Below, piece after piece: positions 1 through 64,000 of a stretch of 64,000 nt of DNA (positions are counted from its first letter, which is position 1; every line of letters starts with the position of its first letter). A model generated the notes under the pieces. That model was not told where the DNA came from, searched no databases, and saw nothing but the letters and a program-made list of their open reading frames with translations. The DNA comes from Sporichthya polymorpha DSM 43042 (GTDB lineage: Bacteria > Actinomycetota > Actinomycetes > Sporichthyales > Sporichthyaceae). Location: the NCBI RefSeq assembly GCF_000384115.1, contig NZ_KB913029.1, positions 3,199,057-3,263,056 on the forward strand, read 5' to 3'. Both the position numbers and the translations under genes were made by a program.

Positions 1-162
1 GGGGAGAACATCGCGCGGGGCCACACCTCGACCGAGCGGGTCATGACCGCCTGGCTGAAGTCGCCGGGCCACCGCGCGAACATCCTCAACTGCAAGTTCC
101 GCCAGATCGGCGTCGGCCACAACGCGAACGGCAACTACTGGGTCCAGGACTTCGGCTACTGA
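1..162 (+). CDS. CAP-domain (SCP/PR1-like) secreted protein, C-terminal fragment
   Basis: The last 53 residues of a protein whose start lies before the window. The text GENIARG...VMTAWLKSPGHRANILN...VGHN...NYWVQDFG is the typical second half of a bacterial CAP (CAP/SCP/YkwD) domain: the GENI motif, the W-x-x-SPGHR-x-N-ILN helix and the terminal YWVQDFG strand. Such proteins are normally exported, and in bacteria most have no proven enzymatic role. The domain reaches almost to the stop, so nothing follows it. The family call is firm; function is unknown. Confidence 0.9.
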   Translation, partial: GENIARGHTSTERVMTAWLKSPGHRANILNCKFRQIGVGHNANGNYWVQDFGY

Positions 163-299
163 CCCGGGGCCGACCCGGGGCCGATCCCGCGGCAGTGAGG
201 TGAGGTTTCCCATCCCTGCGAGTCCGGTCGCTTTCGTCAGGTCGACCGGCCCCCGACCGATGGGGGTCTGAGGACGGGACAACGCATGGGGAGCCACGG
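163..299. promoter_or_regulatory. Leader region before the LPxTG surface protein
   Basis: This 137-base gap separates the CAP-protein stop from the next start. It contains a duplicated CCGACCCGGGGCC-like segment right after the stop and a CCCCC/GGGGG hairpin at about 251-267 with a GACCGAT loop. The hairpin could end the upstream transcript, but there is no T tract. No convincing -35/-10 pair was recognised. Confidence 0.3.
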
Positions 300-2009
300 A
301 TGGCTGCACAGCGCAGGACGACGACCACCCGCCGGCGCGGGGCGCACCGCCGGTCGCCCGCACGCGTCGGGGCGGGCCGGCGCGCCGTGGCGCTGACGAC
401 CGCCACGGGACTCTCGGCGGCAGGGCTGCTGCTCACCGCGGAGCCGGCGACGGCCGACGACCCGGTCGCCCAGGCCCAGGGGCGATTCCTGTCCGGCAGC
501 GTCCTCGGGACGAACCTGGACAGCCTGCTCGCGGTCCTCCCGGCCGGCGCGACGAACGTCGGGTCGGTCGCGCAGGTGTTCCAGGCCAACCCGCTCGACC
601 TCGACCTGCTCAACTCCATCCCCATCTCCCTCGGCCCGGTCAACCTGCTGGGGTCGAACCCGATCCTGACGCTCGGCGCGGTCGGGCAGTACGCCGAGGC
701 GAACGCCGACGGCAGCGCCCTGGCCGCCGCCGGCGCGGTCACCGACTCCGGCGCCATCGCCGTCGGCGGCGCGGGGGTGCCGCTCGCGAACGCCGCCCTG
801 AACCTGAGCGGTCTGCTCGGCAGCGGCGACACCGGCCTGATCAGCGAACTCGGCCTGAACATCTCCTCGATCGCCGCCCGGGCCGTGCAGGCCGCGGGGG
901 CGGGCGGCGCGCAGTCCGGCACCTACGACATCGCGGACATCAGCCTCGACCTCCGCAGCCCGGCCGTCGCGGACATCCTCGGTGCGCTGCGAACCACTCT
1001 CGCCGGGCTGCAGGTGCCGGTGAACGCGATCGTCGACACGCTCAACCTCCTGCTCGATCCGCTGGACCTCGGCATCGTCGAGATCAGCGGCCTGCCCACG
1101 CTCGTCGACCTCGTCGACGCTCTCGGCACTGTCACCAGCAACGACGGCTCGTTGGACATCAACCTGCTCGAGGGCCGGATCAGTCTGGACGTCGGGCACC
1201 TCGTCGACCTCGCCGGCCCCGATCTGGACTCTCTCGCCCCGAACACCGAGCTGCTGCCGCTGATCACCGCCACGCTCACCACGCAGCTGCTGCCGACGAT
1301 CACCGGGATCCTCAACGACCTGCTCGCGGACATCACCGGGTCGCTGGAGAACCTGACGGTCACGGTGCTGGGCCTGCCGATCGAGGCCGGCACGTTGCTC
1401 TCGGTCGTGACACCGGTCGTGAACCTGGTGACCGGCGCGATCACCAGCGCGGTCGCGGGCCTCAACCCGTTGCTCGACGACACTCTCGCGAACCTGCTGC
1501 CGGGCGTGCTCGGACTGCAGGCCAACGTCCAGGAGACCGCGGACGGCCGGTTCACCCAGTCCGCGCTGCGCGTCGCCGTGCTGCCCGGCGCCCCGTCGGT
1601 CGCGGAGATCAAGCTGGCCTCCGCGACCGTCGGGCCGAACGCCGGCCCGGCGGACCCGGAGCCGACCCCCACGCCGACCCCCACGCCGACCCCCACGCCG
1701 ACCCCCACGCCGACGCCGGGGGACCCGACGCCGACGCCCAGTCCAGACCCGACCCCCATGCCGGACCCGACGCCGACCCCGACGCCCACCCCGACGCCCA
1801 CGCCGTCCGCCGCGCTCCCGGAGTCCCTGGCCCCGGACGCCGCGGACGAGGTGCCCGCGCCGACGGACGAGATGGCCGTCCCCGTGCTCCCGAGCACCGG
1901 AGCCGCCGGGATCGTCCCGATCGGGGCAGCCGGCCTCACGATGCTGGTCGCGGGCGGAGCTCTCAGCGCGGTCCGCTCCCGGCCCCGCGGTCGCCACGCC
2001 CGGCGGTAG
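300..2009 (+). CDS. Choice-of-anchor G family surface protein with PT-rich stalk and LPxTG sorting signal
   Basis: A 569-aa exported protein. Residues 1-53 are a long Arg-rich signal peptide ending ...EPATA. The body starts AQAQGRFLSGSVLGTNLDS and contains NPLDLDLL...LTLGAVGQYAEANADGSA...GAVTDSGAIAVGG, the pattern of the choice-of-anchor G family. Residues 453-502 are an almost pure Pro-Thr stalk encoded by a 6/12-base minisatellite. The C-terminus is a cell-wall sorting signal: LPSTG at 530-534, a hydrophobic stretch and a basic tail. It is probably attached to peptidoglycan by a class E or D-like sortase. The ATG at 300 follows GGGGAGCCACGG. Function of the exposed body is unknown. Confidence 0.85.
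   Translation: MAAQRRTTTTRRRGAHRRSPARVGAGRRAVALTTATGLSAAGLLLTAEPATADDPVAQAQGRFLSGSVLGTNLDSLLAVLPAGATNVGSVAQVFQANPLDLDLLNSIPISLGPVNLLGSNPILTLGAVGQYAEANADGSALAAAGAVTDSGAIAVGGAGVPLANAALNLSGLLGSGDTGLISELGLNISSIAARAVQAAGAGGAQSGTYDIADISLDLRSPAVADILGALRTTLAGLQVPVNAIVDTLNLLLDPLDLGIVEISGLPTLVDLVDALGTVTSNDGSLDINLLEGRISLDVGHLVDLAGPDLDSLAPNTELLPLITATLTTQLLPTITGILNDLLADITGSLENLTVTVLGLPIEAGTLLSVVTPVVNLVTGAITSAVAGLNPLLDDTLANLLPGVLGLQANVQETADGRFTQSALRVAVLPGAPSVAEIKLASATVGPNAGPADPEPTPTPTPTPTPTPTPTPTPGDPTPTPSPDPTPMPDPTPTPTPTPTPTPSAALPESLAPDAADEVPAPTDEMAVPVLPSTGAAGIVPIGAAGLTMLVAGGALSAVRSRPRGRHARR
1660..1806 (+). repeat. Pro-Thr minisatellite (ACGCCGACCCCC-type units)
   Basis: Tandem 6- and 12-base units such as CCGACCCCCACG encode alternating Pro and Thr with occasional Gly/Asp breaks (GDPTPTPSPDPTPMPDP). 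Such arrays change length by slippage, so stalk length may vary between strains without affecting the LPxTG anchor. Confidence 0.9.
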
Positions 2010-2014
2010 TTCCG

Positions 2015-2029
2015 GGGAAATTGGTTCCC
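2015..2029. promoter_or_regulatory. GGGAA-N5-TTCCC palindrome upstream of the ABC exporter
   Basis: GGGAAATTGGTTCCC is a 5-bp inverted repeat around ATTGG. It sits 6 bases after the stop of the surface-protein gene and 65 bases before the drrA-like start. A near-identical palindrome with one less T occurs at 24733-24746 by a GntR gene. It could be an operator; it is too short to be a good terminator. Confidence 0.35.
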
Positions 2030-2093
2030 GTTCTGTCGGTGAGGCGTGATTGGGTACCCCGTGGTCCCCGACCGGCCACACGGCAGGAGAGTC

Positions 2094-3071
2094 ATGACGG
2101 ACATGGTCCGGGCAACCGGCCTGGTCAAGCGGTACAAGACGGTGGAGGCGCTCAGCGGGCTCGACCTGCAGGTGGAGGAGGGCTCGGTCGTCGCCCTGCT
2201 CGGGCCGAACGGCGCGGGCAAGACGACGGCGGTGCGGGTGCTGACCACCCTGCTCGTCCCCGACGCCGGGACGGCGCAGGTCGCCGGCGTCGACGTGCTC
2301 GCCGACCCGGCGGGCGTGCGCGCCCGGATCGGGCTCTCGGGGCAGTACGCCGCGGTCGACGAGCACCTCACCGGCTACGAGAACCTGGAAATGGTCGGCC
2401 GGCTCTACGACCTCGGCCGCGCGCGGGCGCGGGCCCGGGCGCGGGAGCTGATCGAGCGGTTCGGGCTGACCGAGGCGGCCGACCGGCCGACGAAGACCTA
2501 CTCCGGCGGCATGCGACGCCGGCTCGACCTCGCGGGCGCGATCGTGGCGGCGCCGCCGTTGCTGATCCTCGACGAGCCCACGACCGGGCTCGACGTGCGC
2601 AGCCGGCTGCAGCTGTGGGACGTCATCCGCGAACTCGTCGCCGCCGGCACCACGCTGCTGCTGACGACGCAGTACCTGGAGGAGGCCGACCGCCTCGCCG
2701 ACGAGATCGTCGTCATCGACCACGGCAGGGCGATCGCGCGCGGCACCGCCGACCAGCTCAAGGCGCAGACCGGCGGCGAGCGGATCGAGGTGATCCTCGC
2801 CGACTCCTCCCGCCGCGAGAACGCGGAGCGCGTGCTGGCCAAGGTCGCGCGCGGTGAGGTGCAGGTCGACGAGAGCGGCCGCGGTCTCGCCGCCCGCGTC
2901 GACGACGGCGCCCGCTCGCTGCAGCAGGCGCTGCGCGAGTTCGAGTACGCGGGCATCGACGTGCTCGAGATCGGGCTGCGGCGTCCCACCCTCGACGACG
3001 TCTTCCTCGAGCTGACCGGCCACGCCGCGGAGCCTCCTGCCGATGCCGCGACCGAGGGGGTGGCGTCGTGA
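2094..3071 (+). CDS. ABC transporter ATP-binding protein, DrrA (daunorubicin resistance) type
   Basis: A 325-aa ATPase. Walker A GPNGAGKTT lies at about 37-45, signature YSGGM at about 137-141 and Walker B LLILDEPTTGLD just after 155. The C-terminal extension with the RPTLDDVFLELTG motif is typical of DrrA exporter ATPases. The ATG at 2094 is chosen because GGCAGGAGAG lies 5-10 bases upstream; earlier in-frame starts lack this. Its stop overlaps the start of the permease gene (GTGA), so the two are translationally coupled and should form one drug, lipid or glycolipid exporter. Substrate is unknown. Confidence 0.92.
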   Translation: MTDMVRATGLVKRYKTVEALSGLDLQVEEGSVVALLGPNGAGKTTAVRVLTTLLVPDAGTAQVAGVDVLADPAGVRARIGLSGQYAAVDEHLTGYENLEMVGRLYDLGRARARARARELIERFGLTEAADRPTKTYSGGMRRRLDLAGAIVAAPPLLILDEPTTGLDVRSRLQLWDVIRELVAAGTTLLLTTQYLEEADRLADEIVVIDHGRAIARGTADQLKAQTGGERIEVILADSSRRENAERVLAKVARGEVQVDESGRGLAARVDDGARSLQQALREFEYAGIDVLEIGLRRPTLDDVFLELTGHAAEPPADAATEGVAS

Positions 3072-3892
3072 CTGCCACCTCGACGACGTCGGGCCCGGTT
3101 CGCATCGCGCGCGACGGCTGGGTGGTCGCCCGCCGCAACGTCATCAAGATCATGCGGGTGCCGGAGATCCTGGTCTTCGTCCTGATCTCGCCGATCATGT
3201 TCGTGCTGCTGTTCGCGTACGTCTTCGGCGGCGCCATCGACGTGCCCGGCGACGTGGACTACAAGGAGTTCCTGGTCCCCGGGATCTTCGCCCAGACCGT
3301 CGTGTTCGGCGCGACGTTCACCGGGGCCGGTCTCGCCGAGGACATGCAGAAGGGCATCATCGACCGCTTCCGGTCGCTGCCGATGTCGCGGTCCGCGGTG
3401 CTGGTCGGGCGGACGGCGTCGGACGTCATCTACAACGTCCTGTCGCTGGCGATCATGGCGCTGACAGGTCTGCTCGTCGGCTGGCGGATCCGCGACGGCA
3501 TCCTCGACGCGGCGCTGGCGTTCGGAGTCCTGCTCGTGTTCGCCTACGCGATCAGCTGGGTGATGGGCTGGGTCGGGCTGCTGGTGCCGAGCCCCGAGGT
3601 CGTCAACAACGCCTCGTTCATCGTGATCATGCCGCTGACGTTCGTCTCGAACGTGTTCGTGCCGACCGAGTCGTTCGACGGCCCGCTGCGCACATTCGTC
3701 GAGTGGAATCCGGTGTCGACGGTCGCGCAGGCGTGCCGCGAGCTGTTCGGCAACACGGCGCCCGACGTCGTCACGCCGGACAGCTGGGCCATGGAGAACC
3801 CGGTGATCTACACCCTGCTGTGGTCGGTGGCGATCGTCGCGATCTTCGCGCCCCTGTCGGTGCGTCAGTACGTGCGGGCATCGAGCCGCTGA
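3068..3892 (+). CDS. ABC-2 type permease, DrrB family
   Basis: A 274-aa membrane protein with about six hydrophobic segments (LVFVLISPIMFVLLFAYVFGG is the first). It has the DrrB-family block YKEFLVPGIFAQTVVFGATFTGAGLAEDMQKGIIDRFRSLP and the later PLTFVSNVFVPTESF...WNPVSTVAQACRELFGN segment. The start is a GTG overlapping the ATPase stop by 4 bases. It is the membrane partner of the preceding ATPase. The next gene converges on it with only 7 bases between the stops. Confidence 0.92.
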   Translation: MTATSTTSGPVRIARDGWVVARRNVIKIMRVPEILVFVLISPIMFVLLFAYVFGGAIDVPGDVDYKEFLVPGIFAQTVVFGATFTGAGLAEDMQKGIIDRFRSLPMSRSAVLVGRTASDVIYNVLSLAIMALTGLLVGWRIRDGILDAALAFGVLLVFAYAISWVMGWVGLLVPSPEVVNNASFIVIMPLTFVSNVFVPTESFDGPLRTFVEWNPVSTVAQACRELFGNTAPDVVTPDSWAMENPVIYTLLWSVAIVAIFAPLSVRQYVRASSR

Positions 3893-3899
3893 GGCGGCG

Positions 3900-4382
3900 T
3901 CAGCCGGCGAGGGCCTTCTCGATGTCGGCCGTCAGCTTCTCGGGCTTGGTGGTCGGGCCGTAGCGCTCGACCACCTGCCCGTCCCGGCCGACGAGGAACT
4001 TCGTGAAGTTCCACTTGATCTTCTCGCCGAGCAGGCCGCCCTTCTGCTTGCGCAGCCAGTCGAAGAGCGGGTGGGCGTCGGAGCCGTTGACGGCGACCTT
4101 CTCCATCATCTGGAAGGTGACGCCGTAGTTGCGCGAGCAGAACTCGCCGATCTCGGTGGAGTCGCCCGGCTCCTGGTGGCCGAACTGGTTACAGGGAAAT
4201 CCCAGGATCACCAGACCCTGCGGCCCGTAGGCCTCGTGGAGTTCCTGGAGCCCGGCGTACTGCGGTGTGAACCCGCACTTGGAGGCGGTGTTCACGACGA
4301 GCACGACCTGCCCGGCGTAGTCGGCGAGGGACTTGTCCTCGCCGTCGAGGGTGCGGGCGGTGAAGTCGGTCAGGGCGGTCAT
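3900..4382 (-). CDS. Glutathione peroxidase family protein (Cys-type, probably thioredoxin-dependent)
   Basis: 160 aa. The peroxidatic Cys36 lies in NTASKCGFTPQY, Gln/Gly in FPCNQFGHQEPG at 62-73, and Trp-Asn in KWNFTKFLV at about 123-131. This is the Cys-Gln-Trp-Asn arrangement of monomeric, non-selenium glutathione peroxidases. These in actinobacteria usually use thioredoxin rather than glutathione to reduce peroxides. The ATG at 4382 is preceded (reverse strand) by CGAGGAGGGTTC, a strong ribosome site; longer frames upstream are not needed. It is divergent from tspO, and the two could share oxidative or envelope stress control. Confidence 0.93.
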   Translation of the reverse strand: MTALTDFTARTLDGEDKSLADYAGQVVLVVNTASKCGFTPQYAGLQELHEAYGPQGLVILGFPCNQFGHQEPGDSTEIGEFCSRNYGVTFQMMEKVAVNGSDAHPLFDWLRKQKGGLLGEKIKWNFTKFLVGRDGQVVERYGPTTKPEKLTADIEKALAG

Positions 4383-4470
4383 GAACCCTCCTCGCGGTGT
4401 CGTGGCTCTCATTCTTCGTTGCCGGCCCCGCCGCGGGTGGGTCGGGGCCGGTTCGGGGAAGGGGAGGGCC
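4383..4470. promoter_or_regulatory. Divergent promoter region between glutathione peroxidase and TspO genes
   Basis: An 88-base gap between the divergent starts holds ribosome sites at both ends (GGAGGGT for the minus gene, GGGGAAGGGGAGG for the plus gene). The short AT-richer stretch CTCATTCTTCGTTG near 4410-4423 is the only candidate core promoter. No palindrome was seen. Confidence 0.3.
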
Positions 4471-4995
4471 ATGGCCTCCACTGCCCAGGTGACCTCGACG
4501 GCGCCCCCGCCCGCCGGCCGGCGGGCCGGCCTCGACCTCGGCGTGCTCGTGCTGTCCCTGCTCCTGGTCGCGGCCGTGGCCGTCTCCGGCGCGTTGATCA
4601 ACGCGGGGGAGACCGACGGCTGGTACGCCGAGGCGGACAAGCCGCCGGCGACGCCGCCGGGCTGGCTGTTCGGGCCGGTCTGGTCGATCCTCTACACCTC
4701 GATGGCCGTCGCCGCCTGGTTGGTCTGGCGGTCGAGCGGCTTCACCGGGGCCCGCACCGCCCTCGGCCTCTACGCCGTCCAGCTCGCGCTCAACGCCGCC
4801 TGGACGCCGGTGTTCTTCGGTGCGGAGCGACTGTTCGTGGGCCTCGTGATCGTGTTGGCCCTGGACCTCGCGATCCTCGCCACCGCGGGGGCCTTCCGCC
4901 GGCACAGCCGGACGGCCGCGCTGCTGCTCGTGCCCTACCTGGCGTGGACGCTGTTCGCCACCTACCTCAACGCGGGAGTCGCGGCGCTGAACTGA
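4471..4995 (+). CDS. tspO: TspO/MBR family membrane protein
   Basis: 174 aa with a short Pro/Ala-rich lead and five predicted membrane helices. Family landmarks are WYAEADKPPATPPGWLFGPVWSILYTSMAVAAWLVW, LNAAWTPVFFG and a last helix YLAWTLFATYLNAGVAALN. TspO proteins bind tetrapyrroles and related ligands and are linked to stress responses. The ATG at 4471 follows GGGGAAGGGGAGGGCC. The 3' end overlaps the converging hydrolase gene by 29 bases. Confidence 0.92.
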   Translation: MASTAQVTSTAPPPAGRRAGLDLGVLVLSLLLVAAVAVSGALINAGETDGWYAEADKPPATPPGWLFGPVWSILYTSMAVAAWLVWRSSGFTGARTALGLYAVQLALNAAWTPVFFGAERLFVGLVIVLALDLAILATAGAFRRHSRTAALLLVPYLAWTLFATYLNAGVAALN

Positions 4996-6034
4996 CGGAC
5001 GGGACCTCGACCGTCACCGCTTGACCCCACGGCCCGGTCATCGTGCCGCGCACCAGTCGCAGGCGGACGTCGTAGACGCCGCCGCGCTCCAGCGCGAACT
5101 GCGCCGACTGGCCTCGTTCCTTCGTGACCACCGGCGCCGGGGCGTCGATGCGCCGGACCTGGACGGAAGCGCTGGTGACGGCCTGCGGGGACCATCGGAC
5201 GGTGACCGTGCGGCCGGCGAGCGTCACCTCCGGCCGCTGGGTGAAGGTCCACCGGGTGGCGATCGGAATCTGCGGATCCGTCGGCAGGACCCCGACGCGG
5301 GCGAGCTCCTCGGCGATCCGGCGCGCGATCAGGCCCTCGCTGGCCGGCGTCGGGTGCAGGCCGTCCCAGGTGTGCTCCGCCGGCGACCAGCCCTGGTTCG
5401 TCCGTGCGACGGTGACCGGCGATCGGCGGGTGGAGAGCCGGGTGGCGAGGCGGGGGAGCCGGGCGTTGTAGTCCGCGACGCCGGCGTTGATCCGGTCGCG
5501 GTCGGCGACGCGGTCGGCGGGCAGCAGCGGCGAGATCACGATGCGCACGTCGCGCTTGGCCGCCCGCACCTGCTTCACCCAGGCGCGCAGCGAGGACTCG
5601 ATCTGGTCGGCCGTCTGGCCGTGGCGCAGGTCGTTGATCCCCGCCTCGAGGACGATGACGTCGGGCTGGTGCCGGCCGACCTCGGCCCCGATCGCCCCGA
5701 CCATTTCCCGCAGCTGCCAGCCGGCGCGCGAGAAGTGGTCCTGGTCGAAGGCGGGGTCGGCGTAGGCCGCGGCCGCGAACTCGATCGGCTTGTACGGCGA
5801 GGTCCACGACCCGACGAAGTCGAACGGCTTGGCCTGGAGCCGGAACTCCTGGGCGAGCCGGTAGCGCCAGGTGTAGTCCCCGTGGCTGCCGTGGGTGATC
5901 GAGTCGCCGGTCAGCAGCAGCCGCACCGGTTGGTTGCCCGCCCGCGCCGGGGCGGCGTTGATGGTGGCGGGACCGACAGTGAGGGCACCGAACGCTGTGA
6001 CGGCGGCGAGGAGGCCGAAGCCGATCCGGGACAC
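4967..6034 (-). CDS. Secreted SGNH/GDSL-type esterase with C-terminal fibronectin-like domain
   Basis: 355 aa from a GTG start at 6034, chosen because it opens directly onto a signal peptide (VSRIGFGLLAAVTAFG...NAAPARA). SGNH landmarks: GDSITHG with nucleophile Ser45, the oxyanion block GINDLRHG (about 132-139) and the Asp-x-x-His pair in WDGLHP (Asp224, His227). Residues from about 255 on (RWTFTQRPEVTLAGRTVTVRWSP...VQVRRI) look like a beta-sandwich domain. It probably deacylates an extracellular carbohydrate or lipid. It is divergent from the alpha/beta hydrolase pair that follows. Confidence 0.85.
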   Translation of the reverse strand: MSRIGFGLLAAVTAFGALTVGPATINAAPARAGNQPVRLLLTGDSITHGSHGDYTWRYRLAQEFRLQAKPFDFVGSWTSPYKPIEFAAAAYADPAFDQDHFSRAGWQLREMVGAIGAEVGRHQPDVIVLEAGINDLRHGQTADQIESSLRAWVKQVRAAKRDVRIVISPLLPADRVADRDRINAGVADYNARLPRLATRLSTRRSPVTVARTNQGWSPAEHTWDGLHPTPASEGLIARRIAEELARVGVLPTDPQIPIATRWTFTQRPEVTLAGRTVTVRWSPQAVTSASVQVRRIDAPAPVVTKERGQSAQFALERGGVYDVRLRLVRGTMTGPWGQAVTVEVPSVSSAPRLPR

Positions 6035-6202
6035 GCGGCGATGGTAGGTGCCGAATGCGGCGAAGTGATCATGCTTCCGCTGAAAAGGTGGCCGGAAACC
6101 TGCGAAGCCGCTGAGAAGGCGGCTCCGGACGACGGGCGAACGCCGGGCGAACGGCGGGCGAAGCTGCCGGATCCGGGGCCGTCCGCCGCCGGATCGGGCA
6201 GG
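6035..6202. promoter_or_regulatory. Divergent promoter region between two secreted hydrolases
   Basis: A 168-base gap. At 6068-6079 the segment GATCATGCTTCC resembles the AATCATNTNC element found in front of several catabolic genes in this window, with mismatches. Downstream is a run of GGCGAACGCCGGGCGAACGGCGGGCGAA, a degenerate 9/10-base direct repeat at about 6135-6162. No clear -35/-10 pair. Confidence 0.3.
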
Positions 6203-7237
6203 ATGTGCGGTGTGTCGACGTTTCGCCCGGGTCCGGTTCGGCTCGCTGCGGTCACCCTGACCGCGGCGTTGTCGGTGTCCGCGGTGCACACCTCCGCGAC
6301 GGCCGGACCTGCGGCGGACCCCCGGCCGACGTACGGGTCGGAGGAGGTCCCGACCGGGGAGACCCCGGGTACTCCCGAGTCCGGGTTCGCCGGCGACTCG
6401 ACGAAGGCGCCGATGATCGTGATGCAGGCGGAGGACTTCGGCCAGGTCGCGGCGCGGACCGGCGTCGGCCTGAAGACCTACGTCGTCTCCGAGGGGTTCG
6501 GCAATGCCCGCACCCTCGACGTCTACACACCCCGCAAGTTCCGCAACAAGACGGGTCGCCAGGTCCGGACCGTGATTCTGGTGCACGGCGGCGCGTGGCA
6601 GAAGGGCGACCGCACGGACCTCGAGGAACACGCGGTGGAGCTCGCGCAGCTCGGGTTCGTCGTCGTCTCCGTGAACTACCGGCTCGCGACCGAGGCTCCG
6701 TGGTCGGCGCAGCGCAACGACGTCAACGCCGCCATCAAGTTCGTCCGGCAGAACGCGAAGAAGCTCAACGTCGACAACAAGCGGACCGTCCTGCTCGGCT
6801 CGTCCGCCGGGGGGCAGATCGCGGCCGCCGTCGCCACGAGCGGCGCGGGTCGGAAGCGGTTCCGTGGCCTGGTCACGCTTTCCGGGCTGGTGAACCCGCT
6901 CTACATGGCGCGGAACAACCCCGGTTACTCCAACGCGGTCATCCCGACGATGTTGCTGCGATGCCTGCCGATCACCTGCCTGGACAAGTACAAGTCCGCG
7001 ACGGCGATCCACCACCTGGACAAGAAGGACCCGCCGACCCTGATGTTCCACTCGGAGCGTGAGGTGTGGTGGGGGCCCGAGCAGGCGCAGCAGTTCGTGA
7101 AGAAGGCCAAGCGCGTCGGCGTCCCGGCGAGGCTCGTCGTGCTGCCGGGCCGAACCCACGGGATCGACGCGTGGTGGAAGATCTTCCCGACCCTGAAGAA
7201 GTGGCTCTTCGAACGGCTGGGGACTCAGGACCGCTGA
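6203..7237 (+). CDS. Secreted alpha/beta hydrolase (BD-FAE / carboxylesterase-like), copy 1
   Basis: 344 aa. The N-terminal 35 residues form a signal peptide. The hydrolase core starts near TYVVSEGFGNARTLDVYTPR and has the oxyanion motif HGGAW at 128-132 and GxSxG as GSSAG with nucleophile Ser201. The catalytic His is in LPGRTHGIDAWWK near the C-terminus. The family cleaves small or feruloyl-type esters. An in-frame GTG at 6212 has better spacing from GGGCAGG and may be the true start (341 aa). The next gene is a clear tandem paralogue. Confidence 0.85.
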   Translation: MCGVSTFRPGPVRLAAVTLTAALSVSAVHTSATAGPAADPRPTYGSEEVPTGETPGTPESGFAGDSTKAPMIVMQAEDFGQVAARTGVGLKTYVVSEGFGNARTLDVYTPRKFRNKTGRQVRTVILVHGGAWQKGDRTDLEEHAVELAQLGFVVVSVNYRLATEAPWSAQRNDVNAAIKFVRQNAKKLNVDNKRTVLLGSSAGGQIAAAVATSGAGRKRFRGLVTLSGLVNPLYMARNNPGYSNAVIPTMLLRCLPITCLDKYKSATAIHHLDKKDPPTLMFHSEREVWWGPEQAQQFVKKAKRVGVPARLVVLPGRTHGIDAWWKIFPTLKKWLFERLGTQDR

Positions 7238-7241
7238 GCGC

Positions 7242-7266
7242 AGATGTCCCGATACGCCGGACATCT
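7242..7266. terminator. Hairpin after the first alpha/beta hydrolase gene
   Basis: AGATGTCC and GGACATCT form a perfect 8-bp stem around a 9-base loop, starting 4 bases after the stop codon. There is no T tract, so if it terminates transcription it is of the hairpin-only type common in actinobacteria. Confidence 0.5.
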
Positions 7267-7289
7267 CCCGGGTCCGTTCGGCTGATGTG

Positions 7290-7303
7290 CCCGCGAAAGC
7301 GGG
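7290..7303. terminator. Short GC hairpin with GAAA tetraloop
   Basis: CCCGC-GAAA-GCGGG forms a 5-bp stem closed by a stable GNRA tetraloop, 53 bases after the stop of the first hydrolase and 48 before the second. It could help termination or stabilise an mRNA end between the tandem genes. Confidence 0.4.
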
Positions 7304-7350
7304 ACGATTGCGCGCACCGCCCGCCACCATGACGGCGGGGGTGTTCAGGG

Positions 7351-8388
7351 GTGGGCACGACAGCAGGACTGCGTCAGGCCTGGGTGGCCGTCATCGCGCT
7401 GGCGACGGCGCTGTCGCTTCTGGTCGGGTCGGACGACTCTCCGGCCGCCGCGGGTGAGACTGCGCCCGGGCAGGTGGTCGTGGCCGAGACGGTCGCGAGC
7501 CAGACCTCCACCGGTCCCACCGACTCCACCGACTCCACCGACTCCGACCTCGACGCGGCTCCCGAGCCGCTCCCGCTCCCGCCCGTCACCACTCCGCCCG
7601 ACTTCGGGCTGATCGCGTCCAGGGCCGGCGTGCGGGTGAAGACCCACGTCGTCTCGGAGGAGTACGGCAACGCGCGCACGCTCGACGTCTACACGCCTCG
7701 TGCGTTGCGCGGCCGGACCGGGCAGGCGACGCCGACGATCGTCCTCGTCCACGGCGGGGGCTGGGTCAAGGGCGACCGGACGGACCTGGAGAAGCAGGCG
7801 GTGCAGCTCACGCAGCTCGGCTACGTGGCGGTGTCGGTGAACTACCGCCTCGCCCAGCACGGAACGGCGGACCAGCAGCGCGCGGACGTCGAGGCGGCGA
7901 TCGCGTACGTGCGGAAGAACGCGTCGCGGCTGAACGTCGACCCGAAGCGCATGGTTCTGGTCGGCAGCTCGGCCGGTGGGCAGATCGCGGCGAGTGTGGC
8001 CACGGCGGGCACCGGCCCGAACCGATTCCGCGGGCTCGTCACTCTGTCCGGGCTCCTCGACCCCTTCTACATGGTCGGTGCCAACCCGGCTTACAGCAGC
8101 GGCGTGGTCCCCAACCTGCTGCTCCGCTGCCTGCCGACGGAGTGTCCCGACGAGTACCGGGCCGCCTCGGCGCTCAACCAACTCGACCGAACTGACCCAC
8201 CGTCACTGCTGTTCCACTCCGCGAAGGAGAAGTCCTGGGGGCCGGAGCAGGCCGAGGCGTTCCAGCGCGCCGCCCATCGCGTCGGCGTCGACTCACACCT
8301 GGTCGTGCTCCCGGGCCGCAAGCACGGCATCGCCCTGTGGAACCAGGTCTTCCCGCTTTTGCGGGACTGGCTGGCCCAGCGCCTGTAG
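7351..8388 (+). CDS. Secreted alpha/beta hydrolase, tandem paralogue (copy 2)
   Basis: 345 aa from a GTG start preceded by TTCAGGG. It has a signal peptide over about the first 35 residues and a low-complexity Thr/Ser/Asp linker. The core matches the upstream gene motif for motif: HGGGW 134-138, GSSAGG with Ser207, the RCLPT-EC pair and a terminal LPGRKHG with the catalytic His. The two copies differ mainly in the linker. A local duplication is the simplest origin; different linkers suggest different surface reach. Its 3' end faces a converging gene across a repeat cluster. Confidence 0.87.
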   Translation: MGTTAGLRQAWVAVIALATALSLLVGSDDSPAAAGETAPGQVVVAETVASQTSTGPTDSTDSTDSDLDAAPEPLPLPPVTTPPDFGLIASRAGVRVKTHVVSEEYGNARTLDVYTPRALRGRTGQATPTIVLVHGGGWVKGDRTDLEKQAVQLTQLGYVAVSVNYRLAQHGTADQQRADVEAAIAYVRKNASRLNVDPKRMVLVGSSAGGQIAASVATAGTGPNRFRGLVTLSGLLDPFYMVGANPAYSSGVVPNLLLRCLPTECPDEYRAASALNQLDRTDPPSLLFHSAKEKSWGPEQAEAFQRAAHRVGVDSHLVVLPGRKHGIALWNQVFPLLRDWLAQRL

Positions 8389-8400
8389 ACCACACCTGCG

Positions 8401-8473
8401 GTTGATGAGGGGTGACACCCTCTATCGACGGGCCCGCGCCCGCCGTCGACAAGGGGTGACACCCTTTATCGAC
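8401..8473. repeat. Two TGNCA-centred palindromes (GGGGTGACACCC type)
   Basis: Two 29-base units, 8401-8429 and 8445-8473, share the pattern GTYGAYRAGGGGTGACACCC followed by TYTATCGAC. Each can fold into a hairpin around GTGAC. A GC spacer (GGGCCCGCGCCCGCC) lies between. Related units occur at 19395-19471 and 45872-45933. The cluster contains the stop codon of the converging minus-strand gene, so it supplies that protein's last residues. Confidence 0.9.
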
Positions 8474-9726
8474 GGGGCACCTATCCGTCGACGGGCCACG
8501 ACTGCCGTTGCGTCCGACGATGTGGTTGCCATAGCAGCCACATCGTCGGACGTCCGGGGGATTCGGCCGAGCTGAGCGCGGATCCAGCGCTGGGTGAAGG
8601 CGAAGAACTCGCGGGCGCGCGGCGCCTGGTTCAGGTCGTGCCCGGCGCCGGGGAGGACGTAGGCGTCGAGGACCGGCATGTTCGACCCGAGGTGCGCGCG
8701 CTCGTCGGCGATCAGCTCCTCCGGGGTGTCGCACCGCGTGGCGCCGAAACGGAGGCCGGTGAGGTCGCCGGTCTCGGGGAGCGTGCGGTCCTCGTGGGGC
8801 CGGGTCGCGGCGTCGAGCTGCGCGCCCGCGGGGAAGGGGTGGAAGTTCTCGCGGCAGAACAGGCTGTCCTGCGCGCCGGCGACGAGCAGCACGGGCACGC
8901 GGATGTCGTGCTTCGTCGTGAGGATGTCGCGGAACTTCGCGAGCTCGGAGAACGTGACGGTCGACTTGGTCGCCTCGTCGTGCGCGATCACCCCGGGGTC
9001 GGCCTCGGCGGGGGCGTAGAACGACTGGTAGCGGGTGTTCGGAAGGGTCGTCAGGTACCCGGGGTCCAGGCCGGCGTCGCGGAACTTCTCGTCGAACATC
9101 GCCGGGTACAGGTTGCCGAGCGCGTTCGCGAGCGCCGTGGGCGCGCCCTTGCTGGAAGCGGCGGTGAACACCGCGGCGTCGACGTCGGAGTAACGGCCGA
9201 CCTCGAACCAACCCGTCCACGTCCCGTAGGAGTGGCCGACGTAGACGACCTTGGTGAAGCGGCGGCCGTCGGAGCGGCGGATCTCGCCGGTGCGGATCGC
9301 CTGCACGACCTCATGGACCGAGTGCGCGTTGCTCTCGATCGTGAGGTCGGTGGACAGCGGCTTGGACGACCGCGTCGACCCGACCCGGTCGATCGCGAGC
9401 GTCGCGAAGCCGGCCCGGTTCGCGTGGGCGACGTAGTTGTAACGATCGGTCCCGCCGGTGCGGTCGGGGAAGGACCAGTAGCCGGCGTCGTAGGTGATGC
9501 CGTGGACCAGCAACTGGATCGCGGTCGCCCGCACGCCCTTCGGTTCGCAGAGGTCACCGACGATGCGCTGGTCCTTCGGTCCGCCCTCGGTCAGCGCGAC
9601 CGCGACCTGGACCTCGCGGCACCGCGGACCGTTCTCGGTGGCGACCGCCGCGGTCGGGGCGAGCAGCGTCAGCGCCGCCGCGCCCGCGACCGCGTGCCGC
9701 ATCCGCCGGGCCCGACCGCCAATCAT
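8422..9726 (-). CDS. Exported alpha/beta hydrolase with a repeat-encoded C-terminal tail
   Basis: 434 aa from the ATG at 9726; a second ATG at 9702 fits the signal peptide (MRHAVAGAAALTLLAPTAAVA) better and is not interrupted by the AATCATTTCC element overlapping the first. The core has LLVHG oxyanion strand, GHSYG with Ser166, and a C-terminal GAGHDLN with the catalytic His. It resembles secreted lipase-like hydrolases. From residue 392 the frame runs through a hairpin repeat (TSDDVAAMATTSSD) and a TGNCA palindrome unit (SIKGVTPC) before stopping. These 43 residues are unlikely to be part of the ancestral fold. Confidence 0.82.
   Translation of the reverse strand: MIGGRARRMRHAVAGAAALTLLAPTAAVATENGPRCREVQVAVALTEGGPKDQRIVGDLCEPKGVRATAIQLLVHGITYDAGYWSFPDRTGGTDRYNYVAHANRAGFATLAIDRVGSTRSSKPLSTDLTIESNAHSVHEVVQAIRTGEIRRSDGRRFTKVVYVGHSYGTWTGWFEVGRYSDVDAAVFTAASSKGAPTALANALGNLYPAMFDEKFRDAGLDPGYLTTLPNTRYQSFYAPAEADPGVIAHDEATKSTVTFSELAKFRDILTTKHDIRVPVLLVAGAQDSLFCRENFHPFPAGAQLDAATRPHEDRTLPETGDLTGLRFGATRCDTPEELIADERAHLGSNMPVLDAYVLPGAGHDLNQAPRAREFFAFTQRWIRAQLGRIPRTSDDVAAMATTSSDATAVVARRRIGAPSIKGVTPCRRRARARR
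8511..8552. repeat. Convergent-junction hairpin repeat, copy 1
   Basis: A 42-base inverted repeat with arms CGTCCGACGATGTGG / CCACATCGTCGGACG and a loop containing CCATAG. One arm position differs from other copies (CGACGATG instead of CGAAGATG) and the other arm carries the matching change, so pairing is kept. It lies in the 3' end of the minus-strand hydrolase gene at its junction with the plus-strand hydrolase. The same element sits at 23101, 37892 and, more diverged, 48283. A bidirectional terminator role is inferred. Confidence 0.88.
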
Positions 9727-9732
9727 TTCCGC
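9718..9732. promoter_or_regulatory. AATCAT-type element at the hydrolase start
   Basis: GCCAATCATTTCCGC overlaps the first possible ATG of the minus-strand hydrolase. It shares AATCATTTCC with sites at 20613-20627 (reverse) and 20675-20688. If it is an operator or -10 region, the hydrolase start must be the later ATG at 9702. Confidence 0.4.
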
Positions 9733-9769
9733 ATTGCAGCACGGGATCGGGCCCGTGTCACCGGTTCGG

Positions 9770-11254
9770 TCACGCCTTTCCGGCGGCCTTGGCCCGGCGC
9801 CGCCGGGCGGTTCTCCGCATCAGGCCGACGGATGCGGTAACGACGCGGTCGTACCCGCGGGGGTACGGCGGGACCATCACTTGCGCGACGCTGACCGGGG
9901 TCTTGTTGTGGACGACCGTGCGCCGGTGGCTGAACGTGTCGAAACCGGCCTTGCCGTGGTACGCGCCGTAACCGCTGCGGCCGACGCCGCCGAACGGTGC
10001 GGACATCGCGGCGCAGTGGGCGGCGAAGTCGTCGATCGTCATGCCGCCGCTGCGGGTGCGGGTCCGGAACCGCTCGAAGTCCGCCCCGGTCGGGCCGTAC
10101 CAGTACGCCGCGAGCGGGGCGGGGCGGTCGGCGAGCCGTGCGATGACGTCGTCGATCCGGTCGTAGGGGTGGACGGTGAGGACCGGGCCGAAGACCTCCT
10201 CGGAGTCGATCGTCATCTCCGGCGTGACGCCGAGCAGGATCGTCGGGGCGATGCGACGTGACGTCCGGTCAGGAAGCCGCTCGCCCGGGGGTGCGACCTC
10301 GATCTTCTTGGCGCCCTTGGCGACGGCGTCCTCGATGAGGCCGACGACGCGGTCGAAGTTCCGCTCGTTGACGATGCTGACCCAACCCTCGCCGTGCAGC
10401 ACCGACGGGAAGCTGGCGCGCGCCGCGGCTTGCGCGGCGTCGACGAACGCATGCACCTGCGCGCGGGGGACGTAGACCTCGTCCGGGCACAGGCACAGCT
10501 GGCCGCCGTTGGCCAGCCGCGCGGCCATGATGCGGGCCCCGACCTTCGCGACGTCCGCGCCGGAACCGACCGCGGCCGGGTTCTTGCCGCCGAGCTCGAG
10601 CGTGACCGGCGTCAGGTTCGCGGCCGCGGCCTGCGCGACCAGCGCGCCGACCTGGGGCGAGCCGGTGAAGAACAGGTGGTCGAAGGGCAGGGAACTGAAC
10701 GCCGCCGCGGTCTCCGGGCCGCCGCAGAACACGGTGAACTCGGCGGGGTCGAAGTACTTCGGGGTGAGCTCGGCGAGCAGTTCGCCGGTCCGCGCCGTGA
10801 CCTCCGAGGCCTTGGCCATCACACGGTTGCCGGCGGCGAACGCCGCCGCGGCCGGCTCGGCCAGCAGCCCGACCGGGAAGTTCCACGGCGCGATGACGCC
10901 GACGACGCCGAGCGGGCTGGGTTCGACGCGGATCGGCATCCCGAGGGCGCCCGCGACCGGCAGGACACGGCGCGGCTTCATCCACGTCGCGAGCCGGGCC
11001 CGCGTGAGTTCGAGGTCCGGGACGATCCCGAGCACCTCGCTGACGATGCTGGTCGACCGCGGCCGGGACCCGAAGTCGGCGCCGACGGCGTCCGCGATCG
11101 CGGTGGCGTTCTCGGTCAGCAGCAGCGTCAGGCGGTCGATGCGATCCCGTCGGACCGCCACCGACGGGGGACCCTCGGCCACGAACGCGGCCCGCTGCCG
11201 GTCGTAGGCCGCGCGCAGTTCGTCGGCGGTGTGCTCGGTCCGGACCGCGGTCAT
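9770..11254 (-). CDS. Aldehyde dehydrogenase, coniferyl-aldehyde dehydrogenase-like
   Basis: 494 aa. NAD-binding APWNFP lies at 122-127, catalytic Glu220 in LELGGKNP, catalytic Cys254 in NGGQLCLCPDE and the FGPVL block later. A Cys-x-Cys at the active site and the C-terminal PFGGVGRSGYGAYHGKAGFDTFSHRR fit the coniferyl-aldehyde dehydrogenase/class 3 ALDH group. The ATG at 11254 follows ACGGAGGGCCAG. The extreme C-terminus is very basic (RRTARRRRAKAAGKA). It lies downstream of a TetR gene and an acyl-CoA synthetase, so it probably oxidises a fatty or aromatic aldehyde to the acid that is then activated. Confidence 0.9.
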   Translation of the reverse strand: MTAVRTEHTADELRAAYDRQRAAFVAEGPPSVAVRRDRIDRLTLLLTENATAIADAVGADFGSRPRSTSIVSEVLGIVPDLELTRARLATWMKPRRVLPVAGALGMPIRVEPSPLGVVGVIAPWNFPVGLLAEPAAAAFAAGNRVMAKASEVTARTGELLAELTPKYFDPAEFTVFCGGPETAAAFSSLPFDHLFFTGSPQVGALVAQAAAANLTPVTLELGGKNPAAVGSGADVAKVGARIMAARLANGGQLCLCPDEVYVPRAQVHAFVDAAQAAARASFPSVLHGEGWVSIVNERNFDRVVGLIEDAVAKGAKKIEVAPPGERLPDRTSRRIAPTILLGVTPEMTIDSEEVFGPVLTVHPYDRIDDVIARLADRPAPLAAYWYGPTGADFERFRTRTRSGGMTIDDFAAHCAAMSAPFGGVGRSGYGAYHGKAGFDTFSHRRTVVHNKTPVSVAQVMVPPYPRGYDRVVTASVGLMRRTARRRRAKAAGKA

Positions 11255-11290
11255 GTCTGGCCCTCCGTCATGTCTGGCCGTCATGTCTGA
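11251..11290. repeat. Triple TCATGTCTG micro-repeat at the ALDH start
   Basis: TCATGTCTGG or TCATGTCTGA occurs at 11251, 11268 and 11281, giving three CAGACATGAC start-like segments on the reverse strand. Two are in frame with the dehydrogenase (11284 and 11254) and one is out of frame. Only the 11254 start has a good ribosome site. The repeats bridge the TetR stop and the ALDH start and look like recent slippage or duplication. Confidence 0.7.
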
Positions 11291-11889
11291 ACCCCCTTGA
11301 GGACGAGATCGACCAGGGCGGAGACGTCACGCGCTGCGGTGACGCGCTGACGTTTGGTCGGGGGGATCGGTGTGCTGACGACCTGCATGATCACGCCGCC
11401 GAAGATCGCGACGAGCAGCGCGCTGACGTCGGTCTCGCGGGACACCTCGCCGCGGTCCATGGCGCGACGGACCACCTTGCGCGCGGCGCGGATGGCGTCG
11501 TCGCGGAACGCCTCGAACCGGATCCCGAGGTCGGGGTTCAGCCGGGCCTCGCCGAGCAGACGCAGGGCCGCGGCGCCGTACTCGCCGTCGTAGAAGTCGA
11601 AGACCGCCTGCGCGAGGACCGTCAGGTCGGACCGGATGTCGCCGGTGTCGACGTCGCTGCGGAACGCGACCTGCGCGGCGAGCGACTCCGTCAGCAGATC
11701 CTCCTTGGAGGACCACCGCGCGTAGATCGACGCCTTGCCGACGGCGGCCTCCTTGGCGACCGCCTCGATCGTGAAGCCGCGCCAGCCGTGCCGGCCGTAG
11801 ACCCGGCAGGCCGCACGGTGGACGCGGTCGGCCAGCCCGGGGTCCGGCGGCCGACCGGGGCCGGAGTTGGTGACAGCGGGAGTGCTCAC
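11281..11889 (-). CDS. TetR family transcriptional regulator
   Basis: 202 aa from a GTG that overlaps the acyl-CoA synthetase stop by 4 bases. The N-terminal helix-turn-helix is FTIEAVAKEAAVGKASIYARWSSKEDLL at about 39-66. The C-terminal half is the divergent ligand domain. It is co-transcribed within the acyl-CoA catabolic operon, so it probably senses an acyl-CoA or the aldehyde and represses this operon. Its operator could not be identified. Confidence 0.9.
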   Translation of the reverse strand: MSTPAVTNSGPGRPPDPGLADRVHRAACRVYGRHGWRGFTIEAVAKEAAVGKASIYARWSSKEDLLTESLAAQVAFRSDVDTGDIRSDLTVLAQAVFDFYDGEYGAAALRLLGEARLNPDLGIRFEAFRDDAIRAARKVVRRAMDRGEVSRETDVSALLVAIFGGVIMQVVSTPIPPTKRQRVTAARDVSALVDLVLKGVQT

Positions 11890-13691
11890 AGCCGGATCTC
11901 GCCCGACCGGATCCGGGCCTCGACGTCGTCGGTCAGGTCCTGCGGGTCCGACCCCGGCGCAACGAGCACGACACGGTCGCCGCCCGGCGGTCGGAAGCCC
12001 TCGTCCTTGAGGTCGGCCTTCTTGTAGCGGAACGTCCCGGTGACGTCGGTCTGGGAGTTGGTCAGGCGAAGGAAGCGTGGCACCGCGAACTCCGGCAGAC
12101 CGGCGCGCATGTGCCGCGCGAGGCCGGCGAGGTCGAAGGTCGCCGGTTCCTCGACCACGAGCCGAGCCATGCCGGCGCGGCCCTCCATCGCGGGCACCTC
12201 GACGCCGTAGACGATCGCCTCGAGGATGCCGGCGAAGCCGTTGATCACACCCTCGACCTCGGTGGTGGCGACGTTCTCGGCGTGCCAGCGGAACGTGTCA
12301 CCGAGCCGGTCGACGAACTGGATGTGTCCGTGACCCTGATTCAGGACCAGGTCGCCGGAGTTGAACCAGCGGTCGCCGGGTTTGAACACGTCGCGCAGGA
12401 TCTTGCTCTGCGTCGCCTCCGGGTCGGTGTACCCGTCGAACTGCTGGTGGGCGGAGATCTGCTGGAGCAGGACGCCGCGGCCGCCCGGCTTCAGCGCGAT
12501 CCCGCGACCGTCCGTGCCACGCACGATGTCGTTCCGTTCGTGGTCCCACGCCGCGACCTTCATGCCGCGGGGTGACCACCCGCAGGTGCGGTCGAAGTTG
12601 AACAGGTTGACGAACCCGGCCGGCGACTCCGAACCGCCGTACACCTCGTAGACCGCGTCGATGCCGAACCGGGCCTTGAAGTCGTCCCAGATCTCGTGCC
12701 GTAGGCCGGCGCCCATCATGTTGGTGACGCGGTGGTTGCGGTCGTCCGGTGAGGGCGGCTGGTTCCACAGGTACCGCGCCATCTCCCCGACGTAGTTGAA
12801 GCCGGTCGCGTTGTGCTTGCGGATGTCGTTCCAGAAGTTCGACGCCGAGAACCCGCGCGCGAGGGCGAACGTCGCGCCGGTGAACAGGCAGGCGAACCAG
12901 CCGCCCATCAGCGCGGTGACGTGGTACATCGGCAGCGGGCAGTAGATGACGTCGTCCGGACCGATCTCGCGCAACGCCTTGCCGGCGAACAGGCCGCCCA
13001 TGAACAGGCGGCGGTGCTTGTTGATCGCGCACTTCGGCATGCCGGTCGTGCCCGAGGTGTACACGTAGAACGCCGGGTCGCCGAACGAGACGGCGGCGGT
13101 CTCCGGCAGGCTCGTCGACGCCGCGGACTCGGTGGCCGCGGTCAGGGACCGAAAGCCCGCCGGCAGCGGGGTGCTCCCGGCCTCCTCGGCGAGGAAGCAC
13201 TCGGCCGGCAGCTCGGTCTCGGGGATCGTCTGCAGACTCGGGAGCAGTTCCTCACCGACCACCAGGGCCTTGGGGGCGGCCTTGCGAAGGCTGTTCGCGA
13301 GGACGTCGCCCTGCAGGCCGATGTTGATCAGCGCCCCGATCGCTCCCAGTTTGAGCGCGCCCATCGCGACCGGGATGTAGGTCGAACGGTTCGTCAGGAA
13401 GATGGCGACGACGTCACCCTTGCCGACGCCGACGGCTTTGAGGGCGTGCGCGCACCGGTTCGACCACTCGTTGATCTCGGCCCAGGTGTAGACCTCGTCC
13501 TCGAACCGCAGCCCGACCTGGGTCGGGGTCTCGGCGGCGCGGCGCTCCAGGAGAGCGCCCATCGAGTCCTGCTCGGAGTCGGACAGACGCTGGAGCTTGA
13601 TCAGTGCCGGGAGGACCCCGCGGTGGCTCAGCTTCCTGATCAGCCGGAGGTAGAACTCGCGGCCCGAGATCAGGTCGGCGTTCGCGCTCAT
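11886..13691 (-). CDS. Acyl-CoA synthetase (AMP-forming), FadD6/FATP-like
   Basis: 601 aa. The P-loop FYVYTSGTTGMPKCAINKHRR is at about 208-228, followed by VYEVYGGSESPAGF, WFNSGDLV and VDRLGDTFRWHAENVATTEVE. This layout (DTFRW rather than DxxRxxG) is that of very-long-chain/FATP-type synthetases. It activates a fatty or steroid-like acid to its CoA ester. The ATG at 13691 follows GGTGGAGGAACCG and overlaps the upstream stop (ATGA). An in-frame GTG 12 bases earlier is possible but lacks a ribosome site. Confidence 0.9.
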   Translation of the reverse strand: MSANADLISGREFYLRLIRKLSHRGVLPALIKLQRLSDSEQDSMGALLERRAAETPTQVGLRFEDEVYTWAEINEWSNRCAHALKAVGVGKGDVVAIFLTNRSTYIPVAMGALKLGAIGALINIGLQGDVLANSLRKAAPKALVVGEELLPSLQTIPETELPAECFLAEEAGSTPLPAGFRSLTAATESAASTSLPETAAVSFGDPAFYVYTSGTTGMPKCAINKHRRLFMGGLFAGKALREIGPDDVIYCPLPMYHVTALMGGWFACLFTGATFALARGFSASNFWNDIRKHNATGFNYVGEMARYLWNQPPSPDDRNHRVTNMMGAGLRHEIWDDFKARFGIDAVYEVYGGSESPAGFVNLFNFDRTCGWSPRGMKVAAWDHERNDIVRGTDGRGIALKPGGRGVLLQQISAHQQFDGYTDPEATQSKILRDVFKPGDRWFNSGDLVLNQGHGHIQFVDRLGDTFRWHAENVATTEVEGVINGFAGILEAIVYGVEVPAMEGRAGMARLVVEEPATFDLAGLARHMRAGLPEFAVPRFLRLTNSQTDVTGTFRYKKADLKDEGFRPPGGDRVVLVAPGSDPQDLTDDVEARIRSGEIRL

Positions 13692-16048
13692 CGGTTCCTC
13701 CACCGCGGGGCACGCTTCTGGGCGAAGGCCGTCATCCCCTCCATCATGTCCGCGCTGACCATCAGCGCGTCGGCCACGGCGGACTGCCGCTCCTGCGCTC
13801 GGACCTCGTCGGGGTCACCGCGCATCGCCTCCATCGCCTGCAGCGACAGGCGCACCGACGTGGGGGAGGCGGTGAGGATCTCGTCGGCGAGTTCGCGAGC
13901 GACGCGCAGCGATTCCCCCGCGGGGGTGACGCGGTTGACCAGACCCCAGCCGCGGGCCTCCTCGGCGTTCATGCGGCGGCCGGTGAGGATGAGTTCGTTC
14001 GCCACGTTGGGCGGGATGCGGCGGGGCAACCGGACGAGCCCGCCCGCCCCGGCGAAGACGCCGACCTTGACCTCGCTGAGCCCGAACGTCGCCCGCTCGT
14101 CGGCGACGATCAGGTGGCAGGCCAGCGCGATCTCGCACCCGCCGCCGAGGGCGTACCCGTTGACCGCGGCGATGACGGGCTTGCTCATGTTCTGACGCCC
14201 CGTCAAGCCGCCGAAGCCGGTCACCGGCAGGTACGTCGGCTTGCCGGAGGCGCTGTAGATCAGGTCGTTGCCGGCGCAGAACGCCTCGTCCCCGGCGCCG
14301 GTGACGATCGCGACCCACAGCTCCGGGTCGGCGAAGTAGGCGTTCCAGATGTCCTCGAGCTCTTCGTTGGCCGGCGGGTGCAGCGAGTTGCGCAGGTCGG
14401 GCCGGTTGATGGTCACCTCGAGCAGGCGGCCGCGCCGTTCGACCGTGGCGAACTCGTAGGAGTCGCGGAACCCGACGGGCCGGGCCGGCAGGCGCCGCTC
14501 CAGGGCGGCCCGGCTGAGCGCGACGCGGTTGTTCGCTCCGGTGGCGCGGACGTAGATCCGGGTGCCGACGGGGTTGTCCTCACCTTCGAGGACCTGGAGC
14601 AGGTCGTCGTCGCCGGGCATGCCGGTCGCGACGAAGCGGCGACCGTCCGCCTCGAGGCGGCCGACGACGATCGCGTGTGCCCCGGACCGGCCGTACTTGA
14701 CCGTCCACGTCTCCAGCCGGGCCCAGCCGTTGGGCGCCGCGACGGTGGCGACGCGGGGGACGGCGTCGAGTTCCTCCTGGGTGTGGGCGCTGCTCGGCGG
14801 CTGCCACGGGCTGGGGGTGGTCGTGTAGAGCCCGACGGAGTACTTGGACAGCACGCCGCCGTTCGCCGCGACCAGGGCGAGCGAGCCGGGTTCGGACCGG
14901 GCGCGGGTGACGGCTTCGGCGATCGCGTGGGCCGAGTAGTTGTTCCCGGCGCCGCCGAAGAAGCAGAGCCCGCCGGTGAGGGTGAACCCGCGCGGGTCGT
15001 TGGGCGAGAGCCCGAGCGTGTCCAGGACGTTCGAGACCGCGATCGGGAAGCAGCTGTAGAGGTCGAAGCAGCTGACGTCGTCGAGGGACTTGTTCGCCAC
15101 CGCCAGCGCGTGCCGGACGGCGGCCGGTGCGCTCGGCGCGACCGACAGGTCGGGCCGCTCGAACAGCGTCACCTCGCGCAGGTCCGCGTACCCAGCGAGG
15201 TAGACGATCCGGTCCTCGTCGATCCCGAGGCGCCGGGCCTCCCCGAGCGAGGTCAGCAGGATCGCGGCGCCCTGGTTGACCAGGTCGCGGGAGACGAGGA
15301 AGCGCGGGAAGGGGGAGGCGATGAGGCGGTTGCGTTCGTCGACGGTCGACAGCGTCGCGGCATCGAGCTCCTCGCGGAACACCGCGTGCGGGTTCTTCGC
15401 CGCGACAGTCGTGAACGGCGCGAACAACTCGCCCATCGCCCGGCGGTACTCGTCGCGCCCCAGCGCGAGGCGGCCGCGGCGGGCGTTCTCGACGAGGCCG
15501 TACTGGCTGGGGGCGTCGATGAGTCCGTGGAGCATCTGGGCGTAGGTGAGCAGGCCTTCGAGCGCCCAGCCCCGGTCCTCCAGGTCACCGCCCGGATCGT
15601 CGGACCAGTCCGCCGCGGTCCCGGTCTCCTGCAGGTGACGGGCCGTCGAGATTGCCTCCGCCCCGGCCAGCAGGACCCAGGACGCCCGGCCGGCCGCGAT
15701 CTCGGCCGCGAACTCGTTGACCAGCTTCTGCGGGCCCTGACCGCCGACGACTTCGAGCACCGCGCGGCGCGGGTCGGCCCTCAGCCGCGAGGCGACCGAG
15801 CGCGGAAAGTTCGTCGACTGTCCGAACGGCGCCTTGGCCATCGGGGTCGAATTCTCGAACTGACGGGTCGTCGCGACGACGTCGACAAGCGGGGCGATCT
15901 CCGCCGGCTCCCGGCCGGTGTCGGTGAGGGCTTCCTGCGCGGCGGCCACCGCGAGCGCGATCGGCGAGAGCGCGGCGAAGCCGGGGTCGCCGACGCGTTC
16001 GGAACTCTGGCCGACGCCGACGAGTACGGGGGTGCTCGGGTCGATCAT
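13688..16048 (-). CDS. Thiolase-like protein type 1 fused to enoyl-CoA hydratase (crotonase)
   Basis: 786 aa in one frame. Residues 1 to about 500 are a thiolase-like protein (IDPSTPVLVGVGQSSER start, GGQGPQKLVNE where thiolases have the nucleophilic Cys, YSCFPIAV, GGLCFFGGAGNNYSAHA) with the extra C-terminal beta domain (PNGWARLETWTVKYGRSG). Residues from about 530 are a crotonase: VTINRPDLRNSLHPP, EAFCAGNDL, NGYALGGGCEIALACHL. No stop and no plausible start codon separate them, so a true fusion is likely. The missing thiolase Cys suggests a non-thiolytic or structural role for the first half. The ATG at 16048 follows GCGAGGAC. Confidence 0.87.
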   Translation of the reverse strand: MIDPSTPVLVGVGQSSERVGDPGFAALSPIALAVAAAQEALTDTGREPAEIAPLVDVVATTRQFENSTPMAKAPFGQSTNFPRSVASRLRADPRRAVLEVVGGQGPQKLVNEFAAEIAAGRASWVLLAGAEAISTARHLQETGTAADWSDDPGGDLEDRGWALEGLLTYAQMLHGLIDAPSQYGLVENARRGRLALGRDEYRRAMGELFAPFTTVAAKNPHAVFREELDAATLSTVDERNRLIASPFPRFLVSRDLVNQGAAILLTSLGEARRLGIDEDRIVYLAGYADLREVTLFERPDLSVAPSAPAAVRHALAVANKSLDDVSCFDLYSCFPIAVSNVLDTLGLSPNDPRGFTLTGGLCFFGGAGNNYSAHAIAEAVTRARSEPGSLALVAANGGVLSKYSVGLYTTTPSPWQPPSSAHTQEELDAVPRVATVAAPNGWARLETWTVKYGRSGAHAIVVGRLEADGRRFVATGMPGDDDLLQVLEGEDNPVGTRIYVRATGANNRVALSRAALERRLPARPVGFRDSYEFATVERRGRLLEVTINRPDLRNSLHPPANEELEDIWNAYFADPELWVAIVTGAGDEAFCAGNDLIYSASGKPTYLPVTGFGGLTGRQNMSKPVIAAVNGYALGGGCEIALACHLIVADERATFGLSEVKVGVFAGAGGLVRLPRRIPPNVANELILTGRRMNAEEARGWGLVNRVTPAGESLRVARELADEILTASPTSVRLSLQAMEAMRGDPDEVRAQERQSAVADALMVSADMMEGMTAFAQKRAPRWRNR

Positions 16049-16080
16049 GTGGTCCTCGCTCACTGTTGGACGACGGGCGG

Positions 16081-18144
16081 TCAACGGGGGAGGCCGACCC
16101 CCCGGGCGATGAGGCCGCGCTGGATGTCGTTGGTCCCGCCGCCGATGACGTACATCGGGGCGAGTCGATTCAGGTACTCGGGCCACGGGCCGGCGGGGCC
16201 GTCGGCGCGGAGGGCGTCGGGGCCGAGGACGTCGAGCAGGATCCCGCCGAACCGTTCGGCCAGTTCCCCGCCGAGGACGCCGGCCATCGGAGCAGCCAGG
16301 CGCGCCTGCGGAGTGGAGCCGAGAGCGGTGCGGACGAGGGCGTGCAGGGCCTGGAGTTCGGCGGCGACCGAGTCGAGGGCGGCGCGGCTCGCGGAGCCGC
16401 GGGGTCCGAGCAGGTCGGGGTCCCGGCGGCCCGCGGCGACGACGTCGTCGAGGACCCGCTGGAGCAGCGCGGCGATCCCGCCCATCAGCACGCGTTCCCC
16501 GGCGAGGGCGGATGTGATGACCCTCCAGCCGCCGTTCACCTCGCCGATGACGGCGTCGTCGCTCACGAGCACATCGTCGAGGAACACGGTGGCCGCAGTC
16601 TCGCCGGACAGCGCGGTCATCGGACGGATCGTCACACCGGGCGCCGACGTGGGGACGAGGAACACCGTGATGCCCGCGTGGGGCGGGGTGGCGGTCGGGT
16701 CGGTGCGCGCCGCGAGCCAGATCCAGTCGGCGACGTCCGCGCGGGTCGTCCAGATCTTCTGCCCGGAAATCTCCCACGCACCGTCGACGCGGGTCGCGCG
16801 GGTGCGCAGCGACGCGAGGTCGGAGCCGGTCTCGGGCTCGGAGTAGCCGAGGCAGAAGCGCATCCGGCCCTCGCGCACGAGGGGGAGGAACTGCGCCTGC
16901 TGCGCCGGCGTGCCGTGGGCGACGATGGCGTCGCCGACGATGAGGACCGAGGCCAGCTCGATCTCGACCGGGGCCCGGGCGTAGGTGAACTCGTGCTGGA
17001 GGACGGCGAGTTCGTCCAGCGGCGCGGAGCGGCCACCGAGAGCCGGCGGCCACGCCATCCCGAGCCAGCCGCGGTCGACGAGGGCGGCCACCGCCGCGTC
17101 GCGGTCGTAGGTGCCGTTCGGCCGGCGGAGACTGGCGATGACGGCGCGGACCTCGGCGCGGAACTCTTCGGCGTCGTCGCCGATGGCGGGCATCGTGGCC
17201 CCGGCCAGGAGCCGGTCGGTCACCGAGCCGGCGGTCGGAGCCAGCGCGGCGCACTGGGCCAGGTCCGCGTGCACCCGGCGGAACAGCCAGGGCCCGACGT
17301 GCTCGGAGAAGTACCCGATCGCGCCCAGCGTGTGGTGCGCGGCGAGCAGGACGGCACGGGCGGACTCCGCAATGTGACGGACCGCCAGTTCGGCGCGGAA
17401 CTCCCAGTCGCCGGCGCCGCTTTCCAGGGCGCGGACGGCGTCCTGGAGCAGCAGCGCGGCCCCGGCGACGGCGATCGCGGCCGTGGCGGTCCGCTGCTGC
17501 ACGGCACCGAACGTGCCGATGACACGGCCGAACTGCTTCCGGGTCTTCGCGTGATCGACGGCGAGCTCGTGCAACCGGGCCGCCCCGCCGGCGGCGCGGG
17601 CCGCGAGCGCGAGCCGCAGCTGCGTCCGGGCCGCGTCGGTGACGGCGACCCCCGGGTCGGCGGACCAGACCGCCGGCTCCAGGTCGCCGACGCCCCACTC
17701 CGGCCGCGCGGTCCCCGGCTCGACGCCGGTGACGCGCACCGGCTGCAGATCGACCGCGCCGTCCCCGATCACCAGGACGTGGGTGAGCACCGACGCCGCC
17801 TCCAGGCCGCGGACCCCGTCGGCCAGGGAAGGCACGACCGCGAGCCGGAGGTCGCCCCGGCGGACCGCGTCCGCGAGGTCGGCGGGGAGCAACCGTGCGG
17901 CGACGTAGGCGTCGGCGACCGCGACGGGGCAGGCGACGCGGCCCAGCGCGTCGGCGATCGCGACCAGCGCGGCGGCCGACCCCTCGCCCTCGAGGTCGAA
18001 CCAGCCGGCCTTGGCGCCCAACTCCCAGATCTGCGCGAGGGCGTCGGAACTCGGATCCTGCGGCGTCCAGGTGCCGGCGAGCAGCGCGGCTGCCGAGGCG
18101 CTCATCGCGGCGTCGGTCGTCGCCGTCGTCGTCCCTGTGCTCAC
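16081..18144 (-). CDS. Single-chain double acyl-CoA dehydrogenase (FadE34-like)
   Basis: 687 aa, nearly twice the usual 380. Residues 1 to about 315 are one divergent acyl-CoA dehydrogenase half (ELAVDHAKTRKQFGRVIGTFGAVQQ) lacking the middle beta domain. From about 318 a second complete copy begins (EEFRAEVRAVIAS ... GYSEPETGSDLASLRTRA ... GQKIWTTRADVADWIW ... VIGGGTNDIQRGLIA). In steroid-degrading actinobacteria such chains act as fused equivalents of alpha2beta2 FadE pairs on bulky CoA esters. The GTG start overlaps the upstream stop (GTGA). Confidence 0.88.
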   Translation of the reverse strand: MSTGTTTATTDAAMSASAAALLAGTWTPQDPSSDALAQIWELGAKAGWFDLEGEGSAAALVAIADALGRVACPVAVADAYVAARLLPADLADAVRRGDLRLAVVPSLADGVRGLEAASVLTHVLVIGDGAVDLQPVRVTGVEPGTARPEWGVGDLEPAVWSADPGVAVTDAARTQLRLALAARAAGGAARLHELAVDHAKTRKQFGRVIGTFGAVQQRTATAAIAVAGAALLLQDAVRALESGAGDWEFRAELAVRHIAESARAVLLAAHHTLGAIGYFSEHVGPWLFRRVHADLAQCAALAPTAGSVTDRLLAGATMPAIGDDAEEFRAEVRAVIASLRRPNGTYDRDAAVAALVDRGWLGMAWPPALGGRSAPLDELAVLQHEFTYARAPVEIELASVLIVGDAIVAHGTPAQQAQFLPLVREGRMRFCLGYSEPETGSDLASLRTRATRVDGAWEISGQKIWTTRADVADWIWLAARTDPTATPPHAGITVFLVPTSAPGVTIRPMTALSGETAATVFLDDVLVSDDAVIGEVNGGWRVITSALAGERVLMGGIAALLQRVLDDVVAAGRRDPDLLGPRGSASRAALDSVAAELQALHALVRTALGSTPQARLAAPMAGVLGGELAERFGGILLDVLGPDALRADGPAGPWPEYLNRLAPMYVIGGGTNDIQRGLIARGVGLPR

Positions 18145-19265
18145 GGCGTCACCAGGGCCGCCACTTCGCGGAGGCGCGCCTCGCAGTCGCGGATCATCCC
18201 GGTCGCGATGTCGTACGCGGGCTCCAGCTGCCGGAACCGGCCGACGACCTGGCCGATGAAGAACGACTCCAGTTCGAGCGCGCCGGGGTGGCCCGCCTCG
18301 GCCGCGGCGTCGATGCGGTTCCAGGCGTCGTTGACCAGCAGCGGCTGCAGCGGCATCGGCAGCGGCGGCGGGGCGTCGGAGGACTCCCACGCGTCGTGCC
18401 ACGCGGAGCGCAACTGCCGGGCCGGCTTGCCCGTCCGCGTCGGGGACCGGAGGGTCGAGCTGCTGCCGGCGGCGAGGAATTTCTCCTTGATCTCGCGCGG
18501 GGTGATGTCCTCCTCGGACCGCAGCCACACCGACCCGCACCACACCCCGGCCGCGCCGAGCGCCAGGGCCGCGGCCATCTGGGCACCGCTGGCGATGCCG
18601 CCGGCGGCCAGGACCGGGGTGTCCCCGGCGAGTTCGACGATCTCGGGGGTGAGGACCATCGTGGCGATCGTGCCGGTGTGGCCGCCGGCCTCGGTGCCCT
18701 GCGCGATGAGCAGGTCGACGCCGCGTTCGAGTTGTTGCTGCGCGTGCTTCGGCGATCCCACCAGCGCCGCCACCGGCACCCCGTGTTCGCGGCCGAGTCT
18801 GAGCATCGGCTCCGGGGCCGGGCCGAGCGCGTTGGCGACGAGCGCGAGGGGGTGCCGGAACGCGACCTCGAGCAGGGCTTCGGCGCCGTTGCCGGCCAGC
18901 CCCGCCATCAGGTCGTCGGTGAACAGCGCCTTGCCGGCGTCGGCGGGGATCTCGTACTTGGCAAGGAGTTCGTCGACGAACCGGATGTGCGCCGCAGGGA
19001 TCTGGGCCCGCAGGCTCGCGATGAGGTTCGCCGGGTCGCCGGGCACGGATTTCGCCGGGATCAGGACGTCGACGCCGAAGGGCTTGCCCTCGACCTGCTC
19101 GGTGATCCAGGTCAGCTGGGCGTCGAGTTGCTCCGGCGTGTACGCCGTCGCGCCCAGGACGCCGAGCCCACCCGCCCGGCTCACCGCCGCGACCACCCCG
19201 GGGGAGCGGCTGAACCCGATCAACGGGTGCTCGATCCCCAGCAGCTCGGTGGCGACGGTTCGCAC
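18141..19265 (-). CDS. NAD(P)H-dependent flavin oxidoreductase, nitronate monooxygenase family
   Basis: 374 aa with a TIM-barrel FMN fold: LLGIEHPLIGFSRSPGVVAAVSRAGGLGVLGA at the start, the catalytic-region AQGTEAGGHTG at about 193-203, and the phosphate-binding PVLAAGGIASGAQMAAALALGA. Relatives are annotated as 2-nitropropane dioxygenase, but many act as enoyl-reductase-like or quinone-reducing flavoenzymes. It heads the minus-strand acyl-CoA operon; a GTG start is preceded by GGGAGG. Its promoter region carries four palindromes. Confidence 0.88.
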   Translation of the reverse strand: MRTVATELLGIEHPLIGFSRSPGVVAAVSRAGGLGVLGATAYTPEQLDAQLTWITEQVEGKPFGVDVLIPAKSVPGDPANLIASLRAQIPAAHIRFVDELLAKYEIPADAGKALFTDDLMAGLAGNGAEALLEVAFRHPLALVANALGPAPEPMLRLGREHGVPVAALVGSPKHAQQQLERGVDLLIAQGTEAGGHTGTIATMVLTPEIVELAGDTPVLAAGGIASGAQMAAALALGAAGVWCGSVWLRSEEDITPREIKEKFLAAGSSSTLRSPTRTGKPARQLRSAWHDAWESSDAPPPLPMPLQPLLVNDAWNRIDAAAEAGHPGALELESFFIGQVVGRFRQLEPAYDIATGMIRDCEARLREVAALVTP

Positions 19266-19354
19266 GGGCAGGCCTCCCGGGGTCGAATTACAGAACGCTC
19301 TACGTCAGTAATCCCGCACCGTACCCCGGCCCCAGGCCAGAGGGAAGGCTCGTC

Positions 19355-19375
19355 ACTGGACATGACATATCCAGT
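19355..19375. repeat. ACTGGA-type near-palindrome (TGACA centre)
   Basis: ACTGGACATGACATATCCAGT reads almost the same on both strands; the three mismatches are in the inner part. It is the same design as the three copies at 61041-61124. It lies 90-110 bases upstream of the flavoenzyme start and may be an operator for the long minus-strand operon. Confidence 0.6.
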
Positions 19376-19394
19376 CGGTCAGGCCGGATCCATG

Positions 19395-19471
19395 AGGGGT
19401 GTCACCCCTTTGTCCTCCGTCACCGAGGGGTGTCACCCCTTTGGTCGCGGCGACAAGGGGGTGTCACCCCC
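19395..19471. repeat. Three GGGGTGTCACCCC palindromes at 31-base spacing
   Basis: Identical 13-base cores start at 19396, 19427 and 19458. The spacing of 31 bases is close to three turns of B-DNA. The spacers differ (TTTGTCCTCCGTCACCGA and TTTGGTCGCGGCGACAAG). The array is between two co-directional minus-strand genes. It resembles a multi-site operator as much as a repetitive extragenic element. Confidence 0.85.
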
Positions 19472-19483
19472 ATGGGTGGGGGG

Positions 19484-20188
19484 TCAGTCGCCGAGGAGGA
19501 GGCGGACGACGTTGGGGTGGGTGTGGGGGTCGTCGGTGCCGGCGCCGATGCCTTCGGCACGGACGGTCATCGGCGGCTGGGGGCCGAACGAGTCGGCGAG
19601 GGTCCGGAGCAGCGCCGCGCCCGTCGGGGTGCAGCTCCCGCGGGGCATGGGGCCCGCCGTCGTCGGGACGTCGCGCAGCACCCGGGTGACGACGCGGCCG
19701 GGCAGGGGCAGGGAGTCGGGCGGACCCGCGACGACCCGGGCCCCGACCGCGATCGTCGACACCGTCAGCGACTCCAGGGCCAGGTGCTCGAACCCGGCGC
19801 AGACCCCGACGATGTCGGCGAACGAGTCCAGCACCTCGAAGAAGTCGACGTCGTCGAGGGCGATGTCGCGCGCCTCCGACTCCGCGCGGGCGTGGCGCTC
19901 GAAGGCGGCCAGGGCGCGGTCGCGCACGCCGTCCGGCAGGTCGGCGGCCAGGAGTCGCTCTCGAATGCTCGCCCACGGCCGGTGCGTGTCGCTCGGGGCG
20001 AAGTCGACGTGGCACTTGGTCGCGGCGACGCCGCCGCGGACGACCTGCTCACGGCGCAGTCGGATCGGCTCGGGAGCGACGGCGTCGACCGCGGTCTGCA
20101 GCACGGACAACGGGACGCCGACGTCGATCAGGGCGCCGAGCAGCATGTCGCCGGCGGCGCCGGCGGTGGCGTCGATCCAGCCGATCAC
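19484..20188 (-). CDS. LarC1-like nickel-pincer cofactor protein, N-terminal domain only
   Basis: 234 aa. IGWIDATAGAAGDMLLGALIDVGVP is the LarC N-terminal signature. Later landmarks are FFEVLDSFADIVGVCAGFEHL (usual HEVGAxDSIxDIVG) and GSCTPTGAALLRTLAD. It ends HPNVVRLLLGD, exactly where LarC1 ends in families that make LarC2 by frameshift. LarC uses CTP in nickel insertion during pincer-cofactor synthesis. No LarC2, LarB, LarE or LarA is present nearby. A GTG start is used; no strong ribosome site. Confidence 0.8.
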   Translation of the reverse strand: MIGWIDATAGAAGDMLLGALIDVGVPLSVLQTAVDAVAPEPIRLRREQVVRGGVAATKCHVDFAPSDTHRPWASIRERLLAADLPDGVRDRALAAFERHARAESEARDIALDDVDFFEVLDSFADIVGVCAGFEHLALESLTVSTIAVGARVVAGPPDSLPLPGRVVTRVLRDVPTTAGPMPRGSCTPTGAALLRTLADSFGPQPPMTVRAEGIGAGTDDPHTHPNVVRLLLGD

Positions 20189-20210
20189 CGCGGAGCCCGC
20201 GGGCGGGGCG

Positions 20211-20570
20211 TCAGCGCTTCCCGGCGCGGAGGGCGAGGGCGCCGGCGACGATGAAGGGGATCGGGCCGCCGATCGTGCCGAGCTTGGCGCGGGTGGACGC
20301 GCCCTCGCGGGCGAGCAGCAGGCCGGAGCCGGCGTCCAGAACGTCGCAGAGCAGGCCGGCGGTGAGGGCGAACCGGCGGGTCGACGGCAGGATCGTCATC
20401 GCGCCGAGGACGACGTCGCGGGCGCCGAACAGCCGCGTCATGAACTGAGCCGTCGGGTGATCGAGCTGGAAGTCGCCGAGCTTGGCGATGGTCGGCGGAT
20501 CGGCGAGCGCCAGTGCCCCGAACAGCGTCCGCCCCGCCCCCGATGCGACCGCCAGCGTCGTCTCCCGCAT
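20211..20570 (-). CDS. Small hypothetical membrane protein
   Basis: 119 aa with about three hydrophobic segments (TTLAVASGAGRTLFGALAL, FALTAGLLCDVLDAGSGLLLA, GPIPFIVAGALALRAGK). The conserved-looking core is FMTRLFGARDVVLGAMTI, similar in style to DUF4267-type small membrane proteins, but the family is not certain. The ATG at 20570 follows GAGGGAGGGAGCACGGC, a very strong ribosome site. It precedes the LarC1-like gene by 22 bases and is probably co-transcribed with it. Function unknown. Confidence 0.7.
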   Translation of the reverse strand: MRETTLAVASGAGRTLFGALALADPPTIAKLGDFQLDHPTAQFMTRLFGARDVVLGAMTILPSTRRFALTAGLLCDVLDAGSGLLLAREGASTRAKLGTIGGPIPFIVAGALALRAGKR

Positions 20571-20712
20571 GCCGTGCTCCCTCCCTCGGTTCAGTCCGAA
20601 TCTACCCGGCCAGAGGAAATGATTCGCATCCGCACCTCTAGGCGGATCGCCCCCGGCGGGTTACGCTCGAACCAGCAATCATTTTCCCTTTGACCCGGGG
20701 GCCCGGACCGTC
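20571..20712. promoter_or_regulatory. Divergent promoter with two AATCAT-type elements
   Basis: Between the small membrane-protein gene (minus) and the amidohydrolase gene (plus). GAGGAAATGATTCGC at 20613-20627 and GCAATCATTTTCCC at 20675-20688 are in opposite orientation and share AATCATTT. A -10-like TACGCT occurs at 20662-20667, so the second element would fall at about +8 to +21 of the plus transcript, a typical repressor position. The -35 is not obvious. Confidence 0.5.
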
Positions 20713-21867
20713 ATGCCACTCCAGCCGGACATGCAGCTGATCTCCGTGGACGATCATCTGATCGAGCATCCGCGGGTGTGGGCGGACCGGCTGCCGGCGA
20801 AGTGGGCGCAGGTGGCGCCGCACATCGTCGAGGTGCCGCGGGAGTCCGGCGGTCCGCCGAGTCAGGTGTGGGAGTACCAGGGGCGGCGCTATCCGCAGAT
20901 CGGGTTGAACGCGGTGGCGGGCAAGGACCCGTCGGAGTGGAACATCGATCCGGCGCGCTTCGACGAGATGCTGCCGGGTTGTTACGACCCGAAGCAGCGG
21001 CTGGCGGACATGGATCTGGACGGCGTCCAGGCCGCGCTGTGCTTCCCGTCGTTCCCGCGGTTCGCGGGGACGGTGTTCCTGGAGGGCGAGGACCGTGAGG
21101 TCGCGCTGGCGTGCGTGCGCGCCTACAACGACTTCCTGATCGAGGAGTGGTGCGCGGCCGACCCGCATCGGTACATCCCGCTCTCGATCCTGCCGCTGTG
21201 GGACGTGGACGCGTGCGTCGCGGAGATCCACCGGACGGCGGATCTGGGCTCGCGCACGATCTCGTTCCCGGAGAACACCTACCCGCTGGGACTGCCGTCG
21301 CTGCACGACCCGCACTGGGACCCGGTGTGGCGGGCGGCGGCGGAGCGTCAGTTGCCGCTGTCGTTGCACTTCGGGACCTCGGGGCAGTCCCCGCGGCCGT
21401 CGCCGGACGGGCCGCTGGCGGTGAGCATCACGCTGTTCGGGACGAACTCGATGTCCGCGGTGGTGGACCTGCTGTTCTCGCCGGTGTTCCACCAGCACCC
21501 GGACCTGAAGGTGGCGCTGTCCGAGGGTGGGATCGGGTGGATCCCCTACATCCTCGAGCGGGCGGATTACGTGTGGGAGCGGCACCGCTTCTACCAGAAC
21601 GTGAACCAGGAGGTCCGGCCCTCTGAGCTGTTCCGCCGCAACGTCTACGCCTGCTTCATCGAGGACAAGCACGGCCTCGCGGTGCGCGAGTCGGTGGGTG
21701 TGGCGAACATGCTCTGGGAGTGCGACTACCCGCACTCGGACTCGAACTGGCCGAACAGCCGCAAGGTCGCCGAGGAGGTCTTCGCCGACGTCCCCGACTC
21801 CGACGTCCGGCGGATCGTGGAGACCAACGCACGCGAGCTGTTCCGCTTCCCGCGAGCCGCGGCATGA
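20713..21867 (+). CDS. Amidohydrolase (amidohydrolase-2 family)
   Basis: 384 aa. The metal-ligand motif is ISVDDHLIEHPRVW near the N-terminus (Asp-Asp-His in place of the usual HxH). Others are LSLHFGTSG, LSEGGIGWIPYILERADYVW and ECDYPHSDSNWPNS, where the last Asp/His form the active site. Family members cleave C-N or C-C bonds or decarboxylate aromatic and cyclic acids; in actinobacteria they often accompany steroid or terpene genes. Coupled to a 64-aa protein through ATGA. The first gene of a three-gene plus operon. Confidence 0.88.
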   Translation: MPLQPDMQLISVDDHLIEHPRVWADRLPAKWAQVAPHIVEVPRESGGPPSQVWEYQGRRYPQIGLNAVAGKDPSEWNIDPARFDEMLPGCYDPKQRLADMDLDGVQAALCFPSFPRFAGTVFLEGEDREVALACVRAYNDFLIEEWCAADPHRYIPLSILPLWDVDACVAEIHRTADLGSRTISFPENTYPLGLPSLHDPHWDPVWRAAAERQLPLSLHFGTSGQSPRPSPDGPLAVSITLFGTNSMSAVVDLLFSPVFHQHPDLKVALSEGGIGWIPYILERADYVWERHRFYQNVNQEVRPSELFRRNVYACFIEDKHGLAVRESVGVANMLWECDYPHSDSNWPNSRKVAEEVFADVPDSDVRRIVETNARELFRFPRAAA

Positions 21868-22058
21868 CCGACTCCCCGTCCGAGAAGAGCCTCGGGGCGT
21901 CCGACTGGGACGACGAGGACCTGCTCACGATCGCCGAGGCCTCGGAGCGGCTCGCGGAGGAGATCCGGCGCGCGCGCGAGCGCGGCGACGACCAACGTGT
22001 GCAGGAGCTGACCGAGGCGGCGGAACGCATCGCCGCCGCTCGTAACAAATCGATCTGA
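21864..22058 (+). CDS. Small acidic, helical protein coupled to the amidohydrolase
   Basis: 64 aa. The ATG overlaps the amidohydrolase stop by 4 bases, so translation is coupled. The sequence is acidic at the start (SDWDDEDLLTIAEASERLAEEI) and then an amphipathic Glu/Arg/Ala helix (RRARERGDDQRVQELTEAAERIAAARNKSI). It has no signal or membrane segment. It could be a stabilising subunit or adaptor of the amidohydrolase. No family was recognised. Confidence 0.75.
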   Translation: MTDSPSEKSLGASDWDDEDLLTIAEASERLAEEIRRARERGDDQRVQELTEAAERIAAARNKSI

Positions 22059-22082
22059 TCACCCGTCACGGAAGGTACCGGC

Positions 22083-23090
22083 ATGGCTCAAGGCATCGGG
22101 TCGCTCAACTTCAAAGCGATCACCGCCTCCTACGACCCCGACCTGAGGATCCACCTTCCGTCGAACACGCCGTTCGGGCTGACCGAGCAGGTCGTCTACC
22201 TCTACGGCGGCTGGCGCGAGGCCGACGGCACCCTGCACGTCTTCGAGCGCAAGTTCATCGGGCCGATGACGGCCGGCCTGTGGCTGATGAAGGCGCTCGA
22301 CGGCTCCGTCGAGATCGACGAGATCTCGGCCGAGACCGTGCGCGGCGAGGTCAAGCGGTCCTACGGCGACGACGAGTACGTCCTGGCGGGCCAGATGATG
22401 GAGAAGATCGGCAAGGGCGGCCTGTCGTACAAGTTCGCCCTCCGCGCCGGCGAGTTCACCTGGACCGAGGGTGACGACGTCCTCGCCCTCGACGGCAAGC
22501 TCGTCGGCCCCGGCATCCAGATCTACGCCCCCGACGTCGCCGAGCCGCTGCTGTACATCAGCGAGCTCTACAAGGTGAAGGGCACCGTGAAGGGCGACGA
22601 GGTCGAGGGCTTCGTCTTCCTCGACCACGCCTACTGGGCCCCCGGCCACGACTGGAAGGAGTACCGCGTCTTTCAGGACCTCCAGCTCGGCTGGCAGGCC
22701 TTCGCCAACGAGTACACCGACGGCAGCATCGAGTGGGGCCACCTGTGCCTCGGCCGCCACGGGTTCAACTTCACGGGCGTCGGCAGCGCCGACGGTCCGG
22801 TCTCCTGCGACAGCAACGTCACGGCCGGCCTCGATCTCGGCGAGGACGACTACTGCACGCGGCAGACCTGGCGCGCCGCCGACGGCAAGCGGTGGGTGTT
22901 CGAGCTGGAGGCCCCGCTGTCCGGGTTCACCAAGGCCCGCTGGGGCGGCTACCGCGCCCAGGCCGGCCACACCCAGCGCGTCGGCGACGACCGTGAGGTC
23001 AAGCTCGGCTTCAGCTGGCTCGAGACCTTCGGCGACCGCATCCGCGAGGACAAGATCCGCTCCTTCGACGAGGCGCTGGCCGACGGCTGA
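22083..23090 (+). CDS. Uncharacterised beta-rich protein, paralogue family member 1
   Basis: 335 aa, no signal peptide. Landmarks: LYGGWREADGTLHVFERKF-GPMTAGLWLM, TVRGEVKRSY, LVGPGIQIYAPD, SELYKVKGTVKGDEVEGFVFLDHAYW, WGHLCLGRHGFNFTGVGSADGPV and RWGGYRAQAGHTQRVGDDREVKLGFSWLETF. Many short strands with Trp/Gly turns suggest a lipocalin or double-barrel fold like AttH/CrtC hydratases, but this is inference. Two relatives are at 37939 and 61210, each next to acyl-CoA or amidohydrolase genes. ATG at 22083 follows GGAAGG. It is third in the amidohydrolase operon. Confidence 0.78.
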   Translation: MAQGIGSLNFKAITASYDPDLRIHLPSNTPFGLTEQVVYLYGGWREADGTLHVFERKFIGPMTAGLWLMKALDGSVEIDEISAETVRGEVKRSYGDDEYVLAGQMMEKIGKGGLSYKFALRAGEFTWTEGDDVLALDGKLVGPGIQIYAPDVAEPLLYISELYKVKGTVKGDEVEGFVFLDHAYWAPGHDWKEYRVFQDLQLGWQAFANEYTDGSIEWGHLCLGRHGFNFTGVGSADGPVSCDSNVTAGLDLGEDDYCTRQTWRAADGKRWVFELEAPLSGFTKARWGGYRAQAGHTQRVGDDREVKLGFSWLETFGDRIREDKIRSFDEALADG

Positions 23091-23100
23091 TCCCGGCACA

Positions 23101-23144
23101 ACGTCCGAAGATGTGGTCGCAATAGCAGCCACATCTTCGGACGT
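23101..23144. repeat. Convergent-junction hairpin repeat, copy 2
   Basis: 44 bases with perfect 16-base arms ACGTCCGAAGATGTGG / CCACATCTTCGGACGT and a 12-base loop TCGCAATAGCAG. It fills most of the 59-base gap between the converging family-1 gene and GntR gene. The same unit occurs at 37892. Probably a bidirectional, T-tract-free terminator. Confidence 0.9.
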
Positions 23145-23149
23145 TGCGG

Positions 23150-23920
23150 TCAGGCGAAGAGGCGGGCGTCCCGGCCGGAGGAGTTCTTCACCATCGCGGC
23201 GCCGAGCTGCTGCGCGTGCTTGGCCCAGATCTCGCGGGCGGCGTCGACGTCGCCGGACTCGATCGCGGCGACGAGCTGGGCGTGGGTCTTGTCCTTGCGG
23301 AGCTCGGGATCGGTGTTGCGGCCGGCGCGGATGCGGCCTTCCGCGTGCCGCTGCAGGACGCCGTCGATCAGATCCATGATCACCCAGAGCGTCGAGGACT
23401 TGCCGATCTCCGCGACCAGGCCGTGGAAGGCGACGGTCGCGGCGAGGAACTCCTCGAGGTCGCCGGAGGCGAGCGCGGCGTTCTCGGTCTCGAGGGCGGC
23501 GCGCAGGCGGGCGACGTCCTCGGGTGTCGCGTGCTCGGCGGCGAGGGCCGCGGCGTGCGGCTCCAGCACGGTGCGGGCGTAGGCGAAGTCCTCGAGTCGC
23601 GTGCCGCGGGACTGCAGAACGAGACCGAAGTAGCGGGCCGCGGCCTCGGCGCTGGGGTGCGTGACCTCCGCGCCCCCGCGTGCCCCGCGGTGGATGCGCA
23701 CCAGGCCCTCGGCCTCGAGGACGCGGAACGCCGAGCGCAGCGTCGCGCGGGAGACGTCGAACTGCTCCTGCAGCTCGGGCTCGGCCGCGAGGCGCGTGCC
23801 GGCGGGAAGCTCGCCGGTGACGATCTGCCGGCGCAGGTCACGCGCGAGCCGGCGGGCGTCGGCGGTGGCGCTGGCGGGGATGTCGTCGTCGCCCGGCGCC
23901 CCGGGTTCCTTACGGGCCAT
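23150..23920 (-). CDS. FadR-type GntR family regulator (FCD domain), 1
   Basis: 256 aa. The winged helix-turn-helix runs from ARRLARDLRRQIVTGELPAGTRLAAEPELQEQFDVSRATLRSAFRVLEAEGLVRI (about 18-72). The C-terminal all-helical FCD ligand domain carries LEPHAAALAAEHA, AFHGLVAEIGKS and HAQLVAAIESGDVDAAREIWAKHAQQL with the His residues expected for metal binding. It is 3' of, and overlaps by one base, a second FadR-type gene. Such pairs usually sense organic acids or acyl-CoAs and control adjacent catabolic genes. Confidence 0.92.
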   Translation of the reverse strand: MARKEPGAPGDDDIPASATADARRLARDLRRQIVTGELPAGTRLAAEPELQEQFDVSRATLRSAFRVLEAEGLVRIHRGARGGAEVTHPSAEAAARYFGLVLQSRGTRLEDFAYARTVLEPHAAALAAEHATPEDVARLRAALETENAALASGDLEEFLAATVAFHGLVAEIGKSSTLWVIMDLIDGVLQRHAEGRIRAGRNTDPELRKDKTHAQLVAAIESGDVDAAREIWAKHAQQLGAAMVKNSSGRDARLFA

Positions 23921-24711
23921 CAGACGATGTCCACGATGCGGCGGGCGTCGTCGTTCTCCACCAGCGCCTCGGCAACGAGCTCGGCGTGGGTGCGCCAGTG
24001 CGCCTCGGTGCCGTCGGCGTCGCCGGCCTCGATGAGCCGGATCAGCTTGGCGTGCGCGCGGTTCGCAATGCCGAGGTTGCGCAGGTGGGCCTCGTGATCG
24101 GAGGGGTCGGAGCCTTCGGACAGCCGCAGGTCCTGGTGCCGCTGCACCACCGACTGCACGAGCGCGAACGTGGTTGCCAACGTGATGTTGCCGGACAGTT
24201 CGACGACGGCGTCGTGGAAGTCCAGTGCCGCGCGGCCGGCGGCGACGGCGTCGCCGGAGGCGATGGCCTGCTTCTCGGTGTCGAGGGCGGCGCGCAGCTT
24301 GTCGAGGGCGGCCTTGCGGTCCTCGGCCTCCGCGAGCAGCCGTGCGGCCGGGGGCTCGATCACCGCCCGCGTCCGTTCCAGGTCGAGCAGCGTCGTGCCG
24401 CGCAGCTGCATGAGCACGCCCGCGTAGTTGGCGGCGACGTCGGTCGACGGCAGCGTCACCCGCGCGCCCTGGGTCCGGGCGGAGAGGCTGATCAGGTTCT
24501 CGGACGCGAGTACCCGCAGCGCCTCACGCAGCGTCGGGCGCGAGATGCCGTAGCGCTCCAGCAGCACGGTCCCGGGCGGGAGGAGCTCGCCGTCGGCGAA
24601 GGTGCCGGACGCGATCTCGCGGCGCAGGTCGTCGGCGACGAGGTCGGCGGCCTTGGGCAGACTGACGCGTCGACGTGCGGACCCGAAGGTCGTTCCCTGC
24701 CGGCCCGTCAT
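23920..24711 (-). CDS. FadR-type GntR family regulator (FCD domain), 2
   Basis: 263 aa from the ATG at 24711; ATGs at 24720 and 24741 are alternatives and none has a clear ribosome site, so a leaderless start is possible. DNA-binding part: VADDLRREIASGTFADGELLPPGTVLLERYGISRPTLREALRVLASENLISL. FCD part: ERTRAVIEPPAARLLAE, ALDFHDAVVELSGN and HAKLIRLIEAGDADGTEAHWRTHAE. It shares the overall design and some sequence with its downstream partner, so they are likely duplicates. A GGGAA/TTCCC palindrome and an AATCAT-like element lie at its start, suggesting autoregulation. Confidence 0.9.
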   Translation of the reverse strand: MTGRQGTTFGSARRRVSLPKAADLVADDLRREIASGTFADGELLPPGTVLLERYGISRPTLREALRVLASENLISLSARTQGARVTLPSTDVAANYAGVLMQLRGTTLLDLERTRAVIEPPAARLLAEAEDRKAALDKLRAALDTEKQAIASGDAVAAGRAALDFHDAVVELSGNITLATTFALVQSVVQRHQDLRLSEGSDPSDHEAHLRNLGIANRAHAKLIRLIEAGDADGTEAHWRTHAELVAEALVENDDARRIVDIV

Positions 24712-24732
24712 GCGTCGCATTGTGCCAAGAGG

Positions 24733-24746
24733 GGGAACCATTTCCC
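24733..24746. promoter_or_regulatory. GGGAA-N4-TTCCC palindrome at the GntR gene start
   Basis: GGGAACCATTTCCC is a 5-bp inverted repeat, and its reverse strand GGGAAATGGTTCCC nearly equals the palindrome at 2015-2029. It overlaps the earliest possible start of the GntR gene and partly matches the AATCATTTCC element (ACCATTTCCC). Candidate autoregulatory operator. Confidence 0.4.
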
Positions 24747-24785
24747 ATTCACCTCGCGTGTGACGTGGCCCGGGCCGGGTGGTGG

Positions 24786-25592
24786 TCAGAACGTCGAACC
24801 ACCGTCGACCGGCAACCAGGCCCCGTTGACGTAGGACGCGTCGTCGGAGATCAGCCAGGCGATCGCGGCCCCGACCTCGTCCGGCTGCCCGAGTCGGCCG
24901 CCCCACGTGCACTGGGAGTACTTCGTGTTGACGTAGTCGAAGAACTGCTCGTCGTCCCAGCCGTGCTCGGCCATCGCGGCCGCCTTGCGCCGCGCCACCG
25001 CGTCGGAGGAGACCATGCCCGGCATGACCGCGTTCGTCCGGATCCCGCGAGCGCCGAACTCCTTCGCCAGATTCTTCGTCAGGTGAGCGAGCGCCAGTTT
25101 CTGCGAGGAGTAGTGCGGCATCATCGGCAGGTAGTGCCGGCTCGACATGGCCGACACGTTGACGATCGCCCCACCGCCGTCGAGCAGGTGGGGGAGCGCC
25201 GCGCGGCACGTCCGCACCGCGTAGAGCAGCACCGCGTCGAACGCCCGTTGCCAGTGACCGTCGTCGGTCTCCAGGAACCCGCCGTCCACCGGCTCGCACA
25301 GCCCGACCGCGTTGACCAGACCGTCGAGCCCGCCCCAGCGCTGAAGGGGTGCGTCGACGGCGGTGACCACCGCGGCGGGGTCGGTCACGTCGGTCGGGAC
25401 GGTGAGGACGTCCACCGCGCCGGCAGCGGAGACGTCCTTCGCGACGGCGTCGAGATCGGCCGGCGTCCGGGCCACGAGCGCCACGCGCGCACCGCCGGAT
25501 GCGAGCCGCAACGCCGCGGCGCGTCCCATGCCCTGGCTCGCGCCGACGACGAGAATCCGAGGTGCGGAGCGTCCGGCCACAGTGAGGCTCAT
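24786..25592 (-). CDS. Short-chain dehydrogenase/reductase (SDR)
   Basis: 268 aa, classical SDR. Cofactor motif VVGASQGMGRAAAL at about 15-28, VNAVG in place of NNAG, catalytic Ser in VNVSAMSS and the Tyr-x3-Lys as HYSSQKLALAH. The C-terminal PVDGGSTF is typical. It probably oxidises a hydroxyl or hydroxyacyl-CoA. The ATG at 25592 follows GCGAGGAGAG. Divergent from the carboxylase operon with a shared control region. Confidence 0.92.
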   Translation of the reverse strand: MSLTVAGRSAPRILVVGASQGMGRAAALRLASGGARVALVARTPADLDAVAKDVSAAGAVDVLTVPTDVTDPAAVVTAVDAPLQRWGGLDGLVNAVGLCEPVDGGFLETDDGHWQRAFDAVLLYAVRTCRAALPHLLDGGGAIVNVSAMSSRHYLPMMPHYSSQKLALAHLTKNLAKEFGARGIRTNAVMPGMVSSDAVARRKAAAMAEHGWDDEQFFDYVNTKYSQCTWGGRLGQPDEVGAAIAWLISDDASYVNGAWLPVDGGSTF

Positions 25593-25681
25593 GGGCTCTC
25601 TCCTCGCTCGACAAATCTTCCGGAGGTCGGCATCATGAGTAAATCATCTCCACTTGAGGGCGGCCAGAGGAGGCAGCAACC
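25593..25681. promoter_or_regulatory. Divergent SDR/carboxylase promoter with AATCAT-type element
   Basis: The 89-base gap holds TAAATCATCTCCACTTGAG at 25640-25658. The core AAATCATCTCCACT matches 40677-40690 (AAATCATCTACAGT) and 54074-54087 (AAATCATATTCACT). The site is about 24 bases upstream of the carboxylase GTG and about 47 upstream of the SDR start. Ribosome site AGAGGAGG lies at 25667-25674. Confidence 0.55.
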
Positions 25682-27265
25682 GTGCCGGTTCTGACCTCCG
25701 CCCTGGACGTGCGGTCCGAGGGTTATCTGGCCGCGCGCGAGGCCGCGCAGGCCGTCCTGGACGCCCACGCCGAGCAGCTGTCGATCGCCGCCGCGGGCGG
25801 TGGCGCGAAGGCCCAGGAGCGGCTGCGTTCGCGCGGCAAGCTCCCCGTCCGCGACCGCGTCGCGCTCCTGCTCGACCGCGCCGGCGCCTTCCTCGAACTC
25901 TCGCCGATCGCCGGTTGGGGCTCCGACGACCCCCTCGGCGGCGGCATGGTCACCGGCATCGGCCAGGTCCGCGGCCGCTGGGTGATGGTCGTCGCCAACG
26001 ACCCGACGCAGCGCGGCGGCTCGCTCTCCCCGACCTCGGTCGCGAAGACGCTGCGCGCGATGGAGGTGGCGCGCTCGAACCGGTTGCCGGTCGTGCTGCT
26101 CGTCGAGAGCGGGGGCGCCGACCTGCCGAAGCAGGCGGACATCTTCGTCCCCGGCGGCGAGCAGTTCCGCCGGCTCGCGCAGCTCTCCCGCGCCGGCATC
26201 CCGACGATCGCCGCGGTGTTCGGCTCGTCGACCGCCGGTGGCGCGTACCTGCCCGGCATGAGCGACTACACGGTGCTGGTCAAGGAGCGCGCGCAGGTCT
26301 TCCTCGGCGGCCCGCCGCTGGTGAAGATGGCGATCGACGAGGACGTCGACGAGGAGACTCTCGGCGGCGCGGACATGCACGCGCGCGTCTCCGGGCTCGC
26401 CGACTACCTCGCGCTCGACGAGGCGGATGCCATCCGGCTGACGCGCGAGATCGTCGGCCGCCTGCCCGACGCCCGCCGCGCGCCGGGGGGACCGCCGCCG
26501 GCGTACGACCCCGACGAGCTGCTCGGCGTCGTGCCCGCGGACATCCGCGTCCCGTTCGACATGCGTGAAGTCCTCGCCCGCTTCGTCGACGGCTCGGAGT
26601 TCGAGGAGTTCAAGGGCCCGTACGGCTCCAACCTGGTCTGCGGCTGGACGTCGCTGCACGGTATGCCGCTCGCGGTGCTCGCGAACAACGGCGTGCTGTT
26701 CAACGAGGAGTCGCAGAAGGGCGCGCAGTTCATCCAGCTCGTCGAGCGCCAGGGCGTCCCGCTCCTGTTCTGCCAGAACATCACCGGCTTCATGATCGGC
26801 TCCGAGCGCGAGAAGCGCGGCATCATCAAGGACGGCGCGAAGCTGATCAACGCCGTCTCGAACGTCGACGTCCCGAAGCTGACGCTGATGGTCGGCGCCT
26901 CGTACGGCGCCGGCAACTACGCGATGGCCGGGAAGGCGTACGAGCCGCGGCTGGTGCTGAGCTGGCCGTCGCACCGCATCGCGGTCATGGGCGGGCGGCA
27001 GCTCGCCGGTGTGATGTCGATCGTGCGCCGCCGGTCAGCGGAGTCCCGCGGTGAGCCGTACGACGAGGCCGCCGACGCGGCCGTCTGCGCGGCGACGGAG
27101 CGTCAGATCGACGAGGAGTCCTCCCCGCTCTACGCCACGGGCCGGCTCTGGGACGACGGGATGATCGACCCGCGCATGACGCGGAATGCCCTCGGGGTCG
27201 CGCTCTCCGCGGCGACGCAGACCGAGACCGTCCCGTCCCCGGACTACGGGGTGTGGCGGCACTGA
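25682..27265 (+). CDS. Acyl-CoA carboxylase beta (carboxyltransferase) subunit, methylcrotonyl-CoA carboxylase-like
   Basis: 527 aa from GTG at 25682 after AGAGGAGGCAGCAACC. It has the two crotonase-like carboxyltransferase halves. Landmarks: RGGSLSPTSVAKTLRAMEVA, LVESGGADLPKQADIFVPGG, VFGSSTAGGAYLPGMSDY, LANNGVLFNEESQKGAQFIQL, LFCQNITGFMIG and MVGASYGAGNYAMAGKAYEPRL. These are the patterns of methylcrotonyl- or geranyl-CoA carboxylase beta subunits rather than propionyl-CoA carboxylase. It transfers CO2 from biotin to a branched enoyl-CoA. The stop overlaps the alpha gene start. Confidence 0.92.
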   Translation: MPVLTSALDVRSEGYLAAREAAQAVLDAHAEQLSIAAAGGGAKAQERLRSRGKLPVRDRVALLLDRAGAFLELSPIAGWGSDDPLGGGMVTGIGQVRGRWVMVVANDPTQRGGSLSPTSVAKTLRAMEVARSNRLPVVLLVESGGADLPKQADIFVPGGEQFRRLAQLSRAGIPTIAAVFGSSTAGGAYLPGMSDYTVLVKERAQVFLGGPPLVKMAIDEDVDEETLGGADMHARVSGLADYLALDEADAIRLTREIVGRLPDARRAPGGPPPAYDPDELLGVVPADIRVPFDMREVLARFVDGSEFEEFKGPYGSNLVCGWTSLHGMPLAVLANNGVLFNEESQKGAQFIQLVERQGVPLLFCQNITGFMIGSEREKRGIIKDGAKLINAVSNVDVPKLTLMVGASYGAGNYAMAGKAYEPRLVLSWPSHRIAVMGGRQLAGVMSIVRRRSAESRGEPYDEAADAAVCAATERQIDEESSPLYATGRLWDDGMIDPRMTRNALGVALSAATQTETVPSPDYGVWRH

Positions 27266-29274
27266 TGGCGCTCACCTCTCTTCTCATCGCCAACCGGGGC
27301 GAGATCGCCCGGCGGATCACCCGCGCGGCCCGGGCCCGTGGACTGCGCGTGGTCGCGGTCTGCTCCCGGGCCGACGCCACCGCGCCGTTCGTGCGCGAGG
27401 CCGACACCACGGTCCTGCTCCCCGGCGACACCCTCGCCGAGACCTACCTGAACATCGAGGCGATCGTCGCCGCCGCCCGGGAGGCGGGCGTCGACGCGAT
27501 CCACCCCGGCTACGGCTTCCTCGCCGAGAACGCCGACTTCGCGGCGGCCGTGACCGCCGCGGGGCTGACCTACCTCGGGCCGAGCGCCGAGACCGTCGCG
27601 CTGATGGGCTCGAAGGTCGCCGCGAAGGACGCGGCCCGCGCCGCGGATGTGCCCGTGCTGCCGGACGCCGTGATCGGCGCCGACGTGAGCGAGGCGGACC
27701 TGCTCGCGGCGGGGGAGTCCGTCGGGTTCCCGATGCTCGTCAAGGCCAGCGCCGGTGGCGGCGGCCGGGGCATGCGACCGGTGGCCGCGGCGGGCGAATT
27801 GGTCGCTGCCGTGTCCGCCGCCCGGAGCGAGGCGCTGGCCGCCTTCGGTGACGGCACCGTGTTCCTCGAGCGGTACCTCGCGTCCGCCCGGCATGTCGAG
27901 GTGCAGGTGATCGCGGACCGGCACGGCAACGTGTTTGTCCTCGGCGACCGCGAGTGCTCGGTCCAGCGCCGGCACCAGAAGCTGATCGAGGAGGCCCCGG
28001 CGGTCTGCATCCCGGGCGCGGTGCGGGAGACGATCGCCGCCGCGGCCGCGCGGTTGACCTCGAAGATCGGTTACGAGGGCGTCGGGACGTGCGAGTTCCT
28101 CGTGGAAGGGTCCGACGCATACTTCCTCGAGATGAACACGCGCCTGCAGGTCGAGCACACCGTGACCGAGGAGGTCACCGGGCTCGACCTGGTCGATCTG
28201 CAGTTCGCGGTCGCGACGGGGGAGCGCCTGAACCTGACGCCGGATCAGCTGGAGCCGCGCGGCGTCGCGGTCCAGGCCCGGCTCTGTGCCGAGGACCCGG
28301 CGGCGGGCTGGGTGCCGAGCACCGGCACGGTCTGGCGGTACCGGCACCCGGAGGCGCCGTGGTTGCGCGGCGAGCACGGCATCACCGAGGGCGACACCGT
28401 CACGCCCGCGTACGACTCCATGATCGCGAAGGTCATCGCGTCCGGCCCGACGCGCGCGATCGCGCTGGCGCGACTGGCCGACGCCCTCGCCCGCGCCGAG
28501 GTCGCGGGCGTCGAGACCAACCGGCTCGCGCTCGCGGCGGTCCTGCGGCACCCGGTGTACGTGACAGGGACCGAGGTCGACACCTCCTTCCTCGAGAAGT
28601 ACCCCGAGGTCACCGCCGCCCCCGCGCCGACGACGGCCGAGCTCGCCGCCGCGGCGCTGGGGCTGCTCGCCGACGAGACCGTCGCGGACGCGATCGTCCC
28701 GACCCTGCCCACCTCGTGGCGCTGGGGCGTCCAGCCGGCCCGGGAGCTCGAGCTCGTCGTCGACGGCGAGCCCCTCCCCGTCCGCCTCACCCCCGTCGCC
28801 GACCGGTACTGGAGCCTTGAGGTGGTCCCGAATCCCGCAGAGGTGGAGGTGATCGCGGACCGGTCGGAGGGGCGCGAGCGGACGCTCCTGCTGCGGGTCG
28901 GGTCCGAGATCGCGGAGTGGACGGTCGCGCGGCGGGGGCCGGCGCGGGACATCGAGCCCGACGAGGTGGTGGTCCGCGGGAACGGACGGGCGATCGCGCT
29001 CGGCGTCGCGCCGCGGTTCCGGACCGGGCGGCACGACACCGCGGCCACCGGGCCGGTGTCGTCGCTGCCGGGCACCGTCGTCGAGGTCCGTGTCGGCGAG
29101 GGCGAGACGGTCGCCGCCGGCACCGTGCTGGCCGTCGTCGAGGCCATGAAGATGCAGCACCCGATCACCGCGCCGTACGACGCGGTCGTGACGCGCGTCC
29201 TGGTGACGCCGGGTCAGGCGGTGGAGGCGCACCAGCTGCTGCTGGAGCTGACGGAGACGGAGGAGGCCGGGTGA
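27265..29274 (+). CDS. Acyl-CoA carboxylase alpha subunit (biotin carboxylase + biotin carrier)
   Basis: 669 aa. The biotin carboxylase domain starts LLIANRGEIARRITRAARARGLRVVAV. The ATP-grasp loop KASAGGGGRGM is near 165, then HVEVQVIADRHGNV, RECSVQRRHQKLIEEAP and EMNTRLQVEHTVTEEVTG. The C-terminal biotinyl domain has VEAMKMQHP with the biotin-accepting Lys at about 629. The ATG at 27265 overlaps the beta stop (TGATG). With the beta subunit it forms a full acyl-CoA carboxylase of the leucine or acyclic-isoprenoid type. Confidence 0.94.
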   Translation: MALTSLLIANRGEIARRITRAARARGLRVVAVCSRADATAPFVREADTTVLLPGDTLAETYLNIEAIVAAAREAGVDAIHPGYGFLAENADFAAAVTAAGLTYLGPSAETVALMGSKVAAKDAARAADVPVLPDAVIGADVSEADLLAAGESVGFPMLVKASAGGGGRGMRPVAAAGELVAAVSAARSEALAAFGDGTVFLERYLASARHVEVQVIADRHGNVFVLGDRECSVQRRHQKLIEEAPAVCIPGAVRETIAAAAARLTSKIGYEGVGTCEFLVEGSDAYFLEMNTRLQVEHTVTEEVTGLDLVDLQFAVATGERLNLTPDQLEPRGVAVQARLCAEDPAAGWVPSTGTVWRYRHPEAPWLRGEHGITEGDTVTPAYDSMIAKVIASGPTRAIALARLADALARAEVAGVETNRLALAAVLRHPVYVTGTEVDTSFLEKYPEVTAAPAPTTAELAAAALGLLADETVADAIVPTLPTSWRWGVQPARELELVVDGEPLPVRLTPVADRYWSLEVVPNPAEVEVIADRSEGRERTLLLRVGSEIAEWTVARRGPARDIEPDEVVVRGNGRAIALGVAPRFRTGRHDTAATGPVSSLPGTVVEVRVGEGETVAAGTVLAVVEAMKMQHPITAPYDAVVTRVLVTPGQAVEAHQLLLELTETEEAG

Positions 29275-30422
29275 CGTCCCCGTTCACCGCGGAGCACGAG
29301 GCGTTCCGCAAGACGGTGCGCGACTTCCTCGCGAACGAGGTCGCGCCGCACGTCGATGCGTGGGAGGAGGCGGGGATCTTCCCCGCCCGCGAGCTGTTCA
29401 CGAAGTTCGCGAGCATCGGAGCGATCGGGCTGGAGTACGCCGAGGCCGACGGCGGTCAGGGCGCGGACCACTGGTACACCGTCGTGCTCTCCGAGGAACT
29501 GGGGCGGGTCGACGGCAACGCGATCCCGATGGCGTTCAACGTCCAGGCCTATTACGCGACGGCGTCGCTGGCCGAGCACGGCAGCCCCGAACTGAAGGAG
29601 CGCTGGCTCGTCCCGTCGATGTGGGGCGAGCTGGTCGCGGCGATCGCGGTCACCGAGCCCGACGCCGGGTCGGACGTCGCGAACATCCGGACGCGCGCCC
29701 GCCGCGACGGCGACGACTGGGTGATCAACGGCGCGAAGATCTACATCACCAACGGCACCCAGGCCGACTGGCTGTGTCTGCTCGCGCGGACGTCGGACGC
29801 CCCCGGCTACCGGGGGATGAGCCAGATCGTCGTGCCCACGACCACGCCGGGGCTGACCGTCAGCCGCTCGCTGCGCAAGCTCGGCAACAAGGCCTCGGAC
29901 ACCGCGGAGTTGGTCTTCGACAACGTCCGGGTCCCGGTCGCGAACACGATCGGCGAGATCGACCGCGGCTTCGTCCAGCAGATGCATCAGTTCAACCTGG
30001 AACGGTTGACCGCGACCTACCAGGCCGTCGGGCAGATGCAGTTCGCGCTCGAGCGGACCGTCGACTACCTGCGCATCCGGTCGGCGTTCGGCCAGCCGCT
30101 GCTGGCCAACCAGCACCTGCAGTACGTCCTCGCCGAGCTGTTCGCCGAGGTGCAGATTCTGCGGGAATACACGTACTCCTGCGCCGCGAAGTTCGCGGCG
30201 GGGGAGGACATTGCGCAGGTGTCGACGGTCGCGAAGCTCAAGGCCGGCCGCCTGGCGCGGACGGTCGCCGACACGTGCATCCAGTACCACGGGGGCGTGG
30301 GCTACATGGAGGAGACGTGGGTGTCCCGGTACTTCCGGGACGCGCGGCTGCTCTCCATCGGCGGGGGCGCCGACGAGGTGCTCCTGCGGATGCTGTCCAA
30401 GCAGTACGGATTCGACCAGTGA
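29271..30422 (+). CDS. Acyl-CoA dehydrogenase (isovaleryl/citronellyl-CoA type context)
   Basis: 383 aa, full length, from a GTG overlapping the alpha stop. Landmarks: EYAEADGGQG, VTEPDAGSDVANIRTRA, WVINGAKIYITNGTQADW, LRKLGNKASDTAELVFDNVRVP, RSAFGQPLLANQHLQYVLAE and the terminal QYHGGVGYMEETWVSRYFRDARLLSIGGGADEVLLRML. It forms the FAD-dependent alpha,beta double bond that precedes carboxylation and hydration. Gene order carboxylase-beta, alpha, dehydrogenase, hydratase resembles the liu (leucine/isovalerate) module in another order. Confidence 0.92.
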   Translation: MTSPFTAEHEAFRKTVRDFLANEVAPHVDAWEEAGIFPARELFTKFASIGAIGLEYAEADGGQGADHWYTVVLSEELGRVDGNAIPMAFNVQAYYATASLAEHGSPELKERWLVPSMWGELVAAIAVTEPDAGSDVANIRTRARRDGDDWVINGAKIYITNGTQADWLCLLARTSDAPGYRGMSQIVVPTTTPGLTVSRSLRKLGNKASDTAELVFDNVRVPVANTIGEIDRGFVQQMHQFNLERLTATYQAVGQMQFALERTVDYLRIRSAFGQPLLANQHLQYVLAELFAEVQILREYTYSCAAKFAAGEDIAQVSTVAKLKAGRLARTVADTCIQYHGGVGYMEETWVSRYFRDARLLSIGGGADEVLLRMLSKQYGFDQ

Positions 30423-30447
30423 GCATCGACCAGTGAGTGGAGACCCG

Positions 30448-31338
30448 GTGGGCGCAGAGTTCAGCACGGACGACAAGGGCATCGTCCACGTCGACCGCGA
30501 CCCCGTGAGCCACATCGCGCGCATCACCTTCGACAACCCGTCGAAGAAGAACGCGATGAACCTCGACATGGTGAACACGTTGGGCCGGGCGCTCGACGAG
30601 CTCGCCGTCGACGACGACATCAAGGTCGTCGTGCTCCGCGGGACCGGGGGCGTCTTCACCACCGGGGCGGACCTCTCGCAGGCCTACAACTGGTACGCCA
30701 AGGAGGGCGACACGCGCCGGCCGAGCCAGCGGCGCCGCCTCGCCGTTGACCGCGCGGGGCAGCGCATCTTCCACGAGTTCATCGGCTACCCGAAGGTGAC
30801 GATCACCCAGGTCGAGGCCTACGCCTTCGGCGCGGGCCTGGAACTGGCGCTGGCCAGCGACCTCGCGGTGGTCGGGCGCAACGCCAAGCTCGGCATGCCG
30901 GCGACGCGCTTCCTCGGCCCGGTGCTCGGCAACCTGCACCTGTTCTTCCACCGGCTCGGCCCGAACATCACGCGCGACCTGCTCCTGACGGGACGTCAGG
31001 CCATCGCCTCGGAGTACGAGCACGCGCACATCTTCGCTCGCGTTCTCCCGGACGAGGACGTCGCCGCCACGACCGAGGAGCTCGCGGCCCAGGTGGCGCG
31101 GATGCCCGCGGACGGCATCGCGATCGCCAAGGAGGCCTACCGGCTCGTCGAGGGCCAGACCGCCCTCGCGGCGGAGGAGACCTGCGCGTACCTGTTCCAC
31201 AGCTACGGCACCAACCTGCGGTTCGAGGACGACGAGTTCAACTTCGTCAAGGAACGCTCGCGCGCGGGCAGCACCGGGGCCGCCTTCAAGAAGCGTGACG
31301 AGTTCTATGACGGTGGTTCGGGGGGCCGCGGCGAATGA
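30448..31338 (+). CDS. Enoyl-CoA hydratase/isomerase (crotonase family)
   Basis: 296 aa from GTG at 30448, placed 5 bases after GTGGAGAC. An in-frame GTG at 30433 is possible. Landmarks: ARITFDNPSKKNAMNLDMV, VFTTGADLSQAYNW, QVEAYAFGAGLELALASDLAVVGRNAKLGMPATRFL. The GAGLELALASD segment is the second oxyanion-hole half. It differs from short-chain hydratases by the long NWYAKEGDTRRPSQRRRLAVDRAGQRIFHEF insertion. Likely hydrates the carboxylated enoyl-CoA. A GACCAGTGAG duplication (30417 and 30428) lies at the upstream junction. Confidence 0.88.
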   Translation: MGAEFSTDDKGIVHVDRDPVSHIARITFDNPSKKNAMNLDMVNTLGRALDELAVDDDIKVVVLRGTGGVFTTGADLSQAYNWYAKEGDTRRPSQRRRLAVDRAGQRIFHEFIGYPKVTITQVEAYAFGAGLELALASDLAVVGRNAKLGMPATRFLGPVLGNLHLFFHRLGPNITRDLLLTGRQAIASEYEHAHIFARVLPDEDVAATTEELAAQVARMPADGIAIAKEAYRLVEGQTALAAEETCAYLFHSYGTNLRFEDDEFNFVKERSRAGSTGAAFKKRDEFYDGGSGGRGE

Positions 31339-32885
31339 CCACCCCGGCCACCGCTTCGGAGGACGCGCCCGCCTTCGCCCGGAACCTCGCGACGCACCTG
31401 TCCGAGGCACCGGCGGAGATGGAGCTCGTCTTCTACCGCGACCTCGCCTGGAACGCCGACCGCCTGCGCGCCGCGGTGGCGCACCTGCGTGCGGTGTTCG
31501 GCTCGCGGGGTCCGGCGGCGCCGGTGGCCATCGTTCCGCGCAACCACCCGTGGCACATCGCGGCCCTGGCGGCGGCGCTGATCGACGGCCATACCTTGGT
31601 GGTGCTCAGCCCGCTGGAACCGGTCGAGCGTTCGACCGCCGACATCCGCGCGTTCCGTCCGGCCGTCGTCGTCGCGGAGACCGGCGACGCCGGCCCGGAC
31701 CTGCGCGCCGCGGCAGTCGCGGCCGGTTCGACCTTCGTGGAGCTGCCGGTGCCGGGGCAGGGGAGCGCACCGCTGCTGACGCCCGGTCAGGGCGAGCCGC
31801 AGGATCCCGAACCCGGCGTCGCGATCGTGATGCTGACCAGCGGGACGACCGGGCCGGCGAAGCGGGTGTCCGTCCGGTACCGGGACATCGAGGCCGCCCT
31901 GACCGGGATCGATCGGCACTACCTCGGCAAGGTCGTCACCGCGCGGCGGACGGCGCCGGTGATCTGCCCGCTGCTGCCGGTCACGATCACCGGGCTGTGG
32001 GCGCTGATCACCGCGTTGGCCGGGGGCGCCCCGATCGTGCTGATGGACCGCTTCGACCCGGTGCCGTGGTCCGCGCTGGTGCGTCGGCACCGGCCGCGGA
32101 CGCTGAACCTCCCACCGGCGGCGTTGCGGATGATCCTCGACGCCCAGATCCCGGCCGGCGACCTCGCGTCGGTGGCTGCGGTCTGGTCGGGCGCGGCGCC
32201 GCTCGACCCGGCGCTGGCCGACCGCTTCGAGGCGACCTACGGCTTCCCGGTCCTGCAGAGCTACGGGGCGACCGAGTTCACCGGCGGCCTCGCCGGCTGG
32301 AGCCTGGGCGATTGGAAGATCTGGGGCGCGACCAAGCGCCGCAGCGTCGGCCGGCTGCACCCGGGCGTCGCGGGCCGGACGCTGGATCCCGACACCGGCG
32401 CGGAACTGACGGCGGGTGAGACCGGCCGGCTCAGCTTCCGCACTCCGCATTCGGTCGGCGCCGGGCCCGAGGACTGGATCAACACCAACGACCTGGGCCG
32501 CATCGACTCCGACGGGTTCCTGTTCGTCGAGGGTCGCGTGGACGACGTGCTGAACCGCGGCGGGTTCAAGGTCAGTGCGGGCAAGCTCAAGAGCGTCCTC
32601 GAGGAGCACCCGGCGGTCCGCGAGGCCGCGGTCGTCGGCATGCCCGACGAACGGCTCGGCGAGACCCCGGGCGCGTTGGTCGTCCTGCGCGAGGGGCAGG
32701 ACGTCAGCGACGACGACCTCGAGGGCTGGGTTCGCGACCGGCTGCCCCCGTACTACGCGCCCACCGTCCTGCGCCGGTGCGAGGCGATCCCGCGCAACGG
32801 CGCGATGAAGATCGTGCGCCCGGCGGTGCTGGCGCTGCTGAAGAACCCGCAGCCGACGCCGAATCCGACGGAGCCGCGCCCGTGA
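31335..32885 (+). CDS. AMP-dependent acyl-CoA ligase
   Basis: 516 aa. P-loop IVMLTSGTTGPAKRVSVRYRD is near 165-185, then LQSYGATEFTGGLAGW, DWINTNDLGRIDSDGFLFVEGRVDDVLNRGGFKVSAGKLKSVLEEHPAV and the catalytic Lys region RNGAMKIVRPAVL. It adenylates a carboxylic acid and makes the CoA thioester. The N-terminal domain is short. ATGA overlap with the hydratase; the C-terminal tail is Pro-rich (PQPTPNPTEPRP). Substrate unknown, but the next genes are a steroid-like dehydrogenase pair. Confidence 0.9.
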   Translation: MTTPATASEDAPAFARNLATHLSEAPAEMELVFYRDLAWNADRLRAAVAHLRAVFGSRGPAAPVAIVPRNHPWHIAALAAALIDGHTLVVLSPLEPVERSTADIRAFRPAVVVAETGDAGPDLRAAAVAAGSTFVELPVPGQGSAPLLTPGQGEPQDPEPGVAIVMLTSGTTGPAKRVSVRYRDIEAALTGIDRHYLGKVVTARRTAPVICPLLPVTITGLWALITALAGGAPIVLMDRFDPVPWSALVRRHRPRTLNLPPAALRMILDAQIPAGDLASVAAVWSGAAPLDPALADRFEATYGFPVLQSYGATEFTGGLAGWSLGDWKIWGATKRRSVGRLHPGVAGRTLDPDTGAELTAGETGRLSFRTPHSVGAGPEDWINTNDLGRIDSDGFLFVEGRVDDVLNRGGFKVSAGKLKSVLEEHPAVREAAVVGMPDERLGETPGALVVLREGQDVSDDDLEGWVRDRLPPYYAPTVLRRCEAIPRNGAMKIVRPAVLALLKNPQPTPNPTEPRP

Positions 32886-34084
32886 GCGTGCTGCGCGGGA
32901 TCGCACGTGACCTCGGCACGGCGCTCGGGGACGGCGACGAGCAGTTCCTCGCCGACCTGTCCGCCTTCCTCGACGAGCACGCGCCGTCGCCGTTCGTCCT
33001 GCCCGACGACCCCGCCGAGCGGTTGGCGGCCCTCCGCGCGTGGCAGGCCACCCTCGACGAGGGCCGGTACGCGGCGATCACCTGGCCGGCCGAGCACGGC
33101 GGCCGGGACGCGACGTTCACCGAGCAGCTGATCTGCCACTCCGAGATGGCGCGCCGCCGGCTGCCGACCGTGCCGGGTCGGACGGGCCTGTCGATCCTCG
33201 GCCCGACGCTGATGGTGCACGGCAGTGAGGAGCAGCGCGCCACGGTGCTGCCCCGGCTGCGCCGCGGTGACGACCTGTGGTGCCAGGGCTTCTCCGAGCC
33301 CGAGGCCGGCAGCGACCTCGCGTCGCTGCGCACCTTCGGGGCGATTGACGGGAACGAGCTCGTGATCTCGGGTCAGAAGATCTGGACCTCCGGAGCCCGC
33401 GAGGCCGACGCGATGTTCGCGCTGGTCCGCACCGACCGCGACGTCCCGAAGCGGGACGGCATCTCGTACGTCCTGATCCCGATGAGCGCGCCGGGAGTGA
33501 CGGTCCGTCCGATTGAGCAGATCAGCGGCGACGCCGAGTTCAGCGAGGTCTTCCTCGACGAGGTCCGGGTGCCGCTGACGAATGTGGTCGGTGGCCTCGG
33601 CAACGGGTGGGCGGTCATGCGGACGACCCTGGCCAACGAGCGGGGCGTCCTCTTCCTCGGCCGGCAGCTCGCACTCGCGCGCCAGCTGGCGGCGATCCGC
33701 GATCGGGCCCGGACCGCGGACGCCCACACCCGCGAGCGGTACGCGCGGGCGTGGTGCGACGCGCAGCTCGTCCGGATCAACGGGCTGCGCGGGCTGGCCC
33801 GCGCGGCCGACGGGCTGGAGCCCGGACCCGAGGCGGCGATGAGCAAGCTGTTCGGGCAGGAGACCGAGAAGGCGCTCTACGAGCTGCTGCTCGACTGCTG
33901 CGGGCCGGAGGGTGTGATCGACCGCGGGCTCGACGGTCCCGGTGAGGCTGTCGACGGCGGCAAGTGGATCCTCGGCTGGCTCCGGACGCGGGCGTCGACG
34001 ATCGGCGGCGGCACCTCCGAGGTGCAGCGCAACGCCCTCGCCGAGCGGTTGCTCGGCCAGCCGCGGGACCCGTGGGCGGACTGA
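32882..34084 (+). CDS. Acyl-CoA dehydrogenase, large subunit of a FadE heterodimer
   Basis: 400 aa from GTG overlapping the ligase stop. Landmarks: ITWPAEHGGRDATFTEQLI, GFSEPEAGSDLASLRTFG, SGQKIWTSGAREADAMFALVRTD, ISGDAEFSEVFLDEVRVPLTNVVG and the terminal STIGGGTSEVQRNALAERLLGQPRD. The next gene is a divergent, shorter dehydrogenase. In actinobacteria such adjacent unlike pairs form alpha2beta2 enzymes with one active site per pair, acting on steroid or other bulky CoA thioesters. The GGTSEVQRN end marks this as the subunit that binds the FAD adenine side. Confidence 0.9.
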   Translation: MSVLRGIARDLGTALGDGDEQFLADLSAFLDEHAPSPFVLPDDPAERLAALRAWQATLDEGRYAAITWPAEHGGRDATFTEQLICHSEMARRRLPTVPGRTGLSILGPTLMVHGSEEQRATVLPRLRRGDDLWCQGFSEPEAGSDLASLRTFGAIDGNELVISGQKIWTSGAREADAMFALVRTDRDVPKRDGISYVLIPMSAPGVTVRPIEQISGDAEFSEVFLDEVRVPLTNVVGGLGNGWAVMRTTLANERGVLFLGRQLALARQLAAIRDRARTADAHTRERYARAWCDAQLVRINGLRGLARAADGLEPGPEAAMSKLFGQETEKALYELLLDCCGPEGVIDRGLDGPGEAVDGGKWILGWLRTRASTIGGGTSEVQRNALAERLLGQPRDPWAD

Positions 34085-34089
34085 CTGGC

Positions 34090-35121
34090 ATGCACTACGG
34101 ACTGACCGAGGAACAGATCTCGCTGCGGGAGATGGTCGCGCAGCTGCTGGCCGACCTCGCCGACCGGCGCGAGCGGTACGACACCGAGCTGCCGGTGGAC
34201 GCCGCGACCCCGCGCGAGGCGAAGGTGTGGGCGGCGCTGGTGGAGTCCGGCGTCGCCGCGCTCGGCGTGCCCGAGGCGCTCGGCGGGCCGGGCGGGGACG
34301 CCATCGACCAGGTCGTCGTCGCCGAGGAAATCGGCGCCGCGCTGGCGCGGGTGCCGTTCGGGTCGGCAGCCCTGGCCTCGGTGGTCCTCGGTTCGGCCCC
34401 CGACGAGGCGTTGACGGCGCGCGTGCTGGAGGGTCGGCCGCCGGCGGTCGTGCTGCCGGGGGACACGGTGGTCCTCGACGCGGCGGAGGCCGATGCGGGT
34501 CTGGTGTTCACGGGCGGCGCGCTGGTCGAGCTCGCCGGCGAGGAGTGGGCGGCGGCACGTCGCGCTCAGCCGTGCGTCGACCGGACGCGATCGATCGCGA
34601 CCGTCGCCATCCCGGCCGGGGCCGGGCGGGTGCTGCTCAACGACGCCGCGGAGTTGGGCGAGGAGGTCCGCCGGCGGCGGCAGGTGCTGCTCGCCGCGGA
34701 GTCGACCGGCGTCGCACGCTGGTGCCTCGACACGGCCTCGGCCTACGCCCGGACCCGGCAGCAGTTCGGCGTTCCGATCGGCACGTTCCAGGCGGTGAAG
34801 CACAACCTCGCCGACATGCTCGTCCGCGCCGAGAACGCGCGCAGTGCCACGTGGGGCGGGGCGTGGGCCCTGGCGCACGGGTGGCGGGACCGTGCGCTCT
34901 CGGCGGCGATGGCGAAGGCCGTCGCGACCGAGAACGCGCGGGCGGTCGCGGCGGCGGCGGTGCAGATCCACGGCGGCATCGGTGTCACTTGGGAGCACGA
35001 CCTGCACCTGTACCTGCGGCGTGCGAAGGTGAACGAGCAGCTGGGCGGGACGCCGGCGGAGCGCTTCGCGGCGCTCGCCGGCCTGCTGCTGGATGACGCA
35101 CCGTCAGGAGCTAGCGCGTGA
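34090..35121 (+). CDS. Acyl-CoA dehydrogenase, small subunit of a FadE heterodimer
   Basis: 343 aa. ATG at 34090, 5 bases after the partner stop. The N-terminal half is divergent (MHYGLTEEQISLREMVAQLLADLADRRERYD, VPEALGGPGGDAIDQVVVAEEIG). The middle beta domain is reduced. The C-terminal helices are clear: ASAYARTRQQFGVPIGTFQAVKHNLADMLV and VQIHGGIGVTWEHDLHLYLRRAKV. Partner of the preceding gene by adjacency, size and sequence type. The stop overlaps the DUF35 gene start (GTGA). Confidence 0.88.
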   Translation: MHYGLTEEQISLREMVAQLLADLADRRERYDTELPVDAATPREAKVWAALVESGVAALGVPEALGGPGGDAIDQVVVAEEIGAALARVPFGSAALASVVLGSAPDEALTARVLEGRPPAVVLPGDTVVLDAAEADAGLVFTGGALVELAGEEWAAARRAQPCVDRTRSIATVAIPAGAGRVLLNDAAELGEEVRRRRQVLLAAESTGVARWCLDTASAYARTRQQFGVPIGTFQAVKHNLADMLVRAENARSATWGGAWALAHGWRDRALSAAMAKAVATENARAVAAAAVQIHGGIGVTWEHDLHLYLRRAKVNEQLGGTPAERFAALAGLLLDDAPSGASA

Positions 35122-35525
35122 GTGAGTTCGTCGTCCGCATGCTGCCCGAGGTGGAACCGCACACCGAGCGGTTCTGGACCTCGGGTCTCGCCGGGGCACT
35201 GGCGGTTCCGCGCTGCCGCGCCTGCGGCCACCACCTGATCCCGCCCGCGCCGGTGTGTCGCCGGTGCCGGAGCACCGACCTGGAGGACGTCGCGCTCTCC
35301 GGCCGGGGCGAGGTCTACACGTTCACGGTCAACGTCCAGCCGTGGTTCCCCGACATGGAGACGCCGAACGTCCTCGCGGTCGTCGAGCTCGCCGAGGAGC
35401 CCGGGTTGCGGCTGCTGGTCACGCTCGTCGACGTCGACCCCGAGGCCGTGACGATCGGGATGCCGGTGCGGCTCGCGTTCGCCGCGGCCGGCGAGGTCGC
35501 GATCCCCTACGGGGTGCCGGCGTGA
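35118..35525 (+). CDS. DUF35 zinc-ribbon/OB-fold protein, partner of the SCP-x-type aldolase
   Basis: 135 aa. Rubredoxin-like zinc ribbon CRACGHHLIPPAPVCRRC (two Cys-x2-Cys pairs, about residues 33-50), then an OB fold (GRGEVYTFTVNVQPWFPD...LRLLVTLVDVDPEAVTIGMPVRLAF). DUF35 proteins bind and activate thiolase-like partners; in cholesterol degradation the DUF35 domain of ChsH2 is required by the aldolase Ltp2. The following gene encodes such a partner, 19 bases downstream. Confidence 0.9.
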   Translation: MSEFVVRMLPEVEPHTERFWTSGLAGALAVPRCRACGHHLIPPAPVCRRCRSTDLEDVALSGRGEVYTFTVNVQPWFPDMETPNVLAVVELAEEPGLRLLVTLVDVDPEAVTIGMPVRLAFAAAGEVAIPYGVPA

Positions 35526-35544
35526 GCGTGCGGAAGGCCCCGTC

Positions 35545-36744
35545 ATGAGGAAGGCGGAGAGCGCGGTCGCGATCACCGGCGCCGGGCAGAGCGAGGTCGG
35601 GCGGAAGCTGAACCGCAGCAGCCTGGACCTGACCTGCGAGGCGGTCAGCCGTGCGGTCGCCGACGCGGGCCTGCGCATGGAGGACATCGACGGGCTCTGC
35701 ACCTACCCCGGCGCGACCGGGATGCCGGGGCTCGGTGGGCCGGCGAGCAGCGACGTCCAGGACGCGCTCGGCCTGCAGCTGACCTGGCACAGCGGCGCGG
35801 CGGAGGGCCCGGGGCAGCTGCTCGCCGTCATGAACGCGATCCTCGCGGTGGCCGGCGGGATGGCGCGGCACGCCGTCGTCTACCGGACCGTCACCGAGGC
35901 GACGGTGCAGGGCAACGCGAAGCGCGGTGCGGTGAAACTGACGGGGCGTTCGTCGACGGGGCCCGAGGTGACCAGCGGTCCGTTCCAGTGGGTGATGCCG
36001 CCCGGCGCGTACAGCCCGGTCAACTGGCTGGCGCTGTCGGCGACGCGGTACCAGCACACGTACGGTCTGCGGCGTGAGGACCTCGGCGGCATCGCGGTCG
36101 CGGCCCGGGCTCACGCGGCGCGGAACCCGGCGGCGGTGTTCCGGCAGCCGTTGACGATGGCGGACTACCTTGCCGGCCGCATGATCTCCACCCCACTCTC
36201 GCTCTACGACTGCGACGTGCCGTGCGACGGGAGCGTCGCGATCGTGGTGTCGGCGCGCGAGGCGGCGGCGGACACCCGTCCGGTCCCGGTGTTCGTCGAG
36301 GCCATGGGAGCGGCGGTGACCGACCGGCCGCAGTGGTTCCACCGCGGCGACCTCGCGACCATGGCGTTGCACGACGTCGGCACGTCGCTGTGGGCCCGCA
36401 CCGACCTCAAGCCCTCCGACGTCGACACCGCCCAGCTCTACGACGGCTTCAGCTTCCTGACGCTGCTGTGGGTCGAGGCCCTCGGGTTCTGCGGACCGGG
36501 GGAGGGGGCGGCGTTCCTCGACGGCGGGCGCACGATGGCGCTCGACGGGTCGCTGCCGATGAACACGTCCGGCGGTCAGCTCTCCGCGGGGCGGCTGCAC
36601 GGGTACGGGCACCTGTACGAGGCGGTGCTCCAGGCCCGCGGGGACGCCGGGGCCCGGCAGGTCACCGGCGCCGAGGTGGTGCTGACCAGCGCCGGTGGCG
36701 GCCCGTTCGCCGGGGCGTTGCTGCTGACGAGGGGACATCGGTGA
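35545..36744 (+). CDS. SCP-x/Ltp2-type thiolase-fold protein lacking the catalytic Cys (probable retro-aldolase)
   Basis: 399 aa. The thiolase fold is clear, but where thiolases have N-x-x-C-x-S-G this protein has LTWHSGAAEGPGQLLAVMNAILAV with no Cys. The usual HDCF motif is AQLYDGFSFLTLLWVEALGFC, with Tyr, and the GHPxGATG loop is GGQLSAGRLHGYGHLYEAV. Those are the changes seen in Ltp2-like aldolases that split a C-C bond of a beta-hydroxyacyl-CoA. Its DUF35 partner is immediately upstream. The likely reaction is retro-aldol removal of a side chain; substrate unknown. Confidence 0.85.
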   Translation: MRKAESAVAITGAGQSEVGRKLNRSSLDLTCEAVSRAVADAGLRMEDIDGLCTYPGATGMPGLGGPASSDVQDALGLQLTWHSGAAEGPGQLLAVMNAILAVAGGMARHAVVYRTVTEATVQGNAKRGAVKLTGRSSTGPEVTSGPFQWVMPPGAYSPVNWLALSATRYQHTYGLRREDLGGIAVAARAHAARNPAAVFRQPLTMADYLAGRMISTPLSLYDCDVPCDGSVAIVVSAREAAADTRPVPVFVEAMGAAVTDRPQWFHRGDLATMALHDVGTSLWARTDLKPSDVDTAQLYDGFSFLTLLWVEALGFCGPGEGAAFLDGGRTMALDGSLPMNTSGGQLSAGRLHGYGHLYEAVLQARGDAGARQVTGAEVVLTSAGGGPFAGALLLTRGHR

Positions 36745-37892
36745 CTGAAACGTTGGACGCCTTCCGCGCCCGGGCCCGGGCGTTCCTCGACAGTCGGGCC
36801 GAGCGCGACCCGGCGCGGGCGCGGTCGGTGCTCGCGATCTTCGCCGAGCGCTCGGCCGCGGAGGACGCGGAGTGGGCGGCAGCCTGCCGCGCGTGGCAGC
36901 GCGAACTCTTCGACGCCGGGTTCGCGGGCGTCGCGTGGCCGACCGAGGTCGGTGGTCAGGGGCTCTCGCCGGCGCACGCGCACGTGTGGGCCGAGGAGCA
37001 GGCGCCGTACGTCGTCGCGCGCGGGCTCTTCGACGTCACGCTGGAGATCATCGGCCCGACGTTGTTCACCCTCGGAACCCCCGAGCAGCGCGAGCACTGC
37101 CGCGCGATGCTCCGCGGCGACGAGGTGTGGTGCCAGTTGTTCAGTGAGCCGGGCAGCGGAAGTGACCTGGCGTCACTGCGGACGCGTGCGGAGCCCGACG
37201 GCGTCGGCTGGCGCGTCACCGGCCAGAAGGTCTGGACCAGCGAGGCCAAGCACGCCCGGTACGGCTACCTGCTGGCGCGGACCTCCGTCGAGGGGCGCAA
37301 GCACGATGGGCTGACGGCGTTCCGGCTCGACCTGGACCAGCCCGGGGTGGAGGTCCGCGAGCTGCGGCAGATGACCGGCGGGTCCTCGTTCTCCGAGGTG
37401 TTCCTCGACGGTGCCCGCATCGGCCCCGCCGACGTCCTCGGCGAGGTGGGCAAGGGCTGGCGCGTGGCGATGACGACGCTCGGCTTCGAGCGGTTCTCCA
37501 GCCACGGCAAGTCGTTCCGGGCCCTCGTCGACCGCGCCCGCGACCTCGACTGGTCCGACCCGATCGCCCGCGACACCTACGTCCGCGCCGTCGTGGAGCA
37601 CCGCGTGCTCGCCGCGATGGAGGAGCAGGTGAATTCCGCGCTGCTGGCCGGGAAGTCCCCGGGGCCGGAGGCGACCCTCGCCAAGCTCGCCGTCGCCCAG
37701 CTGCTGGAGACCCTCTCCGACGCCGTCGCCGCCTCCCTCGGCCCGGTGCTCACCGCCGGCGCCGTCGACCTCGACGACGAGTGGCGCCGCCTCCTCCTCG
37801 CGAAGCCGGCCTTCCACATCGCCGGCGGGACCGACGAGATCCTCCGCACCCTCGTCGCCGAGCGCGTCCTCGGCCTCCCGCGCGGCTCCTGA
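36741..37892 (+). CDS. Acyl-CoA dehydrogenase
   Basis: 383 aa from GTG overlapping the aldolase stop. Landmarks: VAWPTEVGGQGLSPAHAHVWAEEQ, LFSEPGSGSDLASLRTRAEPDG, TGQKVWTSEAKHARYGYLLARTS, QMTGGSSFSEVFLDGARIGPADVLGEVG, FERFSSHG and the terminal HIAGGTDEILRTLVAERVLGLPRGS. It is the type that often needs a small partner; the nearest candidate is the convergent 38973 gene. The stop codon's last base is the first base of a hairpin repeat. Confidence 0.9.
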   Translation: MTETLDAFRARARAFLDSRAERDPARARSVLAIFAERSAAEDAEWAAACRAWQRELFDAGFAGVAWPTEVGGQGLSPAHAHVWAEEQAPYVVARGLFDVTLEIIGPTLFTLGTPEQREHCRAMLRGDEVWCQLFSEPGSGSDLASLRTRAEPDGVGWRVTGQKVWTSEAKHARYGYLLARTSVEGRKHDGLTAFRLDLDQPGVEVRELRQMTGGSSFSEVFLDGARIGPADVLGEVGKGWRVAMTTLGFERFSSHGKSFRALVDRARDLDWSDPIARDTYVRAVVEHRVLAAMEEQVNSALLAGKSPGPEATLAKLAVAQLLETLSDAVAASLGPVLTAGAVDLDDEWRRLLLAKPAFHIAGGTDEILRTLVAERVLGLPRGS

Positions 37893-37935
37893 CGTCCGAA
37901 GATGTGGCCGCTATAGCAGCCACATCTTCGGACGT
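37892..37935. repeat. Convergent-junction hairpin repeat, copy 3
   Basis: 44 bases with perfect 16-base arms ACGTCCGAAGATGTGG / CCACATCTTCGGACGT, identical in the arms to the copy at 23101, and loop CCGCTATAGCAG. It exactly spans the gap between two converging stops (37892 and 37939). Bidirectional terminator is the favoured reading. Confidence 0.9.
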
Positions 37936-37938
37936 CCG

Positions 37939-38961
37939 CTACGTCAGGAGGGCGTCGACGGGGCTGACGCCGGCGTCGCGGATGCGCTCCATGAACGTCT
38001 CGCCCCAGCCGAAGGCGACCTTTACCGGGCGGTCCTCCCCGTGCCGGAGGACGCGGCCGGCCTGGGCGCGGTAGCCGCCCCAGCGGGCGGCGGTGAACGG
38101 GGACATCTGACCGCCGGGCTCGAGCTCGAAGATCCAGGTCCGGCCGTCGGTCGCCTGGTAGCCGAGGCGGGCGGCCCAGTCGTCGGGGTCGGGGTCGATG
38201 CCGGGTCGGCAGGTGGCGTCCAGAACGACGGGACCGTCGGCGTTCGCGACCGCGACGAAGTTGAAGCCGTCCCGGCCGAAGCAGACCTGCCCCCACTCCA
38301 CGTCACCGTTCTCGAACTCCGCGGCCCAGGCGGTCCACGAGAGTTGCTGGCGGTTGAAGATGTGCCACTCCTTCCAGTCCGCGCCGTGGGGCCAGTAGCC
38401 GTGGTCGAGGAAGACGAATCCGTCGACCTGCTCGCCGAGGACGGTGCCGGAGATCTTGTAGAGCTCGGAGGTGTAGAAGAACGGGAGCTCGTGGTCCAGA
38501 CTCCCGATCTGGATGCCCGGGCCGACGAGGTTGCCCGACAGCTCCATCACCGTGCCCTCGCGCCAGTGCATCGCGCCGGGGGTGAGGCGGTAGTCCAGGC
38601 CCTCCTCGGGAGCGCCGCCGGCCTTGCCGAGCAGCGAGCCGTGCAGGTGGTGCTCGGAGTCGGAGTACTCGCGCTTGACCTCACCGCGGACGGTGTTCAG
38701 CGACTCCGGCGCGAGCGTGACCTTGCCGCTCTTGGTGTTCATCAGCCACAGGCCGCCGGTCATCGGGCCGCAGAACTTGCGCTCGACGATGTGCAGCGCG
38801 CCCGTCTCGTCGCGCCACCCGCCGTAGAGGTACATCGACTGCTCGGTCAGCCCGAACGGACGGGCGGTCGGACGGTGCATGTCGAGGTTCGGCGCGTAGC
38901 ACGAGACCGCGGTCGGGAAGCCGAGGTCGCCGAGGGCGGGAGCGTTGTCGAGCGTGGTCAT
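37939..38961 (-). CDS. Uncharacterised beta-rich protein, paralogue family member 2
   Basis: 340 aa. Close to the protein at 22083: MYLYGGWRDETGALHIVERKFCGPMTGGLWLM, LNTVRGEVKREYSDSEHHLHG, GNLVGPGIQIGSLDHELP, SELYKISGTVLGEQVDGFVFLDHGYW, WGQVCFGRDGFNFVAVANADGPV and RWGGYRAQAGRVLRHGEDRPVKVAFGWGETF. The strongest conservation is in Gly/Trp turns and the DHxYW and GFNF motifs, candidate ligand-site residues. ATG at 38961 follows GACGAGGAGTCTG. It follows an acyl-CoA dehydrogenase and HAD gene in a minus operon. Function unknown. Confidence 0.78.
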   Translation of the reverse strand: MTTLDNAPALGDLGFPTAVSCYAPNLDMHRPTARPFGLTEQSMYLYGGWRDETGALHIVERKFCGPMTGGLWLMNTKSGKVTLAPESLNTVRGEVKREYSDSEHHLHGSLLGKAGGAPEEGLDYRLTPGAMHWREGTVMELSGNLVGPGIQIGSLDHELPFFYTSELYKISGTVLGEQVDGFVFLDHGYWPHGADWKEWHIFNRQQLSWTAWAAEFENGDVEWGQVCFGRDGFNFVAVANADGPVVLDATCRPGIDPDPDDWAARLGYQATDGRTWIFELEPGGQMSPFTAARWGGYRAQAGRVLRHGEDRPVKVAFGWGETFMERIRDAGVSPVDALLT

Positions 38962-38972
38962 CAGACTCCTCG

Positions 38973-40040
38973 TCAGATCTGCAGGACGGTCGCCAGCTCG
39001 CGCCGGCGGGCGGCCGCGCCGCCGAAGAACGCCGCCGACGCGAGCGCCCGGCGGTAGAGCAGGTGGGCGTCGTGCTCCCAGGTGAAACCGATCCCGCCGT
39101 GGACCTGGATCAGCGCCTTCGTCGCGGACACCGCGGTCTCGGCGGCGTGCGCGGCCGCGACGGCGACGAGCTCCGCGGCGTCGGAGCGGCCCTCGTCGAC
39201 GGCGGCCGCCGCGAGGCGCACCGCGGCCTCGGCACCGACGGTCCCGGCGAGCACGCCCGCGAGCAAATGCTGGATCGCCTGCTGCGCGCCGATCGGCTTG
39301 TCGAACTGGACGCGCAGCTTCGCGTACTCCACCGCCATCGTCAGCGCGGCGCGGCAGACGCCGGCCTGCTCGGCCCCGTTCGCCAGCACCGCGAGACGAC
39401 GCCAGCGGGCGAGGCCGTCGGTCGCGTTCTCGGCGAGCACCTCGGCCGCCGCGCCGTCGAACACCACGTCGGCGCACGGGCGGGTCGGGTCGAGGGCATC
39501 GGTCGGGCGCAGGGTCACCCCGGGCTGGTCGAGGTCGACACGGACGACGCACCCGCCGGCGAGCACCACGAGCACTTCGGTGCTCCGGGCGGCCTCGGGC
39601 ACGCGGAGCACGGTGCCGGTGAGTCGCCCGTCCGCGAGCTCAAGCTCCGTCAGCGGCTCGCCGTCGTCGCCCACCGCCACGGTGGAGCGAGCAGCTCCAC
39701 CGGCGAGGAGCGGCAGCAGTTGCGTCCGGGCGGGGCCGGAAACCGTCTCCGCCACCAGTTGCCCCGCGAGGGCGACGGTCGAGAACAGCGGCTGGTCGAG
39801 CAGGACCGCGCCGGTCTCCTCGAGCAGCACGACGAGTTCCCGCTGCCCGCCACCGGCGCCGCCGTCAACCTCGGCGAACGGAAGTCCGGCGACGCCAACC
39901 TCGGCGACCAGGCGGTTCCACACGCCCTCGTCCCGGGGCTTGCCGGCCAGCGCCGTCGTCCGCACCCGGGCGAGCGGGGCGTGCGCCGCGAGCAGCGTGC
40001 GGAGCGTGGTGCGCAGGTCGTCGAGATGATCACCCGTCAC
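38973..40040 (-). CDS. Acyl-CoA dehydrogenase, small-subunit type
   Basis: 355 aa from a GTG overlapping the HAD stop (GTGA). The N-terminal two thirds is divergent with a reduced beta domain. The end is typical: AVEYAKLRVQFDKPIGAQQAIQHLLAGVLAG and IQVHGGIGFTWEHDAHLLYRRALASAAFFG. It matches the small partners of heterodimeric FadE enzymes. No large partner is in this minus operon; the converging dehydrogenase at 36741 is a plausible one. Confidence 0.87.
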   Translation of the reverse strand: MTGDHLDDLRTTLRTLLAAHAPLARVRTTALAGKPRDEGVWNRLVAEVGVAGLPFAEVDGGAGGGQRELVVLLEETGAVLLDQPLFSTVALAGQLVAETVSGPARTQLLPLLAGGAARSTVAVGDDGEPLTELELADGRLTGTVLRVPEAARSTEVLVVLAGGCVVRVDLDQPGVTLRPTDALDPTRPCADVVFDGAAAEVLAENATDGLARWRRLAVLANGAEQAGVCRAALTMAVEYAKLRVQFDKPIGAQQAIQHLLAGVLAGTVGAEAAVRLAAAAVDEGRSDAAELVAVAAAHAAETAVSATKALIQVHGGIGFTWEHDAHLLYRRALASAAFFGGAAARRRELATVLQI

Positions 40041-40669
40041 GGAGTCACCACCCCGCGGAGGAAGGCCTCGAGCCGGTCGCGCCCGTCGAACGACCACGTC
40101 AGCATCCCGAGATCCGCGGCCGGGGGCAGGTTCTCGGCGAAGTCGTCGACGTAGAGCACCTCGTCGGCAGGGAGCCCGAGGCGTTCGAGCACGAGGGCGT
40201 AGATGCGCGGGTCCGGCTTGCGGAGCCCGACCTCGCTGCTGTCGACGACCACGTCGAAACACTCCCGCGGAAGTGTCTCGCGCCAGAACACCGACTCCTT
40301 GGCGTTGTTGGTCAGCAGGCCGAGGCGTATTCCGTCGGCGTGCAGGCGGCGGACGAGGTCGACCATCGCCGGCTCCAGGTGGCCGGCGTCCTCGACCGCG
40401 GCGGCCAGGGCCCGCAGGTCCAGGCGCAGTCCGTGCGCGGCCTGCACGCGCGTCCCGACGGACTTGAGGAACTCGCGAAAGCTGATCTCGCCCCGCTCGA
40501 CCTGCGCGAACACCTCGTCGCCGCGGAAGAAGGCGCGCAGGGTCCCGTCCGGCAGGCCGAGGGAGTCGTTGAGCTCGTCGAGCGGGCCGAACACCGGAGG
40601 AGTGAGGACCCCGCCCAGGTCGAAGACCACCGCTGCAATGCGCTGTTCCACGCTCGCAGCATGGCACAT
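40037..40669 (-). CDS. HAD-superfamily hydrolase (subclass IA, epoxide-hydrolase N-domain-like)
   Basis: 210 aa from ATG at 40669; a GTG at 40651 is an alternative and neither has a clear ribosome site. Motif I is VVFDLGGVLTPP with Asp nucleophile and Gly at the usual second Asp. Motif II is LGLLTNNAKES, motif III Lys in GLRKPDPRIYAL and motif IV VDDFAENL. The LGGV/TNNA pattern is that of soluble epoxide hydrolase N-domains and of the HAD domain attached to mammalian ACAD10. Here it is translationally coupled to an acyl-CoA dehydrogenase. Confidence 0.87.
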   Translation of the reverse strand: MCHAASVEQRIAAVVFDLGGVLTPPVFGPLDELNDSLGLPDGTLRAFFRGDEVFAQVERGEISFREFLKSVGTRVQAAHGLRLDLRALAAAVEDAGHLEPAMVDLVRRLHADGIRLGLLTNNAKESVFWRETLPRECFDVVVDSSEVGLRKPDPRIYALVLERLGLPADEVLYVDDFAENLPPAADLGMLTWSFDGRDRLEAFLRGVVTP

Positions 40670-40672
40670 CAA

Positions 40673-40691
40673 GAGGAAATCATCTACAGTC
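40673..40691. promoter_or_regulatory. AATCAT-type element between HAD and BKACE genes
   Basis: GAGGAAATCATCTACAGTC sits 4 bases from the HAD start and 37 bases before the BKACE start. The core AAATCATCTACAGT differs from the 25641-25654 site by only two bases. The site would overlap the HAD promoter, and possibly the start of a leaderless HAD transcript. Confidence 0.55.
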
Positions 40692-40727
40692 GGGAGCGCC
40701 AGCCGGATCGTGGCCGAGGGAGGCTCC

Positions 40728-41639
40728 ATGGCGCTGCGGGACAGCGGCAAGGTCGTGGTCGAGGTCGGGGTCAACGAGGTCGCGACCAAGGACGAGGCCG
40801 CGGGCGTCCCGTACACCGCCGAGGAGGTCGCGGCCGACGTCGTCGCCTGCGGTCGCGCGGGCGTGACGATGGCCCACTTTCATGCGCGCCACCCGGACGG
40901 ACGGCAGGCCTTCACCGACGCCGCGATCACCGGCGACGTGCTCGCCGCCGTCGCGCGCGAGATCGATCTGCTCGCCTACCCGAGCTACAACAACGCCGAC
41001 CTGTCGGTGGTGTGGGACCTCGCGGCGAGCCGGGAACCCGAGCGCCGGCTGCAGGTCAGCCCGTTCGACCCGGTGCAGCACATCCGCCGCGTGCTCTGGC
41101 AGGAGGAGTCGAACAGCTTCGGCGTCGTCACCTTCGGCCCGGACGACCCGGCCCACAGTCGACCCCCGTACCCGCCGGAGCTCGACCGCCTCGCCGAACT
41201 CGGCCTCGTCCCGAACATCGCGATCTTCAACGTCTCGGACCTGCGGTGGACGCTGCTCGCCGCCCGCGCCGGGGTGCTGCGCCAGCCGCTGAACCTGAAG
41301 ATGTTCTTCTCCGACCGCTGGGTCAGCAACAACGAACCCGACCCGGCCGTGCTCGACTTCCTGCTGAGCCGGATCCCGGACGGCATCGACCACGAGACCG
41401 TCGTCGTCCCGTACGCGATGTCCTCCGCCGAACGCTGCGAGGCCCTCTGGGACGCCGCCCTCGAGCGCGGTCTCGGGATCCGGACCGGGCTCGGCGACAC
41501 CCCGCTGGTCCACCCGACCGCCACCAACGCCGAGCTCGCCGAACGGGCCGTCGAGCGCGTCCGCAAGCACGGCCTCGAACCCGCGACCACCGCCGAGCTG
41601 CGCGAGCGCTGCGGCCTGACCGCCGGAGCAGCGGCATGA
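40728..41639 (+). CDS. Beta-keto acid cleavage enzyme (BKACE, DUF849)
   Basis: 303 aa. ATG at 40728 follows GAGGGAGGCTCC. TIM-barrel zinc enzyme: EVGVNEVATKD near the N-terminus, the metal-binding HFHARHPDG at His50/His52, SYNNADLSVVWDLA, and GIRTGLGDTPLVHPTATNAELAERAV for the C-terminal part. BKACE enzymes condense a beta-keto acid with acetyl-CoA and split it into a CoA ester and acetoacetate. It would feed a keto acid into CoA metabolism. First gene of an eight-gene plus-strand run with 1-4 base overlaps. Confidence 0.88.
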   Translation: MALRDSGKVVVEVGVNEVATKDEAAGVPYTAEEVAADVVACGRAGVTMAHFHARHPDGRQAFTDAAITGDVLAAVAREIDLLAYPSYNNADLSVVWDLAASREPERRLQVSPFDPVQHIRRVLWQEESNSFGVVTFGPDDPAHSRPPYPPELDRLAELGLVPNIAIFNVSDLRWTLLAARAGVLRQPLNLKMFFSDRWVSNNEPDPAVLDFLLSRIPDGIDHETVVVPYAMSSAERCEALWDAALERGLGIRTGLGDTPLVHPTATNAELAERAVERVRKHGLEPATTAELRERCGLTAGAAA

Positions 41640-42397
41640 CGGATACTCAGAATCCGCGGACCGCGTTCGTCATCGGCGGCAGCCGGGGGGTCGGGGCGGC
41701 CGCCGTCCGGCAGTACGCGGCGCGGGGGACGCGGGTTGCGATCGGCTACACGTCCAACGACGAGGCGGCCAAGGAGACTGCGCGCGCCGCCGCGGAGGTC
41801 GGGCCGGAGCCGATCCTCGTCAAGGGCGACCTCGGTACCGAGGGCGCCTCGATGACCGTCCGTGCCGCGGAGGAACTCGGCGGTCTCGACGCGCTGGTCA
41901 CGACGGCGGTCCCGCTCATCACCGGCCGGACGCTCGGCGTCACGCGCGAGGACTACGAGCGCGCCTTCGACGTCCAGGTCTGGGGGTTGTGGGAGATCGT
42001 GCGCGCCGGATTGCCGTACCTCGCGGACGGCGGCGGTGCGGTCGTCGCCGTGACGAGCCTGGGCAGCAACTCCTACGCCCGCTACTACGGCGCGCTCGGT
42101 CCGGCGAAGGCCGCGATGGAGGGGCTGGTGCGTTACTACGCCGCCGAGCTCGGCCCGAAGCAGGTGCGCGTCAACGCCGTTTCCCCTTGTCTGATCGACA
42201 ATCCGGGCCACGGGGGCGAGGACCAGATCGCCGGCGTGCACGAGGTCATCGCGGCCGTGGCGGCGAAGACGCCGATGCGCCGACTGGCGACCCCCGACGA
42301 GATCGCCTCCGTCGCCGTCGCCCTCACCACGCCCGCGTTCGTCTTCGTCACCGGCCAGGTGATCGCGGTCGACGGCGGCTACAGCCTGCTCGCCTGA
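41636..42397 (+). CDS. FabL-like SDR (enoyl-ACP/CoA reductase type)
   Basis: 253 aa, ATGA overlap with the BKACE gene. Cofactor motif FVIGGSRGVGAAAV at 11-24. The active-site pattern is Tyr-x6-Lys (Tyr151, Lys158 in YYGALGPAK), the spacing of FabI/FabL enoyl reductases, not the Tyr-x3-Lys of ordinary SDRs. The surroundings TSLGSNSYARYY and EGLVRYYAAELGPKQVRVNAVSP strongly recall Bacillus FabL. It probably reduces an enoyl-CoA or enoyl thioester in this degradative context. Ends VDGGYSLLA. Confidence 0.85.
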   Translation: MTDTQNPRTAFVIGGSRGVGAAAVRQYAARGTRVAIGYTSNDEAAKETARAAAEVGPEPILVKGDLGTEGASMTVRAAEELGGLDALVTTAVPLITGRTLGVTREDYERAFDVQVWGLWEIVRAGLPYLADGGGAVVAVTSLGSNSYARYYGALGPAKAAMEGLVRYYAAELGPKQVRVNAVSPCLIDNPGHGGEDQIAGVHEVIAAVAAKTPMRRLATPDEIASVAVALTTPAFVFVTGQVIAVDGGYSLLA

Positions 42398-42405
42398 GGA
42401 GACCC

Positions 42406-44034
42406 GTGACCGACAGTTCGTGGGGCCCCGTCACCGACACGCGCACGCTCGGGGACGTCGTCGTCTCCGGCGCGAAGCAGTGGCCGGACCACCCGGCGCT
42501 GGTCATCGACCGCGTCCCGATCACGTACGCGGAGGCCGACGACCGGTCCAACCGGACCGCCGCCGCCCTGCACGCCCTCGGGGTCCGGCACGGGGACCGC
42601 GTCGCGCTGCTGGTGGAGAACTGCATCGAGATCGCGGACGTCTGGTTCGCGTGCGGGAAGACCGGCGCGATCGAGGTCGCGCTCAACACCGCCTACCGCG
42701 GGGACTACCTGCGCCACCAGTTGCTGAACTGCCTGCCCCGGGTGCTGGTGATCGCGGCCGAGTACGTCGACCGCCTGCCGGACACCGAGCTCGAGGGCCT
42801 CGCGGCCGTCCTCGTCCGCGGCTCGCTCGACGGGCTGCCGGAAACGTTGCTCGGCGCCCCGGTGCTGCCGGTGACCCATCTGCTCGACGGCGACCCCGAG
42901 ACGCTGCCGCCCGCGGAGGTCACCTACGCCGACCCGTTGATGATCGTCTACACCGGCGGGACGACCGGCCCGAGCAAGGGCGTCGTCCTCCCGCACCGCG
43001 CGGTGATCAATGCCGCCGACACGTCGTTCCGCAACCGCGGCGGCCGCGAGGGCGACGTCGTCTACAGCCCACTGCCGCTGTTCCACCTGAACGCGCACAT
43101 GGTCACCGTGCTCGGGCCGATGCTCCACGGCGGGACCGGCGTGCTCGACCAGCGGTTCTCGGTCTCGCAGTTCTGGGACCGCGTCGACGAGGTCGGCGCC
43201 GACCACATCGCGATCCTCGGCGCGATGCTGACGATGGTGTGGAACCTGCCTCCGTCCGAGCGGGACGCGCAGCACGGCGTTCGCGTCCTGATCGGCGCCC
43301 CGATCTCCGCGGACATGCGCGAGCAGTGGGAGAGCCGGTACGACCTGAAGGTCTCGCAGGGCTTCGCGCTGACGGAGTGCACGCCGATCTGCAGCCGCCC
43401 GATCTGGCTCGACTCGCCGCCGGGGTCGAGCGGCATTCCCGTCGAGAGCGTCGAGGTCCGGCTCTTCGACGACTCCGACCACGAGGTACCGGTCGGCTCC
43501 ATCGGCGAGGTGTGCGTGCGGCCGCGGCAGCCGTCGGTCATGTTCACCGAGTACTTCCGCAACCCCGAGGCGACGCGCGCGGTCTGGCGCAACGGCTGGT
43601 TCCACACCGGCGACCTGGGCCGGTTCGACTCCAACGGGTTCTTCTACTTCGAGGACCGCAAGAAGGACTACCTCCGCCGGCGGGGGGAGAACGTGAGTTC
43701 CTTCGAGGTCGAGCGGACCGTGCGCGGGTTCGGCGGGATCGCGGACGTCGCCGCCATCGGCGTCCCGAGCGAGTTCACCGAGGACGACTGTCTCGTCGCG
43801 GTCGTCCCGGCGCCGGGGGTGACGATCGAGCCGTTCGAGCTCATTCGGTACTGCGTGGACAACATGCCGTTCTTCGCCGTGCCGCGGTACGTGCGCCTCG
43901 TCGAGGAGTTGCCGAAGAGTCCGGTCGGCAAGATCCTGAAGTACGTGCTGCGCGAACAGGGAACCACCGGCGCCTTCGACCTCGAGGCGCACGGCTATCG
44001 CGTCAATCGCGAGGGACTGGTGCCGACCCGATGA
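42406..44034 (+). CDS. AMP-dependent acyl-CoA ligase (CaiC/long-chain-like)
   Basis: 542 aa from GTG after GAGGAGACCC. P-loop MIVYTGGTTGPSKGVVLPHRA is near 183-203, then SQGFALTECTPICSRP, GWFHTGDLGRFDSNGFFYFEDRKKDYLRRRGENVSSFEVERTV and the catalytic Lys in KSPVGKILKYVLRE. The DRKKDYLRRRGENVSSFEVE block is typical of carnitine/crotonobetaine-CoA ligase relatives. It activates a carboxylic acid for the following dehydrogenases. GGTTG replaces the more common SGTTG. Confidence 0.91.
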   Translation: MTDSSWGPVTDTRTLGDVVVSGAKQWPDHPALVIDRVPITYAEADDRSNRTAAALHALGVRHGDRVALLVENCIEIADVWFACGKTGAIEVALNTAYRGDYLRHQLLNCLPRVLVIAAEYVDRLPDTELEGLAAVLVRGSLDGLPETLLGAPVLPVTHLLDGDPETLPPAEVTYADPLMIVYTGGTTGPSKGVVLPHRAVINAADTSFRNRGGREGDVVYSPLPLFHLNAHMVTVLGPMLHGGTGVLDQRFSVSQFWDRVDEVGADHIAILGAMLTMVWNLPPSERDAQHGVRVLIGAPISADMREQWESRYDLKVSQGFALTECTPICSRPIWLDSPPGSSGIPVESVEVRLFDDSDHEVPVGSIGEVCVRPRQPSVMFTEYFRNPEATRAVWRNGWFHTGDLGRFDSNGFFYFEDRKKDYLRRRGENVSSFEVERTVRGFGGIADVAAIGVPSEFTEDDCLVAVVPAPGVTIEPFELIRYCVDNMPFFAVPRYVRLVEELPKSPVGKILKYVLREQGTTGAFDLEAHGYRVNREGLVPTR

Positions 44035-44870
44035 CGAGCCGGCCCGTGATCGACGCCTGGGTCCAGCCCTGGACACCCGCGGTCGCGCAGGCGCAGCCCG
44101 CGCGCAACCGCAGCCTCGCCGAGCGGTTGGGCGCGACCCGGCTGCTGGAGGGGATGCCCGCCGAGGCGCTGCTGGAGGAGATGGACGCGGCCGGGGTCGA
44201 CCGCGCGCTGGTCTCGGCCGGGCCGACGATCGCGTGGGAGGAGGTCCTCAAGGCCGTTGCCCTCGCGCCGGAGCGGCTGCTCCCGGTCGCGAGCGTCGAC
44301 CCCTGGACGCTCGACGGCGTGATGCCGGCGGTGCACGAACTGCGCCGCGCGGTTTCCGAGCACGGCGCGGTCGCGCTCAAGCTCGAACCGTTCCACCAGG
44401 ACAAGGCGCTCACCGAGGCGCGCTGGTACCCGCTGTACGCGGCGTGCGTGGACCTCGACATCACCTTGCAGGTGCAGGTCGGGAACACCGGGCCCGCGAC
44501 GTACCCGTCGTACACCGGGCAGCCGCTGTACATCGACCGTCTCGCGATCGACTTCCCCGAGCTGCGCATCGTCGCGGGACACATCGGCTGGCCCTGGACG
44601 ACCGAGATGATGGCGATCGCCCAGAAGCACGACAACGTCTGGATCGACACCAGCGCCCACCAGCCGAAGTACTACCCGCCGGAGTTCGTGCACTTCCTGC
44701 GCACGTTCGGCCGTACCAAGTGCATCTGGGCCAGCGACTGGCCGATCCTCGACTTCCCGACGGCGCTGGCGGGCCTCGATGACTTCGACCTCAAGCCCGA
44801 GGTCGAGCGGCGCTTCCTGCACGACAACGCCGTCGCGGCGTTCCGGCTCGACCGCCGGGGCTGGGCATGA
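44031..44870 (+). CDS. Amidohydrolase (amidohydrolase-2 family)
   Basis: 279 aa, ATGA overlap with the ligase. The barrel strands and likely active-site residues are VIDAWVQPW at the N-terminus (HxH replaced by WVQPW), LKLEPF, LQVQVGNTGP, IVAGHIGWPWTTEMMAIA and IWASDWPILDFP with the conserved Asp. It is shorter than the one at 20713 and has lost the N-terminal HxH, like metal-independent members. Possibly a decarboxylase or C-C hydrolase. Confidence 0.86.
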   Translation: MTSRPVIDAWVQPWTPAVAQAQPARNRSLAERLGATRLLEGMPAEALLEEMDAAGVDRALVSAGPTIAWEEVLKAVALAPERLLPVASVDPWTLDGVMPAVHELRRAVSEHGAVALKLEPFHQDKALTEARWYPLYAACVDLDITLQVQVGNTGPATYPSYTGQPLYIDRLAIDFPELRIVAGHIGWPWTTEMMAIAQKHDNVWIDTSAHQPKYYPPEFVHFLRTFGRTKCIWASDWPILDFPTALAGLDDFDLKPEVERRFLHDNAVAAFRLDRRGWA

Positions 44871-46081
44871 CGTTCGCCCTGGAGCCCGAAGGAGCCGCAG
44901 TCCTCGCCGAGGTCGCGGAGCTGGTCGGAAGCTACGGCCGGGAGGAGATCCTCGCGCTGCGCGCGGAGGTCGAGACTCTCGGTGCGGAGCGGCACGCGGA
45001 GTCCTTCCACCGTGAGCTCGCGAAGCGGAACCTGCTGGCGATCGGACTGCCGGAGCCCTGGGGCCGCAGCGCGGGGCCGACCGAGCGCTACGCCCTGCAC
45101 GAGGCCCTCGACGCCGCCGGCCTGCCGACGTACAGCCTCGAGCTGAACGAGACGATGGCGGGGATGATCGCCCGTCGGGGCCGCCCCGAGCTCGTCGCCG
45201 AACACCTGCCGAAGCTGCTCGCAGGGGAGTGGACCTACGCCGGGGGGTACAGCGAGCCCGAGGCCGGCAGCGACCTGCTGGCGCTCCGGACACGTGCGGT
45301 CCGCGAGGGCGAGGAGTACGTCGTCACCGGCACCAAGCTCTGGACGTCGTCGGCGCACCTGGCCGACTGGATCGTCACGATCGTCCGCACCGACCCGGAG
45401 TCGCAGCGGCACCGGGGCCTGTCGATCCTCGTCATCGACGCGAAGGCGCCGGGCGTGACGATCGACGCCGTTCCGGTCGTCGGTGGGTGGCGCGTCAACG
45501 CCGTCAGCTTCGACCAGGTGCGGGTCCCGGCGTCGCACCTCCTCGGTGAGGAGAACCGCGGTTGGGCCGTTCTCTCCCAGGCCCTCACCGACGAGCGAAC
45601 GATGAGCTTCGGCGGCCGCGAATCCCGGCTGCTGCTCGCGCGGCTGATCCATCGGTGGGCCGCGACCCAGGAGGACGTCGACGACGTCCGTGCCGAGGCG
45701 CTCGGTGACCTCGTTGTCGAGCTCGAGATCGAGCGGCTGCTGAACCTCCGCGCCGCCGCCCTGGGTGAACGCGGCGAGGACGCCGCCGCCGAGGCGAGCA
45801 TCAGCAAGGTCTTCGGCTCCGAGCTCGCCCAGCGCACCGCCGAGTGGGTCGACGCCGTCCTGTCCACCGACGTTGATAAGGGGTGTCACCCTTTGTCGAC
45901 CGATGTTGATAAGGGGTGTCACCCCTTGTCGACGTCGACGGGCGCGGGGCCGGCCGCGGATCCGCTGATCGCCGACGCGGGGCAGGCCCTGCGAACCTCG
46001 ACCGCGTTCACGATCATCGGTGGGACCTCGGAGGTCCAGCGCAACGTCGTCGCCGACCGGGGCCTGGGGCTGCCGCGATGA
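44867..46081 (+). CDS. Acyl-CoA dehydrogenase with an in-frame palindromic-repeat insertion
   Basis: 404 aa, ATGA overlap with the amidohydrolase. Landmarks: YSEPEAGSDLLALRTRAV, GTKLWTSSAHLADWIV, VNAVSFDQVRVPASHLLGEENRGW, MSFGGRE, SKVFGSELAQRTAEWVDAVL and the terminal AFTIIGGTSEVQRNVVADRGLGLPR. At residues 335-363 two copies of the 11-residue unit STDVDKGCHPL plus a Gly/Ala stretch interrupt the C-terminal domain; these come from two DNA palindromes. The frame is intact. The insertion is in a loop before the last helix, so activity may survive. Large-subunit type; partner is the next gene. Confidence 0.88.
   Translation: MTFALEPEGAAVLAEVAELVGSYGREEILALRAEVETLGAERHAESFHRELAKRNLLAIGLPEPWGRSAGPTERYALHEALDAAGLPTYSLELNETMAGMIARRGRPELVAEHLPKLLAGEWTYAGGYSEPEAGSDLLALRTRAVREGEEYVVTGTKLWTSSAHLADWIVTIVRTDPESQRHRGLSILVIDAKAPGVTIDAVPVVGGWRVNAVSFDQVRVPASHLLGEENRGWAVLSQALTDERTMSFGGRESRLLLARLIHRWAATQEDVDDVRAEALGDLVVELEIERLLNLRAAALGERGEDAAAEASISKVFGSELAQRTAEWVDAVLSTDVDKGCHPLSTDVDKGCHPLSTSTGAGPAADPLIADAGQALRTSTAFTIIGGTSEVQRNVVADRGLGLPR
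45872..45933. repeat. Two TGTCA-centred palindromes inside a coding sequence
   Basis: Units 45872-45900 and 45905-45933 read GTTGATAAGGGGTGTCACCC followed by YTTGTCGAC, a 29-base inverted repeat each, at 33-base spacing. They match those at 8401-8473 on the opposite strand and share the following GC spacer (GGGCGCGGG). 33 bases equals 11 codons, so the reading frame of the dehydrogenase is kept. Confidence 0.92.
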
Positions 46082-46091
46082 GGGGGTCGCG

Positions 46092-46871
46092 ATGATCGAC
46101 GAACGCTGGGGCCCGGACGCCCGCGAGTTCGCCGCCGCACTGCGGGACACCTTGCGGCGCGCGTGCCCCCCGGAGACGGTGCGGGCGATCGAGGCGGACC
46201 CGCAGGGCGCGGAGGCGACGCGGCTGGCGCAGGCGCTGGCGCAGGTGGGGTTGGAGGAGCTTCCGCTGGAGCCGGAGCTCCTGGCCGCGGCGGCGTTCGA
46301 GCTCGGTCGCGCGGCCGCACCGGCGCCCTTCGCGGTCGACGACGAGCACCTCGCCGTGCTCGTCGACGTCGCCCGGATCGCCGGGGCGGCGGAGCGGGCG
46401 TTGGAGCTCGCGGTCGCGTACGCGCAGGAGCGCCGCCAGTTCGGGGTCCCCATCGGCTCGTTCCAAGCGATCGCGCACAAGCTCGTCGACACACGCATCG
46501 CGGTGGACGGGCTCGTCCTGCTCGTCCGGAAGGTCGCGTGGGCCAGTGCGGATTCAGGTGCGCCCGACGACTTCTGGACCGCCGCCCTGATCAGTGCCGC
46601 CGTGCCGCGCGCGTTCACCGTCGCCCGCAACACGCACCAGGTGTTCGGCGGGCACGGATTCACCGTCGAGGCCGACCTGCAGTTGTGGACGCGGCGGCTG
46701 AAGGACTGGGCCCGAGCGCTCCCGCAGGACCCGACGGCGGCGCGGCTGCGCATCGCGCGGACGCTGCTCGCCGACCCAAACTCCGAGCAGATCCGCGACC
46801 TCTGGCAGCACCGGCACGGCCTCCGCCTGCCCCGGTGGGCCCGCGAACTCGACGCCGTTCCGGCCCACTGA
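46092..46871 (+). CDS. Short acyl-CoA dehydrogenase family protein (small subunit)
   Basis: 259 aa; ATG at 46092 after AGGGGGTCGCG. Far shorter than the usual 340-380 because most of the N-terminal and middle domains are absent. The C-terminal helices remain: LAVAYAQERRQFGVPIGSFQAIAHKLVDTRIA and VFGGHGFTVEADLQLWTRRLKDWARAL. It probably pairs with the preceding large subunit. Gly/Ala-rich linker AAAAFELGRAAAPAPFAVDDEHLAV replaces the beta domain. Confidence 0.83.
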   Translation: MIDERWGPDAREFAAALRDTLRRACPPETVRAIEADPQGAEATRLAQALAQVGLEELPLEPELLAAAAFELGRAAAPAPFAVDDEHLAVLVDVARIAGAAERALELAVAYAQERRQFGVPIGSFQAIAHKLVDTRIAVDGLVLLVRKVAWASADSGAPDDFWTAALISAAVPRAFTVARNTHQVFGGHGFTVEADLQLWTRRLKDWARALPQDPTAARLRIARTLLADPNSEQIRDLWQHRHGLRLPRWARELDAVPAH

Positions 46872-46884
46872 TGGATCGTCAGGA

Positions 46885-48039
46885 GTGAGCGAGATGGAGT
46901 ACGACCCGCTGGCGCCGCCGGACCACCCGTGGGCCGCGCTCGACGCCCTGCGTGAGCAGTGCCCCGCGCACCGCACGCCGAAGGGCATCGTGCACACCGT
47001 CGGGTACCCGACGGTGACGAGCGTCCTCGCCGACCACGAGACCTACTCCAGCCGCTCGCTCCGGCCGCCGGCCGAGGGGGAGGTCGAGCAGCTGCTGCAC
47101 CTTGACGGCGCGGAGCACGTCCGCGTCCGCCGGATCGCGAACAAGGCCCTGCCGAAGCGGTTCATGCTGCACTGCCAGCCCTGGGTGGAGGAGATCGCCC
47201 GCGAGCTCCTGACGCCGCACCTCGGCTCCGGGGGCTTCGACCTGGTCCCGGCCCTGTCGCAGCCGCTGCCCGCGATCGTGTTCTTCCGCCTGCTCGGCAT
47301 TCCCGAGTTCGACCGTGAGCGGTTCATCTCCTGGGCCGACGACGCCGTCGAGCACAGCCACCGCTCCGAGGAACCGCCGAGCCACCCCGAGTTCGTCGCC
47401 TACGCGCGGGAGCGCATCGAGCACGTCCGGGCTCACCCGGGCGAGGACATCCTCAGCTCGCTCGTCCACACCGAGGTGAACGGCCAGCGGTTGACCGACG
47501 ACGAGCTCGTCGCAATGGTGCGCATCCTCATCGTCGCCGGCACCGAGACCACCGCGAACGCGATCTCGACGCTGTTCCACCAGCTGCTTTCCCGGCCCGA
47601 ACTGTGGGAGAAGGTGAAGGCCGACGAGAGCCTGCGCGCCGTCGCCGTCGAGGAGGCGCTGCGCATCGACCCGCCGCTGGCGTGGATCCCGCGCATCGCG
47701 GCCGCGGCGACCGAGATCGCCGGCGTCGAGATCCCGGCCGGCTGCGTCGTCGCCGTCAACCTCGCGAGCGCCAACCACGACCCGACGCACTACGCCGACC
47801 CGCACACGTTCCGGCTCGACCGGTCCAAGGACGAGCCGACCCCGGTCACGTTCGGCTTCGCGTCCCACTTCTGCATCGGGGCCCCGCTGGCCAAGGTCGA
47901 GCTCCGCGGCGCCCTCAACACCGTCCTCGACCTGTTCCCGGACCTCCACCTCCCCGCCGACTACGAGTGGAAGCCCCGCGGCCCGGTCATGATGCGCGGG
48001 GCCAAGACCCTCCCCGTGCGGTTCGCCCTGCGTTCCTGA
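46885..48039 (+). CDS. Cytochrome P450
   Basis: 384 aa from GTG after CAGGA. I-helix AGTETTANAISTLFHQLL, the ExxR as EEALRIDPPLAWIPR and the heme loop FGFASHFCIGAPLAKVELR with Cys330 as iron ligand. Soluble bacterial class I type, needing ferredoxin partners that are not in the window. It ends the eight-gene run with two FadE genes. The combination cyp-fadE-fadE plus the MaoC/DUF35/thiolase genes at 51.6-54 kb recalls the igr cholesterol side-chain operon, with different order. Confidence 0.92.
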   Translation: MSEMEYDPLAPPDHPWAALDALREQCPAHRTPKGIVHTVGYPTVTSVLADHETYSSRSLRPPAEGEVEQLLHLDGAEHVRVRRIANKALPKRFMLHCQPWVEEIARELLTPHLGSGGFDLVPALSQPLPAIVFFRLLGIPEFDRERFISWADDAVEHSHRSEEPPSHPEFVAYARERIEHVRAHPGEDILSSLVHTEVNGQRLTDDELVAMVRILIVAGTETTANAISTLFHQLLSRPELWEKVKADESLRAVAVEEALRIDPPLAWIPRIAAAATEIAGVEIPAGCVVAVNLASANHDPTHYADPHTFRLDRSKDEPTPVTFGFASHFCIGAPLAKVELRGALNTVLDLFPDLHLPADYEWKPRGPVMMRGAKTLPVRFALRS

Positions 48040-48057
48040 CCGCGGATATCATGGGAC

Positions 48058-48258
48058 ATGGCGCATCAGGATGAACTCTCGTGGACCTTCGAAGAGTGGC
48101 AAGAGCGCATACGGCTCACGCAAGCTCGGATCGAAGCCATCGAGCAGAAGCAGTATCCGTGGTTCGGCAACCACGACGAGTTGCTCACGCTGTTGCGCGA
48201 GCACTGCCTGTTCACCACCAGGCATGTCGAATGGATGAGGCGCGCGGGGTTGTGCTGA
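48058..48258 (+). CDS. Small hypothetical protein with atypical composition
   Basis: 66 aa: MAHQDELSWTFEEWQERIRL...AIEQKQYPWFGNHDELLTLLREHCLFTTRHVEWMRRAGLC. It is Trp/His/Glu-rich and mostly helical with no membrane segment. Third-position GC is visibly lower than in neighbours (ATA, TCG, AGA-like choices, AAG/GAA mixed), so it may be of foreign origin. No good ribosome site precedes the ATG. A hairpin repeat follows 24 bases after the stop. It is not recognised as any family; coding status is likely but not certain. Confidence 0.55.
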   Translation: MAHQDELSWTFEEWQERIRLTQARIEAIEQKQYPWFGNHDELLTLLREHCLFTTRHVEWMRRAGLC

Positions 48259-48282
48259 TTTCAGCGGCAGCCGTGATCTTTG

Positions 48283-48324
48283 CGTCCGGCGAAGTGTGGC
48301 CCATAGGCCACAGTTGGCCGGACG
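48283..48324. repeat. Convergent-junction hairpin repeat, diverged copy 4
   Basis: 42 bases: outer arms CGTCCGGC / GCCGGACG, inner arms TGTGGCC / GGCCACA, loop CATA. It keeps the CGTCCG...GTGG...CATAG...CCAC...CGGACG skeleton of the copies at 8511, 23101 and 37892 but the stem bases between differ and still pair. It lies between the small plus-strand gene and the converging SDR/PEP fusion gene. Confidence 0.75.
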
Positions 48325-48336
48325 TAAGCGGGGAGG

Positions 48337-50958
48337 TCAGGGGAGGACGGTGACGGTGCCGGCGGCGCCGTCGACCTCGACGAGCTGACCGTCCGTCAGG
48401 CGGACGCAGGCGCCGCCCAGCCCGACGACGGCGGGGATGCCGAACTCCCGGGCGACGATGGACGCGTGGGACATCAGCCCGCCGAACTCGGTGACGACGG
48501 CGGAGGCGACGCCGAAGAACGGGGTCCACCCGGTGTCGGTGGCGCTCGCGACGAGGATCTCGCCCTCGTCGAGGTCGTCCTCGGGGGAGGACATGCGCCG
48601 GACCCGGCCGCGGACGGTCCCGGGGGAGGCGGGGATCCCGGTGAGCACCGCGCCCGAGCTGAAAGCCGCGGCCTCGGCGTCCAGGGAGATCTGCCCGGAG
48701 AAGTCGGTAGGCAGGTTCAGCGCGGCCAGCCGAATCCGCTCGGCCCGGCGGCGGGCGACGAGCTCCCGGAAGTCCCGGGCGTTCGCCGCGTACACCTCGT
48801 CGAGACGGAGGTGGAAGACGTCGCCGGGCTCGGTCAGCCGGCCGCGTTCGATCAGCCGGCGCTCCCACTCGCGCAGCGCCTTGCGCAGCTGATGCGTCGT
48901 CAGCACGACGGCGTCACGGGCCCGTTCGCGCCGGCAGATCGCCTGGAGCGCGACCTTCCCCAGCCGGGCGGCGAGCCCCGAGGGCGGGCTCGCGGGTGGC
49001 AGGGCGGAGCGCTCACTCATCGAACCCGCGATCGCGCGGAGCAGCAAGGCGGGGGAGTCGGCGTAGACCTTGTTGGCGAGCTCGGTCTCGCCGGGGCCGC
49101 GGTGACCGCAGTCCGCGAGCAGCTTGCGGACCTCGCGGGCGAAGCTCGGCGCGTCCGCGGCGAGCCGGTCGAGCGTCGTGTCGTCGATCCCGCCGCTGAG
49201 CAGAGCGCCGACGGTGTCGTTGGTCCGCGCGATCCGCGCGAGGTTCCCGATGCCGTGCAGCAGCCGCCCGCTGGGCAGCGACCCCGCCTCGCCTCTGAGC
49301 GCGAGGATCGCCTGGCGGCCGTACTTGCGCTCGAGGATCGCGGTCGGGCCACTGACGAGGAACGTGCAGACGTTGCCGGTCTGCCACGCCTTGAGGGTGT
49401 CGTCCCAGAGGACGTCGATGGATGCGAGCAGCCGCTCGTCCGGCAGCGTCGCGTCGGGGTCGAGGCGTGCGGCGTGCTCCTGCGCCCGGGCGATCGCGCG
49501 GCCGACCTCGGCGTCGAGGCCGGCGAGCCGCGGCCCCGCCTGCAGTGCGAAGCGCGCGTACCCGAGGACGTCGCGCGGCGTCGTTCGCGGGCGGACGAAG
49601 TTCTCCGGGTACGGCTGACCCAGCGTCTGGTACTTGAAGTCCTCGGGCGTCTGACCGGGGACGGCGACGACCATCTCCTCCAGCACGGAGGTGTTGTTGT
49701 AGAGGCGGTGGCCGAAGATGCCGAGCTGGCGACGGCGGATGTTGTCCGCGATGTGCTCCGGCAGCGGCAGCAACCGCGCGACGAGGTCGGCGCTGGTGCT
49801 CAGCGACTCCCACCCCATCTGCAGCGAGAGCGGGGTCATCGGGCCGGGGAAGGCTTCGGCGAGGTTGGCGGCGGTCCAGTCGGGATAGCGGGGGTCTGTG
49901 CGGACGGTGTCGAACTCACCCGCGACGGCGGGGTCGATCGCCTCGACGAAATTGCCGGCGTCGTCGCCCCCGGCCGCGCCGTGGTCGCGGACGCGGTCGA
50001 GCCGGTTCGGCCGGCGCACCTCCTTCATCCCGAGCACAACGTGCGAGCCGGACGTCCGGCCCTGGTCCGCGAACGCCTCGGCGCTGGTCCACGCGACGGA
50101 GAACCCGAAGTCCTCCTTCAGCCGCGTCGTGTCACCGATGGGGAAATGAGCCATCAGATTCACGAGCTCCGGCGCGGAGTGCGCGGCGGGGACGACCTTG
50201 CCGACCTGACGCAGCACCGCGGTCACGGCCGGGACGGAGAACGGCAGCAGCGGGCGCCGGCACAACCGCGCGATCTCGGCCCAGCTGACGACGTCGTCGG
50301 CGGCGAGGTTCACCGCGCCGGTCTGCGTCGAGGTGCACGCCTGCGCGAAAAAGCGGCCGACGTCGTCCTGGTGGACCGACTGCATGCCCCAGCCGAGGTT
50401 CGGGATCACCAGCTGCCGGTAGACGTTCGCCGGCGCGTTGTGCGCGTGCCGGCCGACGACCACCGTCGGGCGGACGCGCACCGCGGACACCCCGCTCGCG
50501 ACGATGAGCTGTTCGGCCTCGGCCTTGTGGAGTTCGTAGACCATGTCGCGGCCGGGGCGCAGTTCCTCGTCCTCGTGCCAGGGCTGCGGATGGTCGGGGT
50601 GCCCGCCGTACGCGGTGATCGAGGACGCGAAGACCAGGCGCGCGCAGCCGGTGTCGGCCATAGCCTTGAGCACGTTCTCGGTGCCGCCGATGTTGAGCGG
50701 CGTCGCGGCCTCGAGGCTGATCGACCCGCTCACCGCCCACGCGAGGTGCACGACCGCATCGCAGTCGGTCATCGCCGCCCGGACGCTCGCGGGGTCGCAG
50801 ATGTCGCCGCGGAAGAACGTCGCCCGGGCGGGAAGTCGCTCGGGTTCGCGGCGGGCGAAGACCACGACGTCGTGGCCGAGTCGAGACAGCCACGTGCTCG
50901 TCGCGATGCCGAACGCTCCGGTCCCACCGGTGACCAGGACCCGCCCGCCGTGACCCAC
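48337..50958 (-). CDS. NAD-dependent epimerase/dehydratase fused to a PEP-utilising (phosphohistidine) domain
   Basis: 873 aa from GTG at 50958 after AGAGGAGATCGAC. Residues 1 to about 310 are an extended SDR: VLVTGGTGAFGIATSTWLSRLG, then FASSITAYGG and a Tyr-x3-Lys-like VYELHKAEAEQLI. After a linker, residues from about 350 resemble the C-terminal half of PEP synthase/rifampin phosphotransferase-like proteins. The swivelling phosphohistidine domain is VVTEFGGLMSHASIVAREFGIPAVVGL with His near 830. No ATP-grasp domain is present. Such a pair of domains in one chain has no assigned reaction here. Gene is divergent from the histidine phosphatase. Confidence 0.85.
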   Translation of the reverse strand: MGHGGRVLVTGGTGAFGIATSTWLSRLGHDVVVFARREPERLPARATFFRGDICDPASVRAAMTDCDAVVHLAWAVSGSISLEAATPLNIGGTENVLKAMADTGCARLVFASSITAYGGHPDHPQPWHEDEELRPGRDMVYELHKAEAEQLIVASGVSAVRVRPTVVVGRHAHNAPANVYRQLVIPNLGWGMQSVHQDDVGRFFAQACTSTQTGAVNLAADDVVSWAEIARLCRRPLLPFSVPAVTAVLRQVGKVVPAAHSAPELVNLMAHFPIGDTTRLKEDFGFSVAWTSAEAFADQGRTSGSHVVLGMKEVRRPNRLDRVRDHGAAGGDDAGNFVEAIDPAVAGEFDTVRTDPRYPDWTAANLAEAFPGPMTPLSLQMGWESLSTSADLVARLLPLPEHIADNIRRRQLGIFGHRLYNNTSVLEEMVVAVPGQTPEDFKYQTLGQPYPENFVRPRTTPRDVLGYARFALQAGPRLAGLDAEVGRAIARAQEHAARLDPDATLPDERLLASIDVLWDDTLKAWQTGNVCTFLVSGPTAILERKYGRQAILALRGEAGSLPSGRLLHGIGNLARIARTNDTVGALLSGGIDDTTLDRLAADAPSFAREVRKLLADCGHRGPGETELANKVYADSPALLLRAIAGSMSERSALPPASPPSGLAARLGKVALQAICRRERARDAVVLTTHQLRKALREWERRLIERGRLTEPGDVFHLRLDEVYAANARDFRELVARRRAERIRLAALNLPTDFSGQISLDAEAAAFSSGAVLTGIPASPGTVRGRVRRMSSPEDDLDEGEILVASATDTGWTPFFGVASAVVTEFGGLMSHASIVAREFGIPAVVGLGGACVRLTDGQLVEVDGAAGTVTVLP

Positions 50959-51025
50959 GTCGATCTCCTCTGCAGCGTCCCGGCAGACTAGCGCCGACCT
51001 GCCGCGAAGTGAATATGATATTCGC
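50959..51025. promoter_or_regulatory. Divergent promoter with perfect GAATATGATATTC palindrome
   Basis: GAATATGATATTC at 51011-51023 is a perfect odd palindrome. The wider AAGTGAATATGAT at 51007-51019 is identical to the reverse strand of 54077-54089. On the plus strand TATGAT (51014-51019) is a good -10 placed 6 bases before the ATG at 51026, so the phosphatase mRNA may be leaderless. On the minus strand TTCACT and TAGTCT (spacer 17) form a candidate promoter for the fusion gene, with the palindrome over its -35. Confidence 0.6.
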
Positions 51026-51568
51026 ATGGAGACGGACCCCGAGGACGGGACGCACCCACTGAACGATCCGGTCTTCGTGGTCGGTCGGCATCGGTTGCCG
51101 TACGCGCCGCTCGACCGGATCTTTCTCAACCAGCCCGACCTCGCCGGGTCGCTGTTCCTGATCCGTCACGGCCGGCAGGAGATGCCGCGCACCGTGAGCC
51201 GGGAGCACTTCCTCGACCCGCCGCTGGACGACGTCGGGCGTCGACAGGCCGCGGCCGTCGCGGAGCGCATGAAGCGGTTCGACCTGCAGCGGATCTACTG
51301 CAGCGATCTGCAGCGGGCGCGCGACACGGCCGGAGCGATCGCCGACGCCACCGGGGTGCCGATCGCGGGCGAGCTGCCCGAGCTTCGCGAGATCGACCTC
51401 TACCGCGACCTGGCCGTCGCGGAAATCCTCGGCGTCCGCGCGGACATGGTCTTCAACCCCGCGCACTGCTCGATCACGTGGCTCCGCTACGCGCCGGACT
51501 CGCGGCGCGAGATCCACTCCCTGAACCTCGTCGAGCACCTGCTCGACGACGACCTGCTCACCTACTGA
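51026..51568 (+). CDS. Histidine phosphatase family protein with an apparent internal deletion
   Basis: 180 aa. The N-terminal catalytic motif FLIRHGRQE (Arg47-His48-Gly49) and RIYCSDLQRARDTAGAIADATGV are typical. After ELREIDLYRDL the sequence passes directly to AVAEILGVRADMVFNPAHCSITWLRY...LNLVEHL, which normally follows the second catalytic His. The GES and VxxHGG motifs between are missing, so about 50-60 residues seem deleted. The chain probably lacks normal phosphatase activity and may bind phosphate ligands or be decaying. Probably leaderless; begins a plus operon with the MaoC genes. Confidence 0.82.
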   Translation: METDPEDGTHPLNDPVFVVGRHRLPYAPLDRIFLNQPDLAGSLFLIRHGRQEMPRTVSREHFLDPPLDDVGRRQAAAVAERMKRFDLQRIYCSDLQRARDTAGAIADATGVPIAGELPELREIDLYRDLAVAEILGVRADMVFNPAHCSITWLRYAPDSRREIHSLNLVEHLLDDDLLTY

Positions 51569-51577
51569 GGGGCGTTC

Positions 51578-52039
51578 GTGGACGGGCCTGGCCACACCGA
51601 CCATCCGGCGGCGAAGCTGATCGGCGAGACGCTGCTGTCGTTCTCGATGCCGATCGAGCGCGGCAAGGTGCGCGAGTTCGCGCGGGCCACCGGCGCCGAC
51701 GTCGCGCTCTACGACGCCGCGGACGCTCCGATCCCGCCGACGTTCCTGGTCTCCTCGATGCTCTGGGAGCCGGCCGGGGTCTCCCTCGTCGAACGGCTCG
51801 GCCTCGATCTGACGCGCGTGCTGCAGGGCGGCCAGGAGTACCGGTTCCCCGGCGAGCTGCCGCGGGTCGGGGATCACCTCGACATCGACGTCACCGTCGA
51901 GTCCGTGACGTCCAAACCCGGGAAGCGGGGCTCGATGACCTTTCTCGTGCTGCTGACGACGTACCGCCGCGGGGGCGGCATCGTCGCCGAGGGCCGGGCC
52001 ACGGTCATCGAGCGGAGTGCCTCAGGAGTGTCGGAGTGA
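51578..52039 (+). CDS. MaoC-type (FAS1-like dehydratase) protein, subunit A of a hydratase pair
   Basis: 153 aa from GTG after GAGGGGCG. Hot-dog fold of the MaoC_dehydrat_N class: FSMPIERGKVREFARATG at the N-terminus, PIPPTFLVSSMLWEPAG, and VLQGGQEYRFPGELPRVGDHLDIDVTVES. This class lacks the catalytic Asp/His dyad and pairs with a catalytic MaoC. It corresponds to the N-terminal domain of ChsH2 in cholesterol degradation. The stop overlaps the next MaoC start. Confidence 0.87.
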   Translation: MDGPGHTDHPAAKLIGETLLSFSMPIERGKVREFARATGADVALYDAADAPIPPTFLVSSMLWEPAGVSLVERLGLDLTRVLQGGQEYRFPGELPRVGDHLDIDVTVESVTSKPGKRGSMTFLVLLTTYRRGGGIVAEGRATVIERSASGVSE

Positions 52040-52434
52040 AGCCCGGCGACACCCTGCCCGAGCGCACATTCGGCCCGCAGACCCGAACCGACATCGTCCG
52101 CTACCAGGGGGCGAGCGGGGACTTCAACCCCGTCCACCACGACGACGAGTTCGCCCGCGCGGGCGGGCTGCCCGACGCGATCAGCGTCGGCATGCTGCAG
52201 GCGGGTTACCTCGGGACGTACTGCGTCGACCTGTTCGGGCCGACCGCGGTGCGCTCGATTGCCGTCCGTTTCGCCGAGCCGGTCCGGCCCGGCGACGTCC
52301 TCACCTGCGCCGGCACCGTCGCCGACGTCCGGCCCGAGGGCGACGGCCGCGTCGCCGACCTCGACCTGCGAATCACACGCTCCGGCGGCGGGGTCGCCGT
52401 CACCGGTGCCGTGACCGTCCGACTGGAGAACTGA
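52036..52434 (+). CDS. MaoC-type hydratase, catalytic subunit B
   Basis: 132 aa, GTGA overlap with subunit A. The R-hydratase motif is YQGASGDFNPVHHDDEFARAGGLPDAISVGMLQAGYLG, carrying the Asp/His dyad (Asp in GDFNPVHHD and the following His). It is the ChsH1-type catalytic hydratase subunit. With subunit A it hydrates an enoyl-CoA, most likely one with a bulky or alpha-branched group. The stop shares one base with the DUF35 start. Confidence 0.9.
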   Translation: MKPGDTLPERTFGPQTRTDIVRYQGASGDFNPVHHDDEFARAGGLPDAISVGMLQAGYLGTYCVDLFGPTAVRSIAVRFAEPVRPGDVLTCAGTVADVRPEGDGRVADLDLRITRSGGGVAVTGAVTVRLEN

Positions 52435-52829
52435 TGCCCCCACAGATCCCGGCCGTCGCCTACCTGCGAATCGACCCACCCGGCCTCGTCGGCTCGCGCT
52501 GCGCGGACTGCGGCGCGGTGTACCTGCTGGCGCGGATCGCGTGTGCGTCCTGCGGGGGCGCGAACCTGACCGCTGACGTCGAGCTGGCGACCACCGGCAC
52601 CGTCACGACCGCCACCGTCGTGCGCCGCGGGATGCCGGGAGTGCCGACCCCGTTCACCAGCGGCGTCGTCGCGCTCGACGGCGGTGGCTTCGTCCGCTGC
52701 ACGTTGACCGGGGCCGAGGACCCGGTCGCGGTCGTCGGGCGGCGGGCCGCGCTGGAGACCGGTGTGGTCGGGACCGACGTCGCCGGCACGGCGGCCGTCG
52801 GGTTCACGTTCCGGGTGGAGGCGGCATGA
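52434..52829 (+). CDS. DUF35 zinc-ribbon/OB-fold protein
   Basis: 131 aa, TGATG junction with the hydratase. Zinc ribbon CADCGAVYLLARIACASC (about 23-40), then an OB fold (TTGTVTTATVVRRGMP...FVRCTLTGAEDPVAVVGRRAALETGV). In ChsH2 the same domain is the C-terminus of a MaoC protein; here it is a separate gene placed after both MaoC genes and just before the thiolase that it should bind. Confidence 0.88.
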   Translation: MPPQIPAVAYLRIDPPGLVGSRCADCGAVYLLARIACASCGGANLTADVELATTGTVTTATVVRRGMPGVPTPFTSGVVALDGGGFVRCTLTGAEDPVAVVGRRAALETGVVGTDVAGTAAVGFTFRVEAA

Positions 52830-54016
52830 GCGCGCCGATCTGGGTCGTGGGCGCGGACATGACGCGCTTCACCCGGTACGACGATGCGGACGTCGCCACC
52901 CTGGGCGGCACCGCCGCGCGGGGTGCCCTGAGCGACGCCGGGGTGACGATTCACGAGATGCAGTTCGTCGCCGTTGGCAACGTCTTCGAGGCGCTGACGG
53001 GCGTCGGGCAGCGGGTGCTGCACGAGATCGGGATGACGGGCGTGCCGGTCGTCAACGTCGTCAACGCGTGCGCGACGGGGGCGACGGCGGTCCGCGCCGC
53101 GATCGCCGCGATCCGCGCGGGGGAGGCCGACACCGCGCTCGCGGTCGGCGTCGAGCAGCTCGGCAAGCGCGGGCTGCTCGCGGCGCCGGAGGAGCCGCGG
53201 CCGGCCGAGTACACGCCGCGCGGTCGGGACGGTTCGGTGCTCGACACCGAGGGGCTGATCGGCAGTTCGACGATGCCGGCGGTGTTCGCCGAGGCCGGGG
53301 TCGAGTACCTGGCCGCGAACCCGGAGGCGTCGGCCGACCACTTCTTCCGCATCGCGGAGAAGAACCACGCGCACTCGACGCTCAACCCGCTGGCGCAGTA
53401 CCGGAAGCGGTTCAGCTTCGATCAGATCCGTGACGGCGACATGATCGCGTGGCCGAACACCGCGTTGATGTGCTCGCCGACCAGTGACGGCGCGGCCGCG
53501 GTCGTCGTCGTCAACGAGGCCGGGCTCGCGACGCTCGACCCGGGCGTGCGGGCGCGCGCGGTGCGGGTGGCGGCGTCGGTGCTCGTCTCGGACCCGTGGG
53601 TCCCGGACGCCGAGGCGCGGTGGGACGTCAGCACCGTGACGCGGAACGCCGCGGCCGCCGCCTACGAGCAGGCCGGCCTCGGGCCCGAGGACCTCGATCT
53701 CGTCGAGCTCCACGACTGCTTCGCCACCGCGGAGCTGCTGCACTACGAGAACCTGCAGCTCTGCAAACCCGGTGACGCGGTGCGGTTCCTGGAGTCCGGC
53801 GCGCCCTGGCGCGACGGGTCGTTGCCCGTGAACGTCTCCGGGGGCCTGCTGTCCAAGGGTCACCCCCTCGGCGCGACCGGCGTCGCTGGTGTCTACGAGA
53901 TCGTCACCCACCTTCGCGGCGAGGCCGGCGACCGCCAGATCCCCGGCGCTCGCGTCGGCCTCGCCCACGTCCTCGGCCTCGGCAGCGCCTGCGCCGTCCA
54001 CATCCTGCAGAAGTAG
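52826..54016 (+). CDS. SCP-x-type thiolase (acetyl-CoA acyltransferase) with intact Cys
   Basis: 396 aa, ATGA overlap with DUF35. Unlike the protein at 35545 it keeps the thiolase residues: nucleophilic Cys in NVVNACATGATAVRAA (near 76), HDCF in LVELHDCFATAELLHYENLQLC, and GHPLGATGVAG. The terminal GLGSACAVHILQK holds a Cys at the usual second position. It should cleave a 3-ketoacyl-CoA. Together with the two MaoC subunits and the DUF35 it forms a compact hydratase/thiolase cassette. Confidence 0.9.
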   Translation: MSAPIWVVGADMTRFTRYDDADVATLGGTAARGALSDAGVTIHEMQFVAVGNVFEALTGVGQRVLHEIGMTGVPVVNVVNACATGATAVRAAIAAIRAGEADTALAVGVEQLGKRGLLAAPEEPRPAEYTPRGRDGSVLDTEGLIGSSTMPAVFAEAGVEYLAANPEASADHFFRIAEKNHAHSTLNPLAQYRKRFSFDQIRDGDMIAWPNTALMCSPTSDGAAAVVVVNEAGLATLDPGVRARAVRVAASVLVSDPWVPDAEARWDVSTVTRNAAAAAYEQAGLGPEDLDLVELHDCFATAELLHYENLQLCKPGDAVRFLESGAPWRDGSLPVNVSGGLLSKGHPLGATGVAGVYEIVTHLRGEAGDRQIPGARVGLAHVLGLGSACAVHILQK

Positions 54017-54033
54017 GCAGGAGCGGGCATTGG

Positions 54034-54062
54034 TTGCGTGTGTGACGCGGGGCACGTATCGT
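54034..54062 (+). promoter_or_regulatory. Promoter candidate for the ABC importer operon
   Basis: TTGCGT at 54034-54039 and TATCGT at 54057-54062 with a 17-base spacer fit a sigma-A promoter. Transcription would start near 54069 and give a leader of about 64 bases. The ribosome site GGGAGG lies at 54116-54121. Confidence 0.5.
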
Positions 54063-54072
54063 CGACAACGGA

Positions 54073-54089
54073 GAAATCATATTCACTTG
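54073..54089. promoter_or_regulatory. AATCAT-type element at +5 of the importer promoter
   Basis: GAAATCATATTCACTTG. Its reverse strand contains AAGTGAATATGAT, identical over 13 bases to the divergent promoter at 51007-51019. The core AAATCATATTCACT aligns with 25641 and 40677. Its position just downstream of the -10 would suit a repressor. Confidence 0.55.
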
Positions 54090-54132
54090 GCGGGTCGACG
54101 CGGACCCGTGATTCCGGGAGGCGACACCGGCG

Positions 54133-55602
54133 GTGAAGAGGACGCGCGCGCAGGTGTGGTCGGCGACGGCCGTCGTCTGCTGCCTCGCGTTGCTGCTCGC
54201 CGGCTGCGGGACCCGGCGCACTCATGACGAGCTGAAGACCGCGCTCGTCGACCAGTTCCCGACGGCCGCCGGGAGTCAGCTCGCGCCCGGCGCCGTCACC
54301 GATCCGGGGACCACGCCGGCCCAGCCCCAGCAGCCCGCTGCCCCCGAGGCGCCGGCCCCCGGGGCGACCACCGCGCCCGGTGCCGTCGCCACCACCGCTC
54401 CGGGCACCAACCCGAACGCCGGCGGCCCGAAACCGGCCGCGACGACGAAGGCGCAGCCCGGCGCCGGGGCGACCGGCGGCGGATCGGGCCGACCGTGCAC
54501 CGGTACCGAGAAGCCGATCGTTCTCGGTTCCGTCGGCCAGCAGTCGGGCATCGCCGGCGCGGTCACGATGAACGGCCCGAAGGCCGTGTCGGCGTGGGTG
54601 GCGTCGGTCAACGCGGCCGGTGGTCTGGCGTGCCATCAGGTCCGGTACCTCATCGCGGACGACGGCGGGAGCCCGGCCAAGCACGCCGCGCAGGTTCAGC
54701 AACTCGTCGAGCGCGACGGCGTCATCGCGTTCGTGCAGATGAATCCGGCACTGTCCTGGAGCGGCAGCGAGAAGTACCTCGTGGCCAAGAAGATTCCGGT
54801 GATCGGGACCGACACGTCCTACGACATGGTCTACAACCACCCGAACTTCTTCCCGCAGGCCTCGAGTGGGAAGTACAGCGTGCAGGCCTCGATCGGGGCG
54901 GCGTCGACGAGCTTCAGCCCGGAGGCGAAGGCCAACTTCGGGGTGCTCTCCTGCCAGGAGATCGCGGCCTGCACCTACCTCGCCGACAACGCGAAGAGCC
55001 TCGCCGACTTGTTCGGCCTGACGCTGAAGTACAGCGGGCGCGTGTCGATCACGCAGCCGGACTACACGTCGGTCTGTGTCGCCGCGAAGAACGCCGGGGT
55101 CAAAGGCCTGTTCGTCATCCTCGACGCCAACAGCGTCCACCGGTTCGCCCGCTCGTGCACGTCCGTGCAGTACAAGCCGCAGATCATCACGCCGGGTACG
55201 GGCGTGACGCCGTCGATGACCGGGGACCCCAACCTCGAGGGCTTCTTCCAGTCGCTGATGGTCGCGCCGTTCACCGACCCGTCGATCCCGGGCGTGAAGG
55301 AGATGAAGTCGGTCCTGACGCGGTTCGCGCCGGGTCTCGACCACTCCGGCCAGACCGCGGTCGGCTGGGTGTCGGCCAAGCTCGTCGAGCACGCGTCGCA
55401 GTTCTTCCCGGCCAAGGATTCCTTGACGAGCGCGGACGTCCTCGCCTCCATGTACAGGGTGAAGAACTTCACCGCCGGCGGGATGACAGCGCCCCTGACC
55501 TACACGCAGGGGGAGAACGCCAAGCCGTTCGTGTGCTGGGCCAGCACCACGATCCGCAACGGCGCGTGGGCCACCGCGTCGAAGTGGACGTGCAAGAAGT
55601 GA
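54133..55602 (+). CDS. Branched-chain-type ABC transporter substrate-binding lipoprotein
   Basis: 489 aa from GTG after CGGGAGGCGACACCGGC. Lipobox LLAGC with Cys25, then a Pro/Ala/Thr-rich linker to about residue 120 and a type I periplasmic-binding fold: IVLGSVGQQSGIAGAVTMNGPKAVSAWVASVNAAGGLACHQVRYLIADDGG, AFVQMNPALSWSGSEKYLV, PVIGTDTSYDMVYNHPNFF. Additional Cys pairs (CQEIAAC, CVAAK..., CTSVQ) may form disulfides. Ligands of relatives in such loci include steroid or aromatic acids as well as amino acids. Heads an operon to 61038. Confidence 0.9.
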   Translation: MKRTRAQVWSATAVVCCLALLLAGCGTRRTHDELKTALVDQFPTAAGSQLAPGAVTDPGTTPAQPQQPAAPEAPAPGATTAPGAVATTAPGTNPNAGGPKPAATTKAQPGAGATGGGSGRPCTGTEKPIVLGSVGQQSGIAGAVTMNGPKAVSAWVASVNAAGGLACHQVRYLIADDGGSPAKHAAQVQQLVERDGVIAFVQMNPALSWSGSEKYLVAKKIPVIGTDTSYDMVYNHPNFFPQASSGKYSVQASIGAASTSFSPEAKANFGVLSCQEIAACTYLADNAKSLADLFGLTLKYSGRVSITQPDYTSVCVAAKNAGVKGLFVILDANSVHRFARSCTSVQYKPQIITPGTGVTPSMTGDPNLEGFFQSLMVAPFTDPSIPGVKEMKSVLTRFAPGLDHSGQTAVGWVSAKLVEHASQFFPAKDSLTSADVLASMYRVKNFTAGGMTAPLTYTQGENAKPFVCWASTTIRNGAWATASKWTCKK

Positions 55603-56882
55603 CGGTGCGTCGGCTGGCTGGAGCCCTGCTCGCCGGTGGCCTCCTCGTCGGCGTCGGGACGCAACTGCTGCCGACGGCGGCCGCGGCCACGGCCTCCTTC
55701 GACGGCAGTTCCTCGGCGTACGGGTTGCGGGTCAACGAGTCCATCCCCGGCGCCCCGGGCGCGGACACCGTCCTCGACGGCGGCGGCCCGACGGCGCAGG
55801 CGGCCTTCACCTCGCTGGGCGGCGGCACGGGCTACGCGGCCCTGCCGGACCCGGGCCAGTTCCTCGTCGGCGTCCCCGGCCTCGTCGCCGGACTCGGGCA
55901 GATCAACCAGGAGCTGCCCGAGTACCCGCTCGCGGTGCAGGCGAGCACCACCGACCCGGAGAAGGAGCTCTCCGCCGACGGGTACGCGATCCGTGCCCGG
56001 GTCGGCGAGAACGCCGCGACCTCCTCCGCCGCCGTCGGGGTTGGCCGTGACGCGACCGCGCTGCGCGGGGTCCTGGTGAAGTCCGACGCCTCGGTCTCCC
56101 GACGCGAGGACGGGTCGGTCGTCTCCACCGCGACCTCGATCGTCGAGGGCCTGACGCTCGGCCCCGTCACGATCGGGCGCATCACCTCGACCGCGACGCG
56201 CACCCTGACCGCGGCCGGCAAGCTCGTCTCCGACTCGGACCTGTCGGTCACCAACGTCAGCGTCGCCGGGACGGCGGTCACCTCGCCAACCGGGGCGCCG
56301 GGCGAGGGGACCTCGCCGTTCTCGCTCGGCCCGGCCGTGGACCCGGTGCTCAAGCCGCTCGGCATTTCGCTCATGACGATGGCCGCGCAGGAGGTCGGCG
56401 ACACCGTCGTCGCGCCCGCGCTGATGATCACCGGCAGCTTCCCGGTTGATCCGGCGAATCCGTCGGCGGGCAACGGCACCTACAACCTGATCCTCGGACA
56501 GTCCACCGCGCGGCTGCTCGGCGCGGCCGCGCCGGCCTACGCACCCGGCGCCGGCCAGACACCGGGCAGCGGCGTGACGCCGGGTCAGCTCCCCAGCACG
56601 GACGGTCTGACGCCCGACCTCGGCGGCGCCCCGGGTGCAGTGCCCGGAGCCGTCCCGGGTGCGGTACCTGGCGGCGGCGTCCCGACCGTCCCGCTCGTGC
56701 CCGTCGGTGCGGTGGGGATGTCCGACGCCGACGTCGCCGCCCTGCTCGCCGGGTGGGAAGGCGCGTTCGACATCGGTGGTCTCTACGTGTTCCTCGTGGT
56801 CGCGGGCCTGTCTGCGTTCGTGGTCGCCCAGGGAGTTCGGCTGAGAGGAGTGAGGGCGCCATGGACCTCGTCCGGTGGCTGA
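55599..56882 (+). CDS. Exported, C-terminally membrane-anchored protein of the importer operon, unknown family
   Basis: 427 aa, GTGA overlap with the lipoprotein gene. Signal peptide residues 1-30 (RRLAGALLAGGLLVGVGTQLLPTAAAA). The exported part has many Thr/Ser/Gly/Val strands (GLRVNESIPGAPGADTVLDGGGPTAQA, YPLAVQASTTDPEKELSADGYAIRARVGE), then a Gly/Pro linker with GAVPGAVPGAVP repeats near 345-365, one membrane helix (LYVFLVVAGLSAFVVAQGV) and a short basic tail. It is placed between binding protein and permease genes, so it is probably a cell-envelope component of this transporter. No family recognised. Confidence 0.75.
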   Translation: MTVRRLAGALLAGGLLVGVGTQLLPTAAAATASFDGSSSAYGLRVNESIPGAPGADTVLDGGGPTAQAAFTSLGGGTGYAALPDPGQFLVGVPGLVAGLGQINQELPEYPLAVQASTTDPEKELSADGYAIRARVGENAATSSAAVGVGRDATALRGVLVKSDASVSRREDGSVVSTATSIVEGLTLGPVTIGRITSTATRTLTAAGKLVSDSDLSVTNVSVAGTAVTSPTGAPGEGTSPFSLGPAVDPVLKPLGISLMTMAAQEVGDTVVAPALMITGSFPVDPANPSAGNGTYNLILGQSTARLLGAAAPAYAPGAGQTPGSGVTPGQLPSTDGLTPDLGGAPGAVPGAVPGAVPGGGVPTVPLVPVGAVGMSDADVAALLAGWEGAFDIGGLYVFLVVAGLSAFVVAQGVRLRGVRAPWTSSGG

Positions 56883-57142
56883 GGACCCAGTGGGATCGCG
56901 CGGCCGCGGTCGCGTGCGCGCTGATCGGACTGGTGTCGCTGATCCTCGGCTGGGCCGGTGTCTCCGACGCGACGCTGCCCACCGAGCAGATCCCCTACGT
57001 CGCCTCCGGCGGCCTGTTCGGCATCTTCGCCCTCGGCGTCGCCGGGACGCTGTGGATCTCGGCCGACCTGCGTGACGAGTGGCGCAAGCTGGAGGACATC
57101 CACGCGGACATCCGGGCCGACCTGCGCGCCAAGTGCGAATGA
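56861..57142 (+). CDS. Small two-helix membrane protein of the importer operon
   Basis: 93 aa. ATG at 56861 after GAGAGGAGTGAGG, overlapping the previous gene by 22 bases. Two membrane helices (AAAVACALIGLVSLILGWAGV and YVASGGLFGIFALGVAGTLWI) and a charged helical tail LRDEWRKLEDIHADIRADLRAKCE. The tail has coiled-coil character and a terminal Cys. No family recognised. The ATGA overlap with the next gene argues for production as a unit. Confidence 0.72.
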   Translation: MDLVRWLRTQWDRAAAVACALIGLVSLILGWAGVSDATLPTEQIPYVASGGLFGIFALGVAGTLWISADLRDEWRKLEDIHADIRADLRAKCE

Positions 57143-57612
57143 CGACGGTCGCCGTGGGCACCCGGGCCGCCGTCCGGCGGGCCGCCGACGCCGCACCCGT
57201 GGGCGGGTTGTGGGCGCGGACCGACCTGGCCCTCGTCGTCGGCGCCAACGCCGTCGGGCTCGTGCTGATCGTCACCGGGTGGCTCGGGTCGAGCGACGCC
57301 CTGACGCTGAACGCCGGCGTCGACTGGCTGAAGGTCGGAATCGTCGGCGTCATCTTCGCCGGCGTGTGCAACGGGCTGTTCCTGCTGCGCGGCCGCCGCG
57401 CGGTCGGCCTTGCGCGCCGCGCGGTGCTCGGCGTGCCGCGGGACCGCCGAGCGGTCGTCGTCGAGGACGAGGTCGCTCTCGTCGCACGGCCGGGCAGCCG
57501 GCGCGTCCACCGGCCGGCCTGCCCGATGGTGGCGGGCAAGCCCGTCGAGGCTGTCGCGGCAGCGGGCGAGCTGATTCCGTGTGAGCTCTGCCGGCCGGGG
57601 GTCGCCGGATGA
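57139..57612 (+). CDS. Two-helix membrane protein with a C-terminal His/Cys zinc-like motif
   Basis: 157 aa, ATGA overlap with the previous gene. Two helices (LALVVGANAVGLVLIVTGWLG and WLKVGIVGVIFAGVCNGLFLL), then a basic segment and VHRPACPMVAGKPVEAVAAAGELIPCELCRPG. The H-x3-C...C-x2-C arrangement resembles the Ada-type metal-binding fold seen as a small C-terminal domain in other proteins. It is the second small membrane companion preceding the permease. Role unknown; could hold the complex together or sense metal/redox state. Confidence 0.72.
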   Translation: MTTVAVGTRAAVRRAADAAPVGGLWARTDLALVVGANAVGLVLIVTGWLGSSDALTLNAGVDWLKVGIVGVIFAGVCNGLFLLRGRRAVGLARRAVLGVPRDRRAVVVEDEVALVARPGSRRVHRPACPMVAGKPVEAVAAAGELIPCELCRPGVAG

Positions 57613-59570
57613 GCAGCGTCCTGCCGTTCCTCATCACCGGTCTGGTGACCGGGTCGCTCTACGCCCTCGCCGGCCTCGGCCTGGTGCTGACCTACCGGAC
57701 CTCGGGCGTCTTCAACTTCGGCCACGGCGCGATCGCCGCCGGTGGCGCCTTCTGCTTCTACACGCTGCACACCACGCACGGGATGCCGTGGCCGCCGGCG
57801 ATGGTCCTCACCGTCGCCGCGTTCGCGCTGGTCGGGGGCCCGCTGCTCGAACTGCTGACGCGGTCGCTCGGCGCCGCGCCGGCGGCGATCGGCGTCATCG
57901 TGACGGTGGGTCTGTTCCTCGCCGTCACCGGTGTGCTGAACCAGATCTACGGTGCGACGATCCGGCAGGCGGACCAGTTCCTCCCCGAGGACGGGCCGGC
58001 CGTGTCGGGCGTCGTCATCAGTTACGGCCAGATGATCACCGCGGGCATCGCGCTCGCCGGTGCGGTGGGACTGTTTCTGTTCCTGCGCACCAGCCGTCTC
58101 GGGGTCGCGATGCGCGCGGTGGTCGACAACCCGTCGCTGGTCGGGCTCACCGGACAGACGCCGGCGCGGGTCCGTCGCGTCGCGTGGATGATCGGGTCCG
58201 GCTTCGCGGCGCTCTCCGGCATCCTCCTCGCGCCGGTGCTCGGGCTCGACGCGACGCTGCTGACACTGCTCGTCGTGCAGGCGTTCGGCGGCTGCGCGAT
58301 CGGGCTGTTCAAGAGCCTGCCGATGACCTACGTCGGTGGTCTCGTCGTCGGCGTCGCGGCCGCGCTGGCGACGCGGTTCCTCACCTCGTTCCCGCTGAAC
58401 CAGATCCCGCCGGCGGTGCCGTTCCTGATCCTCATGGCGGTGCTGCTCGTCGTGCCGGTGCGGATGCTGCCGGGGACGCGCACGCTGCCGCAGCCGCTCG
58501 CCTCGGCCGCGCGGCCGCTGAACCCGCGAATGTCCGCCGGTCTCGGGATCGCGGGCCTGGTGTTCCTGCTGCTGGTGCCGGCGCTGGTCGGCTCCCGGCT
58601 GCCGGTGTGGATCGACGCGATGAGCTCGGTCTGCCTCTTCGGCTCGCTCGCGCTGCTGATCTGGACGTCGGGCCAGATGTCGCTGTGCCAGATCACCTTC
58701 GCGGCCCTCGGCGCGACGACGATGGCCCACCTCACCGGCAACGGCGTCCCGTGGGTGCTCGCGCTGCTGCTCGCCGGCCTGTTCACGGTGCCGATCGGCG
58801 CGATCATCGCGATCCCGGCGATCCGCTTCTCCGGCATCTACCTCGCGCTGGTGACCTTCGGCTTCGGCGTCTTCATGCGGTACGTCGTGTACCCGACGTC
58901 CTGGATGTTCGGGCAGGACCTCTCCGCCTCCGCCGAGCGCATGCAGGTCGGGCCGATCGAGGCGCAGACCAGCGAGAAGTGGCACTACTACGTCGCGCTC
59001 ACGGTCGCCGTGCTCACCGTCGCCGCGCTGGTCGCGGTCAACCGCAGTCGGTTCGGCCGCCTGCTCCGCGGCCTGGCGGAGAGCCCCACGATGCTCGGGA
59101 CGCTCGGGCTCGACGTCAACGTCACCCGGCTGCTGCTGTTCTGCGTCTCGGCGTTCTTCGCCGGTGTCGGTGGCGCGCTGATGAGCAGTCAGTACACGGT
59201 CTCGGCGACGAGCTTCAACCCGATCCAGTCGCTGCTGCTGGTCGCGGTGCTCGGCATCTGCGCGATCGCCGGCACCCGCCTGATCCTCACGACGGTCCTG
59301 GCCGCGGTGTTCTTCTCGATCGTGCCCGGGTACGCCACCTCGTTCGACGCCGAGGCGCAGACGCTGGTGTTCGGTGTGCTGGCCGTCGTCGCGGGTCTGA
59401 CGATCGCGAACCGGGACCGCCTGTCGGCCTGGCTCCGGCGCGAGGCCGCCGAGCGGGCGCCGCGGGTTTCGCACGGGCCCGCCGCCGCCCGGGGCAACTG
59501 GACCCCGCCGTGGCCGAGCGCGGCCCGGTCGTCCCAGGAGCGCGAGCTGGTCGGAGGGCGGCGGTCGTGA
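57609..59570 (+). CDS. Fused LivH-LivM branched-chain ABC transporter permease
   Basis: 653 aa with about 17-18 membrane helices. Residues 1-290 are LivH-like (YALAGLGLVLTYRTSGVFNFGHGAIAAGGAF, GVAMRAVVDNPSLVGLTGQTPARVRRVAWMIGSGFAALSGILLAP). Residues from about 310 are LivM-like (LLIWTSGQMSLCQITFAALGATTMAHL, FSGIYLALVTFGFGVFMRY, GRLLRGLAESPTMLGTLGLDVNVTRLLLFCVSAFFAGVGGAL). The two permeases, normally separate, are one chain. Its stop overlaps the LivG start (GTGA). Confidence 0.93.
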   Translation: MSSVLPFLITGLVTGSLYALAGLGLVLTYRTSGVFNFGHGAIAAGGAFCFYTLHTTHGMPWPPAMVLTVAAFALVGGPLLELLTRSLGAAPAAIGVIVTVGLFLAVTGVLNQIYGATIRQADQFLPEDGPAVSGVVISYGQMITAGIALAGAVGLFLFLRTSRLGVAMRAVVDNPSLVGLTGQTPARVRRVAWMIGSGFAALSGILLAPVLGLDATLLTLLVVQAFGGCAIGLFKSLPMTYVGGLVVGVAAALATRFLTSFPLNQIPPAVPFLILMAVLLVVPVRMLPGTRTLPQPLASAARPLNPRMSAGLGIAGLVFLLLVPALVGSRLPVWIDAMSSVCLFGSLALLIWTSGQMSLCQITFAALGATTMAHLTGNGVPWVLALLLAGLFTVPIGAIIAIPAIRFSGIYLALVTFGFGVFMRYVVYPTSWMFGQDLSASAERMQVGPIEAQTSEKWHYYVALTVAVLTVAALVAVNRSRFGRLLRGLAESPTMLGTLGLDVNVTRLLLFCVSAFFAGVGGALMSSQYTVSATSFNPIQSLLLVAVLGICAIAGTRLILTTVLAAVFFSIVPGYATSFDAEAQTLVFGVLAVVAGLTIANRDRLSAWLRREAAERAPRVSHGPAAARGNWTPPWPSAARSSQERELVGGRRS

Positions 59571-60340
59571 GCGGACTGGAGGTCGATCGGCTGCGCATCG
59601 CCTACGGCGGGAACGTCGCCGTCGCCGACGCGACGTTCCGCGCGCCGCTCGGCCGGGTCACCGGGCTGATCGGGCCGAACGGCGCGGGCAAGACGACGAC
59701 GTTCAACGCCGTCAACGGATTGCTGCGCCCCGTCTCCGGGACGGTGCACCTCTTCGGTCGCGACGTCACCCGCGAGTCGGCTGCCGCCCGCGCGCGGGCC
59801 GGCCTGGGGCGGACGTTCCAGCAGGTACAGGTCTGCGCGAACCTGACGGTGCGTGAGAACGTGGCGCTGGGTGCCGAGGTGCGGCTGATCGGACGCAACC
59901 CGGTGCGCCAGTTCCTCGCCGGGGCCGGGCAGCAGCGAGAGGTCCGGCGCCGGACCGAGGAGGCGCTCGCGGCGTGCGGGATCTCCGGTCTCGCCGACAC
60001 CCGCGCGGCGCTGCTGTCCACGGGGCAGCGCCGGCTGCTGGAGCTCGCCCGGGTCCTGGCGGGGGAGTTCCGCCTGCTGCTGCTCGACGAACCATCCTCC
60101 GGCCTCGACGAGTCCGAGACCGAGCGGTTCGGGCAGATCCTGCGCCAGGCGGTCGAGGAGCGCGGAGTCGGGATCCTCATCGTCGAGCACGACATGCCGC
60201 TGGTGATGTCGATCTGCGACCACATCCACGTCCTCGACTTCGGTCAGATGATCTTCGCCGGCACCCCGGCCGAGACGCAGGCCAGTGAGATCGTGCGTCG
60301 CGCGTACCTCGGCGAGGTCGAGACGGCGGGCACGCCATGA
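59567..60340 (+). CDS. Branched-chain-type ABC transporter ATPase (LivG-like)
   Basis: 257 aa, GTGA overlap. Walker A GPNGAGKTTTF at 36-46. The LivG-specific GLGRTFQQVQVCANLTVRENVALG follows. The signature is LLSTGQRRLLELARVL (LSTGQ instead of LSGGQ or LSYGQ), then Walker B LLLLDEPSSGLD and the switch His in IVEHDMPLVMSICDHI. It drives the fused permease together with the LivF-like ATPase. Confidence 0.93.
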   Translation: MSGLEVDRLRIAYGGNVAVADATFRAPLGRVTGLIGPNGAGKTTTFNAVNGLLRPVSGTVHLFGRDVTRESAAARARAGLGRTFQQVQVCANLTVRENVALGAEVRLIGRNPVRQFLAGAGQQREVRRRTEEALAACGISGLADTRAALLSTGQRRLLELARVLAGEFRLLLLDEPSSGLDESETERFGQILRQAVEERGVGILIVEHDMPLVMSICDHIHVLDFGQMIFAGTPAETQASEIVRRAYLGEVETAGTP

Positions 60341-61038
60341 GGTTCGAGCTCCACTCCGTCACCGCCGGGTACGGCGAGACCGTCGCGCTGCGGGAGGCGT
60401 CGCTGGTCGTCCCGTCGGGTCTGGTCGTCGCGCTGCTCGGACCGAACGGCGCCGGCAAGACGACGTTGCTGCGCGTCGCGTCCGGTCTGCTCGCGCCGCG
60501 CTCGGGCCGGCTACTCGTCGACGACCGTGACGTCACCGGTTTCAGCAGCGCCGAGCTCACCCAGGCCGGGCTGTGCCACGTGACCGAGGGGCGCAGTGTG
60601 TTCCCGTCGCTGACCGTCCGCGAGAACCTGCGGATGTTCGCGCGGCCGGGCGAGGAGCGCGAGGCCCTCGACCGTGCCGTCGACGCCTTCCCACGGCTGG
60701 GGGAGCGGCTGGCGCAGATCGCCGGGACGATGTCCGGTGGCGAGCAGCAGATGCTCGCCCTCGCCCGCGCGTACGTGTCCCGCGCGTCGGTGGTGCTGCT
60801 GGACGAGGTCTCGATGGGCCTCGCCCCGATCGTCGTCGACGAGATCTTCGCCTTCCTCGACCGCCTCGTCGCCGACGGCTCCACCAGCCTCCTGCTCGTC
60901 GAGCAGTACGTCACCAAGGCCCTCGCCATCGCCGACCACGTCTACATGCTCGACCGCGGCCGCATCGTCTTCTGCGGCGAACCCGACGAGCTCGACGCCG
61001 ACGCCCTCGCCTCCAGCTACCTCGGCGCCCCGGCCTGA
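60337..61038 (+). CDS. Branched-chain-type ABC transporter ATPase (LivF-like)
   Basis: 233 aa, ATGA overlap with the LivG-like gene. Walker A GPNGAGKTTLL at 35-45. Signature MSGGEQQMLALARA, Walker B VVLLDEVSMGLAPIVVDEIF and switch LLVEQYVTKALAIADHVYMLDRG. LivF-typical ending. The stop is followed in 2 bases by the first of three palindromes, where the operon probably ends. Confidence 0.93.
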   Translation: MRFELHSVTAGYGETVALREASLVVPSGLVVALLGPNGAGKTTLLRVASGLLAPRSGRLLVDDRDVTGFSSAELTQAGLCHVTEGRSVFPSLTVRENLRMFARPGEEREALDRAVDAFPRLGERLAQIAGTMSGGEQQMLALARAYVSRASVVLLDEVSMGLAPIVVDEIFAFLDRLVADGSTSLLLVEQYVTKALAIADHVYMLDRGRIVFCGEPDELDADALASSYLGAPA

Positions 61039-61040
61039 CC

Positions 61041-61124
61041 TGCACTGGAGATGACATCTCTAGTGCATCCCCCTGCACTGGAGATGACATCTCTTGTGCA
61101 CCTGCATAAGAGATGACATCTCCA
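61041..61124. repeat. Three GAGATGACATCTC palindromes after the importer operon
   Basis: Cores GAGATGACATCTC start at 61048, 61081 and 61110 (spacing 33 and 29). Copies 1 and 2 extend to 27 bases with TGCACT or TGCAC arms and matching AGTGCA or GTGCA; copy 3 (61103-61124) has only the inner arms. All have a TGACA centre, as does the related site at 19355. They stand between the importer genes and the promoter of the next operon. Confidence 0.88.
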
Positions 61125-61152
61125 CGGAGCTTCGGGATCTGCCTACGGCCCC

Positions 61153-61179
61153 TTGCCCTCGACCAACTGTGGAGATAAT
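61153..61179 (+). promoter_or_regulatory. Promoter candidate for the family-3/DapB-like operon
   Basis: TTGCCC at 61153-61158 and GATAAT at 61174-61179 (15-base spacer, or 16 with CTTGCC). The -10 is embedded in GTGGAGATAATTT, close to the reverse of the 25640 element (GTGGAGATGATTT). Start would be near 61186, giving a 24-base leader with AGGAG at 61199-61203. Confidence 0.5.
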
Positions 61180-61209
61180 TTGCAGACTCGGCCGAGGACA
61201 GGAGCACAG

Positions 61210-62223
61210 GTGGGCGCGCAGCAGACGTGGCGGTGGCCGTCGAAGCGGCGGGGGAACTTCAACTTCCGCGCGCTGGCATGCACGTACGAGTTCGCGGCCC
61301 GGGACGCGTACCTCGACCGGGAGTACTTCGGGCTCTCGCCGATGGGAACGTACTTCTTCGCCTGCCTGAACGACACCGAGGGGAACTTCGTCGCCCCGAT
61401 CCGCAAGGTCGTCACCGAGTTGTCCGGCGGTCTCCAGCTCTCGTCCAACGTGGGCGAGGAGAACATGGAGATCGCGCCCGAGGCGTTCCTCGCCTCGCAC
61501 CGCGGCGTCGGCGTGAAGTGGAACCTGGCCGAGGACGAGAAGTCGTTCGTCATCGCGGCCGCCGAGACCCCGTACAGCCGGCCGTTCCGGATCGAGATCC
61601 GCGACGACGGGTTCAGCTGGACCGAGGGCGACCTGCTCAGCATCGAGGGCCGCCGGCTGCGCCTCGGCTACCAGTGGTACACCCCGAACATCGACGAGCG
61701 CGGCGGCAACTTCTATGCGGCGCAGTCGTTCGAGGCGACCGGCACGGTGCAGGGTCGGTCCGTTCGCGGCTACATGTCGATGGACAGCTTCTACGGCCCG
61801 ATCGGGCAGGTGTACAACAACGGACCGATCTTCAACGCCGTCGAGCAGGCGTGGGTCGCGTTCGTGAACTTCTACGACGACGGCTCGTACGAGACCGGCG
61901 GGCTCTGCATCGGCAAGGAGCACTGGGGCTTCGGCGTCGTCTCCGACCAGGACGGGCCGATCGTCGAGTCCAACCGCGCCGACGCGGAGGTTCACCTCGA
62001 CGCCGACGGCTACGTGAAGGTCGCGCGTTACTTCGTCGAGGACACCGAGTGGGAGTTCACCGCCGTCGAGCGCGGGCAGATGCGCTCGATGGCCAAGGCT
62101 CGCGGAGATGCGTACCACGGGCAGGCCGGGTCGGTCCGTCGCGTCGGGGACACCCGGACGCCGGTCTCCTCGACCGCCTGGATCGAGACGATGCCGCTCA
62201 ACGGGCTCGACCGCCGGCGATGA
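61210..62223 (+). CDS. Uncharacterised beta-rich protein, paralogue family member 3 (divergent)
   Basis: 337 aa from GTG after AGGACAGGAGCACAG. It follows the plan of the proteins at 22083 and 37939 at low similarity: GTYFFACLNDTEGNFVAPIRKV, FSWTEGDLLSIEGRRLRLGYQWYTPN, AQSFEATGTVQGRSVRGYMSMDSFY, AWVAFVNFYDDGSYETGGLCIGKEHWGFGVVSDQDGPIV and GDAYHGQAGSVRRVGDTRTPVSSTAWIETM. The VRGYMSMD segment replaces GFVFLDH. No signal peptide. ATGA overlap with a DapB-like dehydrogenase. Function unknown. Confidence 0.72.
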   Translation: MGAQQTWRWPSKRRGNFNFRALACTYEFAARDAYLDREYFGLSPMGTYFFACLNDTEGNFVAPIRKVVTELSGGLQLSSNVGEENMEIAPEAFLASHRGVGVKWNLAEDEKSFVIAAAETPYSRPFRIEIRDDGFSWTEGDLLSIEGRRLRLGYQWYTPNIDERGGNFYAAQSFEATGTVQGRSVRGYMSMDSFYGPIGQVYNNGPIFNAVEQAWVAFVNFYDDGSYETGGLCIGKEHWGFGVVSDQDGPIVESNRADAEVHLDADGYVKVARYFVEDTEWEFTAVERGQMRSMAKARGDAYHGQAGSVRRVGDTRTPVSSTAWIETMPLNGLDRRR

Positions 62224-63299
62224 TCCGCGTCGCGCAGTGGGGGACCGGCAACGTCGGGTCCCTCGCCCTCGGCGCGATTCTCGACGACCCGACGCTGGAG
62301 CTGGTCGCCCTCAAGGTCGGCCGTCCGGAGAACGTCGGCCGGGACGCGGCCGAGCTGGCGAAGCGTCCTGTCGGCACCGGTCCGACGGGCGTGCTCGCGA
62401 CCACCGACCCCGGCGTCGTGCTCGCGGCCCGTCCCGACTGCGTCCTGTACATGGACCACGACCGGGACCGTGGCCCGCAGGTGATCGACGACCTCTGCGC
62501 CCTGCTGAGCCGCGGCGTCAATGTGGTTGCGACGACGATGCCGATGCTCGTCCATCCCTACGGGGCGGGGCCGGAGGTCCGAGCCCGGTTGGACGAGGCG
62601 TGCGCCGCCGGAGGCGCGTCGTTCCTCTGCACCGGGATCGAGCCGGGTTTCACGGCGGACGTCCTCGTGCTGCAGTTCGCGAGCCTGTGCCGGGACGTGC
62701 GGTCGGTGCGCGTCTCGGAGGCGATGAACGTCGCGAGTTACCGGACCACGTGGCGCTCCGGTCTCGGCAACGACATCCGCACCGACGGGGAGACCTACCG
62801 GCCTGGTCACATCGTGCGGGGCTGGGCCGGGACGATGCGACTGCTCGCCGACGGTCTGGGCCTGGAGCTCGACGACGTCCGGGAGGTGCGGCACGTCGCG
62901 GCCGCGGGCCGGGAGTTCGAGGTCGCCGCCGGACGTTACGGCCCGGACGACATCGCCGCGCTGCACTTCGAGGTGCAGGGCATCGTCGACGGCAAGCCGC
63001 GTCTGGTCGTCGAGCACACGTACCGGCTGCTCGACGACGTCGGGCCGGAGTGGACCCAGCCGGTCGACCCCGGTCGACGCACCACCCGGATCCGGATCGA
63101 CGGCACCCCCGAGGTGGACGTGACCATGTCCCTCGGCGGCGACGGGCTCGACCCCACGGGCCAGGGCGTCCTCGGCACCGCGATGCGGGCGGTGCACGCG
63201 ATTCCGCTCGTAGTGGCCGCGGGGCCGGGTCTGCGGACGAACATCGACCTTCCGACGCCGAGTCAGATGCCGCGTCAGCCGAAGAACGTGTCCGCGTAG
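62220..63299 (+). CDS. DapB-like NAD(P)-dependent dehydrogenase (diaminopentanoate dehydrogenase-like)
   Basis: 359 aa, ATGA overlap. N-terminal Rossmann motif RVAQWGTGNVGSLALGAILDDPTLELVALKV, then GRDAAELAKRPVGTGPTGVLATTD, GVNVVATTMPMLVHPYGAG and CTGIEPGFTADVLVLQFASLC. This is the pattern of dihydrodipicolinate reductase-like proteins that include 2,4-diaminopentanoate dehydrogenase; many in mycobacteria have no assigned substrate. The 3' end overlaps the converging flavoenzyme gene by 25 bases. Confidence 0.87.
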   Translation: MIRVAQWGTGNVGSLALGAILDDPTLELVALKVGRPENVGRDAAELAKRPVGTGPTGVLATTDPGVVLAARPDCVLYMDHDRDRGPQVIDDLCALLSRGVNVVATTMPMLVHPYGAGPEVRARLDEACAAGGASFLCTGIEPGFTADVLVLQFASLCRDVRSVRVSEAMNVASYRTTWRSGLGNDIRTDGETYRPGHIVRGWAGTMRLLADGLGLELDDVREVRHVAAAGREFEVAAGRYGPDDIAALHFEVQGIVDGKPRLVVEHTYRLLDDVGPEWTQPVDPGRRTTRIRIDGTPEVDVTMSLGGDGLDPTGQGVLGTAMRAVHAIPLVVAAGPGLRTNIDLPTPSQMPRQPKNVSA

Positions 63300-64000
63300 G
63301 TGTGGAGTTCGTCGACCACGGCCTCGACGCTCGCGCCCGTCGGGCGAACCACGAAGTGGCCGACCCCCGCCTCGGCGAGGCGGCCGAGGTGGTCGCGGTG
63401 CTCCTCGACCGAGAAGCCGCCGCTGAGGTAGGCCGTCTGCGGGGTGTGGGTCTGGAGGAACAGGTCCCGGCCCGCGGCCTCGCGCACCTCGGCGATCTGG
63501 GCGCCGAGCTCCTCGACCGTCGAGATCTGGGGTGAGCGGATCGACGCCGCCTCCTCGGGTGTGGTGATCAGTGGCGTCCAGCCGTCGAGCCGGGCCGCGC
63601 GCTCGCGGGCGACGCGGCTCGCGCCGCCGACGATCAGCGGCGGCCCGCCCGGCTGCACGGGCCGGGGGAGGGCGGCGACGTCGGCCGCCTGCACGTGCTC
63701 GCCCGCGAAACTGAACGGCGACTGCCGGAAGACGCCGCGGATCACCGCCAGCGCCTCGTCGAAGAGCGCGTTCCGCGCCGCGAAGTCCGCCCCGAGGGCC
63801 CGGAACTCCGAGCGGAGGTAGCCCGTCCCGACCCCGGCGATCACGCGGCCCTCCGAGAGCAGGTCGAGCGTGATCAGCCCTTTCGCGGTGAGGAACGGGT
63901 TCCGGTAGGGGAGCACGAGCAGGTACGTCATCAGTTTGATGCGCGTCGTGTGCGCGGCGCAGAAACCGAGGGCGCTGAAGATGTCGAGCGACTCGTGCCC
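63275..64000 (-). CDS. LLM-class flavin/F420-dependent oxidoreductase, C-terminal part
   Basis: 241 residues visible; the start lies beyond the window end. Landmarks: HTTRIKLMTYLLVLPYRNPFLTAKGLITLDLLSEGRVIAGVGTGYLRSEFRALGADFAARNALFDEALAVIRG and GGPPLIVGGASRVARERAARLDGWTPLITTPEEAA. This is a bacterial luciferase-like TIM barrel of the TIGR03619-like group, usually F420-dependent in actinobacteria. It should reduce or oxidise a lipid or ketone substrate of the same catabolic region. Confidence 0.9.
   Translation of the reverse strand, partial: GHESLDIFSALGFCAAHTTRIKLMTYLLVLPYRNPFLTAKGLITLDLLSEGRVIAGVGTGYLRSEFRALGADFAARNALFDEALAVIRGVFRQSPFSFAGEHVQAADVAALPRPVQPGGPPLIVGGASRVARERAARLDGWTPLITTPEEAASIRSPQISTVEELGAQIAEVREAAGRDLFLQTHTPQTAYLSGGFSVEEHRDHLGRLAEAGVGHFVVRPTGASVEAVVDELHTYADTFFG

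Follow-up and report, generated by a model that had tools for sequence, protein, structure and literature searches.

Palindromic repeats of two families occupy one in-frame site of an acyl-CoA dehydrogenase gene in two Sporichthya species

An acyl-CoA dehydrogenase (ACAD) gene in the 64,000-nucleotide stretch of the Sporichthya polymorpha genome analyzed here (the window) carries a tandem pair of type A palindromes in frame, and its orthologue in a sister species carries a pair of type B palindromes at exactly the same place. One coding site is thus occupied by type A in one species and by type B in the other. We consider it highly probable that the pair belongs to a species-group-specific, dispersed palindrome of the REP/RPE kind, from a family of 3′-end hairpins, and that it was inserted in frame into a loop of the enzyme and tolerated there. 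Both the neutrality of the insert and its arrival by insertion, as opposed to another way of copying, are what we infer.

The gene (44867–46081, forward strand) encodes a 404-residue subunit of ChsE4/FadE26 type with the Pfam ACAD N, M and C domains. The first 33-bp repeat unit (45869–45901, forward strand) contains the palindrome GTTGATAAGGGGTGTCACCCTTTGTCGAC (45872–45900) and encodes STDVDKGCHPL as residues 333–343; the second (45902–45934, forward strand) contains GTTGATAAGGGGTGTCACCCCTTGTCGAC (45905–45933) and encodes the same peptide as residues 344–354. The two units, which follow a period of 33 bp, differ at 3 of 33 bases, and each is a 29-bp near-palindrome around GGGGTGTCACCC; that of unit 2 is a near-perfect 29-mer with one central base, and that of unit 1 has one mismatch more. 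An earlier note had described two 29-base palindromes at 33-base spacing at 45872–45933, encoding STDVDKGCHPL twice in the C-terminal part of the protein, with related DNA elsewhere in the window. Apart from the few mismatches, these coordinates are confirmed, as is the double peptide, and the related DNA is real, comprising an intergenic type A palindrome pair just after a stop codon (8401–8429 and 8445–8473, forward strand) and an intergenic triplet of type A cores (19395–19471, forward strand). A native linker, about STSTGAGPAA, follows the repeats in the ACAD gene (45935–45964, forward strand). In RNA form, the two repeats together make a single long hairpin (−64.7 kcal/mol, z = −10.2). 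This mRNA hairpin would be very stable, but a search for terminator-like signals at this place gave none, so the insert need not stop transcription.

The nearest solved structures to the window ACAD, by sequence and by fold, are Tcur3483 of the Tcur3481–Tcur3483 steroid ACAD (6wy9/6wy8) and ChsE4–ChsE5 (4x28). Directly downstream, the gene model places a second ACAD subunit gene of 259 codons (46092–46871, forward strand; Pfam Acyl-CoA_dh_1). A closest match to ChsE4/Tcur3483 in both sequence and fold, together with paired adjacent subunit genes, is the pattern of heterotetrameric steroid ACADs of the ChsE4–ChsE5 type, and the product is probably a subunit of a predicted α2β2 enzyme. Residues E243-R244, which we take to be the catalytic Glu position of the subclass (IVD/ChsE4-type enzymes), are invariant in alignment A2.

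Between two conserved anchors, the loop that holds the repeats spans 77 residues in the window genome and 71 in the sister species, versus 46–63 (median 57) in 27 homologues, which agrees with the earlier statement that usual homologues are shorter at this place. Subtracting the repeat-encoded residues (22 and 18, respectively) leaves 55 and 53. We looked for distant orthologues that carry the same 25–30 residues but no palindrome, and the outcome was negative, since these repeat-free lengths fall in the homologue range. An AlphaFold2 model computed from 12 aligned sequences (mean pLDDT 72) drops below a pLDDT of 50 only at residues 334–364 and at both termini. Residues 334–364 stand between helix 307–332 and helix 366–384 and comprise the repeats together with the native linker. 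The model thus places the insert in a flexible, low-pLDDT segment late in the C-terminal domain, as the idea of a loop insertion would have it, and predicts this loop to be disordered.

The sister species, about 92% identical to the window genome at the DNA level, has an ACAD orthologue with 90% amino acid identity. At the site of the pair, this orthologue carries TGCACAAGAGATGTCATCTCCACTGCACGCACTGGAGATGACATCTCTTGTGCA, in which two in-frame type B units form a palindrome of 54 bp. This insert encodes RPRTRCTRDVISTARTGDDISCAG, a peptide unrelated to STDVDKGCHPL, and forms an in-gene hairpin of −42.5 kcal/mol (z −8.2). Codon comparison of the two species finds no conservation inside the insert and dN/dS values of 0.084 upstream (332 codons) and 0.108 downstream (40 codons). 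With such low values, purifying selection acts on both flanks, and neither species has lost the open frame across its insert. It is accordingly very improbable that the gene is a decaying pseudogene or its frame an assembly artifact: nothing beyond the oddity of the insert suggests either, while the frame is open in both species with different inserts, the flanking dN/dS is 0.08 and 0.11, and E243-R244 is invariant.

Since the sister's peptide is unrelated, the insert shows no conservation at the peptide level. GCHPL occurs twice in the window gene, giving two Cys and two His per subunit, and on this basis the 22 residues might be read as a functional feature of the protein, such as a Cys/His metal- or partner-binding motif, with the palindrome secondary. 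Such a role is scarcely credible, because the same palindromic DNA is found between genes genome-wide, the insert of the sister lacks the motif, homologues lack the segment and the segment is predicted to be disordered. We regard the Cys and His residues, which had been put forward as a gain, as incidental; the metal-site idea was rejected because the sister does without it. The ACAD orthologue is present in the sister species only, and no outgroup orthologue lacking the insert was found; the empty site of this gene is therefore reconstructed from paralogues and distant homologues.

To follow the repeats beyond this gene, we compared the window genome (G000; 5.50 Mb, single contig) with two genomes of the same genus (G001 and the sister, G002) and two of the same family (G003 and G004). 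The type A core is GGGGTGTCACCCC and the type B core GGAGATGTCATCTCC, and little sequence is common to the two beyond a TGTCA core and the palindromic form. The window contains 16 matches to type A cores with at most two mismatches, against a shuffle mean of 4.9, and none of 100 dinucleotide shuffles reaches 16. It also contains an intergenic triplet of type B palindromes with GGAGATGACATCTC cores (61041–61122, forward strand), conserved at its site in the sister. Across G000, AAGGGGTGTCACCC gives 179 + 154 = 333 strand-wise matches with at most one mismatch, many of these palindromes being counted on both strands, and the reversed-pattern control gives 0. A strand bias of exact AAGGGGTGTCACCC, seen only among the matches listed, was rejected as symmetric double counting.

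Exact RGGGGTGTCACCCCY occurs 31 + 28 times in G000, 21 + 20 times in G002, 2 + 1 times in G001 and once each in 3 of 145 other members of the class. Among 148 class genomes, type A is present in number only in G000 and G002, with at most three matches in G001, G003 and G004; type B has 173 matches in G000, 365 in G002 and a few stray matches elsewhere. Like known intragenic palindromic repeats, these elements are palindromic and dispersed within one genome, and a search of Rfam gave no match in the window. Copies differ in their outer arms by compensated changes, at offsets 11 and 14 in type A and at offsets 9, 10 and 12 in type B, to which subfamily structure could contribute.

In most cases, a type A copy is one half of a 44-bp composite, AAAGGGTGACACCCCTTACTGCGCAGTAAGGGGTGTCACCCTTT, found at 81 places in G000 and 108 in G002 and at none in G001, G003 and G004. 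The composite is a perfect hairpin (−41.8 kcal/mol) with an A-tract and a T-tract at its two ends, and at least four T within the 7 nt after the stem follow 97 of 98 composite half-sites, 13 of 40 single type A forms and 0 of 61 type B forms. It therefore combines the GC-rich hairpin and the T-tract of an intrinsic terminator. Its position is also that of a terminator, at 3′ ends: the 86 intergenic type A arrays divide into 59 between convergent genes, 27 between tandem genes and 0 between divergent genes, where all intergenic gaps give a background of 163, 639 and 306 (p 2e-29 and 8e-13). With T-tracts on both sides, and judged by its position and structure, the composite is probably an intrinsic terminator that acts in both directions and exists in about a hundred near-identical copies. 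An A-/T-tract-flanked hairpin between convergent genes is what ordinary bidirectional intrinsic terminators also present, but here one sequence recurs in about 80–100 dispersed near-identical copies per genome.

Copies inside genes were sought with a codon-usage gene finder run on sampled stretches that total 1.8 Mb in G000 and 0.66 Mb in G002; genes were named by homology and sequence reading, and the Pfam scan covered the ACAD pair and the neighboring ligase. Genes hold about 6% of the arrays sampled in G000. A TilS gene (G000 2378230–2379261) has a repeat insert of 42 nt (14 aa) that is absent from G002, G003 and G004; the total length difference is 48 nt, two C-terminal codons included. 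With three relatives lacking the insert, the direction of change at TilS is insertion. An ACAD-beta gene (G000 3305677–3306705) carries 39 nt of repeat that is absent from G002. Repeats thus stand in frame in unrelated protein genes whose relatives are without them, and the proposal that the repeat spreads and is tolerated in coding regions is upheld by these two genes, each lacking its insert in the sister. An acyl-CoA synthetase gene and a FliO-like gene have in-frame type B units common to G000 and G002, with flanking dN/dS, where measurable, of 0.09–0.11 and zero change after the FliO insert. Further in-frame copies in G002 lie in an ANL ligase and another ACAD, and type B pairs sit at equivalent places in two different ANL ligases, namely the linker ahead of the P-loop. 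The repeat-bearing AMP-binding and ACAD2 loops of G002 are no longer than those of homologues; since several loops are of this kind, replacement of native loop sequence also occurs. Two in-ORF matches in G000 were discarded, one at 52049–55678 as a spurious antisense-like N-terminal frame and one at 281129 as a chance match with no palindrome, and two composites flagged as in-gene sit at the last codons of predicted genes.

Most array positions are common to G000 and G002 in synteny, many with the same elements and others with a different copy number or family, and a few are vacant in one species. At some, one type B unit faces three or four, or a type A array has four type B units added; a type B pair at G000 3309129 faces different palindromes in G002. 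Because shared positions can hold differing families, the ACAD site is one of several at which families have been exchanged. Within the preferred explanation of insertion into a permissive loop, the two species might have acquired their ACAD inserts independently, the loop being a hot spot, as opposed to replacement in place. Types A and B share little beyond TGTCA and the palindromic form, and the reuse of an equivalent pre-P-loop linker by type B pairs in two ANL ligases speaks for tolerant loops; the sharing of most intergenic positions, some with another family or copy number, favors instead a site that has long been occupied and has turned over in place. We think independent insertion quite possible, at somewhat less than an even chance. 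A further idea, which we consider unlikely, is that palindromes of this genus are rewritten in place, with families swapped even inside a reading frame while hairpin and frame are kept, the TGTCA center being fixed and the arms compensated, such that the hairpin and not its sequence is the unit copied or selected. Separately, one orthologous type B palindrome (G000 3393486 and G002:C14 250184) is near-identical in the two species except for its center, which reads TGTCA in one and TGACA in the other, a difference such as inversion or a point mutation of the center would leave.

The suggestion that the repeat is mobile holds in part. Inserts absent from the sister support it as a history of spread, but present-day transposition finds no transposase partner, and most intergenic positions are shared. 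A search of G000–G004 for a Y1 transposase (PF01797; RAYT) gave 0 matches, with control genomes positive. GTAG/CTAC and CGTC/GACG within 30 bp of cores are at or below expectation, and no clear target-site duplication was seen at the junctions. In the 1.8-Mb sample, four pairs of long near-identical repeats have no type A or B core at their ends. These pairs, of 1.1–1.5 kb (G000 153227/406907, 299984/363619, 333161/334787 and 961135/1086235), are probably IS elements or duplicated genes.

Considered together, these data support a model in which the repeat family would serve mainly as 3′-end hairpins, the 44-bp composite with its T-tracts ending transcription both ways between convergent genes, and the single forms, with a weak T-tract or none, lying at gene ends and, as a minority, in reading frames. 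The REP/RPE-like pair would have entered, in frame, the hypervariable surface loop that separates the final two long helices of the ACAD. Within genes, selection would retain only copies of a length and frame that do not interrupt the chain, sited in a flexible loop or linker; the ACAD insert would then amount to about 20 extra residues with no visible loss of function, in a peptide without a conserved role. The in-gene hairpin might itself be selected, adjusting how the mRNA is translated, decays or is processed between the genes of the two ACAD subunits, in which case lineages would retain a hairpin at this place whatever its sequence or peptide. Very stable hairpins at the same codon position in both species, from different families and with unrelated peptides, would suit this, as would the co-directional partner gene at 46092. 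A shared position is, however, equally expected from a permissive loop or a replaced ancestral insert, other in-gene copies lie in unrelated genes, two of them absent from the sister, and the ACAD site has no terminator-like signal; we judge selection on the hairpin distinctly improbable.

Insertion of palindromes in frame has precedents both in Rickettsia and among bacteria rich in REPs. The palindromic elements of Rickettsia (RPE, Ogata et al.), about 150 bp long, are tolerated as in-frame inserts in unrelated enzyme genes and also lie between genes (PMC10969869). They are set apart by size and host from the repeats described here, which have 29–33-bp units and 44–54-bp pairs and belong to another lineage, with a high-GC genome of 5.5 Mb. 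Intragenic REPs are known in many bacteria, more than half of the intragenic inserts being dimers or groups that code for 20–30 aa, and REPs are found chiefly between genes in convergent or tandem order (PMC3733652). Our repeats resemble GTAG- and CGTC-tagged REPs as short palindromes that are often dimers, in tandem or convergent position and sometimes in genes, but neither tag is enriched, the center is TGTCA, the symmetry is near-perfect and there is no RAYT. Two Xanthomonas species have different REPs at about the same recB site (PMC3733652), a direct precedent for the family exchange in the ACAD gene, and the TilS insert brings to mind the REP- and RPE-tagged genes for tRNA pseudouridine synthase (PMC3733652). 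REPINs, inverted pairs of short palindromes, are dispersed as units with RAYT (TnpA-REP) transposases (PMC3116915, PMC8266576); ours are likewise dispersed inverted pairs, but neither the genome nor four relatives has a Y1 transposase gene. What is new, within the literature searched, is the host lineage and its repeat families, a composite that resembles a terminator, and a well-resolved case of exchange at a site within a gene. Filled, vacant and family-switched coding sites in one species pair provide a clean natural experiment, far from Rickettsia, on the entry of short palindromes into proteins, and the repeats suggest that a high-copy terminator hairpin is a possible source of protein inserts, joining two topics usually kept apart.

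Several further palindromes and repeat ends were observed. In many type A elements (e.g., G000 3280308, 3396653 and 3305907), the composite terminus is TTTTCCACAG or TTGACAGCGG, extending the palindrome, and TTTTCCACA resembles the DnaA-box consensus, TTWTNCACA. Exact AAGGGGTGTCACCCYTT has a single match in 2.9 million viral contigs (IMGVR_UViG_3300006217_000636, locus L231, 12575–12591), probably chance or host DNA. The palindromes CTGCGGGATGACGTCCCGCAG and GGGGTGTCAGCCC...GGGCTGACACCCC, at about 94690–94790 of G002:C14 (L084) and in the G000 3356077 region (L097), are further families with a TGACG/TGTCA center, and one such array lies opposite a type B pair of the other species. Type D palindromes, at window positions 8511–8552, 23099–23146, 37889–37938 and 48283–48324, are 42–50-bp hairpins, e.g., CGTCCGAAGATGTGGCTGCTATTGCAGCCACATCTTCGGACG, of fixed length, with a conserved center and strongly co-varying arms; the sampled 2.5 Mb contains 27 copies, and 17 of 26 placed copies lie between convergent genes.

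Follow-up and report, generated by a model that had tools for sequence, protein, structure and literature searches.

A standard Liv importer has five parts and is usually drawn with five subunits. LivJ/K-LivHMGF (HAAT) shares with the cassette described here a substrate-binding protein (SBP) of the Peripla_BP_6 family, a BPD_transp_2 permease and LivG/LivF-type ATPases. It differs in that the permeases of our cassette are fused, that three extra conserved proteins (B, C and D) are present, and that the scores of our cassette fall under the amino acid equivalog cut-offs. Two further systems, both described in PMC8399759, bear comparison. CamABCD of Rhodococcus jostii RHA1, with four named genes, takes up cholate metabolites; it is, like our cassette, an actinobacterial ABC importer, and its substrates are steroid-derived acids. 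Mce4, which is likewise actinobacterial and multi-component, is described there as having a role in sterol uptake. Among the matches listed for our seven proteins, with E values up to 1, there was none to the Mce (MlaD) or YrbE families. A literature search across listings and the openings of abstracts, together with passages of PMC8399759, PMC13118837 and PMC3924187 and with most subscription papers outside its reach, found no description of the seven-gene set. The machine is of a known kind, Liv-type, but its constant extra subunits would make it a new variation on the Liv importer.

The window, the whole 64,000-nucleotide stretch of Sporichthya polymorpha DSM 43042 that was analysed, carries seven plus-strand genes, A to G, at 54133-61038. 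All seven reading frames are open and overlap by 4, 22, 4, 4, 4 and 4 bases in turn, which agrees with an earlier note on this DNA, made from the letters alone, that had described an operon with overlapping or nearly overlapping ends. A (54133-55602, 489 aa) is an SBP lipoprotein with the lipobox LLAGC, followed by a long low-complexity spacer of about 100 residues rich in Pro, Ala, Gly and Thr and then a Peripla_BP_6 domain (E 4.6e-33, 115.8 bits against a cut-off of 31.7); a PDB sequence search with A returned no match. E (57609-59570, 653 aa) holds two BPD_transp_2 stretches in a single protein and matches both the LivH/UrtB and the LivM/UrtC models, and is therefore a LivH-LivM fusion. F (59567-60340, 257 aa) and G (60337-61038, 233 aa) match ABC_tran above its cut-off and have LivG and LivF, respectively, as their best models, with scores below the equivalog cut-offs (184 of 362 bits and 187.8 of 441). 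On these family models we assign A as the SBP, E as the permease and F and G as the ATPases of one Liv-type ABC importer. The branched-chain-type importer that the earlier note proposed is thus borne out by the Peripla_BP_6, BPD_transp_2 and LivG/LivF models. Its LivH-LivM fusion also stands; a fused permease is ordinary in this group.

Between A and E lie three genes whose products reach the cut-off of no Pfam or NCBIfam family. B (55599-56882), whose GTG start overlaps the stop of A, encodes a 427-residue exported and anchored protein. C (56861-57142, 93 aa) is a two-helix hairpin with a conserved QWDR ... W(L/I)SADLRDEW signature, and D (57139-57612, 157 aa) is a hairpin homologous to C that ends in an HxxxC ... 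CxxC tail.

The home genome, a single contig of 5.5 Mb, was searched with E and with alignments of B and D; the lengths of the paralogues found are approximate because the start codons in the retrieved loci were picked by script. The E search gave 45 rows, 24 of them close (E of 8.7e-113 or lower, the next best being 3.6e-47), while the B alignment gave 25, with 24 strong (E of 5.7e-33 or lower). Each of these 24 E genes has one of the 24 B genes as its partner, no more than about 4 kb away. With the D alignment there were 47 rows, and the 23 strong ones all fall inside 23 of the 24 cassettes and nowhere else; the remainder are made up of C genes and of C-like genes that adjoin other Liv loci. 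The C profile gave at least 11 scored candidates, a figure not used as a total. A profile scan of the home cassettes found B and E in all 24 and C/D in 23. Recurrence of the set 24 times in one genome is far beyond chance, and we consider it very likely that permease E works together with B, C and D. Four distant home Liv loci (L102, L104, L106 and L109) had neither B nor C/D at the thresholds of the profile scan.

The single home cassette without C and D (L094, home contig 1632500-1647500) has a B that is shortened at its C-terminus, covering profile positions 1-333 of 422, and directly adjoins E. It looks like a single deletion that removed the anchor of B together with C and D; the companion set may be dispensable there, or the copy may have decayed. 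In another cassette (L038, 7598-9205) C and D are merged in a single 301-residue reading frame, and this natural fusion supports physical contact between the two.

The ATPase genes behave differently from the companions. By eye, in stretches of 14-16 kb, 15 of the 24 home cassettes have both LivG and LivF nearby, six have LivF only and three have neither, with L091 counted as having the LivG/LivF pair that it shares with L090. B is kept in 24 of 24 and C/D in 23 of 24, even where ATPase genes are missing, so the link of the companions to the permease is closer than that of the ATPase genes. In three permease cassettes (L033, L035 and L039) neither LivG nor LivF occurs within about 7 kb, which suggests ATPases common to several cassettes. 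The number of SBP genes also varies: L036, L039, L091 and L095 have two or three in a row per cassette, and at L039:9197-15299 three consecutive SBP genes stand behind one permease cassette with no ATPase genes nearby.

Beyond the home genome, a search of named genomes with the C alignment yielded 39 loci. They come from Sporichthya, Acidimicrobiaceae and other Acidimicrobiia MAGs, Frankiales and Frankiaceae MAGs, other Actinomycetota MAGs, Streptomyces antnestii, S. jeddahensis, S. sp. CB01635, Actinophytocola MAGs, Haloechinothrix halophila and one MAG labelled Acidobacteria (SM_70_13), whose full cassette (L079) may reflect mis-binning or transfer. Counted by eye, E is present in 36 of the 39, D in 38 and B in 35, with the misses near contig ends. 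Absence of the companions from orthologous operons had been named beforehand as what would speak against them; B, C and D are present in the orthologues. Chance association was rejected, as none of 20 arbitrarily placed control stretches had B, C, D, C/D or E, and an SBP match occurred in one of the 20. The earlier note's view of the three proteins as distinctive partners thus holds in that they are conserved with the permease, but they are not peculiar to one system, being widespread on actinobacterial Liv permeases.

C and D had been described as two small two-helix proteins. The two-helix character is confirmed, but they are homologues rather than unrelated proteins (hhalign probability 96). 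Averaged over the 27 of 34 C proteins in which two helices were called, the number of R and K residues was 2.85 on the N side, 0.30 in the loop and 3.59 on the C side; the corresponding means for D (24 of 34) were 2.21, 1.00 and 4.58. By the positive-inside rule this bias places both ends of C and D in the cytoplasm. The metal-like tail that had been noticed on the 157-residue protein, H124-x3-C128 ... C148-x2-C151, is a conserved feature: the motif occurs in 49 of 51 D sequences from full cassettes, and one of the two misses (L068) is truncated where its stretch stops. Among 52 C sequences only the fusion has it. The predicted structure of D has two long helices and a small strand-containing tail, and a structure search with this model gave no match with E of 0.001 or lower. 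DUF6233 (PF19746) and Ada_Zn_binding (PF02805) show a weak likeness to the HCCC tail, with all scores below the curated cut-offs and no membrane hairpin seen in common. The Ada_Zn_binding match was found in 1 of 24 members at E 0.043, with only the HCCC spacing conserved.

Weak remote matches to C in other families of the class are a single protein with hairpin, linker and HxxxC...CxxC tail, and in an alignment of this one-protein C/D family (A6) the H, C, C and C are invariant in all 15 rows. With E of 1e-5 or lower as the limit, the alignment had matches in 39 of the 396 genomes sampled across the phylum and in 88 of the 393 sampled across the class, a few of them tail-only. A Liv permease lies within 4 kb of the one-protein C/D in 71 of 76 loci, and in 53 of 58 independent loci once the 17 discovery loci and a repeat (L189) are dropped. 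Two of the misses are near contig ends (L132, which keeps LivF and B, and L140) and three are tail-only (L167, L168 and L169). We considered reading the remote matches as a single-copy respiratory protein (7qhm_J against the D profile, E 0.0052), but dropped this because all 17 remote places first checked adjoin Liv genes and the A6 alignment had no PDB match. A plasmid collection held no match to a remote C/D protein. The best reading of the seven-gene cassette is therefore an ancestral importer of six genes (A, B, C/D, E, F and G) whose C/D gene was duplicated and split.

Small proteins of this kind, hairpins that have both ends in the cytoplasm and a conserved HCCC site, could also be assembly or stability factors, or a regulator outside the transport cycle that would use its tail as a sensor of zinc or redox state to turn the importer off. 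That C and D stay with the permease rather than with the ATPases would suit such a role. Tail-less natural C/D proteins (L113, L182-L184, L033 and L034) would suit it too; they indicate that the tail is not essential everywhere. We nevertheless think this unlikely, since proteins kept in almost all copies of a 24-fold family look like structural components and not occasional ones.

In the third companion, B, the N-terminus is signal-like, the GAVP repeats lie in a P/A/G-rich stretch and the C-terminal helix is hydrophobic. The earlier description of an exported protein with GAVP repeats and a C-terminal anchor is upheld by these features and by a C-terminal hydrophobic stretch in 48 of 49 B sequences. 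The AlphaFold2 model (mean pLDDT 72.7, pTM 0.66, 172 residues at 90 or above) is beta-rich at about 34-308, with a disordered P/A/G spacer at 328-391 and a helix at 392-417. Outer-membrane porins, listed by Foldseek with E down to 1.6e-4 but with TM-scores of 0.23 or lower and rmsd of about 15-27 Å, and BtuB (best VIA-align Z 6.5) were not accepted as a fold assignment; the missing fold match carries no information on whether the fold is new. The one hit of a PDB sequence search with B, a coat protein at E 0.036, was judged to be chance.

The window B does not match the NF040603 choice-of-anchor P model (cut-off 27 bits), but its relatives resemble that family: 4 of 10 distant ones are above the cut-off, as is one home-genome paralogue (3316676, 28.5 bits), while among nearer members 2 of 30 gave weak matches, the best at E 0.0011. 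From these profile scores we regard B as distantly related to the choice-of-anchor P proteins, themselves an uncharacterised family.

B might instead be a surface or wall structural protein that merely hitch-hikes in Liv operons. Some C/D-bearing Liv loci are without B, and several permease cassettes outside the home genome have C/D and no detectable B (L110-L112, for example). A related, strong choice-of-anchor P domain at home contig 3847497-3848024 (E 1.5e-20) lies away from the listed Liv cassettes. Against this, B pairs with the permease in 24 of 24 home cassettes and is conserved in the named relatives, and its distances track those of E (r 0.88 over 37 cassettes, with 0 of 1000 permutations as high, a correlation expected from linkage alone). 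After profile iteration B also appears beside many one-protein C/D permeases, including the distant home Liv loci L101, L103, L105 and L108. A mere hitch-hiker is therefore improbable, and B is better seen as a partner of the permease.

The genes around the operon hint at what it carries. Directly upstream of A, on the plus strand at 51578-54016, are a MaoC-like pair, a ChsH2-like DUF35 protein and a thiolase-like protein. The window neighbours as a whole include an AMP-binding (CoA-)ligase, two acyl-CoA dehydrogenase pairs, the MaoC pair, a P450 and two ChsH2-like DUF35 plus thiolase pairs, families which we take to resemble those of steroid or terpenoid side-chain catabolism. As judged from gene families, they fit a steroid- or terpenoid-acid catabolic island, which is no proof of the transporter's substrate. 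Some other cassettes have a P450, ligase or dehydrogenase nearby, which is only a hint. We give even odds to the substrates being hydrophobic acids, with steroid-like compounds our guess from the neighbours. The cassette could instead import ordinary amino acids, amides or urea-like compounds, as the nearest curated models are LivG, LivF, LivH, LivM, UrtB and UrtC. We doubt this, because every score is far under those equivalog cut-offs, 24 cassettes in a single genome look like more than amino acids alone would call for, and, as a hint, the neighbours are catabolic.

Taken together, the gene content and its recurrence make it probable that B, C and D do real work in the importer, which would be an ABC importer of a kind not yet characterised. 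In the model we favour, A and B would have extracytoplasmic domains on long flexible spacers that reach out through the wall, A anchored by its lipid and B by its C-terminal helix. B would serve as a platform for docking or hand-over, on which the substrate, or loaded A, is captured and then presented at E. C and D, with their cytoplasmic ends, would pack against E as a heterodimer, and the zinc-knuckle-like tail of D would lie near the ATPases and fix or gate their coupling. The ancestral C/D would have been one protein with hairpin and tail, and its split by duplication in the Sporichthya-type cassette would have given the tail-less C and the tailed D. Multiplication of the cassette with different SBPs would then have produced many uptake specificities, plausibly for steroid- or terpenoid-type carboxylic acids. 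We put the probability of this whole seven-part model, with SBP A, platform B, C/D subunits, E, F, G and multiplied specificities, at roughly 0.6. The particular division of labour, with B handling substrate on the wall side and C/D as permease subunits reaching the ATPases, is a possibility we hold with some doubt. More tentative still is the broadest form, an Actinomycetota ABC importer architecture of Liv permease, wall-reaching B and C/D metal-knuckle subunit that one lineage has expanded into two dozen hydrophobic-acid importers.

If the model is right, three orphan genes become parts of a widespread transport machine, and two uncharacterised families, the C/D hairpin-HCCC proteins and the choice-of-anchor P domain, gain a first functional handle. 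The cassette would also be a test case for how hydrophobic acids enter through the thick actinobacterial wall without Mce proteins, and constant extra membrane subunits would alter the five-subunit picture of Liv-type importers.

Just past the operon the near-palindrome GAGATGACATCTC occurs in three copies, at window positions 61048-61060, 61081-61093 and 61110-61122. It is also found 3' of the orthologous operon in a sister genome (L045). The home genome has 77 exact copies, often paired about 36 bases apart, against 0 for a reversed control, and we class them as a putative dispersed palindromic repeat or operator family.
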